Below are positions 1-64,000 of a DNA stretch of 64,000 bases, one piece after another. How positions within the stretch are numbered: the stretch's first letter is position 1; every line of letters starts with the position of its first letter. The notes below the pieces were generated by a model, which saw only the letters and a list, made by a program, of their open reading frames with translations, did no database searches and was not told the DNA's origin. The stretch is from Impatiens glandulifera (lineage: Eukaryota > Streptophyta > Magnoliopsida > Ericales > Balsaminaceae): the NCBI RefSeq assembly GCF_907164915.1, contig NC_061867.1, forward strand, positions 48,208,242 through 48,272,241, given 5' to 3'. Position numbers and translations under genes: made by a program.

Positions 1-2693
1 ATTAAAAATATGTTCTAGCATAATTCATTGAAAATATTGAATAAATTTATATTGTCTTTATATAAACACAATATCATGAGCTAAAAGATCTACTATATTA
101 AAAAAAAACTACACAATATAACTTTGTTTGACTAAACATTAAGATTAAATTTATCTATTGGAGATATAATAATTAATATCCATGATAATCTACTCACAAA
201 TCTTTACACTAACCATGCTTACTAATTACTTTTATCCTTGATAATCTACTATCATTAGTTTAATATTCGATTATTCTTTCTATCTAATTATTTAATCTTT
301 ATTTTTTAAATATTTGATCAATTTTAACGGTTTTATTTAGCGAAAAATAAACCGTAATAAGTTTAATTTGGTCGGTTCAATTTGATTTGAATTTGGTTCG
401 ATTTGATCGATTTACTCAGACTCAAGTTCAAAACATAATGTTAAGGATTATTTAAAGCTCAATAAAATTATTTATCATATTATTATACAAGTTTGTCTTA
501 AATTCTATATTGATAGTCATCAATTATTATTTTTAATAAATTATTAATATAATTTTGTCTAAAAATGTATATAAATGAAAAAAAAAACATAAATCCAAAT
601 AGTAAACGAATCAAGACATCAATCAACTTATTTCCCAACCATATAAATATCAATGAACTTTTTTTAATAAAAATAATTGGTTGCATTTATTTATTTATTT
701 ATATATATATATTAATAATTTCATTGCAATAAGATATATAACCGAAAAAATAAAAAAAATGTCATCAAATATATTCTAAACATAAGGAAAAAACAACAAT
801 TAAAAAGTAAAACATATTCATCCACCAAAATACATATATAGAATTAGGGTGTTAACGAATTAAAAATACTAAAAATAAATAAATGAGTTATCGACTTTTT
901 CACTGTTTTCCCGAATAGACCTCCCAAAGTAAACATATCAACCAACTATATATTATTTTATTATTTTATTTTTATTTTTTTATCGGAATTTATTTTGAGG
1001 TAAAATATGACCGCAATTAATTCATTCAAAATGATTTTTGTATAGAAATCGAACACTATTTTTTTATTTCTTCTTTATATATATATTTAGATTATTCTGG
1101 TATGATTCAATGCAACTATAAAAAAAATGTATAAAATTCATAATATGTTTCACTCAATTTTTCTGTAATTTTGATTACTTGTATGATGCAATTATAAAGA
1201 AAATGTATAAAATTCAGAATATTTTTCATTACTCAATCTTACTGTCTTTTTATTAAATATAATGGATAATTTTGATTCTTAATAGAATAATAATATTCGT
1301 TTCCGTCAAAACAATCAAACCACCTATAACTATAACCGAAATGACTATATAATATTCATTTAAAGATATATGGTCAAAACCATTTTTAGCTATCTATATT
1401 TATTATATAACTTAACCAATTAAAGTAAATAACTTTGTGGGAATTTTAATTTATATGTTTGTAAGCTTTTTAAATAGTTTTAAATGTTAATTTAAAACTA
1501 TAGGCATAATATTTCTTTAGGTGTTTTTAAACTTAAAAAATTATTTTGGTTTTCTATATTAATCATTAAATATATATTTATTTAGATTACTCTGGTATAA
1601 TAAAATTATGAACGCATTCAGAAATTAGAATGTAAGAACTTAAAAACTTAATATAAAAATTATAAAGAACTTGAGTTTAACGTATATATATATATATATA
1701 TTTTTTAATATGTAAATAATGAGAATCAAACCCAAACTAGTGTATAAGAAATTTAACAAATAAGATAATTATATATTAATATTATTAGTTTAAAAAAATT
1801 GAAACACATACACATTCATACTTGGTAAATAATAATTTTGACTGTTATTGTTGTTAATATTTTGAAGAAGAATATGAAAATTAAAAATTGTATTATTCTA
1901 TCAATTAAATCTCAATATAAAAATTATTTTATAGAGGTAAATTAAAACTAACTAACTTAGTTATTAAAATAAATGTTTTATTAAAAGTAATAAACTGTCA
2001 TTAAAATTAGTTATTAACTTTTAGATTACTTTATTATCTTATTGATTAATTAAAGAATGAACTTAAGAACAATGTTAAACTCTTTTCTTTTTTTTTCTCA
2101 AAATGTTGTATTATTTATTTTTATTTTTTTAATATAGAAAATTAGCATACAACCCACTATTATAACTTTTTTTAGGCATTCTAACGGAAATGTTGAACCA
2201 TTATTTTCCGATTATTCTATAATATTGATATATAACTTATGAAAATCTTGGTTGAAACTTCTGTCTATTCTAATATATAGAGAAGAAAAAAAGCTATGAA
2301 GTATGAATCCATCTTCAACCAAGAACATAATTTGTATGAACCTATCTTCATTAAGAATCGAAATTGGCACACGTCAATCACTGATCCAACTTTGATAGAC
2401 AGTTACTCTAATGGGTAAAAATCAAGAAACTTTTAGTCATAAAATTGAATCAATCTTAATATAACCTTACAACAAACAAATTCTTCCAAGTTAGACAACA
2501 CTGTTTTCTAAACATAAATATTTACATTTTAGCTTTATTTAATTCAGCCAACCCAAATCTGACACACATTAGGGCAACTTCTTGAGAAATACAACTAAAG
2601 GTGTTCATATAACCATAAAATAAATAAAAACACACAGTAAATGTGATTCCAGATCACAAATATGAGGCACTGTCTTGGGCTGCTGAGGAGGAG
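1..2693. other. AT-rich intergenic region, no gene seen
   Basis: I see no credible coding exon on either strand. The stretch is dominated by A/T runs and short ORFs of biased composition. A (TA)n microsatellite lies near 1683-1701. The last few hundred bases are the downstream flank of the decayed cysteine synthase copy that reads leftwards. Confidence 0.7.
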
Positions 2694-4704
2694 TCATGGC
2701 TCAAAAAGCATGTTCTCGGCTTCTTTCTTTCTTCATGAATCAAACAACACAGTCGACAAATACCTCTCGCCAAAAGCTAGGAAATATCGCCTGTTGGATT
2801 ACATAAAAGAAAAAGAGGTGAAGGACTGAAAAAAATAGGAAAGGATGCTGCATGCAGTTCAAGATGAAGAAACTTACAAACAATGAGTTTTCCAGCATTT
2901 TCCTGGCCTCTTTGCTAACTTAATTGCAGCTGCAGCAGCCGCACCAGATGATATACCAACCTGAATTCACATTCCAAAGTCCATAAGTAAAAGACAGATC
3001 CTATAAAAGTGAATCTCTCTAAGTATGGTTGAAAGAGGAAATATTTGTTTTACCAGCAAGCCTTCTTTCAGTGCAAGAAGTTTTGCAGTTTCAATAGCTT
3101 CATCACTTGATATCTGCATAGAACAAATCCTAACTTCAGAATAGTAACGACAATTATATCTCGATGACCACCATAAGGAGGAGTTCAGGAACCTATTTAT
3201 TTGTTATCACATTTTGTGATCTCGAACCATGATCCAAAAAATATCGAAATTTATTATGTTTAGTAAAAGTCACACTAGTCCATATAAAACTATTGCAATC
3301 TTTCAATGGGCGTGATTGTGACAAACTAAGTTTCCAGATAAACTCCATATCAATGAAAAATGGAAACGTCAAGGCATACATACTTGAACTACTTCGTCGA
3401 TCAAATCAACATCCAGTACTCTTGGGATAAAACCAGCACCATTCCTTGGATTTATGAGGACCTAAATACAAGATGAAATTATATAATCAATTTCCTAAGC
3501 AGGGGGCAGAAATATCTAACAAAGTGAAAGGGAGAATCGTAGCTGTCCAGTTATAGTCAAGCTAACATACGATGCACAGCCTACATGAACTCACCTGGTG
3601 GTCCTCCAGATAAACTGCACATTCACAGGTTCTACCCATACAACTGTCAGAATTCATAAATAAAAAAGATAAAAAAAAAAAACAGCAATGAATTAGAAGT
3701 TGCAGATTGCTAATTTTCCATCATATACAGGAATAAAATAGGATCTAACCTTAATATTGGAGTTTTGCTCTTTAAGGAATTTCCCTGTACCAGTAATTGT
3801 ACCTCCAGTAACCTATCCCGGAACAAAAAGCAGCAACTTTGCCACCTGTTCCCTTCCAGATCTCAGCCCCGTGGTCTCGTAATGCACCTAAAATAATTTG
3901 AGTGGAATTATGAGATTTAACTCAGAGCTACATTTAAGCAAGTTTAAGGACAAAAGATAAAAAAAAACCTTTGATTGCTGGATTCTCAAACTGCTGAAGA
4001 ATATAGGAATTGGGAGTCTTTGCCATGATCTCTTCTGTCCTTCTGCATAGCCCCTTTCATGCCCCTGGCAGGAATCTAGTAAGGACCAATTCAGCTCCAA
4101 AAGCTTTGAGGATGATTTTCCTCTCAAGACTCATGGAAGACGGCATGGTAATAATCAGCTTGTATCCTTTTGAGGCCGCCATAAATGCCAACCCAATACC
4201 AGTATTACCACTCGTTGGTTCAATCAGTACACTCTTCACGGGCAAAAAACATCATTTTTTCAGTATCAACAAAAGGGTTCATCTAGAAATATGGACAAAT
4301 GGCAAGAAGAGATGAAACTAACCTCCCCAGGTTTAATCAATCCCTTCTCCTCTGCATCTTTTATCATACTGTACCAATCCTGCATATCAATAATATTTGT
4401 TATAAAAAAGCCAATAAATTTTCCAAGAATTTAAGAGCATAGTCTAGATTCATTTCATTTGGTACCTGTCTTTTACACTGGAGCAAGGCTCCATCATCTC
4501 TAGCTTGGCAGCTATTCGAGCAACACAACCATCCACGACATTGTTGAGGTATACCAAAGGGGTATTACCTATCAACTACATTTCATGAAAACAAACAACA
4601 AACAAAAATGAGTGTTAAGAATCTACAGGTAAAGGATTCAAAAGAAGACAATCCAAACCCACTTCAGTAACATCATTTGCAATCATATGCTTCCCTTTTG
4701 CCAT
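2694..4704 (-). pseudogene. Decayed cysteine synthase (O-acetylserine(thiol)lyase) copy
   Basis: All ten exons of the intact gene at 25908-29464 can be found here in the same order and with introns at the same places: 4704-4663, 4575-4466, 4379-4323, 4233-3969, 3887-3750, 3643-3595, 3461-3384, 3113-3054, 2960-2878 and 2790-2694. Exons 1, 2 and 8 keep the exact length of the intact copy. Exon 3 is 1 nt short, exon 6 is 3 nt short, exon 7 is 2 nt short, exon 9 is 2 nt long and exon 10 is 4 nt long; exons 4 and 5 hold indels that partly cancel. Most splice sites are still GT-AG. The TSGNTG active-site loop survives in exon 4, but the reading frame is lost from exon 3 onward. Retained introns rule out a retrocopy: this is a DNA-level tandem duplicate that decayed. 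Assembly indel errors are the main alternative. Confidence 0.88.
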
Positions 4705-4882
4705 TTTGAATCAAACACTTAATAACTGCACAATCTAAAATAAGAAGGAATCATCAAACATATAGAACAAGATTGTAAGATTACAAACCCATTTACTGAT
4801 TCAAGCTAGCAAACAAATTAATGATGCATACCTCTTAATCTTAGAAGAAAAGATGATGAATTTGGAGGGATAAGTGGATGAG

Positions 4883-4891
4883 TATATATAC
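4883..4891 (-). promoter_or_regulatory. TATA-like box upstream of the cysteine synthase pseudogene
   Basis: On the minus strand the sequence reads GACTGTATATATACTC. The same context (ACTGTATATATA) occurs upstream of the intact copy at about 29753-29765. The following leader, with an ATCATGACGGAA motif on the plus strand, is also shared. The duplication therefore included the promoter. Confidence 0.5.
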
Positions 4892-6943
4892 AGTCGATTG
4901 GACCCATTTTCACGCTTACGATCATGACGGAATTTTGAAGATGAAGCTCTCTCCGCGTTACCGCGTTCAAACACAATCGAAGCAAACCCTCAAAACACAC
5001 ACAGAGAAGAATCTAACGAATAGTCTAGTTATTATTATACAACCTTCAAATATACTTCACATTTTTGAATTTCAACGGCAACAAATTGAAATTTATAAAT
5101 ATGTGTTAAAATAATATTTTAAAATATTATATTATCTAAATTCAACTCAAACTAGTTTTAAGGAAAACCAATATTGTAAATAACTTTATAAATGTCTTTA
5201 ATTCAACTCAGACTCCAATTTGTATGGATTTTGTAAGGTTCAATCTCTAAAGCTTGAACAAAATCGGTCTAATTTTAATTAGGACATATGAGATCACAAT
5301 TTTTTGTCATTTAATTTTTTTAAAATAAATATTAACCGGCTTCTATCTTATTTTTAACATATCATTTTCGTTTTTTTAAATTATTTATCACGTTTGTAAA
5401 TTAAATAATCTTTAAATACGTTTAAAAGTATTTTTTTTTAAGTAGGTATTTTTCGAGATTTATCCCACCATAATTTGTCTAATGTAGTTTGATTGACTAA
5501 ACAATGTGTGATTTAAGAAAACAATCTTGAGAAATTTGAAAAAAGAGATTTATTTATCATATAAAATTTGAATTAATATAATTTTGTGTACGGTATGTAT
5601 CCACATAAATTATGAATGACATAATTTTGTGCTCGGTCAATTAATTTGGACTACCAAATTAAATTTAAATGTTTTAAAAAATTTGTGTTATGTTTGAAAA
5701 TAATTGAAAATTTGGAAAGAGAAGAAATTAATAAATCTTTTATAAGTGTGGTAAATTAATTTAAAAAAAAAAATAGGTTATTGTAATAACAAAGTCGTTA
5801 GTTTGTTTGGGATAAACTTTTAAAAGATTAAAATTAGGATATCTCAAAATTTTTATAAAATAATTCAAAGTGAGTCTCTAATCAAAATACTTAAATTCCA
5901 TACTTCAAATATCAACGTATGATGTATCAATTTATATTTATCAATTATTTGCTCTTATTTTGCTTGTTCAACTTTAATAAACTATTAGACCAGAACTTAC
6001 TAGCTTTATTCACCAGTAAATGTAAATCTGTATGTATATCTAAATAAAGATGGTAAATACATTAAAAAAATCATGAAGTTAAGTAATTCACGTCAAATGA
6101 TGCATTACATAATCCAAGTAAATAAATATTTTAAATTTATTGATTCAAGATTGAGACAAAAATGTATAAAAATCTATTCACATTCCTATATAGGAAACAA
6201 AATGATACAATAAAATTGAAATTTAGTTAATTTGAAAAATGTATTTTTTCAAAAGTTTAGTTATTAAAAATTAGCTTCTCAAATGTATAAATAAATAAAA
6301 ATCCAATTATTGAATGACCAAATATCTATTTACGTTTAATTTTTTTTAATATAGATAGAATAAAATGATAAAATATTTAAAGACGTGTTATAGATAATAG
6401 ATATAATTAACTTGTTATTAATTAAGAGATAGCTTGGTGTAAGTAGATAATATATTATATTATAAGTATCTTAATTTTTGGATTTCCAAAATGTTGCTTC
6501 TTTCATTGTATAATGCAATATTATATTTAATATTTTAGTTTGTTTTGTAGTCTATTGAAAAATAATAAATCAACTTCTTATTACCTTTTTAATTGGTTTT
6601 AGCATGATCCAAAATTTACATTTGATTTGTTAAATTTTCAATCTTAATTAATACAACTGTAAACAATATTACGTTTTTTTTTTTTTTTTATCAAAGGGTT
6701 CTATTTGATTGATATAGGTCTGTATATATATAATTGTTACAGAAAACAAGATGATAGAAGATATATAAGAAAAAATATTTATTTATTTTAAAATTTTCTT
6801 TAAAAAAATATAAAATAAAATTTGTTTAAACACAATAAAACAAAATATAACGTTAAAAAAAAAATTCTAAAAAAAAGGGAAGAAAAAATAAAGACAATTG
6901 GTTCACGTATAACAAAATAAGTAAGGTACCCGAAGGTCTTCAG
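4892..6943. other. AT-rich intergenic region
   Basis: After about 4950 the sequence is no longer similar to the upstream region of the intact cysteine synthase copy. No coding exon, LTR or inverted-repeat element was recognised. Long A and T tracts are common, with a T-tract near 6674-6690. Confidence 0.6.
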
Positions 6944-7229
6944 GAAGGGGATGATTTTCCAAACCAACTTAATAGACTTTCAAAACGAATTTTAGATAGT
7001 GTCATAATAATTGCGTTATAGATTATACCTTATCGGTTGAATACAATCATTAAACGTACAACAATTTTTTTCTAGCCAAATAGTTAGAAGGGGATGATTT
7101 TCCCAACCGACTCAATAGACTTTTCAAAACGAATTTTAGATAGTGTCATAATAATTGCGTTATAGATTATACGCATCGGTTGAATACAATCATTAAACGT
7201 ACGACAATTTTTTTCTAGCCAAATAGTTT
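6944..7229. repeat. 143-bp tandem duplication, two copies
   Basis: Copy 1 is 6944-7086 and copy 2 is 7087-7229. Both begin GAAGGGGATGATTTTCC and end near CTAGCCAAATAGTT. They differ at a few substitutions and short indels (for example ACCTTATCGG versus ACGCATCGG). The duplication lies about 210 bp outside the left end of the CACTA element. Confidence 0.85.
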
Positions 7230-7441
7230 ACCAAAAGATAATAGAGATAGTAACTCAATGATTCAGATCCGTCATATCTACTAGTTCGATTCAAATCTAC
7301 CAACAACTATCGAGAAATTTAGCATCACCTACTAAATTCCAGTCATGCTAAAAAAATTATAATACCCATCACTCCACGACAATACTGAAAAAGGTGAGAC
7401 GTAATTTCAACCTTCATAATGTACATCCGACAACTAGTCCA

Positions 7442-8200
7442 CACTGGTGAAAAAGGGGTCAAAACCGAGAGTTAAAACTCTCGGTTTTGACCCTATAACT
7501 TTCGGTGAAGACACCTTACCGAAGGTTTTAGTTACCCTCGCCATCCCTCGGTAGTGACACTCTCGGGACTTCCATTACAGAGAAAAACCGAGAGTTATAT
7601 GAAAACTTTCGGGTTTTTCTCTTTGTGGAAAAACCGAGGGTTTTACAAGACCTTTCGGTTTTTCTCATTTTGGAAAAATCGAGGGTTTTACAAAGACCTT
7701 TCGGTTTTCCTCGTTTATGGAAAAACCGAGGGTTTTATAAAGACCTTTCGGTTTTCCTCTTTTTACAAATAACTTTCGGTTTTTCTCTGTGTGGAAAAAC
7801 CGAGGGTTTTGCAAGAACTTTCGGTTTTACCCGAAGAGGAAAACCGAGAGTTATTTACAAAACTTTCGGTTTTCCTCTTCTGTTAAAACCGAAAGTTTTG
7901 TAAATAACTCTCAGTTTTCCTCTTCGGGTAAAACCGAGAGTTTTCCACTAACTCTCGGTTTTCTCCTTTTCAAGAAAACCGAAAGTTATATTAAAAACTC
8001 TCGGTTTTTACCCGAAGAGGAAAACCGAGAGTTATTTACAAAACTTTCGGTTTTCCTCTTTAGGATAAAAACCGAGGGTTTGCATATAACTCTCGGCTTT
8101 CTCTTTGGCTAAAAACCGAGAGTTTTCTAATATCTCTCGTTTTTTCCAAAAGAGGAAAAACCGAGAGATTTCAATATTACTTTCGGTTTTTTTCCCCCTA
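7442..8200. repeat. Left subterminal array of CCGAGAGTT-type inverted motifs
   Basis: About twenty alternating copies of ACCGAGAGTT, ACCGAGGGTT or ACCGAAAGTT and their reverse complements (AACTCTCGGT, AACTTTCGGT) are packed into about 750 bp. Neighbouring copies form short hairpins. This is the place and style of TNPA-binding subterminal motifs in En/Spm elements. The overlapping ORFs on both strands here are products of the repeat, not genes. Confidence 0.85.
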
Positions 8201-8416
8201 ATTTTAAAAATGTGCGGATTATTTTGCTCGCACAACCAAAACCTAACCAAAACCTGTTCAGCCAAACCAATATTACTGATAAAAGAATGCAGCATACATT
8301 AAACGTCACATTAATTGATCATGAACATTACAAAATTCGAAACCAAACAAATATTACGAACAATCTGTTATAAAGTCAACTACTATAATGAAAACATGTT
8401 CATAATCGAAACAACC

Positions 8417-9987
8417 TTAGCTTGTGGGGGGAGGAGGTGGTGTTGCCTCATATATAATTCGATTATTCTCCATTCTCGCGTTCATCTCTGACTTCTCCCT
8501 CTCCATTTTTCGGTTAATCTCTAATTCTCCTCTCCATTCTTTCCCCAATTTCTTTCTTTTCTGATTGCCATTCTTCCATTTTGCGCCTTCTTCTTCATCT
8601 CCTTCTTCCCGTTCCTCCAGCTTGAGCTTCAATTATTTGATTTCTATTCTAACCAATCGCTCATTGTTTCGCTGTGAACTGTTTCCACTACGACGATCCT
8701 CAACGAAAGTGTCGGGGACCGCGACGCCTGATCCCATTCCGAAACACTACCCCGTGTTTTTGTTGTCCTGAACACCCTCTCCAGTCAATTCAAAATCCGC
8801 TATTCCCGGTTCGTTACTAACAACCTCTTCCATCTCAGGCCTGCACAATTCAAATAAAATATCATTTCTATAATAAAACACTAGGCTTATTCAATTCACT
8901 TACCAATTTTCTCTTGCACGGTTCGTCCGGGACGGGTGTTGGGTTTTCTTGTGTCGGTTTTGGTGTACGGGTCCTCTTGAATACTTCAATTACAGTCGGT
9001 GGCCGTCCCATTTCAATCGCCTGTTGAAATAAATGATTTATATAATTAATAACAATCTACATATTAAGTTATTACAAATAATGTACTTACCAACTCGTCT
9101 TCAATTTGTGCAAACGGTCTACTTCCCGTTCGATGCGGGAATTTCAGATTCTTCCGATTCTTCATATTTGTAGAACTGTGTCTCTGTATTTGAAATAACA
9201 AATGAAGTTAGATTAATTATATAAACTTTTATTTGAATTATGAAACCGTACCTTAAACGTTTCTGTGAAGAAATGGTTGCGACACACAAACTCCCAATCA
9301 TCTCGATCGTAGTCCGGTGGAGGATTAGCCAGTACCGCCGCCTCGTCTCTTTTGTGGACGCGGATATAATTCTTGTTCAAATCCGACCGCCATCTATCCC
9401 ATATCTGATTGGCGTGTCCCAACCCGGTCTTTCGAAATAATCAATGTCGCCATTAGTCGCTTCGAACGGATCCTGAAAAAAATAACATCCAATGTTACAA
9501 ATAATTATTTAATGACGTAATGTATAATCAAGTATAAGTATTACCTTGATAGCAGTCCACAGTGAATCTAATTGGTCTGCACTTAAAGCCTTCCACTTGA
9601 GAAGACGTGTGTGAGACGGCTGCGGGTCCCGGATAATCGACCCCACATGTCTAGACCACCTTGTCCTTCCACGTCTGTACCGCCTGGCCTCCCATCCTTC
9701 TCTCTAAACGTTAGAGGGATCCTCGTACCCCCGCTAGCCTCCTTAGACAACGCAATATTCTTGTTCTTCCCCCGTCTTTTGTGGGCAGAAGATTCTTCAA
9801 AATTATCAAAATCTTAATTAAATATGTCAATCAATTGAAACACTAAACTAATTTGTAAACGAAATACCTGTCGATGATGGGTCGGAGTGGTCCCGTCCTC
9901 CTCCTCGTCTTCCTGCTCCTCGATAGGCTCCTCAAGACCCTCGTCTTCAGCCTCATCGCTAGGTAGGTTATCAGCGTATGTGCTCAT
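8417..9987 (-). pseudogene. CACTA Transposase_24 (TnpA-like) gene, probably disrupted
   Basis: A multi-exon gene reading leftwards. Exon 9987-9868 opens with an ATG and is very acidic, followed by a GT donor. The next exon (about 9800-9545) has a basic RGKNKNIALSKEA stretch. The exon near 9480-9250 contains ANPPPDYDRDDWEF, typical of plant Transposase_24 (PF03004). The exon near 9180-9091 contains FPHRTGSRPFAQIEDEL before a GTAAGT donor, a hallmark of the same family. The 3' part (8632-8417) is a lysine/glutamate-rich coiled-coil stretch ending in a proline run. A frame change is needed between the 9.6-kb and 9.5-kb segments, and the last exon fits only with another. By analogy with TNPA the protein would bind the subterminal motifs; that is family knowledge. 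Confidence 0.75.
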
Positions 9988-10320
9988 CTATAAACTCGTG
10001 GAGCTCATCATTCGTCTTCAGTCTCGTATGTTCGGAGGGAGGCGCAGGTAGCTATCGGGACCACAGGAAATCGGTGGTTGGTCTCTAGAAGACGATCCCT
10101 CGAAGCTTTAACGACTCGGATTGGCAAGTAGGTTTTTGGTAACTTTTATCCAATTTCTTGGGTGTCTTCCTCATACTCTTCCAAGTTGTTTTAGGACCTT
10201 CAGACATTCTTAATTCACAACCATTAATAAAAATGAGTGAATATTGAAATAAGTAGTAATAAAAATGAATATAAAGTTAAAAACATTATTAAATCTACCT
10301 AATTAATTAATCTGAACTAT

Positions 10321-10778
10321 ATGTTTGTAAAACCGCGGTTTATTTTGTCACAATCTTCCAACCGGGTCGGGCTGACATATCAGGGCGTAGAATACTTGTT
10401 TTGCTTGACTCGCCAATATATACGGGTCTTGACTTTGGGTTTTCAAAATTCGGTTACATTTACACTTACGAAGCCATATTTGTCCACTTTCACTCCTAGT
10501 TCCCCCGAGTGTGTATCAAACCACTTACACTTGAATAAAACAACTCGTTTGTGAGAATAATATTGTACTTCGATTATATCCGTCAAAACTCCATAGTATG
10601 ACATAGTTTCAGATCCGTTGTACCCCTCAACAACCACCCCACTATTTTGAGTTGTCAAACCTTCGTCGTGTTTTTCTGTACAGAATTTGAATCCGTTTAC
10701 TTTACACCAAACATACATAGACGAGTACATACTTGGACCTTCTCCTAAGATCTTGAGGTCTCTTGATATGTCGTTCAT
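10321..10778 (-). pseudogene. DUF4216 region of the CACTA transposase
   Basis: The open frame 10778-10443 contains YYGVLTDIIEVQYY and KCKWFDTHSG, the core of DUF4216 (PF13952), which follows TNP2/DUF4218 in plant CACTA transposases. The family's later motif (here ILASQAKQVFYA) appears just downstream in a different frame at about 10390-10410, so a small indel near 10443 breaks the frame. It is probably the 3' part of the same gene as the TNP2 region at 10993-13619, with an intron between. Confidence 0.78.
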
Positions 10779-10992
10779 TTCTGCTAAATGGGCGACCTAT
10801 ATATGAATCCGAAATGAAGTTGTTAATATGAATAAGAAGAGTTAGGATATATGGTTTGTAATTTACTCACTCGATGCTTGAAATATGCGGCAAACGTTTC
10901 TCCACTGGACTCGTTGTTATAATCTCTGCAAATAGATCGAATGCTAATTAGTAACACTCTTTAATTCTAATTAGTAACAGCAACATTGAATC

Positions 10993-13619
10993 TTACATGT
11001 AAAAATGTTCTGCTTCGGGACAATTTTTCAAAATGTAAGAATGAGCTATCACTCGATCGATATAATCCAAGTTGTATACTTTTCCGTTAGATAGGTCTTC
11101 CAATGATGCAAATATTGAAATGCCCGAGATTTCAGGATGTGCATTTTCTTGATCTTGTTCCTCCATATACCTGGCACATAAATTAATACTTTCGTTAACA
11201 AGATAGCTCTCGCTTATAGAGGCTTCTGGGTGGTTATTATTCCGCAAATATCTTTTCATTGTACCCATGTAATGTTCAAACGGATACATCCATCGATACT
11301 GAACAGGTCCTCCAAGCAAAGCCTCAAATGACAAGTGAACCGGGAGATGCATCATGATGTCGAAGATTGACGGCGGAAAAATCATTTCAAATTTGCAAAG
11401 TGTCAATGTAATATCCATGTACAATTGTTCCAGGTCCTCTTGAATCAACTCTTTGAAGCACAACAACCGAAAGAAACGAGACAAATTTACTAACGCATCA
11501 TACACATACTCTGGAAGCAATCCACGAGTTGCTAAAGGAATTAGATATTCCAACAAAATGTGACAATCATGACTCTTTAATCCCGAAAGCTTTTCTCTTC
11601 CAAATTTACACAACCCCCGATATTTGAGCAAAACCCATCAGGCAACTTAAGATCTTTCAAGAAGTTACAAAGACGTATTTTATTATCGGATGTCAAAGTG
11701 AAAGGCGCTTCTGGATAATGAACAACTCCTTCATCATTTATAGGATGTAACCATGATTTTATGCCTAAGAGTTCTAAGTCTTTACGCGCTTTAGGACCAT
11801 CCTTAGTCTTCTCTTTCACATTCATTATTGTTCCCAACACGCTATCACAGATATTTTTCTCAATATGCATCACATCCAAATTATGTCTCAATAATAGCGA
11901 TTTCCAATAAGGTAGACGGAAGAAAATGCTAAGTTTGTTCCAATTGTCTCCCCGCGTTTCATGATATATCTTGGTTCTCTTGCTCATATCCGCACTAAGA
12001 ATAATGTCTTCTAGGTCTCGTGTTTGCTCATAACTTTCTTGCCCCGTTAACAATCTAGGGGGATCCCTATAATCAGTTCGACCATCAAACGACTCTTTAT
12101 CCCTTCTGTATTTGTGCTTCGGTGGAAGGAAACGTCTGTGACCCAAGTAACATTGTTTGGAACCATGAACCAATCGAAGGGATACCGTGTCGTTGTTACA
12201 ACAAGGACAAGCAAATTTACCTTTCGTACTCCAGCCTGATAAATTCGCGTATGCGGGAAAGTCGTTAATGGTCCACAACAACGCCGCTCGCATGTTAAAG
12301 TATTGCGAGGTGTGTGCATCAAACGTTTTCACACCTGTTTGCCACAGTTCATGCAACTCTTCGATCAATGGCTGGAGAAATATGTCAATTGCATCTCTCG
12401 GACTCTTTGGACCCGGAATTAACATAGATAAGATGAAATTGCTAGAATCCATACAAGTCGTGGGTGACACATTATAAGGAACGAGAATAACCGGCCAAAC
12501 ACTGTATGATTTTTTCCCATTTGCAAATGGCTGAAACCCATCGCTTGATAAACCCAGTCTTACGTTTCGAGATTCTGAAGCAAAATCTGTATAATTTTCA
12601 TCAAACGTCTTCCATGTTAAGGAATCAGCGGCATGTCTCAACGTATCACTATCAACTCTTCCTTCTTTATGCCATCTCATCATTGGAGCCGTTTTTGAGG
12701 ACATGTATAGTCTTTGCAGTCTTGGTATTAAAGGGAAATATCTCAACACCTTTTTTGGAATGAATTTCCCGTTTGCTTCTCCCGAACTGTCCCACTTGTT
12801 TGGTCGACTTTCCATCTTGAAAGACCGCAAACTCTGCAAGATTCTTCATTTATGTCGTCCTTCCAAAATAGCATACAGTTGTTCTTACATGCGTCTATCT
12901 TGTCATATTTTAGCCCGATATCAGTAATGAATTTTTACTTTCGTAGTATGAGTTTGGCAATTGAGCGTCAATCGGTAATATGTAGTCTTTAAGCAGACGC
13001 AACAACATATCGAACGAAGAATTCGTCCATTGACATACATTTTTTATGTGAAGTAGTTTCAGTAGTGCGATGATTTCGTTATTCGAGCACCTTCATACAA
13101 TGGCCGTTTGCAATCATCAAGCAATTTATAAAATCTATGCGCATCTTCGACTGGTTCATCGTTATCCGAGACGTCATTAACGTTGGGGAACATATCGTTT
13201 ATAAATTCGTGCATATAACGTTCTTCGTTGACCTCTTCATTAACTGTATTATTCATCTCCGGTCTCGCATCGTTGAATTCCGGCACGGCATCCTCCGACT
13301 GATCATCGTCATCATCATCATCATCATCATCGAAGTCATCGGCATCTTCATCGACATCGTCATTCACCACTTGAGTAGTACGTCTTTTTTCTCCATGAAA
13401 ATACCAATACTGATAATGTACATTTATTCCATAAACAATGAGGTGAGTCTTCACTTCGTCTATTTCCATAAACGGCGTGTTCAAGCATTTCACGCAGGGA
13501 CATTTCACGGTTTGTCGGGATGTATTCCTAACAGCATACTTGAGGAATTTGTCAACGCCTTCCTCGTAATTTGGATGATCTCGACGTAAGGTCATCCAGC
13601 TTTTATCGGGTACTTCCAT
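10993..13619 (-). pseudogene. TNP2-type CACTA transposase, frameshifted
   Basis: Reading leftwards from ATG 13619 (after a TTATTAG acceptor), the first frame begins MEVPDKSWM and has a conserved C..C pair (CPCVKCLN), as in the transposase-associated domain (PF13963); an aspartate run follows. The frame then changes near 13090, 12925 and 12800, after which 12839-11577 gives a long TNP2 (Transposase_21, PF02992) core with LGLSSDGFQPF and LRHNLDVMHIEKN. Another frame change near 11590 leads into DUF4218 (PF13960; LKSHDCHILLEYLIP, MYPFEHYMGTMKRYLRNN). Such proteins cut and join CACTA ends in the nucleus. At least four small indels disrupt the frame, with hardly any nonsense substitutions between them. 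The gene is therefore broken as written; assembly indels are the alternative. Confidence 0.88.
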
Positions 13620-13679
13620 ATTTCTAATAAAATGGAACACAACCCGCATTATTATTTACTTATATTTCACTAAATTAAT

Positions 13680-14945
13680 TAGGCTTACATAATGCTAACA
13701 TAATTTATATCTAATCTATCATTATCCAACCAATAATCAATTTCATCTAACATTATCGAAGCCCAATTCAACCTAAACAAACAATATTTCATTCATATAC
13801 ATTTCAACAATATCTAACATTGTCCAAGCCAAATTTAACCTAAACAAACATTAATATGTCATTCATATACATTTCAAACCTAATCTAACATTATCCAAGC
13901 CAAATTCCACCTAAACAAACAATATTTCATCATAAACATTTCAAATCTAATCTAACCTAATTTAACCAATCTAGCACGGCAGTCTTCAATCTTGCCTAAT
14001 TCAAATAACCAATCATCATTAATCTAACCCATTTTTTAAACTAATCAAACCTAGTCAAACACTATTTCAATCATATATAATTCAAATAATTCAATTCATA
14101 CCTAAAATCCAATATAATCCGAAAAACATAAAAATCCTTAAAAACTGACCTTTTTCAGCAGTTGTGGCGGCGACGGTGGAGGAGGCAGCTGAAGGTGGAA
14201 TAACCTCGACGATCTTCAAGAGACGGACGGTCCTAATCCAAAATCAGACAAAATCAAACCATATTATCTAACTTAAATTTGACATAAATCCAAACAAAAT
14301 ATAATCTAACAAACCTAATCTAACAAATCAATATAAAAACCAAATCTAACCAAAATATTGAACATATAACCTAAATCTAACATTAATCAAACAATTTCAA
14401 ACCAAATCTAATAACCAAAATCAAATCTAATCCAAACAATTCAATTCTAACATAATCTCAATAACTATCAATCAAACCAAATAACCACACCTAAACCAAA
14501 CTCAATATAAACCAATTTTTAACATTAATCAAACCTAATAACCAAACCTAAATCAAAATCAATAACCATCAATCAAACCCATTAACCAAACCTAAATCAA
14601 ACTCAATATAAACCAATTTTTAACCAAACCAATTAACCAAACCAAAATCAAACATAAATCAAATCAAAATCAAACCTCAATCAAACCAAAATCAAACCAA
14701 TCTAAACTAAATCAAACAAAAATCAAACCATAATCCTAAATTAAACAGATTCTAACATAAATCAACTTAAATCCAACAATTCCAAACCAAATCTAACATA
14801 TATAACATCAATCTAATACTTCAGTAAATCAATCATTCAAACAGATTCAATTAGATTCAATAATAACATTAATAATTCCTAAATCTAACAAATCCTAAAA
14901 ACTAACCCTAAAATCTAACATATATAACACTAATATATATAAATA
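13680..14945 (-). other. Strongly G-depleted intron of the CACTA transposase gene
   Basis: On the plus strand this stretch is almost only A, C and T, built from degenerate AACCAAATCTAAC and AAATCAAACC words. G is nearly absent between about 14240 and 14930. A short GC-rich block (14156-14240) interrupts it and may be a leader exon. In the sense direction of the transposase gene (minus strand) it is T/G-rich and C-poor, and sits between a GC-rich leader and the first coding exon. I take it as an intron. Confidence 0.6.
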
Positions 14946-15250
14946 AACCTCAAATCCAATAACTGACCTTCAATCGTCGGCGGAGGCACGGCTGAGGCGC
15001 GGCTGAAAGCGGCGGAGGCGCGGCGACAGATCTTCAACAGGAGCCGCGGCAGATCTTCAACCGGAGAGGCGGAGAGACGTCTTCGCGGCTTCAACAGGGG
15101 CGGTGTCTTGGCGGCGTTGTCTTCTACGGGCGGCGTCGTCTTCTTCAACCGGAGGGAGTCGTCGATCGGATCTGTTGGCGGCGCTGGAGAAGAGGAGCGG
15201 CTGGAGAGGGAGAAAGCGGAGAAGAAACGCGGAAAAGAGAAAGAGAGGGT
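14946..15250 (-). other. GC-rich leader region of the CACTA transposase gene
   Basis: A sudden GC-rich block rich in CGGCGG and GAGAAG words (CT- and CCG-rich on the minus strand) lies next to the subterminal repeats. Composition and place match a 5' untranslated exon read leftwards, like the similar block at 18729-18840 before the small ORF. The 72-codon frame here has no recognisable domain and is not called as a gene. Confidence 0.45.
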
Positions 15251-15269
15251 TTTTTTTTAATTAAATAAA

Positions 15270-15560
15270 TGGTTACCGAGAGTTATAGCAAAACTCTCGG
15301 TTTTTGATTATAATAAAAACCGAGAGTTATATTAAAACTCTCGGTTTTTATTATAATCAAAAACCGAGAGTTTTCATATAACTCTCGGTTTTTTAATGTT
15401 CAAATTCCGAGAGTTTAAATATAACTCTCGGTTTTTAATGTTTAAATACATTTTCACAATTAAATTTAAATACACAAAAACGAGAGGCTTTAGTAAATCT
15501 TTCGTTTTTTATGCATATTTCCGAAAGTTATATATTTAACTTTCGGTTTTACAACATGAG
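15270..15560. repeat. Subterminal-type hairpins with the CCGAGAGTT motif
   Basis: Successive inverted pairs of the form ACCGAGAGTT ... AACTCTCGGT lie 5-15 bp apart, followed by more diverged members ending in CCGAAAGTT ... AACTTTCGG. They mirror the left subterminal array and start directly upstream of the transposase leader. Confidence 0.8.
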
Positions 15561-16322
15561 AACTTGTTAAATTAATTGGATTCTCACTTTCTAATAACGT
15601 TGAACAACATTAATTTAATACATTTGATATCCTTAAAACATTTCCCAATCCATATGATCAAACATTACACAAATACATAGGATAATCAAACATAAACATT
15701 CATATACACTTCTATATATAATCAAACACATTCATAAACATTTTAACATTAAAGACAATTTAAATTTTTCAAATAAAAACACACACTTGATTATATTACT
15801 TAGGAGTCTAGATTGGAAGGTAGAAAACCAAAGAATTTAACAATTTGTCAAGTGCTAATTCCGAAAGTTATATAATTAACTTTCGGAAATATCCATCAAA
15901 ACCGAAGGGTTTATATAAAACCCTCGTTCTTGAGAAATGTAAAATCCGAAAGTTTATAGAAAACTTTCGGTTTTGATGGTTATTTCCGAAAGTTAATTAT
16001 ATAACTTTCGGAATTAGCACTTGACAAATTGTTAAATTCTTTGGTTTTTCACCTTCTAATGACCTATAACAATATTAATTTACCACATTTGATGTCTTTA
16101 AAATATTGCACAATTCATATGATCAAACATTACCTACATTCATAAGATAATCAAACATGAACATTCATATAGACTTCTCTATAATAATCAAACACAATCA
16201 TAAATATTTGAACATGAAACACAATATTAATTTTTAAAATAGAACACGAAAATGATTATATTAGTTAGAAGTTAAGATTAGTGGGTTAAAAACAAAATAA
16301 TTGAACAAACTAGGTAGTGTTA
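15549..16322. repeat. Two-copy direct repeat around a long palindrome
   Basis: An AT-rich unit of about 310 bp occurs at 15549-15858 and again, diverged, at 16016-16322 (shared words include CATATGATCAAACATTAC and AGATTAGTG/AGATTGG endings). Between and overlapping them is a long palindrome: the arm at 15829-15904 is the reverse complement of about 15965-16046, with AACAATTTGTCAAGTGCTAA in one arm and its complement in the other. A smaller GAAAGTTT hairpin sits in the centre. Confidence 0.75.
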
Positions 16323-16424
16323 AAACCGAAAGTTATAAAATTAACTTTCGGTTTTGATGTGTATTTGCGAAGGTTTTAAATATATCTCTCGGTCTTGACC
16401 TTGATCAGAAGTTTTTTGGGAATT

Positions 16425-18105
16425 GTTAAAATCGAAGGTTTATTTGAAAACCTTCGGTTTTTACACTTCCCCATACTTAGAAAATTTTTCGATTTTTTTA
16501 ATGTAAGGACAAAACCGAAGGTTTATTTTAAAACCTTCGGTTTTTACCCTTTACCATACTTAGAAAAAAATCTAATTTTTTTAATGTAAGGACAAAACCG
16601 AAGGTTTATTTGAAAACCTTCGGTTTTTACCCTTCCCCATACTTAGAAAATTTTCCGATTTTTTTAATGTATGGTCAAAACCGAAGGTTTATTTGAAAAC
16701 CTTCGGTTTTTACCCTTCCCCATACTTAGAAAATTTTCCGATTTTTTTAATGTATGGTCAAAACCGAAGGTTTATTTGAAAACCTTCGGTTTTTTACCCT
16801 TCCCCATACTTAGAAAAAAATCTGATTTTTTTAATGTATGGTCAAAACCGAAGGTTTATTTGAAAACCTTCGGTTTTTACCCTTCCCCATACTTAGAAAA
16901 TTTTCCGATTTTTTTAATGTATGGTCAAAACCGAAGGTTTATTTGAAAACCTTCGGTTTTTACCCTTCCCCATACTTAGAAAAAAATCTGATTTTTTTAA
17001 TGTATGGTCAAAACCGAAGGTTTATTTGAAAACCTTCGGTTTTTACCCTTCCCCATACTTAGAAAATTTTCCGATTTTTTTAATGTAAGGTCAAAACCGA
17101 AGGTTTATTTGAAAACCTTCGGTTTTTACCCTTCCCCATACTAAGAAAAAAATCTGATTTTTTTCATGTATGGTCAAAACCGAAGGTTTATTTGAAAACC
17201 TTCGGTTTTTACCCTTCCCCATACTTAGAAAAAAATCTGATTTTTTTAATGTAAGGTCAAAACCGAAGGTTTATTTGAAAACCTTCGGTTTTTACCCTTC
17301 CCCATACTAAGAAAAAAATCTGATTTTTTTCATGTATGGTCAAAACCGAAGGTTTATTTGAAAACCTTCGGTTTTTACTCTTCCCCATACTTAGAAAAAA
17401 ATCTGATTTTTTTAATGTAAGGTCAAAACCGAAGGTTTATTTGAAAACCTTCGGTTTTTACCCTTCCCCATACTAAGAAAAAAATCTGATTTTTTTCATG
17501 TATGGTCAAAACCGAAGGTTTATTTGAAAACCTTCGGTTTTTACCCTTCCCCATACTAAGAAAAAAATCTGATTTTTTTCATGTATGGTCAAAACCGAAG
17601 GTTTATTTGAAAACCTTCGGTTTTTACCCTTCCCCATACTTAGAAAAAAATCTGATTTTTTTAATGTAAGGTCAAAACCGAAGGTTTATTTGAAAACCTT
17701 CGGTTTTTACCCTTCCCCATACTATGAAAAAAATCTGATTTTTTTCATGTATTGTCAAAACCGAAGGTTTATTTGAAAACCTTCGGTTTTTACCCTTCCC
17801 CATACTTAGAAAAAAATCTGATTTTTTAATGTAAGGTCAAAACCGAAGGTTTATTTGAAAACCTTCGGTTTTTACCCTTCCCCATACTAAGAAAAAAATC
17901 TGATTTTTTTCATGTATGGTCAAAACCGAAGGTTTATTTGAAAACCTTCGGTTTTTACCCTTCCCCATATTTAGAAAAAAATCTGATTTTTTTAATGTAA
18001 GGTCAAAACCGAAGGTTTATTTGAAAACCTTCGGTTTTTACCTCAATATTTTTAAAAAAAATTGGTCAAAACCGAAGGTTTTCAAATAAACCCTCGGTTT
18101 TGGCG
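16425..18105. repeat. Array of about 20 hairpin units of 83 bp
   Basis: Each unit holds a perfect 14-bp stem, AAAACCGAAGGTTT, a 6-nt loop ATTTGA, and the complement AAACCTTCGGTTTT, then TACCCTTCCCCATACTTAG and a second near-palindrome AAAAAAATC-T-GATTTTTTT or a variant. Hairpins start near 16427, 16510, 16593, 16676, 16760, 16845, 16928, 17011, 17094, 17177, 17260, 17342, 17425, 17507, 17590, 17674, 17757, 17839, 17921 and 18004, with a degenerate last one at 18066. From about 17090 units of two types (CTTAG...AATGTAAGG and CTAAG...CATGTATGG) mostly alternate, giving a higher-order period of about 165 bp. ORFs across the array are by-products of the repeat. Confidence 0.92.
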
Positions 18106-18279
18106 ATGCGGTTTTTTTTTAAAAAAAAGGTGAAAAGTCAACAAAACATAATTATTTAAAACATATTAAACCAAACCAAACAAACATAATAACAATAATG
18201 CATAAATATTAAAACATAACGCATAAAATTAAATATTAATTGTCATAAACCTATAATAAATCCATAATAAATCTACAAA

Positions 18280-18573
18280 TTAATTATTAGATGGGGTGGA
18301 AGGAGGGGGTGGTTGATTCAGTCGACTCCTCAACAAGACAAGTTCCTGTTCGAGATTCTCTAATCTCTGAGACATTTCGGCCCGGTCCGCTTTGATTTCA
18401 CTGAGCAAACGACCTCTTTCGGCATCCCTTAATCGGATTTGTTCCATTTCCAGCGTCATCTTTCTGACCTCTTCCTCACGTGCCGCAATTTCTGATTGTG
18501 TTATCAGATTCTGGTAACACGGATGCAGTTTCTCCGGTGTTTGCCGAAGTCTCTTCCATGTCGAATCACCCAT
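18280..18573 (-). CDS. Small coiled-coil protein, unrecognised, inside the CACTA element
   Basis: A 97-codon frame starts at ATG 18573, just after a TTTAG acceptor, and ends in a proline-rich tail (LNQPPPPSTPSNN). The middle (about residues 28-85) is rich in E, R, K, L and M with heptad-like spacing, predicting a coiled coil. Upstream on the minus strand are a GC-rich leader exon with a GTAATT donor at 18728-18727 and a TATAAATAC box at 18841-18833, so this looks like a complete small transcription unit. It has no motif I can name. The charged coil plus proline tail resembles the 3' end of the Transposase_24 gene at 8417-8632, so it may be a truncated TnpA-like gene; a captured host fragment is also possible. 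Its 3' side faces the hairpin array, which begins about 175 bp downstream. Confidence 0.5.
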   Translation of the reverse strand: MGDSTWKRLRQTPEKLHPCYQNLITQSEIAAREEEVRKMTLEMEQIRLRDAERGRLLSEIKADRAEMSQRLENLEQELVLLRSRLNQPPPPSTPSNN

Positions 18574-18832
18574 ATCCTAAATGCATTTCAGATATATGTA
18601 TATATATATTAATCAAACAAAATAACGTAAACTAACATAAATCTAGATCTATAATATATATATATATAAACTTAAGAAATCTAAATCTTACAATAAACAA
18701 AACAAAAAAACCAAATCAAACAAATTACCTGAAGAGAGGAGAAGAACCCGCGGCTTGGAGGAGGCAGGCGACGGCGGCGGAAGAGAGAGAAAGGAGAAAT
18801 GAGTGGAATGAAAAAGAGAAGGGTTAGGGTTT

Positions 18833-18841
18833 GTATTTATA
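18833..18841 (-). promoter_or_regulatory. TATA box of the small CACTA transcription unit
   Basis: TATAAATAC on the minus strand lies directly inside the right subterminal repeats. It is followed by a CT-rich leader (CTTTCTCTCTCTTCCGCCGC) and a splice donor. This is a good match to plant TATA context. Confidence 0.6.
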
Positions 18842-18849
18842 GAGGTTGA

Positions 18850-19317
18850 TGCGGAAGGTTTTCATAAAACTTTCGGTTTTGATATTATTCAAAACCGAGG
18901 GTTTATTAAAGACCCTTCGGAAAAAACCATAACCAAATTTATAATTTTTTTTAATGAGCAAAACCGAAGGTTCTTTGTAAAACTTTCGGAAATGAAATTT
19001 TCAAAAAAGGCAAAACCGAAGGTTCTTTGAATAACCTTCGCAATTAAAAAACCAGGGATTTCAAAACCGAAGGTTTTTACAAAAACCTTCGCAATTAACC
19101 CACATCCAACACTTAGAATTTTTTTGAGTTTTTTGGGAAGGTAAAAAACGAAAGTTCTTTGTAGAACTTTCGGTAATAATTAATAAACCCGAAGATTTTA
19201 CACCCCACTCGGAATCTATTTTTAATCCCGAAGGATTTGTTCCTCTCGGGAGTATTTAGGAGAGGTTTACAAAACCTTCGGGAAAAACCGTCGGTAAAGA
19301 TCCTTTTTTTACCAGTG
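18850..19317. repeat. Right subterminal array of the CACTA element
   Basis: Diverged inverted motifs (CCGAGGGTT, CCGAAGGTT, AACTTTCGG, AACCTTCG) run up to the terminal CAGTG at 19317. They mirror the left array at 7442-8200, though the motifs are less regular. Confidence 0.8.
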
Positions 19318-20080
19318 TCATAATATAATATTTTTTATAGATATGTCGTCCTTCAAATTTTCATCATGAATAACACTCTAACTAAATAAAGAGATCTTAG
19401 AGACTCACACAACTTTTTCCATTCGTAATCATAGAAAGACAACTCAACCTACCAACTATAACCATGTTTCACATAAAACAATTCATGTCTTGTAACCGCA
19501 TAAAACATTTCTGGTCGATACTACCTCCTTACACCCCACCCACCTTAAATCAAAATCCTAACCTGAGAGCTCTCCATTTTGTTAATTTTACAAATTTAAT
19601 TAATTTGATGTTTTGAAAAGTAAATTGTTAATGTGAAAAAATATTTAATTTTCAATGGGAAAATAATTAATGGAGTATTAATGTGTTAATAGATTGATTG
19701 CTATTAGGGAATAATAACTTGTATTAGATAAAATTATTTTTGAACAACACTATAAGCTAATAATATACAAATTCTAGAATATTTTTCACTTAATCATTTT
19801 AACTTTTTTTTATAAGGAATTAACTCTCATTAATTCAAAAGAGGAGTTACATATACAAAATTAATTTGCAAATAATACAATATAACATCTACACAATAAA
19901 AAACGATTAACAATATAATATCTACACAATCAAAACAATTAAATGATAATCATGATGTTAAATAATATATCAAATTTGTAAAAATTAAAATTACAATAGA
20001 GATATCCAACAATCTTGCATTTTTTTAGAGTGACTTGAAAGACGAACTCGTTTGAATTCTATAAGGAAAAGTGAGAAAAT
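19318..20080. other. Flanking sequence between the CACTA element and Copia A
   Basis: AT-rich sequence without a recognisable gene. It is presumably the right half of the sequence into which the CACTA element inserted, up to the AGAGC target duplication (20081-20085) of Copia A. Confidence 0.6.
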
Positions 20081-20085
20081 AGAGC

Positions 20086-20395
20086 TGTTAGAATCAAACC
20101 ACAATAAACGAGGATAAAAGCGAAAAGAAGAACAAATACCAAGATTACGTGGAAAACTCTTTACGGGTGAAAAACCACGGGCAGAAGAGAAAGTTTCACT
20201 ATATCGAAGATTGTACAAATTTTGGTGGACAACGTAAAAACTGAATAAGAGAAAAGACGGTTGTATTCTCTATATATTGTCTAACCCTAAAATATGATGT
20301 AAATTAAAAGAGGCCAAACCCATTATGACTACAGGTCCATACAGTGCGGGCAAAACCCGCTGACCCAACAAGAATTCGGGCCACAAACTCTAACA
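20086..20395 (-). repeat. 3' LTR of Copia A
   Basis: 310 bp, TGTTA...TAACA. The adjacent internal sequence reads AAGGTGGAGAT on the minus strand, the polypurine tract. Confidence 0.93.
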
Positions 20396-20479
20396 ATCTC
20401 CACCTTGAAACGAATTCCAATCTTTGATAGCATAACCACAAAATCAAACCTCTTCCACCAAAGCCCCTAAGGGCATAAC

Positions 20480-23400
20480 TCAGCAATGAAGACCAACCAG
20501 GTTCAAGCAATGCTCAAACTTGGTAATAGGAAGTGACTTGGTCATCATATCTCCAGGATTATTGTGTGTACTTACCTTGCTCACAACAATATCACCACGA
20601 GCAATCACATCACGCACAAAATGATACCGTACATCAATGTGCTTAGTCCTCTCGTGAAACATCTGATCCTTTGTCAGAAAAATAGCACTATGGCTATCAC
20701 AAAAGATTGTAGAAATCTGCAAATCATCACTAAGTTCGCCAAATAAGCCTTTCATCCAAATTGCTTCTTTGCAAGCTACTGTAATCGCCATGTACTCTGC
20801 CTCTGTAGTAGACAAAACAACTGTAGCCTGCAACATAGCCTTCCAACTAATAGCGCAACCACCAACACAAAAAATGTAACCAGACAATGATCTTCTCTTA
20901 TCAAGATCTTCAGCGTAATCTGAATCAACGTAACCGACAACTCCATCTCTACTTTTCCCAAACTGTAAACAAACATCAATAGAACCACATAAGTATCTGA
21001 GAATCCACTGAACTGCTTTCCAATGTTCCTTACTAGGGTTTGCCATATATCTACTAACAACACTAACTGCATATGCTAAGTCAGGCCGTGAACAAACCAT
21101 AACATACATAAGGGAGCCAACGACACTAGAGTATGGAACTCACGACATATAATCATCATCACTATCTGACTGTGGTGACAAAAAGACGAAAGTCTAAAAT
21201 GAGCAGCTAGTGGAGTACTTATCGGCTTGGCACTTTGCATGTTAAACCTACTAAGGACTTTTTCGATGTACCTCTTTTGACTTATGTACAATTTACCAGC
21301 CATTCGATCTCTAAGAATCTCCATTCCAAACATCTTCTTTGCTGCACCTAAATCTTTCATCTCAAACTCGCTACTCAACTGTGTGCTTTCACCTTTCTGA
21401 CATCTCTTTGATCTTTAGTGGCAATTAGCATATCGTCAACATACAACAACAGGTAATGAACGACCCATCATCACATACTTTAAAGTAGACACAACTATCG
21501 TAACTGCTCCTCCTGAAATCATGAGTGGTCATAAATGTATCGAATCTCTTATACCACTGTCTTGGTGACTATTTCAAACCATAAAGAGACTTTTTCAACT
21601 GACATACGTAGTCTTCCTTTCCCAAGGCTATAAATCCCTCTAGTTGCTGCATGTAGATGTTTTCCTCAGTTTTTATATCTAACTGCTCAAGCTCAAGATC
21701 GTGGAATGCCACACTACCTAGTAAAGCCCGAATAGAACTGTGCTTCACAACTGGAAAAAATACTTCAGTAAAATCAACACCTGGAGTTTGACTATATCCT
21801 TTTGCAACAAGTCTGGCTTTATACCTGGCTTTTTCAACTCCCATCGTACCTTCCTTTCTCTTATACACTCATTTGCAGCGAACAACCTTCTTGCTCTTTG
21901 GTAGCTTCACTAGATCCCATGTAGCATTCTTGTGAAGCGATTCCATCTCTTCCTGTATAGCGATCATCCACATGCCAGAGTTTTCACAGGTAACTGCTTC
22001 TGAATACGTCGCGGGTTCTTCTTCTGAATCAATCTCTTCAGCCACATTTAATGCATACGCAACTAAATCAGGCTCTGCATATCTCTAAGGACGTCTAATT
22101 TCTCTACGAGACCTATTTTTAGCAATTGAATATTGTGGAGGTGCTTCTGAGTAGCTAGCACCATAGAAACTGGAATATGCTTTGGAGTTTGCTCTGGTGT
22201 AGGTTTCAACCCAATCTCAAGCTCCACCTCAATACTTGACTTCTGTTGATTTCCCTTGGAGGGAGTTGAAAACGGAGACCCCTGAAGCATGCTAGTCTCA
22301 TCAAAAACAACATCTCTACTAATGACGACTTTACTAGTCTCAGGACACCACAACTTGTATCCATTCACACCTTGCTTGAACCCTATGAACAACCACTTCA
22401 CCGAACGAGGCTCTAACTTCCCATTATCCACATGAGCATACGCAGGACATCCAAAAATTTTTAAATCAGAATAACTAGCAGGAGAACCAGTCCATACCTC
22501 TTGTGGAGTTTTCTTATCAATAACAGTCGAAGGAGAGCGATTAATGAGATGACATGCATACCCAGCGGTCTCAGCCCAAAACGACATCGGTAGCCCAGCA
22601 TTAAGGCGCATACAACACACCTTCTCCATCAAAGTCCTATTCATCCTCTCTGCAACTCCATTCTGTTGAGGATTATGTCGAACTATATGATGCCTCATAA
22701 TACCTTCAGTTCTACATAAAGTATTAAACTCATTAGAACAAAACTCCAAACCATTATCAGTTCGGAGATGCTTTACTTGCCTCCCTGTCTGTTTCTCAAT
22801 CATTAACTTCCACTCTTTAAAGGTAGAAAACACGTCACTCTTTTGTTTCAAAAAGAATTTTCAAACCTTCCTGGAGAAATCATCTATAATAGTCAACATA
22901 TAGAACGCACCACCTTTAGATGGTACTCTAGAAGGCCCCCACAAATCAGAATGAATGTAGTCTAGTGTCCCCCTCGTATTAAGAATACCAGACAAGAACC
23001 TAACTATTTTCTGCTTACCAAAAACGCAGTGTTCACAAAACTTCAGTTTCGTAATACCCTGCACATCAAGAAGCCCTCTCTTGTTCAATTCGACCATGCT
23101 ATTCTCACTCATGTGACCTAGACGCATGTGTCATAATCTTGTAACATCGGAATCAGACATAGACGAACTAGCAATAACAACATCACATGTAATCGTAGAG
23201 CCTTGCAGAACATATAAATTGACAGTTTTCTTGAGTCCCTTCATCACAACAAGAGATCCCTTGCTGACCTTCACAACTCCACCTTCACCGGTGTATTTGT
23301 ACCCTTTAGAATCAAGAATACTCAAAGAGATCAGATTTCTCTTCATGTCAGGAACGTGCCTTACATCACCAAGTGTTCGAATAGTGCCATCAAACATCTT

Positions 23401-24405
23401 AACTCTAACCGTACCAATACCAGTAATTCTGCAAGATGCATTATTATCCATCACAACGGTACCTCTAGAGACCACTTCATATATAGAGAACCAGTCCCGA
23501 TTAGGACACATATGAAACGTGCATCCAGAATCAAGAATCCATTCGCCGCTCTGTTTCGAATCAATATCAGACGTAACGAGAAGTTCTCCATCATTCTACT
23601 TTTCAACAACATCAGCTTCGCCATATTTCTCTAGTTGATTGCTCTTATGATCCTCACCAGCCCTCTTATTTTTATTCTGTAACTTATAACACTCAACAAC
23701 AATATGACATTTCTTCTTGCAATACCTACACGTCTTATCCTTGTTCTTGGATTTTGACCTACCACGGTTATTGTTGCTAAAACATCTCTCATGCTGTCTG
23801 CCTCGTGCAACAAGGCCTTCATCCATGTTATTTGAACCAACTAGTTTATGCATCTTCTCTTTCGAGAAGAGTGCATCATAAACCTCATCTAGAGTCAAAG
23901 TCTCACGACTATAGAGAATGGTATCTCTAAAATTAGCATACGAAGGAGGTAGTGAACACAATAATATCAGCCCTAAATCTTCTTCATTGTACTTAACCTC
24001 CATAGATTCCAAATCAGAGACTATTTCTTTAAAAACAGTTAAGTGATTTTCTAAAGACGTACCGTCATACATACGTTGGGAATACAAGCGTTGCTTCAAG
24101 TGTAACTTGTTAGTCAGCGTTTTCGTCATACATAATTACTCCAATCTTAGCCAGAGCGCAACAACTGTTTTTTCCTTCAAACAGTCTTGAAGAATCTGAT
24201 TCAACAGATGCAGATAAATCTGCGATAGAGCCTTATGATCCGCTCGTTGCTTTTCTTCATCAGTCCACGAAGACGGCATCTTGTCAGCGCCATATAGCGC
24301 ATCTTCCATATCCATCTGTGCCAAAATAGCTCGCATCTTCACTTGCCATAACGAAAATCTGGTGTTACGATCCAGCAACGGAATATCGTATTTCATAGTG
24401 GTCAT
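20480..24405 (-). pseudogene. Copia A gag-pol, inactivated by stops and frameshifts
   Basis: From ATG 24405 leftwards: gag (24405-23596) with a CCHC knuckle (CRYCKKKCHIVVEC, in which the usual glycine is replaced), protease (ILDSGCTFHM, near 23530), integrase with an RLGHMSEN pre-integrase motif and HNPQQNGVAERMNRT near 22670, reverse transcriptase with YKARLVAKGYSQ near 21810, and RNase H with STTEAEYMA near 20800. In-frame stops lie at 24136-24138, 23596-23598, 23131-23133 (TGA at a conserved Trp), 22861-22863 (TGA at Trp), 21869-21871 (TGA at Trp) and 21569-21571 (TAG at a conserved Gln). Frame changes also occur, near 22060 and 21400-21100. No protein can be made from it as written. Confidence 0.92.
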
Positions 24406-24430
24406 GACCAAAAATAAAACAAACAAATTT

Positions 24431-24443
24431 GGCTCTGATACCA
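24431..24443 (-). promoter_or_regulatory. Primer-binding site of Copia A (initiator tRNA-Met)
   Basis: The minus strand reads TGGTATCAGAGCC a few bases inside the 5' LTR. This is the standard plant Copia primer-binding site, complementary to the 3' end of initiator tRNA-Met. Confidence 0.9.
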
Positions 24444-24446
24444 GTT

Positions 24447-24755
24447 TGTTATAATCAAACCACAATAAACGAGGATAAAAGCAAAAAGAAGAACGAACAC
24501 CAAGATTACGTGGAAAACTCTTTACGGGTGAAAAATCACAGGCAGAAGAGAAAGTTTCACTATATCGAAGATTGTACAAATTTTGATGGAAAACGTAAAA
24601 ACTGAATAAGAAAAAAGACGACTGTATTCTCTATATATTGTCTAACCCTAAAATATGATGTAAATTAAAAGGGCCAAACCCATTAAGACTACAGGTCCAT
24701 ACAGTGCGGGCAAAGCCCGCTGACCCAACAAGAATTCGGGCCACAAACTCTAACA
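24447..24755 (-). repeat. 5' LTR of Copia A
   Basis: 309 bp, TGTTA...TAACA, aligned along its full length with the left LTR. It is followed by AGAGC, the target duplication. Confidence 0.93.
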
Positions 24756-24760
24756 AGAGC

Positions 24761-25907
24761 AAGTCAAGCAAATCAATTAGCAGTGTCGAAAAAATCTCTA
24801 CTAAATATTTTGGACGACAGTAAAAATGACATTGCCTGTGAGTTGGTAAACAATGCTAGAAAAAGTTCTGTCAAATGATAAGATCATTTATATATATGAT
24901 TAAAATAATAAAAAATTCATAAAAATAAGTAAGAATAGTTGTAAGAGATCCTCCAAATGAAATATGAATTCAAATGGACAAATACTCGAGAAAAGATTAC
25001 CAGAACAATCGTAGATTGTTCTGAAAAGGTGATGGACAAATACTCGAGAAAAGATTACCAGAACAATCGACATGTATAATCAACAAACAATCCACCAAAA
25101 ACTGAGAATATTATTCAAATTATAAAATTCTGAAATGACAAATCAAAATCCAAGCTAGAGAAGCGATAAGGGAACCAAGAATAAAAAATGACTACACATT
25201 TTTATAGAATATTTTTCTAGGGTGAGAAAATATTATAACTGATTTTTAATAAAATCATGAACTTTCTTATTAATAAGTGGTATTATAAGCTACCTTATAC
25301 GAATACACAATCTTTATCTTTTATGTGAACCTTAAAACAAAACAAAAAAAAAATAGTAAAAGATTAATAGGAACAGGAAGAATATAATGGTCCCTTCATT
25401 TTAATTTAAAACATTTTTAATAAAAAATAAATCTGAAATATTTGATCTCTTAATAAGACTTTTTTTTCAATTAAACTACCCTAATAAGTTGAATATATAT
25501 TCTCAATTATAAAAGTAATCAATTACAGCAATAATTATATGGTGCCATTTTGACCTAAAAGACACCCCCACAATCATGATTTTTAACTTCATCTTAGTGG
25601 AAATCAATTTCATTTTTGAACTTTCAAAATTAAGTATTAAAAAATTATAAGGACAGACATTCTTAAAGACACATCCTTAAACAAATATTTTAAAGACAGG
25701 CATGCCACATTTGGGGTAAAAGACATATATGTTACATCCTTTAAAAAAAATGTTCCTAAACATAATCGTGAGTCATTTCAGATTTATTAATGCAGGAACC
25801 ACAAATTTCACACAATGTAGGGAAACTTATTGAGAAAAATACAACTAAAAGCTGCTTAAACCTCCCAAACAAAAATCTCAAAGGGTTTATCTCGGGCTGG
25901 TGAAGAG
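24761..25907. other. Intergenic region
   Basis: AT-rich, with a short direct repeat near 24975-25070 (GGACAAATACTCGAGAAAAG occurs twice, about 56 bp apart). The right part (about 25780-25907) is presumably the 3' untranslated region of the cysteine synthase gene, since similar sequence lies beyond the stop of the decayed copy (about 2560-2690). Confidence 0.6.
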
Positions 25908-29464
<3,557 letters not shown>

Positions 29465-29752
29465 TTTGGGTTAACACTTAACAAGAACTGCACAAACTGA
29501 AAAAAAAGAAAAGGAATCGTTTAGTACAAGCAAATCTCTCAAAGATAAAAACCCACTTAAAACATCGATGAAAGATTACTGGGTAAGCTCAATTTCAGAT
29601 TGAAGAGACGATTTACTGATACATTCATCGATTTCGATCAGGATTTTGAAGAAAAGTTCTATTAGGGTCAATAACTAAAACAGGGAAATGATGCATAATC
29701 GATAATACCTACCTCTTTGAGACAAGATAACGAATTTTGAGAGATAAGATCA

Positions 29753-29763
29753 GATTATATATA
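29753..29763 (-). promoter_or_regulatory. OASTL: TATA box of the cysteine synthase gene
   Basis: On the minus strand GGACTGTATATATAATC lies about 290 bp upstream of the ATG. The leader between them ends in a CTTTTTTTTCAG-like acceptor, so a leader intron is likely. The motif is conserved in the decayed copy (4883-4891). Confidence 0.55.
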
Positions 29764-29769
29764 CAGTCC

Positions 29770-32120
29770 AGTCAATCCACTAATAAGCGTACAATCATGA
29801 CGGAAATTTTGAGAGATGGAAAGAAATCATTTTTTTTGCTAAACAATAGTGAACTGACCTATATCTCCTCCAAACATACCCACAAACATTCTAGCAGAAA
29901 AAAACAAAAACAAAAAACACAATTCTTGATCTTTGGGTTTTTTTAGATTTTTTGAAAAAACTTTGTTTACATAAAACAAAAATGTTATTTGAGATTTTTA
30001 TAGGATGAATTATTAAAATATCTCTTTATATTTCAAATTTAATAAAAATAAAGTATAGATATTTAGTATTTTAATTTATAATTAAATAATTCCATGATTA
30101 GAAATATGATTATATGGTGGAAAAAATAATTTTAAAAACCAAAAAAATCTATGATTCAATTTATGCACTACTTAACTTTAATCATAGTAAAAAAATTATT
30201 CGGGCGCACACAATAAATAAATTAAATAAAACACGCACATAGAGTGTAACAAATGGTTTTTTTCCACTTGCAAATAAAATAATGATTAGCTTATTGTTGA
30301 AGTTAATGTATGTTTATAAATAATCTTGTATAGTTGCTTTTCCTTACTGATTAATTAAATAAATTTTGGATTATAAAGATGGTGTTTTTTTGGGTAAAAA
30401 ATTTAAAGATAAAATAAAATTTAAATTTAAATTATTTTAATAATTTATTAATAAATTAAATAATGTAATTAATGAAAATATAAATAAAATAATATTTAAT
30501 TATAATTGAATTAAGAAAAAAAGTTTGATAACGGGATGGTTTTAAAAGATCAAGATCACCAAAAAGATTGTGTGGTTTTTATATAAAAAATTTAAAAAGT
30601 ATTAATAATAATCAAATTATATTTTAATTTTAATTTAAAGTATTTTATTATTTTCATTAATAAATTAAGTATGTAGTTAACCAAAAAAAAATTATAGTTG
30701 GATTATAATTGAATTTAATAAAAACAACTGAAAAAAAGTTATGATGTATAATGTGATCTTATCTATCAATAATTCATAATAGGTTGGTAAGACTAATTTT
30801 TTATTTAGAATTTATTAAATTTATTAAATATTTTTTTCAAAAATTAACACACTAAAATAGTTAAAGTGAAAATTTTCTTTTAGAATATCTTAAATTAAAA
30901 TAAAGATTATAATTGTGGGTTGAGGCTATCTACCATATTAAAAATAAAATAATAATAATAATAAATTCAGATATTACTTTTGTATACTTATAAAATCGAT
31001 CCTCTTATTTAAAAGGGAAATATAAAAAAAAACACTTTTTAATCCGAGCAGTTTCAGAAAATATGAGATGATGAACCAAAATGATAAAATCGACTCAAGT
31101 TCTGTTTTGAAAACAATTTTTCAATTTACTTTACTAAATTTTTTGGCATACCTCCTTTCAAATCTCGTAAAATGTGTGAGAAGATTCATCTTTAAATTTT
31201 TTTTTTATAATTAAGTAGCACTAGTATGACACCTACAGTCATGACCTGACACTTCAAAAAAAGCATAGATAGAACCAAACCCATGATATTTTGGTTTTAT
31301 AAGTCAACTCTTACCACTTGACTACTTTGGTGAGTTACAAGCAAGAGTTGTCTCATCCAAAAGTGAGATGAGGAAGTATTTAGCAATGCAACATAGTTGA
31401 CTCAATAAATAATCACCACCTAATTTTCTTTTAAAAAATTAGGAAAGAAAAAATTTTCAGAAATTTGTTTGTGGGTTCGGTGTTTGACGACATGTTGAAA
31501 ATGCATCAACTTACTCTGAAACAATTGACCTTTTTAAAACGTAAAACTTGTTACACTTTAGTATGAATTCAAACTTAAGTATTCATCTAAGTAATATCTT
31601 ACGTCTAAGGGACTGCATTTTTCGTTCCTAAACATATGTCTAGAATGTACACAATATTAAGAGAAGACTAAGAACAAAAGTATTAGACATATTACATGTT
31701 ACGAGAGGGTAAAAACAAGGTACAAATATGTAATTGTCTAGAATTTGAATATTAAAGCATGAGAATGTCCTATAAATTATAGGAATTATTTAAAAATTCT
31801 CATAATTTTTTAAGTCGTAGAACTCAAGTTATGAGCTCCCAAAGTTTGAGAAAATATATAAATGGCCCAAACGAGTCTTATAAATAGTGAAATTATTTTT
31901 TTAAGTTAAGAAAGTTATTAGGCCTTGAAAAATATCAAAAAGCCTATAAATCATTTAAAATGAAATAAGCTAAAATCAAACCATCCTAATGGATTTAAAA
32001 TAAACAAAAATGGCTTGGTTTATTAATAGACCCGGACAAAAAGATTTGGTTCGGGCTTTAGGCGGACAAGAGGAAAATCGAAAGTGGTCATTTAAGTTTA
32101 AAACAAAAGAGTCCACATAG
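29770..32120. other. AT-rich intergenic region
   Basis: Very AT-rich with poly-A and poly-T tracts. I see no supported exon or element boundary. Confidence 0.6.
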
Positions 32121-32130
32121 ATTTTTTTTT

Positions 32131-32300
32131 GAGTAGTGATAGGGAAGAGAATTTGAGAGGGAATGACGTGACATAATTTCATTGGTTGGAAAAAGTAAAA
32201 AGTGTGAGGAATGAGAGTAGAGAGAGAAATTCTTTTATTTTTTCAGCCAATTAGATTGCGTCACGTCATTCCCTCACTCAAATTTCCCGAATCATTTCTC
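32131..32300. mobile_element. MITE with about 54-bp inverted repeats, Mutator-like
   Basis: The left arm (GAGTAGTGATAGGGAAGAG ... GGGAATGACGTGAC ... TTGG) and the right arm (ending GTCACGTCATTCCCTC ... CATTTCTC) are inverted repeats of about 54 bp with a few mismatches. They enclose a centre of about 60 bp. The flanks ATTTTTTTTT (32121-32130) and ATTTTTCTTT (32301-32310) match at 9 of 10 bases, a length fitting Mutator-like target duplications, though a low-complexity T-tract is weak proof. Confidence 0.65.
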
Positions 32301-32310
32301 ATTTTTCTTT

Positions 32311-34199
32311 TAATTAAGAAAGACTTTGCCACCTTACTCATTCTCTTCTTGTTTTCCAAACGATTTTTAGGCAGTCTTAACGACCAGACTTCCGTTCCGT
32401 TCGAACCATAAAAATTGTCACATTGATAAAAACAAATGACAATTTGCGCATAAGCTTCAACATCATCGGACTTGACTAACGTTTGGCCTCAGACAACGAA
32501 CTAAATGATCGATCGCCTTTATTTTCGAACATTGTGTGATTTACATTTTTGGGAAAAAGGATCGAACATTGTATGATTTACATTTTAGGAAAAAAAATTC
32601 CTTTCTTGATCATGAATTGTCAAGACAATTTCCTCTAATTGATTAGGAACGTTAAGTTAGGACTTTCGTCCTTGAGACGAAAGTAGAACTCTAATCAGAT
32701 TTTCAAAAATTCAACTTGTGATTTCATCTATCAGTATAAATGCAATTAAGTGCTCAAATGATAATTAGAGTCTTAGAGAGAACAATCAAACAAATAATTA
32801 TTGAATCACACATAATGAAGAATTGAATATTATGAATCAAAAAGCCAAATTACAAGAGATATGATCACTGGCAATGTCTTAAATCAACTTATGATCGGTT
32901 CAAATAAGTTCTCTAAGGACTCTAGATCGGTTGTGCTAGCTTCTACTACGAGTTATAAAGTCTGGCGAGGATCTAATGAAAAAATCTCGTAGGAAGAGTT
33001 TTGGAGGTTCTGATCTCTCCTTAAGGTAGCTCCTGATCATTCCTAACTCTAGAACAAAAGACTTTAAAGATATTAGCTAATGAAGAAACTTGGGTCGAAA
33101 GTTAAAAGGCTTGATTATGGTGATTTAGTGTTAGAATTTAAAACTAGTTTCATTAATTAAATGAAATGAGAATTTAGATAAATAAATTAAATGTGATTTA
33201 ATTCAAATAAATATAAATTCATACCAAATTCAAATGTGAATTTTTAGTGAAATTTAATAACAATGGATAAGATAGAAAATGCAAGAGTCTAGAAATGCCA
33301 AGATTCTATGAATGACAACTGTTGGATGAATTATCAGCCGTTGATTAATAAATGAATTTATTGTTATGGTTTAATTTACAGCTATTTATTTCCCTTCATG
33401 TTGGAACTCTTCATATATCTCTTCTTCACTCATATTTCATTATCTCTTTATATTTCGAAAGATTTTATCTTTTTTTCTTGAGTGTTCTTCGAGTTCTTCA
33501 CTCAACTGAGTATTTTTCAAGTGTCTCACTCAATCAAGTGTTCTTCAAGTTCTTGACTCGTCATATTTTCCGTTGAAACCCAATGAACGATTTATGTACT
33601 TTGTCAAGTTTATTGCGTAGTGATTATAGTGCTGAATCACTACTAGATTCGTTGTACCTTGGAAGACAGTCATCTGTGATAAGCTAGAGCACAAGAAGGA
33701 GACGATAAAACCGTGGAACTATTTTAAGAGAAATGTGTTTAAGCATATGCCTCGAATCAACATTGTATTCTGATTATTTTGTTATTTGTAACATTGTATT
33801 TAATTAATTTTTTTGTAACATTATTTATATATATATATATGTTATTTCAAGACAAGATATGTAACACTTAGGAAGTCTTATGGGTGAATTAAAAATGTCT
33901 CATTTAAGGCTTTCATTGTTAGTTCATTCACGCTAGTTGGTGCACCGTAACAAAATTTCTTCCACGTTAAAGATCGAGTAAATCTGGCGATGACAATCGG
34001 CTTGCGAGACATCTATTACTTTACACAATGTAAGTTACGGGTTGAGGTCAATACCATCGTGTATCTGATCTTCAATTCATCAACTTTGGTAGGTGGATCA
34101 TCACGTGAGGTGCAACCTAGCTCCATCAATCTTTGGTGGAATCTTCAATAACCGGAGATCGACATAAGTGACTTATGGACTAGCTCCTGATAGATGTAT
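32311..34199. other. Intergenic sequence, possible LTR-like fragment
   Basis: No coding region was recognised. The stretch beginning TGTTAGAATT near 33129 and running through a TC-rich segment (33370-33560) to about 33850 has the feel of a Copia LTR with its leader, but I found no partner copy, primer-binding site or target duplication. A short (AT)n run lies near 33825-33842. Confidence 0.4.
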
Positions 34200-34207
34200 G
34201 TTACATG

Positions 34208-36268
34208 TAGGGGTGAGCAAACGGGTAAACTCAACCCGTATTACCCAACTCATATTCAACCCAAATTAAATTTACTCAACCCATAATTCAACCCATATTA
34301 TTTATTAATATGGGTTGGGTAACCCAAATTATTTTATTTTTATTTTTTCATTTAACATGTATGTGACTCATTTAACACATTTTTATTCGTTTAATACGTT
34401 TTCCATATTTTTGACATGTTTAACACGTTTTCCACATTTTTGACATTTTTAATACGTTTTTGCCACGTTTAACACGTTTTTACTATGTTTAACACATTTT
34501 TGACAAGTTGAACACGTTTTTATGTTTTTGGCATGTTTAACACATTTTCATGTTTTTGGCATGTTTAACACATTTTTAACACGTTTAACACGTTTTTGAC
34601 ACGTTTTCACGATTATAACACATTCTGACACGTTTTTCACATTTTTGGCACGTTTAACATGTTTTGACACGTTTAATATGTTTTTCACATTTTTGACACG
34701 TTTAACACGTTTTCATACGTTTTTCACGTTTTTGGTGCGTTTAACACGTTTTGACATATTTAACACATTTTGACACGTTTAACACAATTTGACATGTTTT
34801 TGACACGTTTAATATGTTTTTAACACGTTTAACATGTTTTTGGCACGTTTAACACATTTTGACACGCTGAACACGGTTTTCATGTTTTGATATGTTTGAC
34901 ACGTTTTTCACAATTATGACACATTACACACATTTTGACACGTTTTTCACGTTTTTGGCACGTTTTGCACATTTTTAACACGTTTAAAACATTTTCACAC
35001 GTTTTCACGTTTTTGGCACGTTAACACATTTAACACGTTTTGACACGTTTTGATACGTTTTCCATGTTTTCCACATTTTGACACATTTTGACACGTTTAA
35101 CACATTTAACATGTTTTTTTATATTTTTTACACATTTAACATGTTTTTTATATTTTTTTACATGTTTAATATATTTTTCATACGTTTGACGTGCCAAAAC
35201 GTGAAAAACGTGTTAAACGTGCCAAAAACGTGTTAAACATGCCAAAAACATGTTAAACGTGACAAAAACATGTTAAAACTTATCAAAATGTGTCAACGTA
35301 CAAAAACATGTTAAACATATCAAAATATGTTAAATGTGCACAAACGTGTCAAACGTGTTAAAATGTCAAAAATGTGTTAAATGTGCCAAAAACGTGAAAA
35401 CGTGCCAAAAACGTGAAAACGTGTTAAACATACCAAAACGTGTTAAATGTACTAAAAATGTGTTAAATGAGCCAAAACGTGTTAAACGTGTTCAACATGT
35501 CAAAAACGTGCTAAACGTGCCAAAAATGTGAAAAACGTGTCAAAAATGTCAAAAATGTGTTAAACATGCCAAAACGTGAAAAACATGTTAAACGTGTGAA
35601 AACCGTGTTAAATATATCAAAAACGTGTTAAAATGTCAAAAACGTGTTAAACGTGCCAAAAACGTGAAAACCGTGGTAAACTTATCAAAAAAGTGTTAAC
35701 GTGTTAAATATGTTAAATACGTGTTTAACGTGTCAAAAACATAAAAAATATATTAAACTTGTCAAAAACACGTTAAACGTATTAAACATGTCAAAAACGT
35801 GTTAAACGTGATAAAAACGTGACAAAAACGTGAAAAATGTGTTATTAGTGTGAAAACGCGTTATACATGTCAAAAACGTGTTAAACGTGCCAAAACGTGT
35901 TAAACATGTCAAAACGTGAAAATGTGTTAAACATGTGAAAACGTGCTATAAGTGATAAAACGTGTTAAAAATATTAAAAACGTATTAAATGTGTAAAGAA
36001 CGTGTTAAACGTGTGAAAAACGTGTTAAACATGTCAAAAATATGTTCGACTTAAAGTTGGAAGATGATTAGTTTATATTGGATTAATAATAGAGAATTAA
36101 ATTAAATTTATATAATTTGGGTAACCCTAACCCAACCCAACCCAAATTAAACTCAACCCATACTCAACCCAACCCATATTCAACCCAATCCATACTCAAC
36201 CCAACTCATATTAACCAACCCATATTAATATTTTGGGTTTGGGTAAACCCAAATTATGCTCACCCCTA
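34208..36268. mobile_element. hAT-like non-autonomous foldback element, 2.06 kb
   Basis: The termini TAGGGGTGAGCA and TGCTCACCCCTA are perfect 12-bp inverted repeats, flanked by a perfect 8-bp target duplication GTTACATG (34200-34207 and 36269-36276). An 8-bp duplication with short inverted ends containing GGGGTGAGCA fits the hAT superfamily. Inside each end are AACCCAACCCA-type repeats in the same orientation. The interior is a large strand-switching repeat and there is no transposase, so movement would depend on enzymes from elsewhere. Confidence 0.88.
34330..36055. repeat. Strand-switching array of CACGTTTAACACGTTTTT-type repeats
   Basis: From about 34330 to 35190 the plus strand is a degenerate array of CACGTTTAACACGTTTTTGG-like words. 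From about 35190 to 36055 it is the reverse complement (AAACGTGTTAAACGTGCCAA). The switch lies near 35185-35205. The two halves are of similar length (about 860 bp) and together form an imperfect palindrome of about 1.7 kb. ORFs here are repeat by-products. Confidence 0.88.
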
Positions 36269-36569
36269 GTTACATGCCAATTCGAGTTTGGTACCATTGA
36301 AGCTGACTCTCAAACCTTCAATTTGGTAGGTCATAAAGACAATATGGATCAACGTAATTTGAATTCTCTTTAGTGGAATTATAGGCTATCACTAGTTGGC
36401 TTATCTGATTTAGCAAAAAAATTTCCCGAGCTTGCTTCTATTTCTATTATATATATTTGAGAAAAATTGGAATTCTACGTTGATTGTCCTAATTTGTAAG
36501 ACAACCGAAACTATCGATGTGAAGAATTTCTGACTCATCAGTTTAGTTACATCATTTTTTAAGATTATC

Positions 36570-38600
36570 TAAAAATATTTGACAAATAGAATGCGTGAGT
36601 TTTGGATACGGTTATCTTTGGAAATCAGATGACTTTCATCAAAGACTATCAAATTTTCAATGCGACACTAATCGCTAATGAGTTTATTGATTCGACTAAC
36701 TCTAGAGGTAAAAAATGTGCTTTTGTCAAACTCGATATCGAGAAAGCATATGATCATGTTAACTAGAAGTTCCTTTTTGATATTATGGGTAGAATGAGTA
36801 TGGGAAAAAATGGATAAGATGAATTAGATTTTGCGTATCGACTACGAAATTCTCTATTATCGTGAATGAGAGCTCTCATAGTTTCTTTGAGAGTTTAAAG
36901 GGTTTAAGACAAGGGAACCTTCTTTCTCCTTTCTTATTTGTTATTTTTTTATGGAAGGCCTTCCTAGAATGATTTTGTTTGTCGAAAATGCGGGTTTGTT
37001 TCATGGAGTGGAGTGCGGTGTGAGACGATATTCGTTCTCTATGTCTCACTTATTATTTGCAGATGATACTTTTTGCATGATTCAAGCTACTTAGAGAAAT
37101 GTCAAGCACCTTCGTAATATTCTTTGATTATTTGGAGCGTGTTCGGGAATGCGTGTTAATTTGAGTAAGTCTAATATCTTATTCTCTAATTCAATTTTGT
37201 CTAGGAGAAAGATTAAATTGACATGTATTCTGAGATTTAAAATTGGGTTTTTTCCATCTACATATCTCGGGCTCCCTCTAGGACTAAAGCTAGATCCAAA
37301 GCTTATTGGGACACGATCATCAGTAAGATGGAGAAAAAGCTTTCCATTTGGAAAAGTAAGACAATTTTTAAAGGAGGTCGTTTAGTCTTTATCAAAAGCG
37401 TTTTTTCTTCAATGCCAACTTATATGATGTCTCTATTTGTCCTCCCAAAGTGTGTGGCCATGAAGATTAAGAGAATTATATGTAAATTTTTATGGGGATC
37501 GTCTAATTCCTCATTTTCTCATTTAGTTAGTTGAGATAAGGTTAAATTAATAAAAGAGTAAGGGGACTGAGAATCCACGATCCTGTTTCGTTTATTAAAG
37601 CCTTATTATCCAAATAGTGTGGTAGATTTGTATTTAAGCAAGAAAGTATTTGGGCTAAATTGATTAAATATAATTATGGTTATGACAAGTCTAGTTGGTT
37701 CACCAAGAATTCTTATAGACTCGTGGGATGCAACATTTGAGATAGTATTTATGCCATGTGAAAGGTTTATCGGGAGCATTCGACTTTTATTGTGGGTGAT
37801 GAAAGTTCGAATAATTTTTCGGATGATACTTGGTGTTGTGGTAAATGTTTGGAGAAGGTTTTCCCCGAGCTTGTTTCTATTTCTATTTGTAGAGATACAT
37901 CGATCAAAGATATGTTTGACATTCGGTCTAGTGGTTTTGCTAACCGTATCAGATATAAAAGAAGATTGGATAGTGAGGAAAACATGTCCAATGATAGACT
38001 TTTGTTCATGGTTAGAATTAAGGGTTAAACTCATCTTCTCAATATTCTATGCGATGGTGTGATTTAAATAACTTTCATGTAGGACATTGTTACACTTTGT
38101 TCAACAAAGTTAACCTAATTGATCTTTGTTGGGAAAATTTATGGGGTCTAAGATGCCTACTAAAATCTCCCTTTTTGTTGGAGTGTTATTCACGACGAAA
38201 TTATCACTGATGATAAATGTATGAAAAAATACATGATTATTGTGAGTCATTGTCGTAAGTGTTACAAAGAGGTTGAGACGCCTTCTCATTTACTTTTACA
38301 TTGTCGCGTTGTTGCAAGTATATATGAAGTCTTTTGTGAAATATGACTAGAGTACAATGGATTATGCCAGAAACCGTTAGTGGCTATTGGAAGGTATGAA
38401 TTGAGCGACTAAAAATGCGAGACTTAGAAAATGAGTCTCTATCACTATAATTTTCTAATGGATTATCTGGTTGAAAAGAAATTAGAAGACTTTTAATAAC
38501 GAAAGTAGACCGTTAATGATTATTCACATCATTATCATGACGATGTCGGAGATTAGATCTAAAAAACATGTAGATTTGTGTTCAAATCAATTAATTATTT
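36570..38600 (+). pseudogene. LINE (L1-type) retrotransposon remnant, RT to 3' end
   Basis: The plus strand shows a decayed non-LTR reverse transcriptase: FVKLDIEKAYDHVN near 36720-36765, then an LRQGN-like step near 36910 and the LLFADDT-type catalytic region near 37045-37070, with several stops and frame changes. Further on are STYLGLPLG (about 37260) and KAFFSSMPTYMMSLF-like sequence (37400), typical of plant LINE ORF2. A reverse-transcriptase-associated zinc-binding region (zf-RVT) near 37810-38330 follows, containing DMFDIRSSGF. The 5' part (ORF1, endonuclease) is missing. No clear poly-A tail or target duplication was found. Confidence 0.85.
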
Positions 38601-40077
38601 TAATATGTTCAATTTGTATATAAATTTTTTTTATGTTATATTTTTATAATTGTGCTTAAATGAATTTTTTTATTGAATGAATCATTTAAAAAAAAATAAT
38701 TATTCACTTCTCATCTATGCAACTGTACATTATAAACTAACTTGTAATGTAAAATAATTTATCTTTTAAACTTAATTATACAACCCTTATTATAAATAAA
38801 TTTATATTTATAAAACATCTTCTAGCTAGAGACTAATGGTCAAATTCATATCAAGGAAAAATATTTCTTTTTATTTTATATTTTTCACTTTTATCTTTAT
38901 GATATTAATAATTATATAGTAATTAATAAAAGTTAATTATTTCTTTATATTTTATTCTTTGTATATTTTTATTATTCTTTATATATGTCAAAGGGTTTTG
39001 GGATATCTATAGAGTTCTTTATTTATTGTGGTTACAAAATAAAAATAAAAATTTAAGGTTATCGCATCATGGTTGATTCAGTTGCAAGAGCTCTATTTTA
39101 TCTCTAATTAACTATCTTCAATAATCTTTATACAAAAACATACAAATATAATATTGATAAAAATAACAATATTTACAACTTTAAACTCAAGAAATTTAAA
39201 ATTAATTATGGTTGATAACTCTTCTACAGAAATTTAAAATTAGTTGGTGTTGATATCGAATTTAAGAGTCTTAAGTAAAAGCAGTGCCTGATCATTGGGT
39301 ATATTTTAGCTTTTTTTTTTAATATATATATTTAGTACTTATGTAGAAAAAGTATATCTTAATTATTGATCACTTGAAAATACCATATATATATATATAT
39401 ATATTAAACTATTAAAAAAAATTGAATTAATAGGTAGGTAAGACACGTTTTTTTTAAAAGACTTTTTTGCCCTTTAATCTTCTAATTATATAACCATAGA
39501 AAATGAAATAATTAAGGAAACAATAAAAATATAAATGAGTATAAAATTACTAAATAAACAAACTAAACATAAGACTATCAAATAAACCATGTCAACAAAC
39601 TACCATTAAAACTATATATGAACTACAATTAAGACTAAAAATAAACCATATCAAACAAACTACAATAAATACTACAATGAAATAATAAACTATCAAAAGT
39701 CCATAAACATAATCTAATGAAAATTTGAACCCTAATCAAATTTATAATCTTGAATTTCATATAGGACCTAATGAAATTCTAAACCCCAACAAATGTTTCA
39801 ATGATGAATTTTTTATAAGCACGAAAGTGAACGAGAAATAAATGTAACGGTTACTTTTAATAAGATGTGAAATTTAATTAAAGTAATATGAAAAGAAAAA
39901 ATAGTTGAAGTCATCATCACGCGTTAATTTAACGGTTATGAACTTAATAAGTAAGATATATACAGGTGACAAAGTGATTTTTTCATATTAGTTGTTAGCT
40001 AACCCGAATAAATTGATCAACTCTTATTATTTTAAATATTGATTGGAATGTGTTAGGGTGAAGATATTCAAAAGAAG
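38601..40077. other. AT-rich intergenic region
   Basis: No supported gene. A short (AT)n run lies near 39386-39405. The last 100 bp are the immediate upstream region of the four-exon gene at 40078. Confidence 0.55.
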
Positions 40078-41293
40078 ATGCCTAGGATTATGATTCCAAG
40101 AAAGCAAACTCGAGGGTTTCCACAAGTGAAATCGGATGAGATTAGACAACATGTAGCTAGAGGAAGAGAATGGGATCAAGCTCTTTACAAGAAGGATAAG
40201 TATTCAAGGTCCTCTTTGCCCACTTCTGGACACAAGGTTACCCCCTATCTGGATCTCTATTTGATGCATAATGGCTTTCGAAAAAGATCAATGTTTTTTT
40301 CATGTTTATTGCATATTCGCATGTGAATTTTGATGTTTTGGTTCTCAAAATTTGATGGTGTTTTATTCATTTCATCTACATGAGAAGGTGTTACTATAAT
40401 AAATGTAACTAATTGTGAACTTGTTAAAATCTCTTATTTTTTTGTGTGCCAACATCAATTGCCAAGAACCATGATTCTTCCTCCAAACTTTAGGTGAATA
40501 CTCTAGACTAAATTTCCATTAGTTCATAGGTTGGACACAAACAAAGGGATAGATAAAGCTAGAGGAATTGAATGTAATACTTAATTACTTTCTATATTCT
40601 TTTAAATTTTGATTATGCTCAAAATTTTCTCTATTATTTTCGGTTTCATCCTTAGGTATTCGCAATCTTCCCACATCGAAAACTAATAAAATTGCAACTC
40701 ACAATTCTCTTACAACACTATATGATGTTGCTATTGTTGCTACCAATTTAATCTTTTCATTTCTCAGGGCGATAAATATGATCGAATCATAACCCAACAT
40801 GAAAAGCTTAAAATGGAAAGACAATCACAGCTAGGTTTGTTTAATTGATGTTCATTATTTATTTTATTGCACATTATAAACATTTGTGACTTGCTGAATC
40901 TTGGGTTATTTTAATAATTAACATATCATTGTATATTTGGAATAAGACCTAAGATTAATAATCTTGAACCATATATTACTTTGCAGAGAAGAAGGAAAAT
41001 GAAGCTAAGTTGAAAATGGAAAGAGAATCTGCAAGATTGACATTGGAGAAGGTTTTTTTTTTCTTCAGATTTCTTTACTCATAATTTTCTTAAACCCTTA
41101 TATGAAATTCAAATTGTAAAAATATATTTGTTTTTTTTTACAGATGAAGAGAACAGTAGAAACAGATGACTGTCTTTACAGTTTGGAAGTAATTGAGAAA
41201 CTCTGTAATTGGCCCTCTAATCAATGGATTCCTGTTAGTTTGGGACGAATCAATGGTCAAAGGTTATATGCGGCTATGAACAAATGTCAGTAA
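40078..41293 (+). CDS. Unrecognised 146-residue protein, four exons
   Basis: Four exons with clean GT-AG borders join in frame: 40078-40236 (donor AAG/GTTACC), 40768-40834 (acceptor TTTCTCAG), 40987-41051 (acceptor TTTGCAG) and 41144-41293 (acceptor TTTTTTACAG; ends TAA). The total is 441 nt, 146 residues. The N-terminus is basic (MPRIMIPRKQTRGFPQ); the middle (about residues 54-100) is a charged helix with repeated KLKMER words, probably a coiled coil; the C-terminus has YSLEVIEKLCNWPSNQWIP. I recognise no domain. An in-frame stop precedes ATG 40078 unless a splice site at GTTAG/G (just before 40050) is used, in which case the gene extends further upstream. Consistent phases at three introns argue for a real gene or a recently active one. 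Confidence 0.6.
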
Positions 41294-42118
41294 TAATAAT
41301 GTACAATAATATGTTACTTTGTTCATCAGGATTTGTGGAGATGAATACAACTATTTGAAAATTTACTATTTTATATTTGATTTTAATTATGATAAAGAAG
41401 AATGCAAATGTTATGGTGTTTGAGATTTGTGAGGAAAAATATTGTTCATGTTTTATATAAGTTTTTTTTTTCGTTTCGATTCCTTTCTTCTTCAATCATT
41501 TTTATTATCATTTATGAAAATGTTCTAATTAGAATTTCATTAAAACGCGTACAAGCTTCAAATTTGAAAATATATTTGGTATGGTTTTGTCCTCTATTGT
41601 TACACTGAATTGGCAGCTTCTGGAAGCAGTTTGGATCAAATCAAAATGAAAATCTTAACCAATTATATCTCAAAATCCTTCAAATTCGATCAAAATCAAT
41701 GTTCCAAAATTTCAATTTTAAAATTTGATTTATGGGTACAAATGCTTAAGCTCCTCACGTCTAAAAGGCATTCTTTCCATCTCCCAAAAATACTCACATT
41801 CTTGCCTTAGTCCAATTTCTTTCAATTTGTAAAAATCATTTCTTCGAAATCCAAAATTTTCACAAAGTGCTCATTTCTATGTTATTCCATTGTTTGCTTT
41901 GTTTTTTTTAGTGTTCTTTTCCTAGAATACGTAGTCTTGGACGTGATCGTGTTGAAGCATCTAGAATCATCAATTTGTTGATTACAGTTTTTGGACGTCG
42001 CAGCGGTTACAGAGATAAGAACTCAACAAATACTCAACTATTCAATGCGTTTATCGAGGCATTTTAATCGTTAAAACTCGAACTACAACTATGATTCAAG
42101 ACGATATGATAGAATTGA
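41294..42118. other. Intergenic region left of the nested Copia elements
   Basis: No supported gene. Short open frames near 41610-41810 and 41935-42066 (ending in a phenylalanine-rich stretch and TAA) have no recognised motif and could be old transposon pieces. Confidence 0.4.
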
Positions 42119-42318
42119 TGGAAAACTGTATTCATCAAAACATAGCACTTCCCAAATTAATTGAGTATAAAAGATGAGCAAAACATAATGAAATTGAATC
42201 GACAATGCAAGACAAGTTTCAAATCGAGAGTAAAAAGTCATGGAACTGAACATGTCACTTAATAAACCACTATCATCAATAATGTTATAAGTAAGGGTTT
42301 ACTCTAGATATAACCAAA

Positions 42319-42867
42319 TGTTGGAGAAATCGAATAATAGCACCTGTTTAGCAATTCAGAAATAAACAAGCTACAACAAGGCCTAACAATTCTTTTTCCC
42401 TTTTGTGTAATCAAATAGGCAGCCAAAACAATTGAGCATCAAACAATCAAAAAACAGAGAGCAGGACACCAAGATTTTACGTGGAAAACCCAAATTAGGT
42501 AAAAACCACGGGACACTTCGGCCACTTAAATCATCCACTATATCAAATGGGTATACAATGTAGTTCAATACAAGCCTAGAGGTAATCTAACAAAAGTTAT
42601 CAATTGACCTCATCCTAACTTGTCATTCACATACATTATCATCATCATTAAAGATAGCTAACCAAATGGAGAAGAGATAAAGGAAATCAGAAGAAAAACC
42701 TGCTGCTTCAATGGAGGAATTGCTGCTTCAATGGAGGAAGAACTGCTGGAAGAGAGAGAGAGAAAAACCAATCTAAAACTGCTGTGTTTTTTTTTTCCTT
42801 AATTAAATATGCCCTAATGGGCTTTATTAATTTGTTAGGCCCAGCTGCCAAATGAGCTGATCCAACA
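42319..42867 (-). repeat. 3' LTR of Copia B2
   Basis: 549 bp, TGTTGG...CCAACA, with a (GA)n stretch near 42756-42766. The internal neighbour is the polypurine tract. Confidence 0.96.
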
Positions 42868-42880
42868 AATCTCCCCCGTC
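42868..42880 (-). promoter_or_regulatory. Polypurine tract of Copia B2
   Basis: The minus strand reads GACGGGGGAGATT directly before the 3' LTR. It overlaps the gag-pol stop codon (42879-42881), so coding and priming signals are packed together. Confidence 0.88.
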
Positions 42881-45800
42881 AGCACAACTTCGCGGGCTCC
42901 AATAAACCCGCTCTCTCCCGACAATCTTCAAACTTGTCCTTAAGCAAGGATTTCGTAAACATATCGGCACCATTCTCACTTGTATGAATCTTCTCCAAGT
43001 TCAGCTCTTTTGCCTCAAGCACATCACGTATCCAATGAAATCTCACGTCGATGTGTTTGGATCTCGAATGAAAAGCTGAATTCTTTGAGAGATGAATGGC
43101 ACTTTGACTGTCGCAAAATAAAGTAAACTTCTCTTGCTTTTGGCCCAACTCTTGTAGGAACTTCTTCATCCATAACACCTCTTTACATGCCTCAGTAGCT
43201 GCAATATACTCAGCTTCTATAGTAGACAAAGCAACACACTTTTGTAACCTTGACTGCCACGAAAGAGCACCGCCTGCAAAGGTAACCAAAAAACCTGATA
43301 CAGATTTTCTTGAATCAACATCACCCGCCATATCAGAATCTGTAAAGCCTTCCAAAATAGGAGTATCACTTCCGAAACATAAACGTACTTTCGAAGAGCC
43401 TCGAAGATATCTGAGAATCCACTTAACAGCTAACCAATGTTCTTCTCCAGGGTTGGAGAGATACCGACTAACAACACCAACTGCGTGTGCTATGTCCGGT
43501 CTTGTACATACCATGACATACATAAGACTACCAACTGCAGAGGCATAAGGTACATTCTTCATTTCATCTTTCTCTTTCTCACTTGTAGGACATTGTTTAG
43601 AACTCAACTTGAAATGACCTGCAAGTGGAACTGAAACCGGTTTTGCATTTTTCATTGCAAACCTCTCAAGTACCTTCTCAATGTACTTCTCCTGTGATAG
43701 CCAAAGTGTTCTGTTCTTTCTGTCTCTTGTGATTTCCATGCCTAGGATCTGTTTCACTGAACCCAAATCCTTCATCGCAAAAAACTTGTTCAACTCTCTT
43801 TTGAGCTTCTCAATTTTCGCAATATCTTGCCCAACAATCAGCATATCATCAACATAGAGCAGAAGAATAACATAATCATCAACACCGTATTTTTTGATGA
43901 AAACACAATGATCAGAAGTAGTCTTACTGTACCCATTTACTTCCATGAAGGAGTCAAATTTCCTGTACCATTGTCTAGGCGCTTGTTTGAGCCCATACAA
44001 GCTTTTCCTCAACCTGCAGACAAGATCTTCTTTACCTTTAACTTTGAAACCCTCAGGTTGTTCCATATAGATCTCTTCCTCCAAGTCACCATGGAGAAAT
44101 GCAGTCTTCACATCCAGTTGTTCAATTTCCAAATCTTGACTAGCAGCCAATGCTAACACAACTCTGATGGATGACCTCTTCACAACTGGTGAGAAGATCT
44201 CTTCAAAATCAATCCCCTTTTTCTGTCCAAAGCCCTTCACAACCAGTCTTGCTTTGTATCGAGGTTGTGAGCTATTCTCTTGGTGCTTCAACTTGAATAC
44301 CCACTTGTTCTTCAAAGTCTTCTTTCCTTTTGGAAGTTTCACCAAGTCATAAGTTTCGTTCTCTTGCAAGGAATTTATCTCTTCTTGCATTGCCACCGAC
44401 CACTTGTTCTTGTTTTCATGAGACAATGCTTCTTGATAGGTTTCTGGTTCTCCCCCGTCAGTCAACATCACATACTCATTGGGAGGATACCTACTAGAAG
44501 GTTGTCTCTGCCTACTAGATTTTCTAATATGCTGATCATCAGGTGGCTCTAAAGAACTATCATCATCTTGTTCAGCTTCCTCTGTTGGCTCAGCATCAAC
44601 TAAAGAAGTCTCATCAACCTCAACTTGGGTATTCTCCACATCATTGGGCTGTGATTGTGGTGTACGAATCCTACCATTGTCAGGCAATTCATTCTCTGTA
44701 GACTTCGGCTTTTCCTTTTTCTCAAAGTCTTCAATGGTCTGATCTTCAAATAATACCACGTCTCTACTTCTAATGAGTTTCTTGTTAACCGGATCCCAAC
44801 ATCGGTACCCAAATTCTCCGTGGCCATACCCAATAAAGATACACTGTCTCGTCTTACTATCAAGCTTAGCTCTCTCATCTCGAGGAACATGAACAAACAC
44901 TTTACAACCAAAAACTCTCAAGTGATCATAAGAGACGTCTTTACCTCTCCAAACTCTTTCTGGAACGTCGCCATCTAAAGGAGTTGAGGGTGAAAGGTTT
45001 ATCAGATCAACCGCTGTCTTCATTGCTTCTCCCCAAAAGGATTTTGGCAACTTAGCATGAGACAACATACACAAAATTCTCTCATTGATAGACCTGTTCA
45101 TCCTCTCTGCAACTCCATTCTGTTGAGGTGTTTTTGGCACAGTCTTCATAAGCTTGATCCCATGACTTTTACAGTATTCCACAAATGGTCCTCTGTATTC
45201 GCCACCATTGTCCGAACGAACACATTTCAACTTCTTACCAGTTTCTCTCTCCACTTCAGCATGAAACAACTTGAAGTAATCCAATGCTTGATCCTTAGTC
45301 TTCAAGCAATAGGCCCACACCTTCCTTGAGCAATCATCGATAAAAGTGATGTAATAATGAGCACCACCTAAAGTCAAGGAATCCATAGAACATATGTCTG
45401 TGTGAACCATATCTAGGATATTGGGCTTCCTAGATGGAGAGAAACTTTTGAAGGAAACCCTATGTTGCTTACCAACTAAGCAATCTGTGCATGTCTTCAA
45501 ATATGTGGACTTTAAGCCCTGGAGATCGATTGTCTTGGAGAGAACTCGCATGCCATTCTGACTTAAGTGACCAAGTCTCTTATGCCAAAGCTGTGATGAA
45601 CAATCATTAACTGCATTTGCTTCTCCACCATAAGACTTAGTCTCTGTCACATAAAGAGAACCGACCTTCTTTCCTTTAGCTATCACCAAAGACCCCTTAG
45701 TGAGTTTCCATTTTCCTTCACCAAAGTAACTATGATAGCCCTCATCATCAAGAATACCAGTAGAGATCAAATTCATCCGAATATCAGGAACATGTCGAAC

Positions 45801-46856
45801 ATTCTTCAAAAGTAGTTTGCACGAAGTGTTAGTATCCAAACAGACATCTCCTTTTCCAACAATCTTACACGTAACATGGTTTCCCAACGTCACTGAACCA
45901 AACTGTCCACTAGTGTAAGAAGCAAATATATCACAACGATTGGTGACATGATAAGAAGCACCTGAGTCTACCACCCATTGTGTATCTTGAGAAACAAGGT
46001 TGATACTATCATTGTCGTAAACAATATCGATGTCGTTACCACCCACATCTGCAACCTTACTACTTCCATCTTGCTTATTCTCCTTTTGTTCCCGCTTCAA
46101 AGATCTGCACTGATACTTCTTGTGTCCTGGCTTGCCACAATGATAACATGTAATCTCTTTTCTCGAGCTGGATGTTCCCCGTGACCTGTCTGAACTGCCA
46201 CTGCGATTCTTTGGAGTTTTACTTTTACTTCTACCCCTTTTCTCAGTCATGAACACCTGACTTGGAGTCGAGAAGCCCTGTTCTTTTCTTCTAGCCTCTT
46301 CATTCAGCACGCTCTCTTTCATCATTTTCAAAGTGAGCTTACCTTGTGGAACAGAATTGGTAATTGAAACCACAAGTGTTTCCCAACTATCAGGCAGAGA
46401 ATTAATCAAACACATAGCATGAAGCTCATCATCAAATTTCATTCCTATCGCAGCCAACTCATTTAGAATCCCCTGAAAAGCATTTAGATGCTCAGACATA
46501 GAAGACCCATCTTGATATTTCAACGAGCAAAGCTTCCTAAATAGAAATGCTCTGTTTTGAGTGTTGTTCTTCTCATACAGCTCACTCAAAATAGTCCACA
46601 CCTTATAAGCATTAACTTCAGTAGCCACATGCTGATACACACTGTTGTCAACCCATTGCCTGATTTTACCAACTGCCTTTCTGTTCAGCTTCTTTCAATC
46701 TCCATCTGTCATAGCCTCTGGTTTGCCTTTATCACCCAAAATAGTGTCTTCATAATCATAATTACACAATAAGTCCTCCATCCGTGACTTCCAGATTGTG
46801 TAATTGGTAGCTGTGAGTTTGTTCATCGTTCCATTACTGCTCAACGATTCTTCCAT
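42879..46856 (-). CDS. Copia B2 gag-pol polyprotein, one premature stop
   Basis: The frame from ATG 46856 to the stop at 42879 spans 1,326 codons and is open except for a TGA at 46695-46697 (codon 54), where relatives carry Trp. Domains in order, numbered from ATG 46856: gag (UBN2-type, to about 200); CCHC knuckle CYHCGKPGHKKYQC near 237-250; protease WVVDSGASYHV near 295-305; GAG-pre-integrase LWHKRLGHLS; integrase core with HTDICSMDS, RSDNGGEYRG and TPQQNGVAERMNR; reverse transcriptase with LDVKTAFLHGDLEEEIYM and YVDDMLIVG; RNase H with STIEAEYIAA and the SKHIDVRFHWIRD tail. These make the particle, process the polyprotein, copy the RNA and integrate the DNA. The remaining frame from Met 46640 (1,253 residues) lacks the gag N-terminus. 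A reading error at one base would change the verdict from inactivated to intact. Confidence 0.93.
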
Positions 46857-46891
46857 TTGAATTATACAAGAATCACCACCAAACGAACTCA

Positions 46892-46903
46892 GCTCTGATA
46901 CCA
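46892..46903 (-). promoter_or_regulatory. Primer-binding site of Copia B2 (initiator tRNA-Met)
   Basis: TGGTATCAGAGC on the minus strand, two bases inside the 5' LTR. This matches the standard plant Copia primer site. Confidence 0.92.
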
Positions 46904-46905
46904 CT

Positions 46906-47454
46906 TGTTGGAGAAATCGAATAATAGCACCTGTTTAGCAATTCAGAAATAAACAAGCTACAACAAGGCCTAACAATTCTTTTTCCCTTTTGTGTAATCA
47001 AATAAGCAGCCAAAACAATTGAGCATCAAACAATCAAAAAACAGAGAGCAGGACACCAAGATTTTACGTGGAAAACCCAAATTAGGTAAAAACCACGGGA
47101 CACTTCGGCCACTTAAATCATCCACTATATCAAATGGGTATACAATGTAGTTCAATACAAGCCTAGAGGTAATCTAACAAAAGTTATCAATTGACCTCAT
47201 CCTAACTTGTCATTCACATACATTATCATCATCATTAAAGATGGCTAACCAAATGGAGAAGAGATAAAGGAAATCAGAAGAAAAACCTGCTGCTTCAATG
47301 GAGGAATTGCTGCTTCAATGGAGGAAGAACTGCTGGAAGAGAGAGAGAGAAAAACCAATCTAAAACTGCTGTGTTTTTTTTTTCCTTAATTAAATATGCC
47401 CTAATGGGCTTTATTAATTTGTTAGGCCCAGCTGCCAAATGAGCTGACCCAACA
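46906..47454 (-). repeat. 5' LTR of Copia B2
   Basis: 549 bp. It differs from the 3' LTR at three sites: AATAAGCAGCC versus AATAGGCAGCC, AAGATGGCTA versus AAGATAGCTA, and GCTGACCC versus GCTGATCC. Confidence 0.96.
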
Positions 47455-48014
47455 CCAAATTAGAGACAAATCAATTGTATCAAGATCACACAACAATCTT
47501 GTCAATAACAACTAAGACAAGAAAGAGCAAGATCTGCCAACCTTACCAATTATGCAATTTTGGTTTCTCTTGGATTGACTTAGAAGTCTAAAAAAACAGA
47601 TCTTCACCGTTCAAAACGTAGCCCCAGATATAACCAACAAGTTGTCAACGTTTGAAGTTGATCAAACGGTACAAACTCCGACAAACGTAAATCTTCTCTA
47701 GTTTCTACCTCAAACCCCTGAATTTATTTTTGCTATACTCATTCTCTTGTTGTTATGTAAAACCCACTGAAAAACTTAGATAAAAAATAATGTCTCTTCA
47801 CATTATATACTATGGGCTTAAATAAAGCACATAACAAGTTATGTCTCTCCAACTAGGCAACTGAGCGACATAACTCAAACTTATTTCGTGACAACACCTT
47901 TGTCATCATATATGATATAATATCATATTTTCTTTGCAAGAAACCTTTTACAACCAACTAAACCTTATATCTAGGTTGTGAAGTATTTTCATCTTGCTTC
48001 AATCGATAAAATCA

Positions 48015-50155
48015 TCAATTTTTTAAAGTCTTCTTGCCCTTAGGCAACTTTGTTAACTGAAAAGTGTTATTCACACGAAGAGATTGCATCTCATCATGCA
48101 TGGGATCCATCCATTCCTTTTTATTTTCACTTTCCAATGCTTCTTTAAAGCTCCCAAGTTCTCCACCATTGAAAAACATATACTCATTTATTGAGTATTT
48201 AACCAAATGACGTCTCTCACGAGTAGACCGTCATGGTTCATTATAAGAAATTGACTTTTCAATATTTTCATTCCCTTCCACATTTTCATTTCCATCATTA
48301 GCTTCACTTTTAGAGACAACTTCAACAAAATTATTTGTATTTAAAGGATTACCAACATGTAAATTCATACCTTGATTTTCAGTTTGATCGTTGTTAGTGC
48401 TTATCGAGTTAAGAGCAACTAGAATTAGATTAATTTCAACCATTTCCTCATTTACTTGAGTGAAATCAACCTCGTCCACCTTGTCGATATCTTCAATGGT
48501 ATAATCCTCCATAAATACATCATTGCGACTACGAATAAGCTTCTTATTAACCAGATCAAATAATCAATATCCAAACTCATCCATTCCATATCCGACAAAC
48601 ACACACTTCTTGGTATTGTCTTCCAACTTTGACTTCTCATCTTTGGGAACATGCACGTAAGTCATACACCCAAATACTCGTAGATGATCATAAAAGACAT
48701 TTTTATCACTCCAAATAGTGTTCGGCACATCAAAGTTCAAAAGAACACATGGTGTGAGGTTTAACACATGTACCACTATACTCAATGCTTCACCCCAAAA
48801 GTATCTTGGCAACTTTGCTTATGAAAGCACATATTTTACCCTTTTCATCAATATCCTATTCATTCTTTCAACCAACCCATTTAACTATGGTGTTTTCGGA
48901 GGCGATTTTTTTATGACGAATACCTTGGTGTCCACAATACTCATCAAAAGGTCTAATGTACTCTCCCTCATTTTCCGTTCGAATACACTTCACATTTTTT
49001 CCAGTTTGCCTCTTAACTAAGGTTTGAAACACTTTGAATGTGTCTAGAACTTGATCTTTTGTCTTCAATGTATAAGTCTAAACCTTTCGAGAATAGTTAT
49101 CAATGAATGTTACAAAGTAGTACACACCACCAAATAATCTTGACTTTATTGGCCCACATAAATCAGAATGCACCAAGTTTAGTAGTTTTGACTTTCTTTT
49201 TATTTAGACGATCTAAATGACACCCGTCTTTGTTTTCAAACCAAACAATCTAGACATCTCTTCTAGTGCACATTTGAAATCCCACATAACACATTCTTTT
49301 TAGATAATATAGTTGAGCATTTTTTGCTAATATGAGCCAAACGTTTGTGCCAAAACTTAGAAGAATAATTAGTTTTACAAGTATTGATGTAACATTTAGA
49401 TATTCCAGAACGAACAATACATAAATTCGAAAGCCTCTTACCTTTATCAACAATCCTTGATCCTATTTTAAGCTTTCATTCACCACCAGAAAAAGAATTA
49501 TAGAAGCCTTCATCATCCAATCTTCCAACCGATAAAAAATTCAAGCAAATTTCAGGAATATGCTTAACCCATTTTAGAACAAGAGTAGTATCATTGGTCA
49601 TCTATACACAAACATTACCAATTTCAACAACTTAAGTTTGAACATCATTTCCCATACGAGCAATACCAAAACCACTAGCCTCATATATATTTTGAGAAAA
49701 ATATCGTCGTGATGTAACTTGAGTAGAAATACCACTATCTACAATCTAGTTCATCTCATCACAAGACACATTAATATCTCAACATCATTATAACAAACAA
49801 TAAGGAAATCATCAAAAATAGAAACATCATCATAATTTTACCTTCTTTGTGGTTGGAAGTAGTGGGTGTGTTCTAACTTTTTTTTCTTGTTCTCCTACTT
49901 CAATTTAAAACAATTTTTCTTGATATGACCCTTCAGGCCACAATGATAACACTCAATATTTTCCCATTTATTAGAAGCTCCGCGAGATTTGTTAAGATTG
50001 CTTACATCTCTCCATTTACTTCTCCTTTTGGATTCTATAGCCCATACCTCAAATTGTAAAGAACATTCTTGTGTCTTTCGTCTCATCTCTTCATTAATCA
50101 CACTACTTTTTACTAAATACATTGAGAGAACATCATCTGAAGCAGAACTAGACAA
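48015..50155 (-). pseudogene. Copia B1 gag-pol fragments, RT and RNase H deleted
   Basis: Broken frames in Copia order: gag with CYHCGLKGHIKKNC near 49920-49960, pre-integrase and integrase pieces (49453-48868, with a KCIRTENEGEY motif), the Copia integrase C-terminal region (48812-48231, with RVFGCMTYVHVP), and the linker to reverse transcriptase, where PKGKKTLKN ends at 48015. Beyond it, after a short QPRY..LVVKGF piece, the sequence jumps to an LSRNKFELC tail just before the LTR near 47860, so nearly all of reverse transcriptase and RNase H is missing. Many stops and frame changes are present. Confidence 0.85.
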
Positions 50156-51283
50156 AGTTATTATTCTAAAAGTTTATCATGAGTTAGGAAGAGTACTAAG
50201 TAAACATAAGGCATTATATCTCGTCATCAAAGTTGAGTTTCATCGCCTTCAATTGATTAATAATTCCCATAAAAGTATTTAAGTTGTCAGTCATCGAAGA
50301 ACCAACTTTATATACCTTAAGGACATCAATTGCTTTATCAAAAACAACTTATTATTACATGTCTTTCTCTCATACAATTCTTCAAATTTAGTTCAAATGG
50401 TAAGAACATCAGTAATATAGATCACATGGTTCAAAATATTGTCATCAACCCATTGACAAATATAACCATATACTTGTCTATGTAAAAAATTCAATTATCC
50501 ATATTTTTTTCTACAGGCTTAGTTGAAGAGAACATTAATAAATTTACATTTTTTACATACAACAAATATTATATTTTATCTTTTCAGATATTATAATTAG
50601 AACAATTAAAGCTCACCATTGTGAATGTGTTAATCTCTATTCTTATATTCAAATAAAAACGAGCTCTTCTACCACTTTATGGGAAAATATAACCTTCAAA
50701 ACAAAATATTTTTCTAATTAATTGAGTATAAGAGATGATCAAAACAGAATGAAATCGAAAATGCAAGACAATCTTTAGCATGGAAAAACCTATCTTCAAA
50801 TCGAGATTAAACTACGGGACTTGACCAAGCCACTTAACAATCTATTATCATTAATAAGGTTACAATTAAGGGTTCATTCTTGATATAACCAAACTAGAGT
50901 TATTTAATTACATCAAGATCACCCAAAATTTTGACAATAAAAACTAAGACAAGAAAGAGAACGATCAACCAACCTTACATATTCTAAAATTCTAGTTTCT
51001 CTTGGATTGTCTTAGAATCCTCAAAGAAACACATTTTCATCGTTCAGAATGTAGCCACATAAATAATCAACAAGTTTTCAACTTTGAAGTTAAACAAATG
51101 GTGCAAACTCTGACAAACAAAAATTTTCTTTAGTTACTACTTCAAACCCTTAAATCTGTTGTTGCTCTGCTCTCTCTCTTGTTGTTCTATAAAACCCAAA
51201 GAAAAACTTAGATGAAAAATAATGTCTCTTTAAATTATATAATGCGGGTCTAAATAAAACTCACACCATGTTGGGTCTTTCCA

Positions 51284-51754
51284 ACTAGAAAGACAAGAAC
51301 CAACAAAAATCGAGGACAATAATACGCTAAATTTTGGTGAAAAAAAATCGGCCAAACGAAACATGCAAGTCCTTTTTTTTCCTGATTTTAGTTCAAATTT
51401 TTTGGTCTAGCTATTTCCATTTTTATAATCAAACTCTGGTGTGTTAGACAAAATCATTAAAGGATAAATTATTTTACTAAACAAATGAGTAATTCTAAAA
51501 ATTTGAGCAAAACTTATTTACTACTAAGCCTTGAAATAATTCTAAAGTAAATTAGATTTTAGCAAAGGATTGAATTAGAACTCTTTTTTAACTAACATTG
51601 TGAATGAAATAAAATAAAAATATTTAACAGATTAATCACATTGCATATCCTACCATTCACAAAGTAGATATTGTATTGTTATGTTCGTTATCATGAGCAT
51701 ATGAGGGTTTACCAAACCTCAAATATAAAATTAATAAAATAATTATGAATATAT
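51284..51754. other. AT-rich spacer between Copia elements B1 and C
   Basis: About 470 bp of AT-rich sequence with no recognised feature. Confidence 0.6.
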
Positions 51755-52043
51755 TGTTGATAAAAAATCTAATATAAATACACGATAAAAAAATATATAA
51801 AGATAGAGGTGTAAAGAATAATAAAAAATACAAAATATAACGAGATTCGACCAACAAATGTTTACATTCTTGGGGAGTCGTTCATTCTATATATTTTTAA
51901 TAAAATAATGGTCTAGGTAACCCTATATTACAACGTCTCTATTTATTACATCAAAAATCATAGAGACTAAACTACTTCTAAGCTCAATACTAAATCCCAT
52001 TATAATATATAAACTATAATCAAATATGAGCCCAAACCCAACA
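51755..52043 (-). repeat. 3' LTR of Copia C
   Basis: 289 bp, TGTTGA...CCAACA. The single-copy form of the segment that is duplicated in the other LTR lies at its right end. Confidence 0.8.
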
Positions 52044-53921
52044 ATTTCCACCTTGGGCGAATACCGCTCTTACTGAGCTGTGATGAATAAGTTACAAATT
52101 CAACAATCTCCACCATTTCACGTCACTTAAGAAATACATGAGTCATATTCATCATTCTCCACCTTGATAATTGGGTTCAACACTTAAATCTTCACATTTG
52201 CTCGAGTCATTCATTAGATATTTTTCGTACCTCCACTTCCATTCAAGATCCCTTAGAACAAAAACAATCTCTATCATCACTTATATCACGCCATCTTATG
52301 AGCCACACATCAATCTTCACTGCTCGAGCCATTCACGAGATAAATTATTATACATACACTTCCGATCAAAAACCCTTAAAAAATAAAATCATAGAGTTTA
52401 TAACACCAAGTAAATTTAGGTAACCATGTTATTTAAATGACGAGAGACATTCATCAACTCTTTCCAATCTTTGTTCATACTCATTGACATATGCGGAAAC
52501 TAGAATTAACAATTCTTTATTATGTTAAAATAATATTTAACATTGTTTGCCATAAACTGAGTGTCTTATTTTTCTAGTCCAATAATCGACTAAAACCAAA
52601 ATACCGATTAGACTCAATACAAACTTTCGTCGTCTACTTTTTCAAAATCAGATATTTATCAAAAATTGAGGACATTCAAAACCAACTTCCAACCTCAAAA
52701 TAAGATATCGATCTAAAGCGAGAAGACTCAAGACGAACTTTTATCGTCTACTTCATAACAAATAAATTAGGTTATCTTGATATTTCTTTTCTCAAACTCA
52801 AGATCTTATAAAGAATTCGTCACTCATCTTTCCTTAAACGTTGCACACTCAACCAACTTAACCTCACAATCCTCCTTAAACAAATTAACTTACAATCTAC
52901 TAATTTTTTAATCCAAAACTACTAGAAATTCAAGAATATGTTTTTAAGATTCACAAACTCTCTTCAATTATCTTCACCAATGTTTCAAATCTATAGTTTT
53001 TCCGAAAGAAGTCATGAATATCCTTTCATTTGAATTGAGCGAGCCTCTCATCTACCCCATTTTTCATGATTAGGAATCTCATTCAAAATTTCAATCACCT
53101 CCTCAATAAGATGACAAATCAATCATCTCATTCATCTAAACTATGATCCACAATACACAAACAATTAAGATATAACAAAAGAGGTAACAAAATCATCACA
53201 TTCGAATTAACTGAGTCTCCCATTTAGTCTCTTTTCCATGACTAGAAATCTCACTCAAAGTCTTATTTATCTTCTCATATTAGAAGAAAATGCAATGATT
53301 TCTTCTTGGTTCGTTTGATAGTGGCTTTCAAGATGTCTCCACCTCAACTTATAAGTGTATGTCACTAGTCTTCCTCTTCCTAGTCTTTCATTCATATTGT
53401 GTGTTAACTAGAATTGTGTTAATTCTTAATCACCCGTCTACTCAATGCAATCTTGCATTTTTTCCTAAATGATTGTCATGTCAACATGTCGACAATGTTG
53501 TCATCGGTAAACACCTTTTTTATAACAAATTTTCATACTCGATCATTTTTTGTCAAGTGTAAAACACATAATCTTACCACCGTCTTCATATTGATTAATT
53601 TTTCTAATATATTTCTTCAATAACCATTTTTCCAAAGAAAATCTCTCCAAACTCATTTTAGCCGAGAATTTCTTCAAGTCAAAGCCTTAACATAATGAAA
53701 TTTTTTAATTTTGACTATCTCTAAGAGTATGTCAATAAGAGCTTCAAATAATTTTACTAATGTATGCCAAGACAATAATCGGTTATAAAAAAAACCTTCA
53801 ACTAATTTTCAACAAGAATGAAGATGTATTATTTGTTCTTCACGTTCTTCTAGTCAAATACTACATATAAAGAATCTAATAAACCATGTATATGATTAGT
53901 GCACCCTCAATTCATACATTA

Positions 53922-54374
53922 GAGCAAGTGCATCAGTTACTCTAAACACAACCATCTATGCTATATTAGATTTTTTAACAAAAAAATATTCAAAAAGGAC
54001 CATACATCAGTTAATCTAAACATTAATTCTAAAATAGAAAATTCTAAAATTTTGACTCTCCTAGTTTAAATTTAGCATACCAAATACAAATTCTATAATT
54101 TTTTAATAATTCTTTCTCTCTCCTCTCTCTTCTATAATTTTTTAATAATTCTTTATATCTCCTCTCTCTTCTCTACCATTTCTTTCTCTCTCCTCTTTCT
54201 CTCTTATTATAATAATAGACTCTAAAATGAATATTTTATAATTTTGTAGGATAGAATTGTAAAATTTAGAGTAGCTGATGTATTGACCAGTTAAAATTTG
54301 AGATGCTAAAGTAAGTTTATGTTGTTTTAATGTATTTTAGATACTCAGATTTAGAGTAGCTAATGCAGTTGCTC
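53922..54374. mobile_element. MITE inside Copia C, PIF/Harbinger-like
   Basis: The ends GAGCAAGTGCATCAGTTACT and, reverse-complemented, GAGCAACTGCATTAGCTACT form inverted repeats of about 25 bp with three mismatches. They are flanked by TTA on both sides (53919-53921 and 54375-54377). A 3-bp TTA target site fits PIF/Harbinger (Tourist-like) MITEs. The interior holds CT-rich repeated words near 54110-54205. Confidence 0.72.
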
Positions 54375-54934
54375 TTATAAATTATCATTCTTGGTAGAAC
54401 CTTTGACGCATCAACACCCTCTTGACAACTTCGCACCAGCACTTATCAGAGATTGTCAAACAAAACCTACTCAAAAGGTTTGATGCAAATCCAAATTCGG
54501 CCCTTATACACACATATCAAAACCACAATCTTACAAACAAACTTTAAAGTCACCCGCTTTAATTAAAAAACCCTTTACATGTTGCATCAACTGTCTTCCA
54601 CAATCTGCAACATCGAATAAGCACTACACCTTTTTTTTCAACTCCAATTTTCAATCTCCACATTGACGAATATCATATCTCTTAGAAGATAAATCACAAA
54701 TCTCCATCTTTGAGAAATTCAAGTCAAACAAGCCTCAATACATATCAAACAAATCCAAGATTAAAGTCAAAAAATCTTTTAAAACTTGATCAAAATCAAA
54801 CAAGCTTTACTTGTGAAAATTGGAATAAAATAAGCTTTAAACCTATTTTATGAAAACAAACGAGACTTAAAGAAAAAGTCTTAGTTAATGATAGTTTCAA
54901 AGATTTTTGATTGACTTTTTATCCCTATATATTA

Positions 54935-55004
54935 TATTATATCATACTATAATATATATATATATATAATATATATATATATAGTATATATATATATATA
55001 GTAT

Positions 55005-55050
<46 letters not shown>
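54935..55050. repeat. AT microsatellite
   Basis: A long, slightly interrupted (AT)n tract of about 115 bp with TATAGTATA interruptions, within the internal region of Copia C. Confidence 0.9.
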
Positions 55051-55051
<1 letters not shown>

Positions 55052-55466
55052 TTTCTTTTTTATATTTTAATAGACCGTTTGTCCCAAATTAAAATAAGTT
55101 AAAAAAATAAACATCAACTTCTTTGTTCTGGTGTCGTTGCATACACGACAATTTTTCGTCAGATGAGCTCATTGGTGCCTTTGAGAAGAACAAAAGACAC
55201 ATCTTCTTTTCTCTTATTCTCAAAACATCGTCACCCAAAACTAAGAAATATTTTAACGACCATTAACATCTTCTTAGCAACCGAAGATTTTGATTCAAAT
55301 ATTTACAACAACTAATTCTTGCAACCAATGTTTTTTTTCTCAAACAACCAATAATCTTCAACAAAAACACAAATTTCCAACAACTTCTTCAATGGCAGTT
55401 ATGTTTATATCATATCTTTATAAATATATTAGGTTAAATATTCTCAAAACATGCTCTGATACTATT

Positions 55467-55826
55467 TGTTGAGAAAACATCTAATTTAAACACACGATAA
55501 AAGAAGATATAAAGATAAATAGGTAAAGAATAATAAGGAATACAATATATAACGATGTTCGGCCAACAAATGCCTTCCTCGGGGAGTTGTCCATTTTATA
55601 TATTTTTCATGGAATAATGGTTCAAATAATCCTAGATTGCAATGTCTCTATTTATAAGAATACATAAAAATATCATAAAAATTAAACTACTCCTCTTAAT
55701 ACCAATAAAAACTAAAATTCATTACAATATATAAATTATAATATAAACTACTCCTCTTAATACCAATAAAAACTAAAATTCATTACAATATATAAATTAT
55801 AATAAAATATGAACCCAAATCTAACA
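55467..55826 (-). repeat. 5' LTR of Copia C with internal 61-bp duplication
   Basis: 360 bp, longer than its partner because 55683-55743 is repeated, nearly perfectly, at 55744-55804 (TAAACTACTCCTCTTAATAC...). The duplication arose after insertion, since the other LTR has one copy. Confidence 0.82.
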
Positions 55827-56003
55827 TTTATGGAGTCAAATATCCACTGAATCATTGGTCTCTTAACCTTAAAACTGGGGTACTATTGAATAAACCTTAT
55901 TACAAATCAGTCGTGAGAAATAAAAATAAAAATAGTAATTTTTTCTTAATAATAATTATCTTTATCCCTGGTTCTTTTTTCTTTTTTATATAGAAAATGA
56001 AGG

Positions 56004-56050
<47 letters not shown>

Positions 56051-57140
56051 ATATATATTATTTATATTTTATTGTGTGTTTTGTTTTAAAAAATAAGGAA
56101 AAAGAAATAAAAAAAAATTTGTTTCATGTAAAAAATGGATCTTATTAGGTTGATAGTGTGGCAAAAATTAATTATTAATTTATATAAAATATATTAATTT
56201 TTATTAATACATTTAACATTTTTTTTTGTTCATAAATAAAATTGAACCTAAAACCAACCTTATAATTTTTTAACCCATTTTAAAATAGGATTATTAAATA
56301 TTGAAGAGAAGATCTGTGCAGGGGTAGGTAACTTTGGAAATATAATTATTAGTCGGCACATGGAAAAGTATTATTGTTATTATTTTTTTATTAACTAATT
56401 ATTAAAAGCCTAGGCCATGCCTTGCCCCATGTCCTTTCCAAATCAAGTAAAGTACAATGAACTTAGACATCGTTTGGATTAAACTAAATTATCTAAATAA
56501 TATCAACATAATTATTACCTTAGTAATTACTTGTTGGGTGTGACATTTATTTTTAAATTACTATGATACTAAATGAAGAATAGATCCAACAAAATAAATT
56601 TGTGAAAATAAAATATTATGTTGATTAATTTTCTGTTTTTTTTTTGAAAAATATAGTTCATTAATACTCTTAAATTTACAAAATTAAAATTTTAGAAAAT
56701 AATTTTGTTTTAGAATATACTACTAAATTATTAGTTTTCATAAAATAAAGTGAATAAAATTAAAAATTATGCTGTTTAATTTTAAATGATTTGATGAGAA
56801 TAATGGATGAAATATTTGATTATTTAAATTTTGAATTAAATCTCAAATAATAATGGATGAAATTTTGATTATTTGATTAAAATATATCATTACAAATTAT
56901 AAAATTGTATATTTGTGAGTTATTTTTACTATTAATATTTATTTCTAGAAATAAATTACACTATTTTATTGATGTTGGTTATTTGATAATTTTTTAATAA
57001 AAATAAATATTGGTTAATGAACAAATATGTTATAATGAGTTTTTAATTAGTTAATTATTATAATATTTTTTATATTTAAATTTTATAAAATAAAGTAAAG
57101 AAATTTGAATGTTTTATTTATAAGTGAATAATTTAATAGT
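55827..57140. other. AT-rich intergenic region with (AT)n
   Basis: An (AT)n tract lies at about 56005-56061. Otherwise AT-rich sequence with no supported gene or element boundary. Confidence 0.6.
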
Positions 57141-57156
57141 TAATTGAGACGATGCT

Positions 57157-57945
57157 TTGTGCAGTGTCAAAAGTCAAGTTACGACATATTCTAAGTTGCC
57201 TTCCATTGGTATATGTAGAAATGTCACTATTAATGACATGTTTGATCCTCGGTCTAGTGGTTTCGCTAGCCGAATTAGATATAGAAGAAGATTAAACATT
57301 ATGGAGACTTCGTCCCATAATAGAATTTACATTTGGTAGGACGCAAACAAGTGTCACCGTCTGACCAAGACATTATGCGTTGCAAGATATGAATAATTTT
57401 CATGTGGAGCGTTGCTATAAGTTGTTTGTTAAGATGATTCCAAATAATTTTTATTAGAAAAAATTTTGGGAGTCAAAGATTTTATCCAAAATCTTGTTTT
57501 TTGGATGAAGCGTTATTCATGGTGGAATTATAACAAATGATATGTGAATGATAAAAAAAAAAATGTATTATAGCTAGTTTATGTTAAGAAGATGTTGAAT
57601 CGGTAACTCACTTACTTATGCATTGTCGAGGAGTGACTAGTATTTGGAGTTTTTTGTGGAGTATTACTGGGATTCATTGGGTGATGTCCGAGTCTTTAAA
57701 TAGTTGTTGAGAAGTTTGGATTGATGCAGCTGATATGACATGTATACATATTTGGGTTACCATCCCAATTATTCTCTGGTGGACTATCTAGTTTGAGAGA
57801 AATCGTCGAACTTTCATTGATCGTAGTCGTCCGATGCGTATCATTCATAATATTATTTTTATGATGATTTCTGATATTCGTTTAGAAAAACTAGTAGAGT
57901 CTGTCGGGGAGTTAATCGTTCTTTTCGATGATTTACAAGCTCGAT
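57157..57945 (+). pseudogene. LINE 3' fragment (zinc-binding region)
   Basis: The plus strand shows the reverse-transcriptase-associated zinc-binding region of an L1-type LINE: NDMFDPRSSGFASRIRYRRR (57226-57285), close to the DMFDIRSSGF region of the remnant at 37905-37970, followed by decayed sequence with stops to a conserved-looking tail near 57940. Only the 3' end is present, as expected for 5'-truncated insertions. Confidence 0.8.
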
Positions 57946-57989
57946 AACATTTTAAGTATTGTTTTTTCAACGATATTTTTTTAATATCA

Positions 57990-59399
57990 CGGACATTTTT
58001 TTTTAAAGAAAAAAAAATAGTGGGTGAATATTGAATAAAATTAAAAAAATATTATATTAAACTAACTCTTAATGTCATAATTTTTTTTACCTAGATTACT
58101 ATATTAAAAAAAAAATCAAATATCAGAGTTTAATCTCTTAACAAAGATTCTTCTCAATCTATCGGGATGGATATATGGTTCTCATTCGGCCATTCCTTAT
58201 CTTTTTCTCATCTTTGCTTTCATTTTTTTTTTTCATTTATAGTATTCTGTGATAAATGAGTCACTTTCATGTTATCAACTTTACAATTATTTATTAATAT
58301 AGAATTTTAGAAAAAAAAATAAAGTTAAGAACACCAATATATTATATATATATATATAATTTGAATATAATAAATCAAATGATATTAAATATATTATCAT
58401 TATAATTTTGTCCTTTTATATAAAATAACTTACCTAATTTATTTTTAAATGATTTGTATATTAAAATTGATAAAAAAACGTTTAAACACACCGATGAAAT
58501 GATATTAGAAAATAAAAATAAAAATAAAAAAAGTCATAAAATATGAAAATAAGGAAAGAATACAAAATATATTACCCAAAAAGTTATTCTCATTAATTCT
58601 CATTATAAAGAAAGAATAACTTCGTCGACTTTTCGAAACAAAAAAAATTATGAATTATACTCAACGATATAAAACTATTACAATCATTAAAGATTCGTTG
58701 GTTTCTCTCCAAATAAATAGTCCATTCAAAAATAACGGAGAAATTACCTAAATTATTCAAATATAAAATATCTTATTTAAAAAATCAACAAATCTCATAT
58801 TGTAAATATAAATAATTTTGAGTTTTAAAAAAAAAAATATATTTCTAACTTGGATATTATTATATATATTTATGATAAGAGACAAATGGCAATTTGACCA
58901 ACCACCGACTGCACATGGAGGATATAATTCACTCCCATCTTTCTTTGTTCAATAATTCTCAGTCAATATATACTGCTATTACAATTTTATTAATTAATAC
59001 CATAGTATCATTATTAGATGATCAGATTAAATATTTTTTTATTAAAAAAAACACCTCTATAAACTATAATAATTAAAAACTATTGGTTGCAGCTAGCCCA
59101 CACATGAAAATAAATGGGTTGTGCTAATTTTTTAAAATAATAATAATAAATAAAGTAATCAAAAGACATTGAGAAATTTATGTATATAGGTTTTTTTTTT
59201 TATCAAATTAAGATACAATATTTACAAAACGTTTCTATTTGTTTAAAAATTATATATATACATGATTACAATGATCAAAATCCATTTAAACCATGGCATG
59301 TTCTCTAAACAACAAACAAAACTTTAAGGTCGTGTTTGGAATCCCATTGAAGTTAATTTTTACGAGCTAAATGTGATTAGTGAAGTTTAATTCACATGA
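57990..59399. other. AT-rich intergenic region
   Basis: No supported gene. The last part (about 59280-59399) is presumably the 3' untranslated region of the WNK kinase gene. Confidence 0.6.
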
Positions 59400-62300
59400 T
59401 CACAAGTCAAAAGCATCAATAGGCAGAGATGTTGTTCTATGAAGAGAACCGCAATAATATCCTTTTAGACTCGTAGATCCTATAGAAGTAGCCGATTTTC
59501 CACTCAAGTTCGATGATTTCTCTGTCACCCGTGGTTTCCCAATTATGCCCGAAGAACCAACCAACCGAGGCTTAGGATATTTCGGTATTGCTCCCCATCT
59601 TAGCCGGTGGTCTTGAACTTGTCTAAGTTCTATTTGGTTCACATCATTATCGTATGTAAGGTCGCAAGAAAGTGAACGATTCCTTGTCCGATATTGATTC
59701 ATTTTTTGACGATTGTTGTTGGAATGGATGATTTGTTTTTCGTGATCTTCGTCGGAGTGGCTCTCTTCTGAGTCCATCGGGCTACACTCAAAGCTTTCGT
59801 GACGATCCCATATTCCATAGCATAAGGATGATCCATTTCCTAGTTTTGAAAACTTGGGGTTATTTAGGGTTTCGGAGGAGATATCTTCAAACCGGCCTTG
59901 AGTGGCTGCACAACCGTTTCCTAAGCAATTACCATCCGGAGTGTTCGTGAGAAAGTTTAAGAATGACCCCATGGACATATGGTTGGACGCACAATTGTTG
60001 CAAAAACGAGGAATTTCTTCGATGATTTTCAAACGAGACTCCCACTCGGGTACTAAAGAAGTGATTTCACCATCTATCATATCTGCTATTTTAGTAACAT
60101 CTTGATCCATTATATCCAATTCCGCAACCATTTCCGTTGCCACACTTAAAGGCGTGTCGATTTCAATGTCAAATGGAAAATAAATGTTACGTATATGTCC
60201 TGCCAACAAATACACCAACAAGGAAACAAGGCTTACAAGGTCTTGTTCGAACATGGGATTTTTTTTGTTTTAGGTTTATGTAACCAACCATCCCATAATA
60301 ATTTTTTTGGTCATTCAAATAATCAATCAAAAACCATTTTATGCAAATATATAATGTATATAAAAAATTGTTATTCGAAAATAACTCAAAATTGAGGTCT
60401 TGAGTTGTTTTCAAATAACTATTTTGATTATTTGAAAAAAAGGACATTAGAAAAATATTTTTTCTATATAGAAAAGAATTTAAGATATTTTGACCGAAGA
60501 TTAGCCAGGCTAAATAAGGCATTTCTCGAGAAATAATCAAGTAAACGAAAAAGACAATGAAAAGAAAATGATAATTTTACCTTCTTTGTCCGTAATCCGA
60601 AGTCTCAAGAAAATACTCCCATCCTCCGTCCTCTTCCCTTGGATGGTTACGTCGACATTAGAAGAATGTATGTCGTGTTCATCATTGTTGTGATCAAATA
60701 GATCAATCCCACATTGCTCGATCTCACTAAACTCGTTTGAAAATCCATTAAAAGAGCTATGATTTGTATAAGCAGCATTCCCATCATAATCCAATGATAG
60801 ATTATCCGAATAATCAATCAATCTCGACTCTATATCATTGGTTTGTAGAAAAGGGTCGTCTAGAAGCTCTCTAGCCGACATCCTCATAGAAACTACGGCT
60901 AGGCATTTCTCAACAAATCTCTTCACTTCCGGATCATTCACTCTATAAAACGAATCAGGCTTTTTACCCTTCAAAAAAGCAATCCAACATAAGAATGTGA
61001 GCAACTTTACCATTCATTTCGCGACATTTGCTTATACAAATAATCATTAGAAACGAAATCACTTACTGAAATCACTTTCTTGTAGATTTGGGCGGGATGA
61101 GTGCATTCACTATATGGATATTCAAACGTTACCATCTCCAATATGCACATTCCAAACGAGTAAATATCGACTAATTCGTTATATTTCTCGGCATATACTT
61201 CTGGAGCCATAAACTCCGGTGTGCCTAATGAAATAAGAAAAAAATATTGACAAAATCTATCTAATAATAGAAACGCAAAATTATTATATTATCAAAAATC
61301 AAACAAAAAAATTGTTTGAAAAAATGTATTTTTTTTAATCTAAAATAGCTTATTTAATTCAATTATAATTTTCTTACAAAATATAAATAACCTATTTTTT
61401 AAAAGTAAGTGATAATGGTAAAAATATTAATTTTCAAAAAATTATCATTTTTAAACTTCTCATAAATTAAAATTGTTTATTCGTTTATTCTTATTTCTTT
61501 TTCACTTTATTTATAATAATATTTTGGTTTCTTAAAAAGAAAAATATTACTTTGGTTAAAAGAAATTTAAAAGATAAAACGTACTTCATTTATCTATTAA
61601 ATTGAGGTGAAAGTAATACTTTAATTAAAAAACAATAATAAAACAATTTCTTAGTTTTATTTTATTTGTTTCCTCATAAAAAATTTATTAGATAACTATT
61701 ATAATATACACAAATCCCACCAAAGTAGTAAAAAAAATGATATGATTGGGGCGGGACCTATCCATTCCATTGTCATAAAAATCTAAGAGCTTGTTATTGA
61801 TGAGGTTTTATTTTGATCAATATCCCATCATCATCATCATCTCTATCATATTCCCATCCAATCATTCAAAAATATCAAAAACCCACATTTCATCTAACCC
61901 AAAATTTCATTTTTTTTTTCAAATAACAAAAAACAGATAAAAAAAAAACATACCAACACAATGAGCAGCATGAGATTTTCTGAGAATAGCTGCAAGACCA
62001 AGATCACCAATTTTGACTTCACCATGATTTCCATTAATGAATATATTATCACATTTAAGATCTCTATGAATAACTGGTGGATCATGGCTATGAAGATAAA
62101 GAATCCCTTTCAAGATCTGTCTACACCAACTCTTCACTGCTCTGATATTAACCCTCTTATGCTTCTGTCTATACCTACCAACCAAATTTCAAAACCAAAA
62201 AAGAAAACCCAGATCAATTAATAAGAAAAACAGATAAAATTCAAATACCCATATAAAAAAAATGAAGAAATTTACTGTCTTAGGGTTCCTGAAGTGAACA

Positions 62301-62784
62301 TCTCAGTGATAAAATTGATGTTCCTATTAGCTGTGTCAACCCAAGAAGTATAGAACTTCAAAATGTTTGGATGTTTCAATGTTTTAAGAAGATGAATCTC
62401 GCAATACAATCTTTCTAAATCTTCAGGACTTTGTAGGAAATCATAAAGCTTCACTTGATTCCAAGCTACTTCAATTCCTTCATATTCATCAAATGCTCTG
62501 TATCTGCATAAAAAGAAAAGAAATTGAAGAAAATTTAAAACATTACATTAGAATTGTATGAAATCTGAAATGGGTTTGATTCTTTACACTGTTTTTGAAG
62601 CTCCTTTGCCAAGGATTTCATTATACTGCAACAAAAAAAGATAATCAAACACATAATTCATATAAATCTTTAGAGAGAGAGAGAATGATGTATTAATGAT
62701 TACTCTTCCGTATCTTCCGGTTGGATCTATTTCAACAAAATCTGAATAGCTTGAAGCTGGTTCAAGATTCAAAAGATCATTCAT
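59400..62784 (-). CDS. WNK: WNK (with-no-lysine) serine/threonine protein kinase, seven exons
   Basis: Seven exons join in frame: 62784-62704, 62625-62588, 62503-62276, 62174-61954, 61224-61067, 60968-60581, 60199-59400; total 1,914 nt, 637 residues. The kinase domain spans about residues 28-284. The glycine loop GKGASKTVY carries the catalytic lysine (about Lys38), while the usual beta-3 lysine position is Asn in VAWNQVKL (about 55), the WNK signature. HRDLKCDN (about 152-159) and DLG (173-175, in place of DFG) are intact, and GTPEFMAPE spans the exon 4/5 junction. An OSR1_C-like region (about 349-415, with [12 protein letters not shown]) follows, then a low-complexity tail ending [10 protein letters not shown]. 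Plant WNKs act in flowering time, circadian, osmotic and sugar signalling; which member this is cannot be settled here. ATG 62784 is followed by the conserved DPTGRYGR entry. All splice sites are GT-AG. Confidence 0.95.
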
Positions 62785-64000
62785 TCCTTCAATAACACCA
62801 GGTACAAAAAGATGGTGATTTTGTGCTATCTTTGATAGTTACAAAGAGAAGACACATCAGATGCAGGATCTATCATCAATTCATCATCCTCTTTTACACC
62901 ACACAAAAGTGATGTTTTTTTCTGAAGTATTGAAAAGAAGAGAGGGAATGATTAAAGAATTCATCATAAATTATTGAGGGGTAACTGAAAGAGAACTGAG
63001 TTCTTAATTAAGAAAGGGGAAATTGGAGGAAAGATTCATGACTCAACTACATTCTAGAGAGAGAGACGTCTAGACAAAACAGGGAGGGAGAGAGAGAGGA
63101 AAATAGAGATTACTTTGAAAGAAGATAAAGAAAGGGAAAAGGAGAAAGAGGTCTTTAATTTATGTGAATATTTTAGTTAACAACTCATTCTTTCATCTAT
63201 ACATTTGATTTCCAATAAAAGTGATGGTAGGAATTGAACTTTTGACTCATTGCATTGTTAGATTTGATTTTAATAAAACATTTCAAACAAAATAGAAAAA
63301 ATGTTACATTTGTATATTATTTATTTGTTTATTCACAATGTTGTTATTACAATGATTAAAATGTTTAATCGTGAAAATCGTAAAGATAGACAAGATAGAC
63401 TAGGACTTCATTATTTTCTTTTTAAAATGTTAAAACTTGACAATTTTAATTTTCTTCTGTTTTTTCTATTAGTTATACTCTATTTGTTTTGGGGGTGTGA
63501 TAGTAATTTATGTTACTATTTTTTATTGTCAGGAGTAGACAATTATTATTTATATTATATATTATAGGCATTGTTTTAAAAACAAAATTAACAAAATGTA
63601 TATATATATATATATATATATGTGAATGTGTTGAATTAGGAATCATTTGAGATATAGTGTGTTATTTATTCTATACGATATATTGATGTGTTTATTTAAA
63701 AATAAATTTTTTTGCAAACTTTTGTTAACTTTATTCTTTTTATATTCCTCTTCTTTATTCTCATTATGGACTTAAATAAGATCTTATCATGAAAATAATA
63801 TTATTTTTATTTAATATAAAAGATACGATAAATTAAATAAAATATTTTTAATATAAAAATAGATGAAAAAAGGTAATTTTTTGATAAATTTTTAGTTTAA
63901 GAAAAAATACATTATCATTTTTTTTATAAAACACATTAAAAGTATGTTTGACAACTATGTAATTGAAATTGGGTCTAGTTAGTTTATACACTATCTATGA
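62785..64000. other. WNK upstream region and AT-rich flank
   Basis: 62785-63150 is the likely leader and promoter region of the WNK gene. It contains GA-rich tracts on the plus strand (CT-rich in the sense direction), notably near 63056-63110, a common feature of plant leaders. Beyond 63170 the sequence is AT-rich with an (AT)n run near 63600-63622. I saw no other gene before the window end. Confidence 0.55.

Follow-up and report, generated by a model that had tools for sequence, protein, structure and literature searches.

In the genome of Impatiens glandulifera, a homogenised array of DNA hairpins occupies the same place in the sampled copies of a high-copy family of CACTA transposons. The array was found in a window of 64,000 nucleotides (the whole stretch of DNA that was analysed), where it lies inside an element of about 11.9 kb. 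Judged from its sequence, we lean towards reading the array as an amplified, internal block of the element's own subterminal (TNPA-type) binding motif, which would make it a putative cis-acting platform. The features of the element are listed below, with positions in the window and the evidence on which each was placed.

7442..19317, minus strand: CACTA element, 11,876 bp, with ends CACTGGTGAAAAAGG / CACTGGTAAAAAAAGG inverted
7460..8192, no strand: left subterminal block, inverted CCGARRGTT motif pairs with a period of about 45 bp (motif count)
8417..10208, minus strand: TNPA-like gene with several exons, limits deduced from the frames (partial Transposase_24 match)
10443..13655, minus strand: TNP2 (TNPD-type) transposase gene (PF02992, PF13963, PF13960, PF13952)
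14960..15270, minus strand: GC-rich presumed promoter or 5' untranslated region of TNP2 (inspection; TRF CGGCGGAGGCG)
15275..16392, no strand: inner hairpin block, including the near-perfect palindrome 15812-15919 / 15953-16060 (motif count, folding)
16428..18101, no strand: array, each unit a 34-bp hairpin and an A/T-rich spacer, with a distal hairpin at 18068-18101 (TRF, inspection)
18280..18576, minus strand: coiled-coil ORF of 97-98 aa, TNPA-like at its start (frame comparison)
18834..18841, minus strand: TATA-like box (TATAAATA) preceding the small gene (sequence inspection)
18850..19317, no strand: right subterminal block, CCGARRGTT motif and terminus (motif count)

The hairpin array consists of 20 tandem units of 82-84 bp each and one distal hairpin. 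The first-pass annotation, which had chosen the window on account of the regularity of the array, described about 20 hairpins in homogenised tandem units of some 83 bp, about 1.2 kb inside the element end, with almost invariant stems and variable spacers. This description was borne out. TRF gave a period of 83, with 19.5 copies and 94% matches over positions 16428-18042, the 20 in-register hairpins follow each other at spacings of 82-84 bp from position 16428 onwards, and the distance is as claimed when measured from the right end. In the 17 units whose length is exactly 83 bp, variation affects 1 of the 28 stem columns, 1 of the 6 loop columns and 16 of the 49 spacer columns (stem versus spacer, Fisher p 0.003). 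The 21st hairpin (18068-18101) stands 63 bp further out and carries the inverted loop TCAAAT, the reverse complement of the usual ATTTGA. Each hairpin has a 14-bp stem (AAAACCGAAGGTTT / AAACCTTCGGTTTT) around a 6-nt loop. The stem had been called perfect, which holds for 19 of the 21 hairpins, the first and the last having a single change each; the loop is ATTTGA in 19 of them, ATTTTA in one and inverted in one. A second A/T near-palindrome (CCATAC...GATTTTTTT...GTATGG) had also been reported and is indeed present in many units, but it is imperfect and variable (three units were folded). Units in the right half of the array largely alternate between two spacer types, TTAG..AATGTAAGG and TAAG..CATGTATGG, which suggests that the latest growth of the array proceeded partly by dimers. 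Neither this alternation nor the inverted last hairpin had been noted in the first-pass annotation.

The host element had been assigned to the CACTA superfamily, and both its ends and its transposase gene confirm this. It begins with CACTGGTG.. at 7442 and finishes with ..CCAGTG at 19317, CACTGGT being present in inverted orientation at both termini, in agreement with the CACTR ends of such elements. The flanks CCA/TCA form an imperfect 3-bp target site duplication, in which 2 of the 3 bases match, and exact 3-bp duplications are present in four relatives with both ends (L012 GTT, L013 GTA, L022 CTA and L050 CAC). As the genes of the element read leftward, its right end is the 5' side. The TNP2 frame is split in the window, where it matches PF02992 with E 1.8e-91, and many other TNP2 copies have an open frame of about 885 aa. 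When the TNPA-like exons were scanned apart as eight pieces, one of them gave a partial match to PF03004 (Transposase_24) with E 3.3e-05, below the curated cut-off, and a second piece matched the same family with E 0.13. No TNP2 match was found in the plasmid collection. A nested second CACTA end was considered as the source of the right part of the element and rejected: with exact ends sought, CCAGTG is absent inside the element and CACTGG occurs only at 10903, within TNP2.

Two other elements were noted in the window. The first (34208-36269) is a second transposon-like element with ends TAGGGGTGAGCA..TGCTCACCCCTA, which we take to be hAT-like; it is filled with TTTGACACGTTTAACACG-type repeats, about 800 bp of them on one side and the reverse complement of these on the other, again as long inverted motif arrays. 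The other (42701-47334) is a Copia-like retroelement, its family assigned by inspection, whose repeated flanks enclose a single open frame of 1271 aa.

The motif CCGARRGTT links the array to the rest of its host. It occurs in the window 46 times in forward and 44 times in reverse orientation, with every copy inside the element, against a mean of 0.5 and a maximum of 2 in 30 runs of a Markov control. The forward/reverse counts are 20/21 in the array, 13/10 at the left end and 4/4 at the right end, and subterminal repeats are thus present in both orientations at both ends of the element. In the left block, arms are matched in 2 of 8 pairs. The 34-bp hairpin itself is made up of AACCGAAGGTT and its inverted copy, and this sequence is a variant of the CCGARRGTT that both subterminal regions contain. 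Since the motif sits in the left end, the inner block, the array and the right end, the array is one of four such blocks, a point absent from the first-pass annotation; the claim made there that it has its motif in common with the element's own subterminal repeats proved correct. One neighbour of the array is the small coiled-coil gene with its TNPA-like start; the other is the inner block, after which comes the presumed, GC-rich start of TNP2.

The first-pass annotation had also suggested looking for the unit in other CACTA copies, and it is indeed found there, so that the refuting condition named in that annotation, no further CACTA copy with the array, clearly fails. The exact 34-bp hairpin has 5,455 copies in the 654-Mb genome, with none for the reversed control, which excludes a chance occurrence, and TNP2 has at least 99 copies that are 93-100% identical, the window's own included (99 of 3,816 candidates scored). 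With thousands of hairpins and at least 99 TNP2 copies, the array is a property of a large family, and the genome-wide copies together with the common position in relatives rule out an accidental tandem expansion private to this element. Nineteen array-bearing loci were collected, 17 by the exact hairpin (first 11 Mb of C1) and two by TNP2. Segments of the element flank the array on both sides in 18 of the 19 loci (in L011 on the inner side only), the right terminus is present in 17 and the small ORF in 18. The arrays, including that of the window, have 5-28 units. In each, the longest run of hairpins was counted, with up to 3 stem changes per hairpin and no spacing above 170 bp, a rule that excludes degenerate hairpins and, where an array is broken (L009, for example), its earlier units. 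In 14 of the 20 arrays some spacings are short or odd, most of them belonging to a shortened unit at the outer edge. Elsewhere on C1 (G000:C1:84182477-84187249 and 65864573-65869000), 4-5 kb of exact flipped-loop units with recurring spacings are likely to be very long arrays.

A sample based on termini was drawn from the same first 11 Mb of C1. Exact hairpins were seen by eye inside 9 of the 11 listed right ends, and all nine belong to the 17 hairpin-chosen loci. One of the remaining two, L049 (G000:C1:8825942-8826584), is a right-end remnant of 213 bp, with another copy's left end some 0.4 kb away; the other, L048, has a deletion of the array and the small gene and keeps at least the start of the TNP2 region. 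Among 18 further listed right ends (C1, 11.7-32.7 Mb), an exact unit was seen by eye in 11 and in none of the other 7, the lack of a unit being weak evidence here since the patterns used demand an exact spacer. At one of these seven, L051, other DNA without a hairpin occupies the place of the array, and this locus was dropped as a terminus-chosen array sample. Pairing of exact ends used 100 listed right ends of the 245 in the genome and 85 of 100 listed left ends of 207, left ends beyond the reach of the right-end list being omitted; among the places listed it yielded 23 elements of 2.2-14 kb, 21 of which measure at least 8.6 kb. The shortest, L050 (2.16 kb), has both ends, its duplication and one unit left. 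A genome search that tolerated up to 2 mismatches found its junction once, and this single case thus gives no sign of movement after loss of the array.

Stems and spacers have changed to very different extents. Between the arrays of the window, L046 and L047, which are those not picked by the hairpin search, the p-distance is 0.0014 (0.14%) for stems and 0.132 (13%) for spacers. Between all arrays the values are 0.027 and 0.171 (4,000 sampled pairs, 199 units), and within arrays 2.3% and 7.7%. The last two pairs of values were taken over 199 of 236 units, those with spacers of 44-52 nt, and are biased toward conserved stems, because 17 of the 20 arrays were chosen by their hairpins and degenerate hairpins were excluded. 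In L046 all 14 stems are unchanged at a spacer p-distance of 0.080, and the older arrays L012, L014, L015 and L018 have decayed in both parts (stem 0.056, spacer 0.155).

The 236 units contain 92 changed stem pairs, none of them with compensated (two-sided) changes; as about 0.6 would be expected by chance, this is the lack of an excess rather than a deficit. On the plus strand the mismatches are 39 G-T, 28 A-C and 25 of other types, and C-to-T or G-to-A changes at the 4 CG positions (of 28) account for 35 of the 92. The stem changes look like the decay of a DNA motif that would have been methylated. The smaller change in stems than in spacers and the absence of compensation among the 92 pairs fit a DNA motif rather than a selected RNA pairing, and the idea that a constraint on RNA folding keeps the stems of the array identical found no support. 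Elsewhere in the element a pairing constraint would also fit, since motif pairs are matched in 9 of 9 cases in the inner block, with two different arm sequences, and in 35 of 52 cases outside the arrays against 17 expected (in related loci that are not independent).

The loops behave differently from both. They read ATTTGA in 145 of the 236 units and TCAAAT in 64; 26 are one step from either form and 1 is of another kind. Genome-wide, exact units with the same adjoining spacer number 1,866 with ATTTGA versus 491 with TCAAAT, and 0 for the controls. Flipped loops are found in 61 of the 216 internal units, and both forms occur among the internal units of 9 of the 20 arrays. Accumulated point changes are excluded as their origin, as ATTTGA and TCAAAT do not agree at any of the 6 positions and 26 of the 27 other loops are a single step from a main form. 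Inversion of whole units or spacers is likewise excluded as the main route, since only 1 of 198 spacers is reversed, plus 1 ambiguous case; the sole spacer reversed in place belongs to the L046 unit at 1895 (oriented coordinates). The inverted arms around the 49-nt spacers measure 14 bp, and up to 18 bp in L046, and yet these spacers hardly ever flip. That the 14-bp/6-nt repeat flips often and the 49-nt spacers hardly at all points to an event of replication at short hairpins, not to repeat recombination. Opposite-loop units with almost identical flanking spacers are rare (one pair, in L019, with at most 4 edits over both), which suggests that very recent flips are in the minority; single events are blurred by conversion and age. 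In plastid genomes, small inversions of hairpin loops are well known (PMC6824564), and hairpins are described as being both created and repaired by template switching, with loop inversions, which are reported to be very rare in ribosomal RNA genes (PMC8794818). In both papers, as here, a short hairpin keeps its position while its loop is inverted; the Impatiens case differs from those described there (PMC6824564, PMC8794818) in that it concerns nuclear DNA and hundreds of parallel copies of one hairpin.

The small ORF on the outer side of the array has 98 codons (97 aa from the ATG). Its frame is free of internal stops in 138 of the best 150 copies (150 of 2,808 candidates scored). Among the loci collected, L014, L015 and L019 have an in-frame stop. 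Its dN/dS is 0.15-0.26 in 8 of 11 copy pairs; the remaining pairs gave 0.49, 0.60 and 0.85, the value of 0.85 resting on few changes. The small gene starts like the TNPA-like gene, with 13 of 25 positions identical (none of 2,000 shuffles did as well); the resemblance of its tail, which is proline-rich and coiled-coil, to the end of that gene is weak (equalled by 28 of 2,000 shuffles). A profile search found no Transposase_24 match in the small protein, and no relatives of the 98-aa ORF were present among the proteins searched. We read the gene as a putative mini-TNPA without the Transposase_24 part. Transcripts starting from its TATA-like box would run toward the array.

Two functions had been proposed for the array in the first-pass annotation, a source of small RNAs and a multivalent TNPA-binding platform, and on our analysis the latter is the better-supported candidate of the two. 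For the former, transcripts from the promoter of the small gene would read through the array, and the resulting strings of hairpins would feed silencing or self-control of the element. The TATA-like box and the conserved ORF would aim transcripts in this direction, and the units do fold well as RNA, with z values of -4.4 to -6.6 in four single-unit folds and -11.7 for four units together. The near-perfect palindrome at 15812-16060, with arms of about 108 nt at 94%, folds at z -24.7, and a 250-bp imperfect palindrome with 79-87% self-complementarity lies at the same distance from the array in the window and in L017, L020, L021, L023 and L047 (79-83% in these five); the excess of matched arms outside the array would be in line with such a role as well. 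The array, however, has stems of 14 bp, which are short for Dicer-like enzymes, two-sided changes do not exceed chance, the wobble types (39 versus 28) show no clear strand bias, and the loop, though unpaired, is conserved almost to the degree of the stem when flips are disregarded (changes in 27 of 236 loops). We consider it unlikely that the array serves as a source of hairpin RNA, and the earlier proposal gains little from these data. The palindrome would be a better candidate for a source of double-stranded RNA than the array, and a small-RNA role is possible above all there.

It is less doubtful, and still clearly a minority view, that the array is a functionless selfish minisatellite, in which slippage and unequal exchange expand palindromic units, homogenisation keeps them alike and the place is due to descent only. 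The variation in unit number, the dimer patterns, the odd spacings in 14 of 20 arrays, the decay of the older arrays and the right ends without an array are all compatible with such a history, and homogenisation could keep stems alike without any function. Identical stems beside differing spacers and mixed loop orientations, as in L046, are nevertheless not expected from plain homogenisation of whole units, and the presence of both flanks in 18 of the 19 array-bearing loci also speaks against it. Repair by template switching alone would need no selection either, the event that flips a loop also copying one arm onto the other. Loop inversion is common in these arrays, and such switching is known to make and mend hairpins with inverted loops (PMC8794818). 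Neutral copying from arm to arm should, however, put some changes on both arms, which is the case for none of the 92 changed pairs, and we regard this explanation as very improbable.

If the array is an amplified block of the binding motif, as we favour, the TNPA-type protein of the element would bind the paired motifs cooperatively in duplex DNA. Binding may then lead to assembly of the transposition complex, to control of the TNP2 promoter by activation or by protection from methylation, or to both, and the small coiled-coil protein may modulate the action of the TNPA-type protein at the array. Array length would drift by unequal exchange, and single hairpin loops would flip in place, most likely through template switching at the short hairpin during replication. 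This model is drawn by analogy with the presumed action of TNPA at the ends of maize En/Spm. There, TNPA takes part in promoter and methylation control; the maize motif is, however, not the same as that of the Impatiens element, and we know of no internal array between two genes in En/Spm. More speculatively, the region from the mini-TNPA gene, which would be kept mostly by purifying selection, to the inner block might form an internal control region with 5-28 nearly identical paired sites, in which array length would act as a switch between TNPA and mini-TNPA and the loops would keep a record of inversion, about one fifth of the exact units being inverted. We hold this extended version only tentatively.

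The first-pass annotation had called the array unusual. This was overstated, since long-unit arrays have been published for Tpn1 (PMC5105172) and Jozin (PMC8978399) and stem-loops for Tgmt* (PMC2613891). Tpn1 of Ipomoea nil is described as a CACTA family with tandem repeats of 122 bp and 104 bp in its subterminal regions, and resembles the Impatiens family in its long-unit arrays (PMC5105172). An array at a fixed place in family members, in the manner of Tpn1, is what was found here: 18 of the 19 array-bearing loci have both flanks, and in the first 11 Mb of C1 exact hairpins lie inside 9 of the 11 right ends listed. Compared with Tpn1 as described, the Impatiens unit differs in that it pairs two inverted copies of the element's own motif perfectly, and the array in that it lies 1.2 kb inside the element beyond a small gene and has loops that flip. 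In soybean Tgmt*, subterminal motifs make up inverted pairs from which 14 stem-loops could arise, a likeness to the present hairpins, and the element's DNA-binding protein is expected to recognise such motifs; those described are short border blocks of 159 and 732 bp, and the account of the element describes no fixed-length, homogenised internal array (PMC2613891). Jozin, a CACTA element of Chenopodium quinoa, likewise has a tandem array inside the element in several copies, made of 32.5 monomers of a 171-bp satellite, but this is presented as a satellite addition near the 3' end and, in the description given, not as hairpins or as a motif of the element (PMC8978399). In maize En/Spm, TNPA binds the subterminal repeats, and the element shares with that of Impatiens a repeated motif at both ends and an element-encoded DNA-binding protein (PMC2613891, PMC5105172). 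The array thus combines published features of CACTA elements, namely tandem repeats and subterminal stem-loops. In the literature searched, which covered few subscription papers, no homogenised hairpin array in a CACTA element and no loop flipping in one was described, and within these bounds three features are seemingly new, namely the homogenised unit with its hairpin, the position of the array between two genes of the element, and loops that flip.

These findings turn an odd-looking hairpin array into a standing part of a large transposon family, with the pattern of change of a DNA motif and not of a preserved RNA fold. As closely related elements with differing unit numbers are present in one genome, it can be asked how the number of accessory sites affects the activity of an element. 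Moreover, more than 2,000 exact hairpins, flipped and unflipped in the same context, could be used to measure the rate and the length limit of loop inversion in nuclear DNA.
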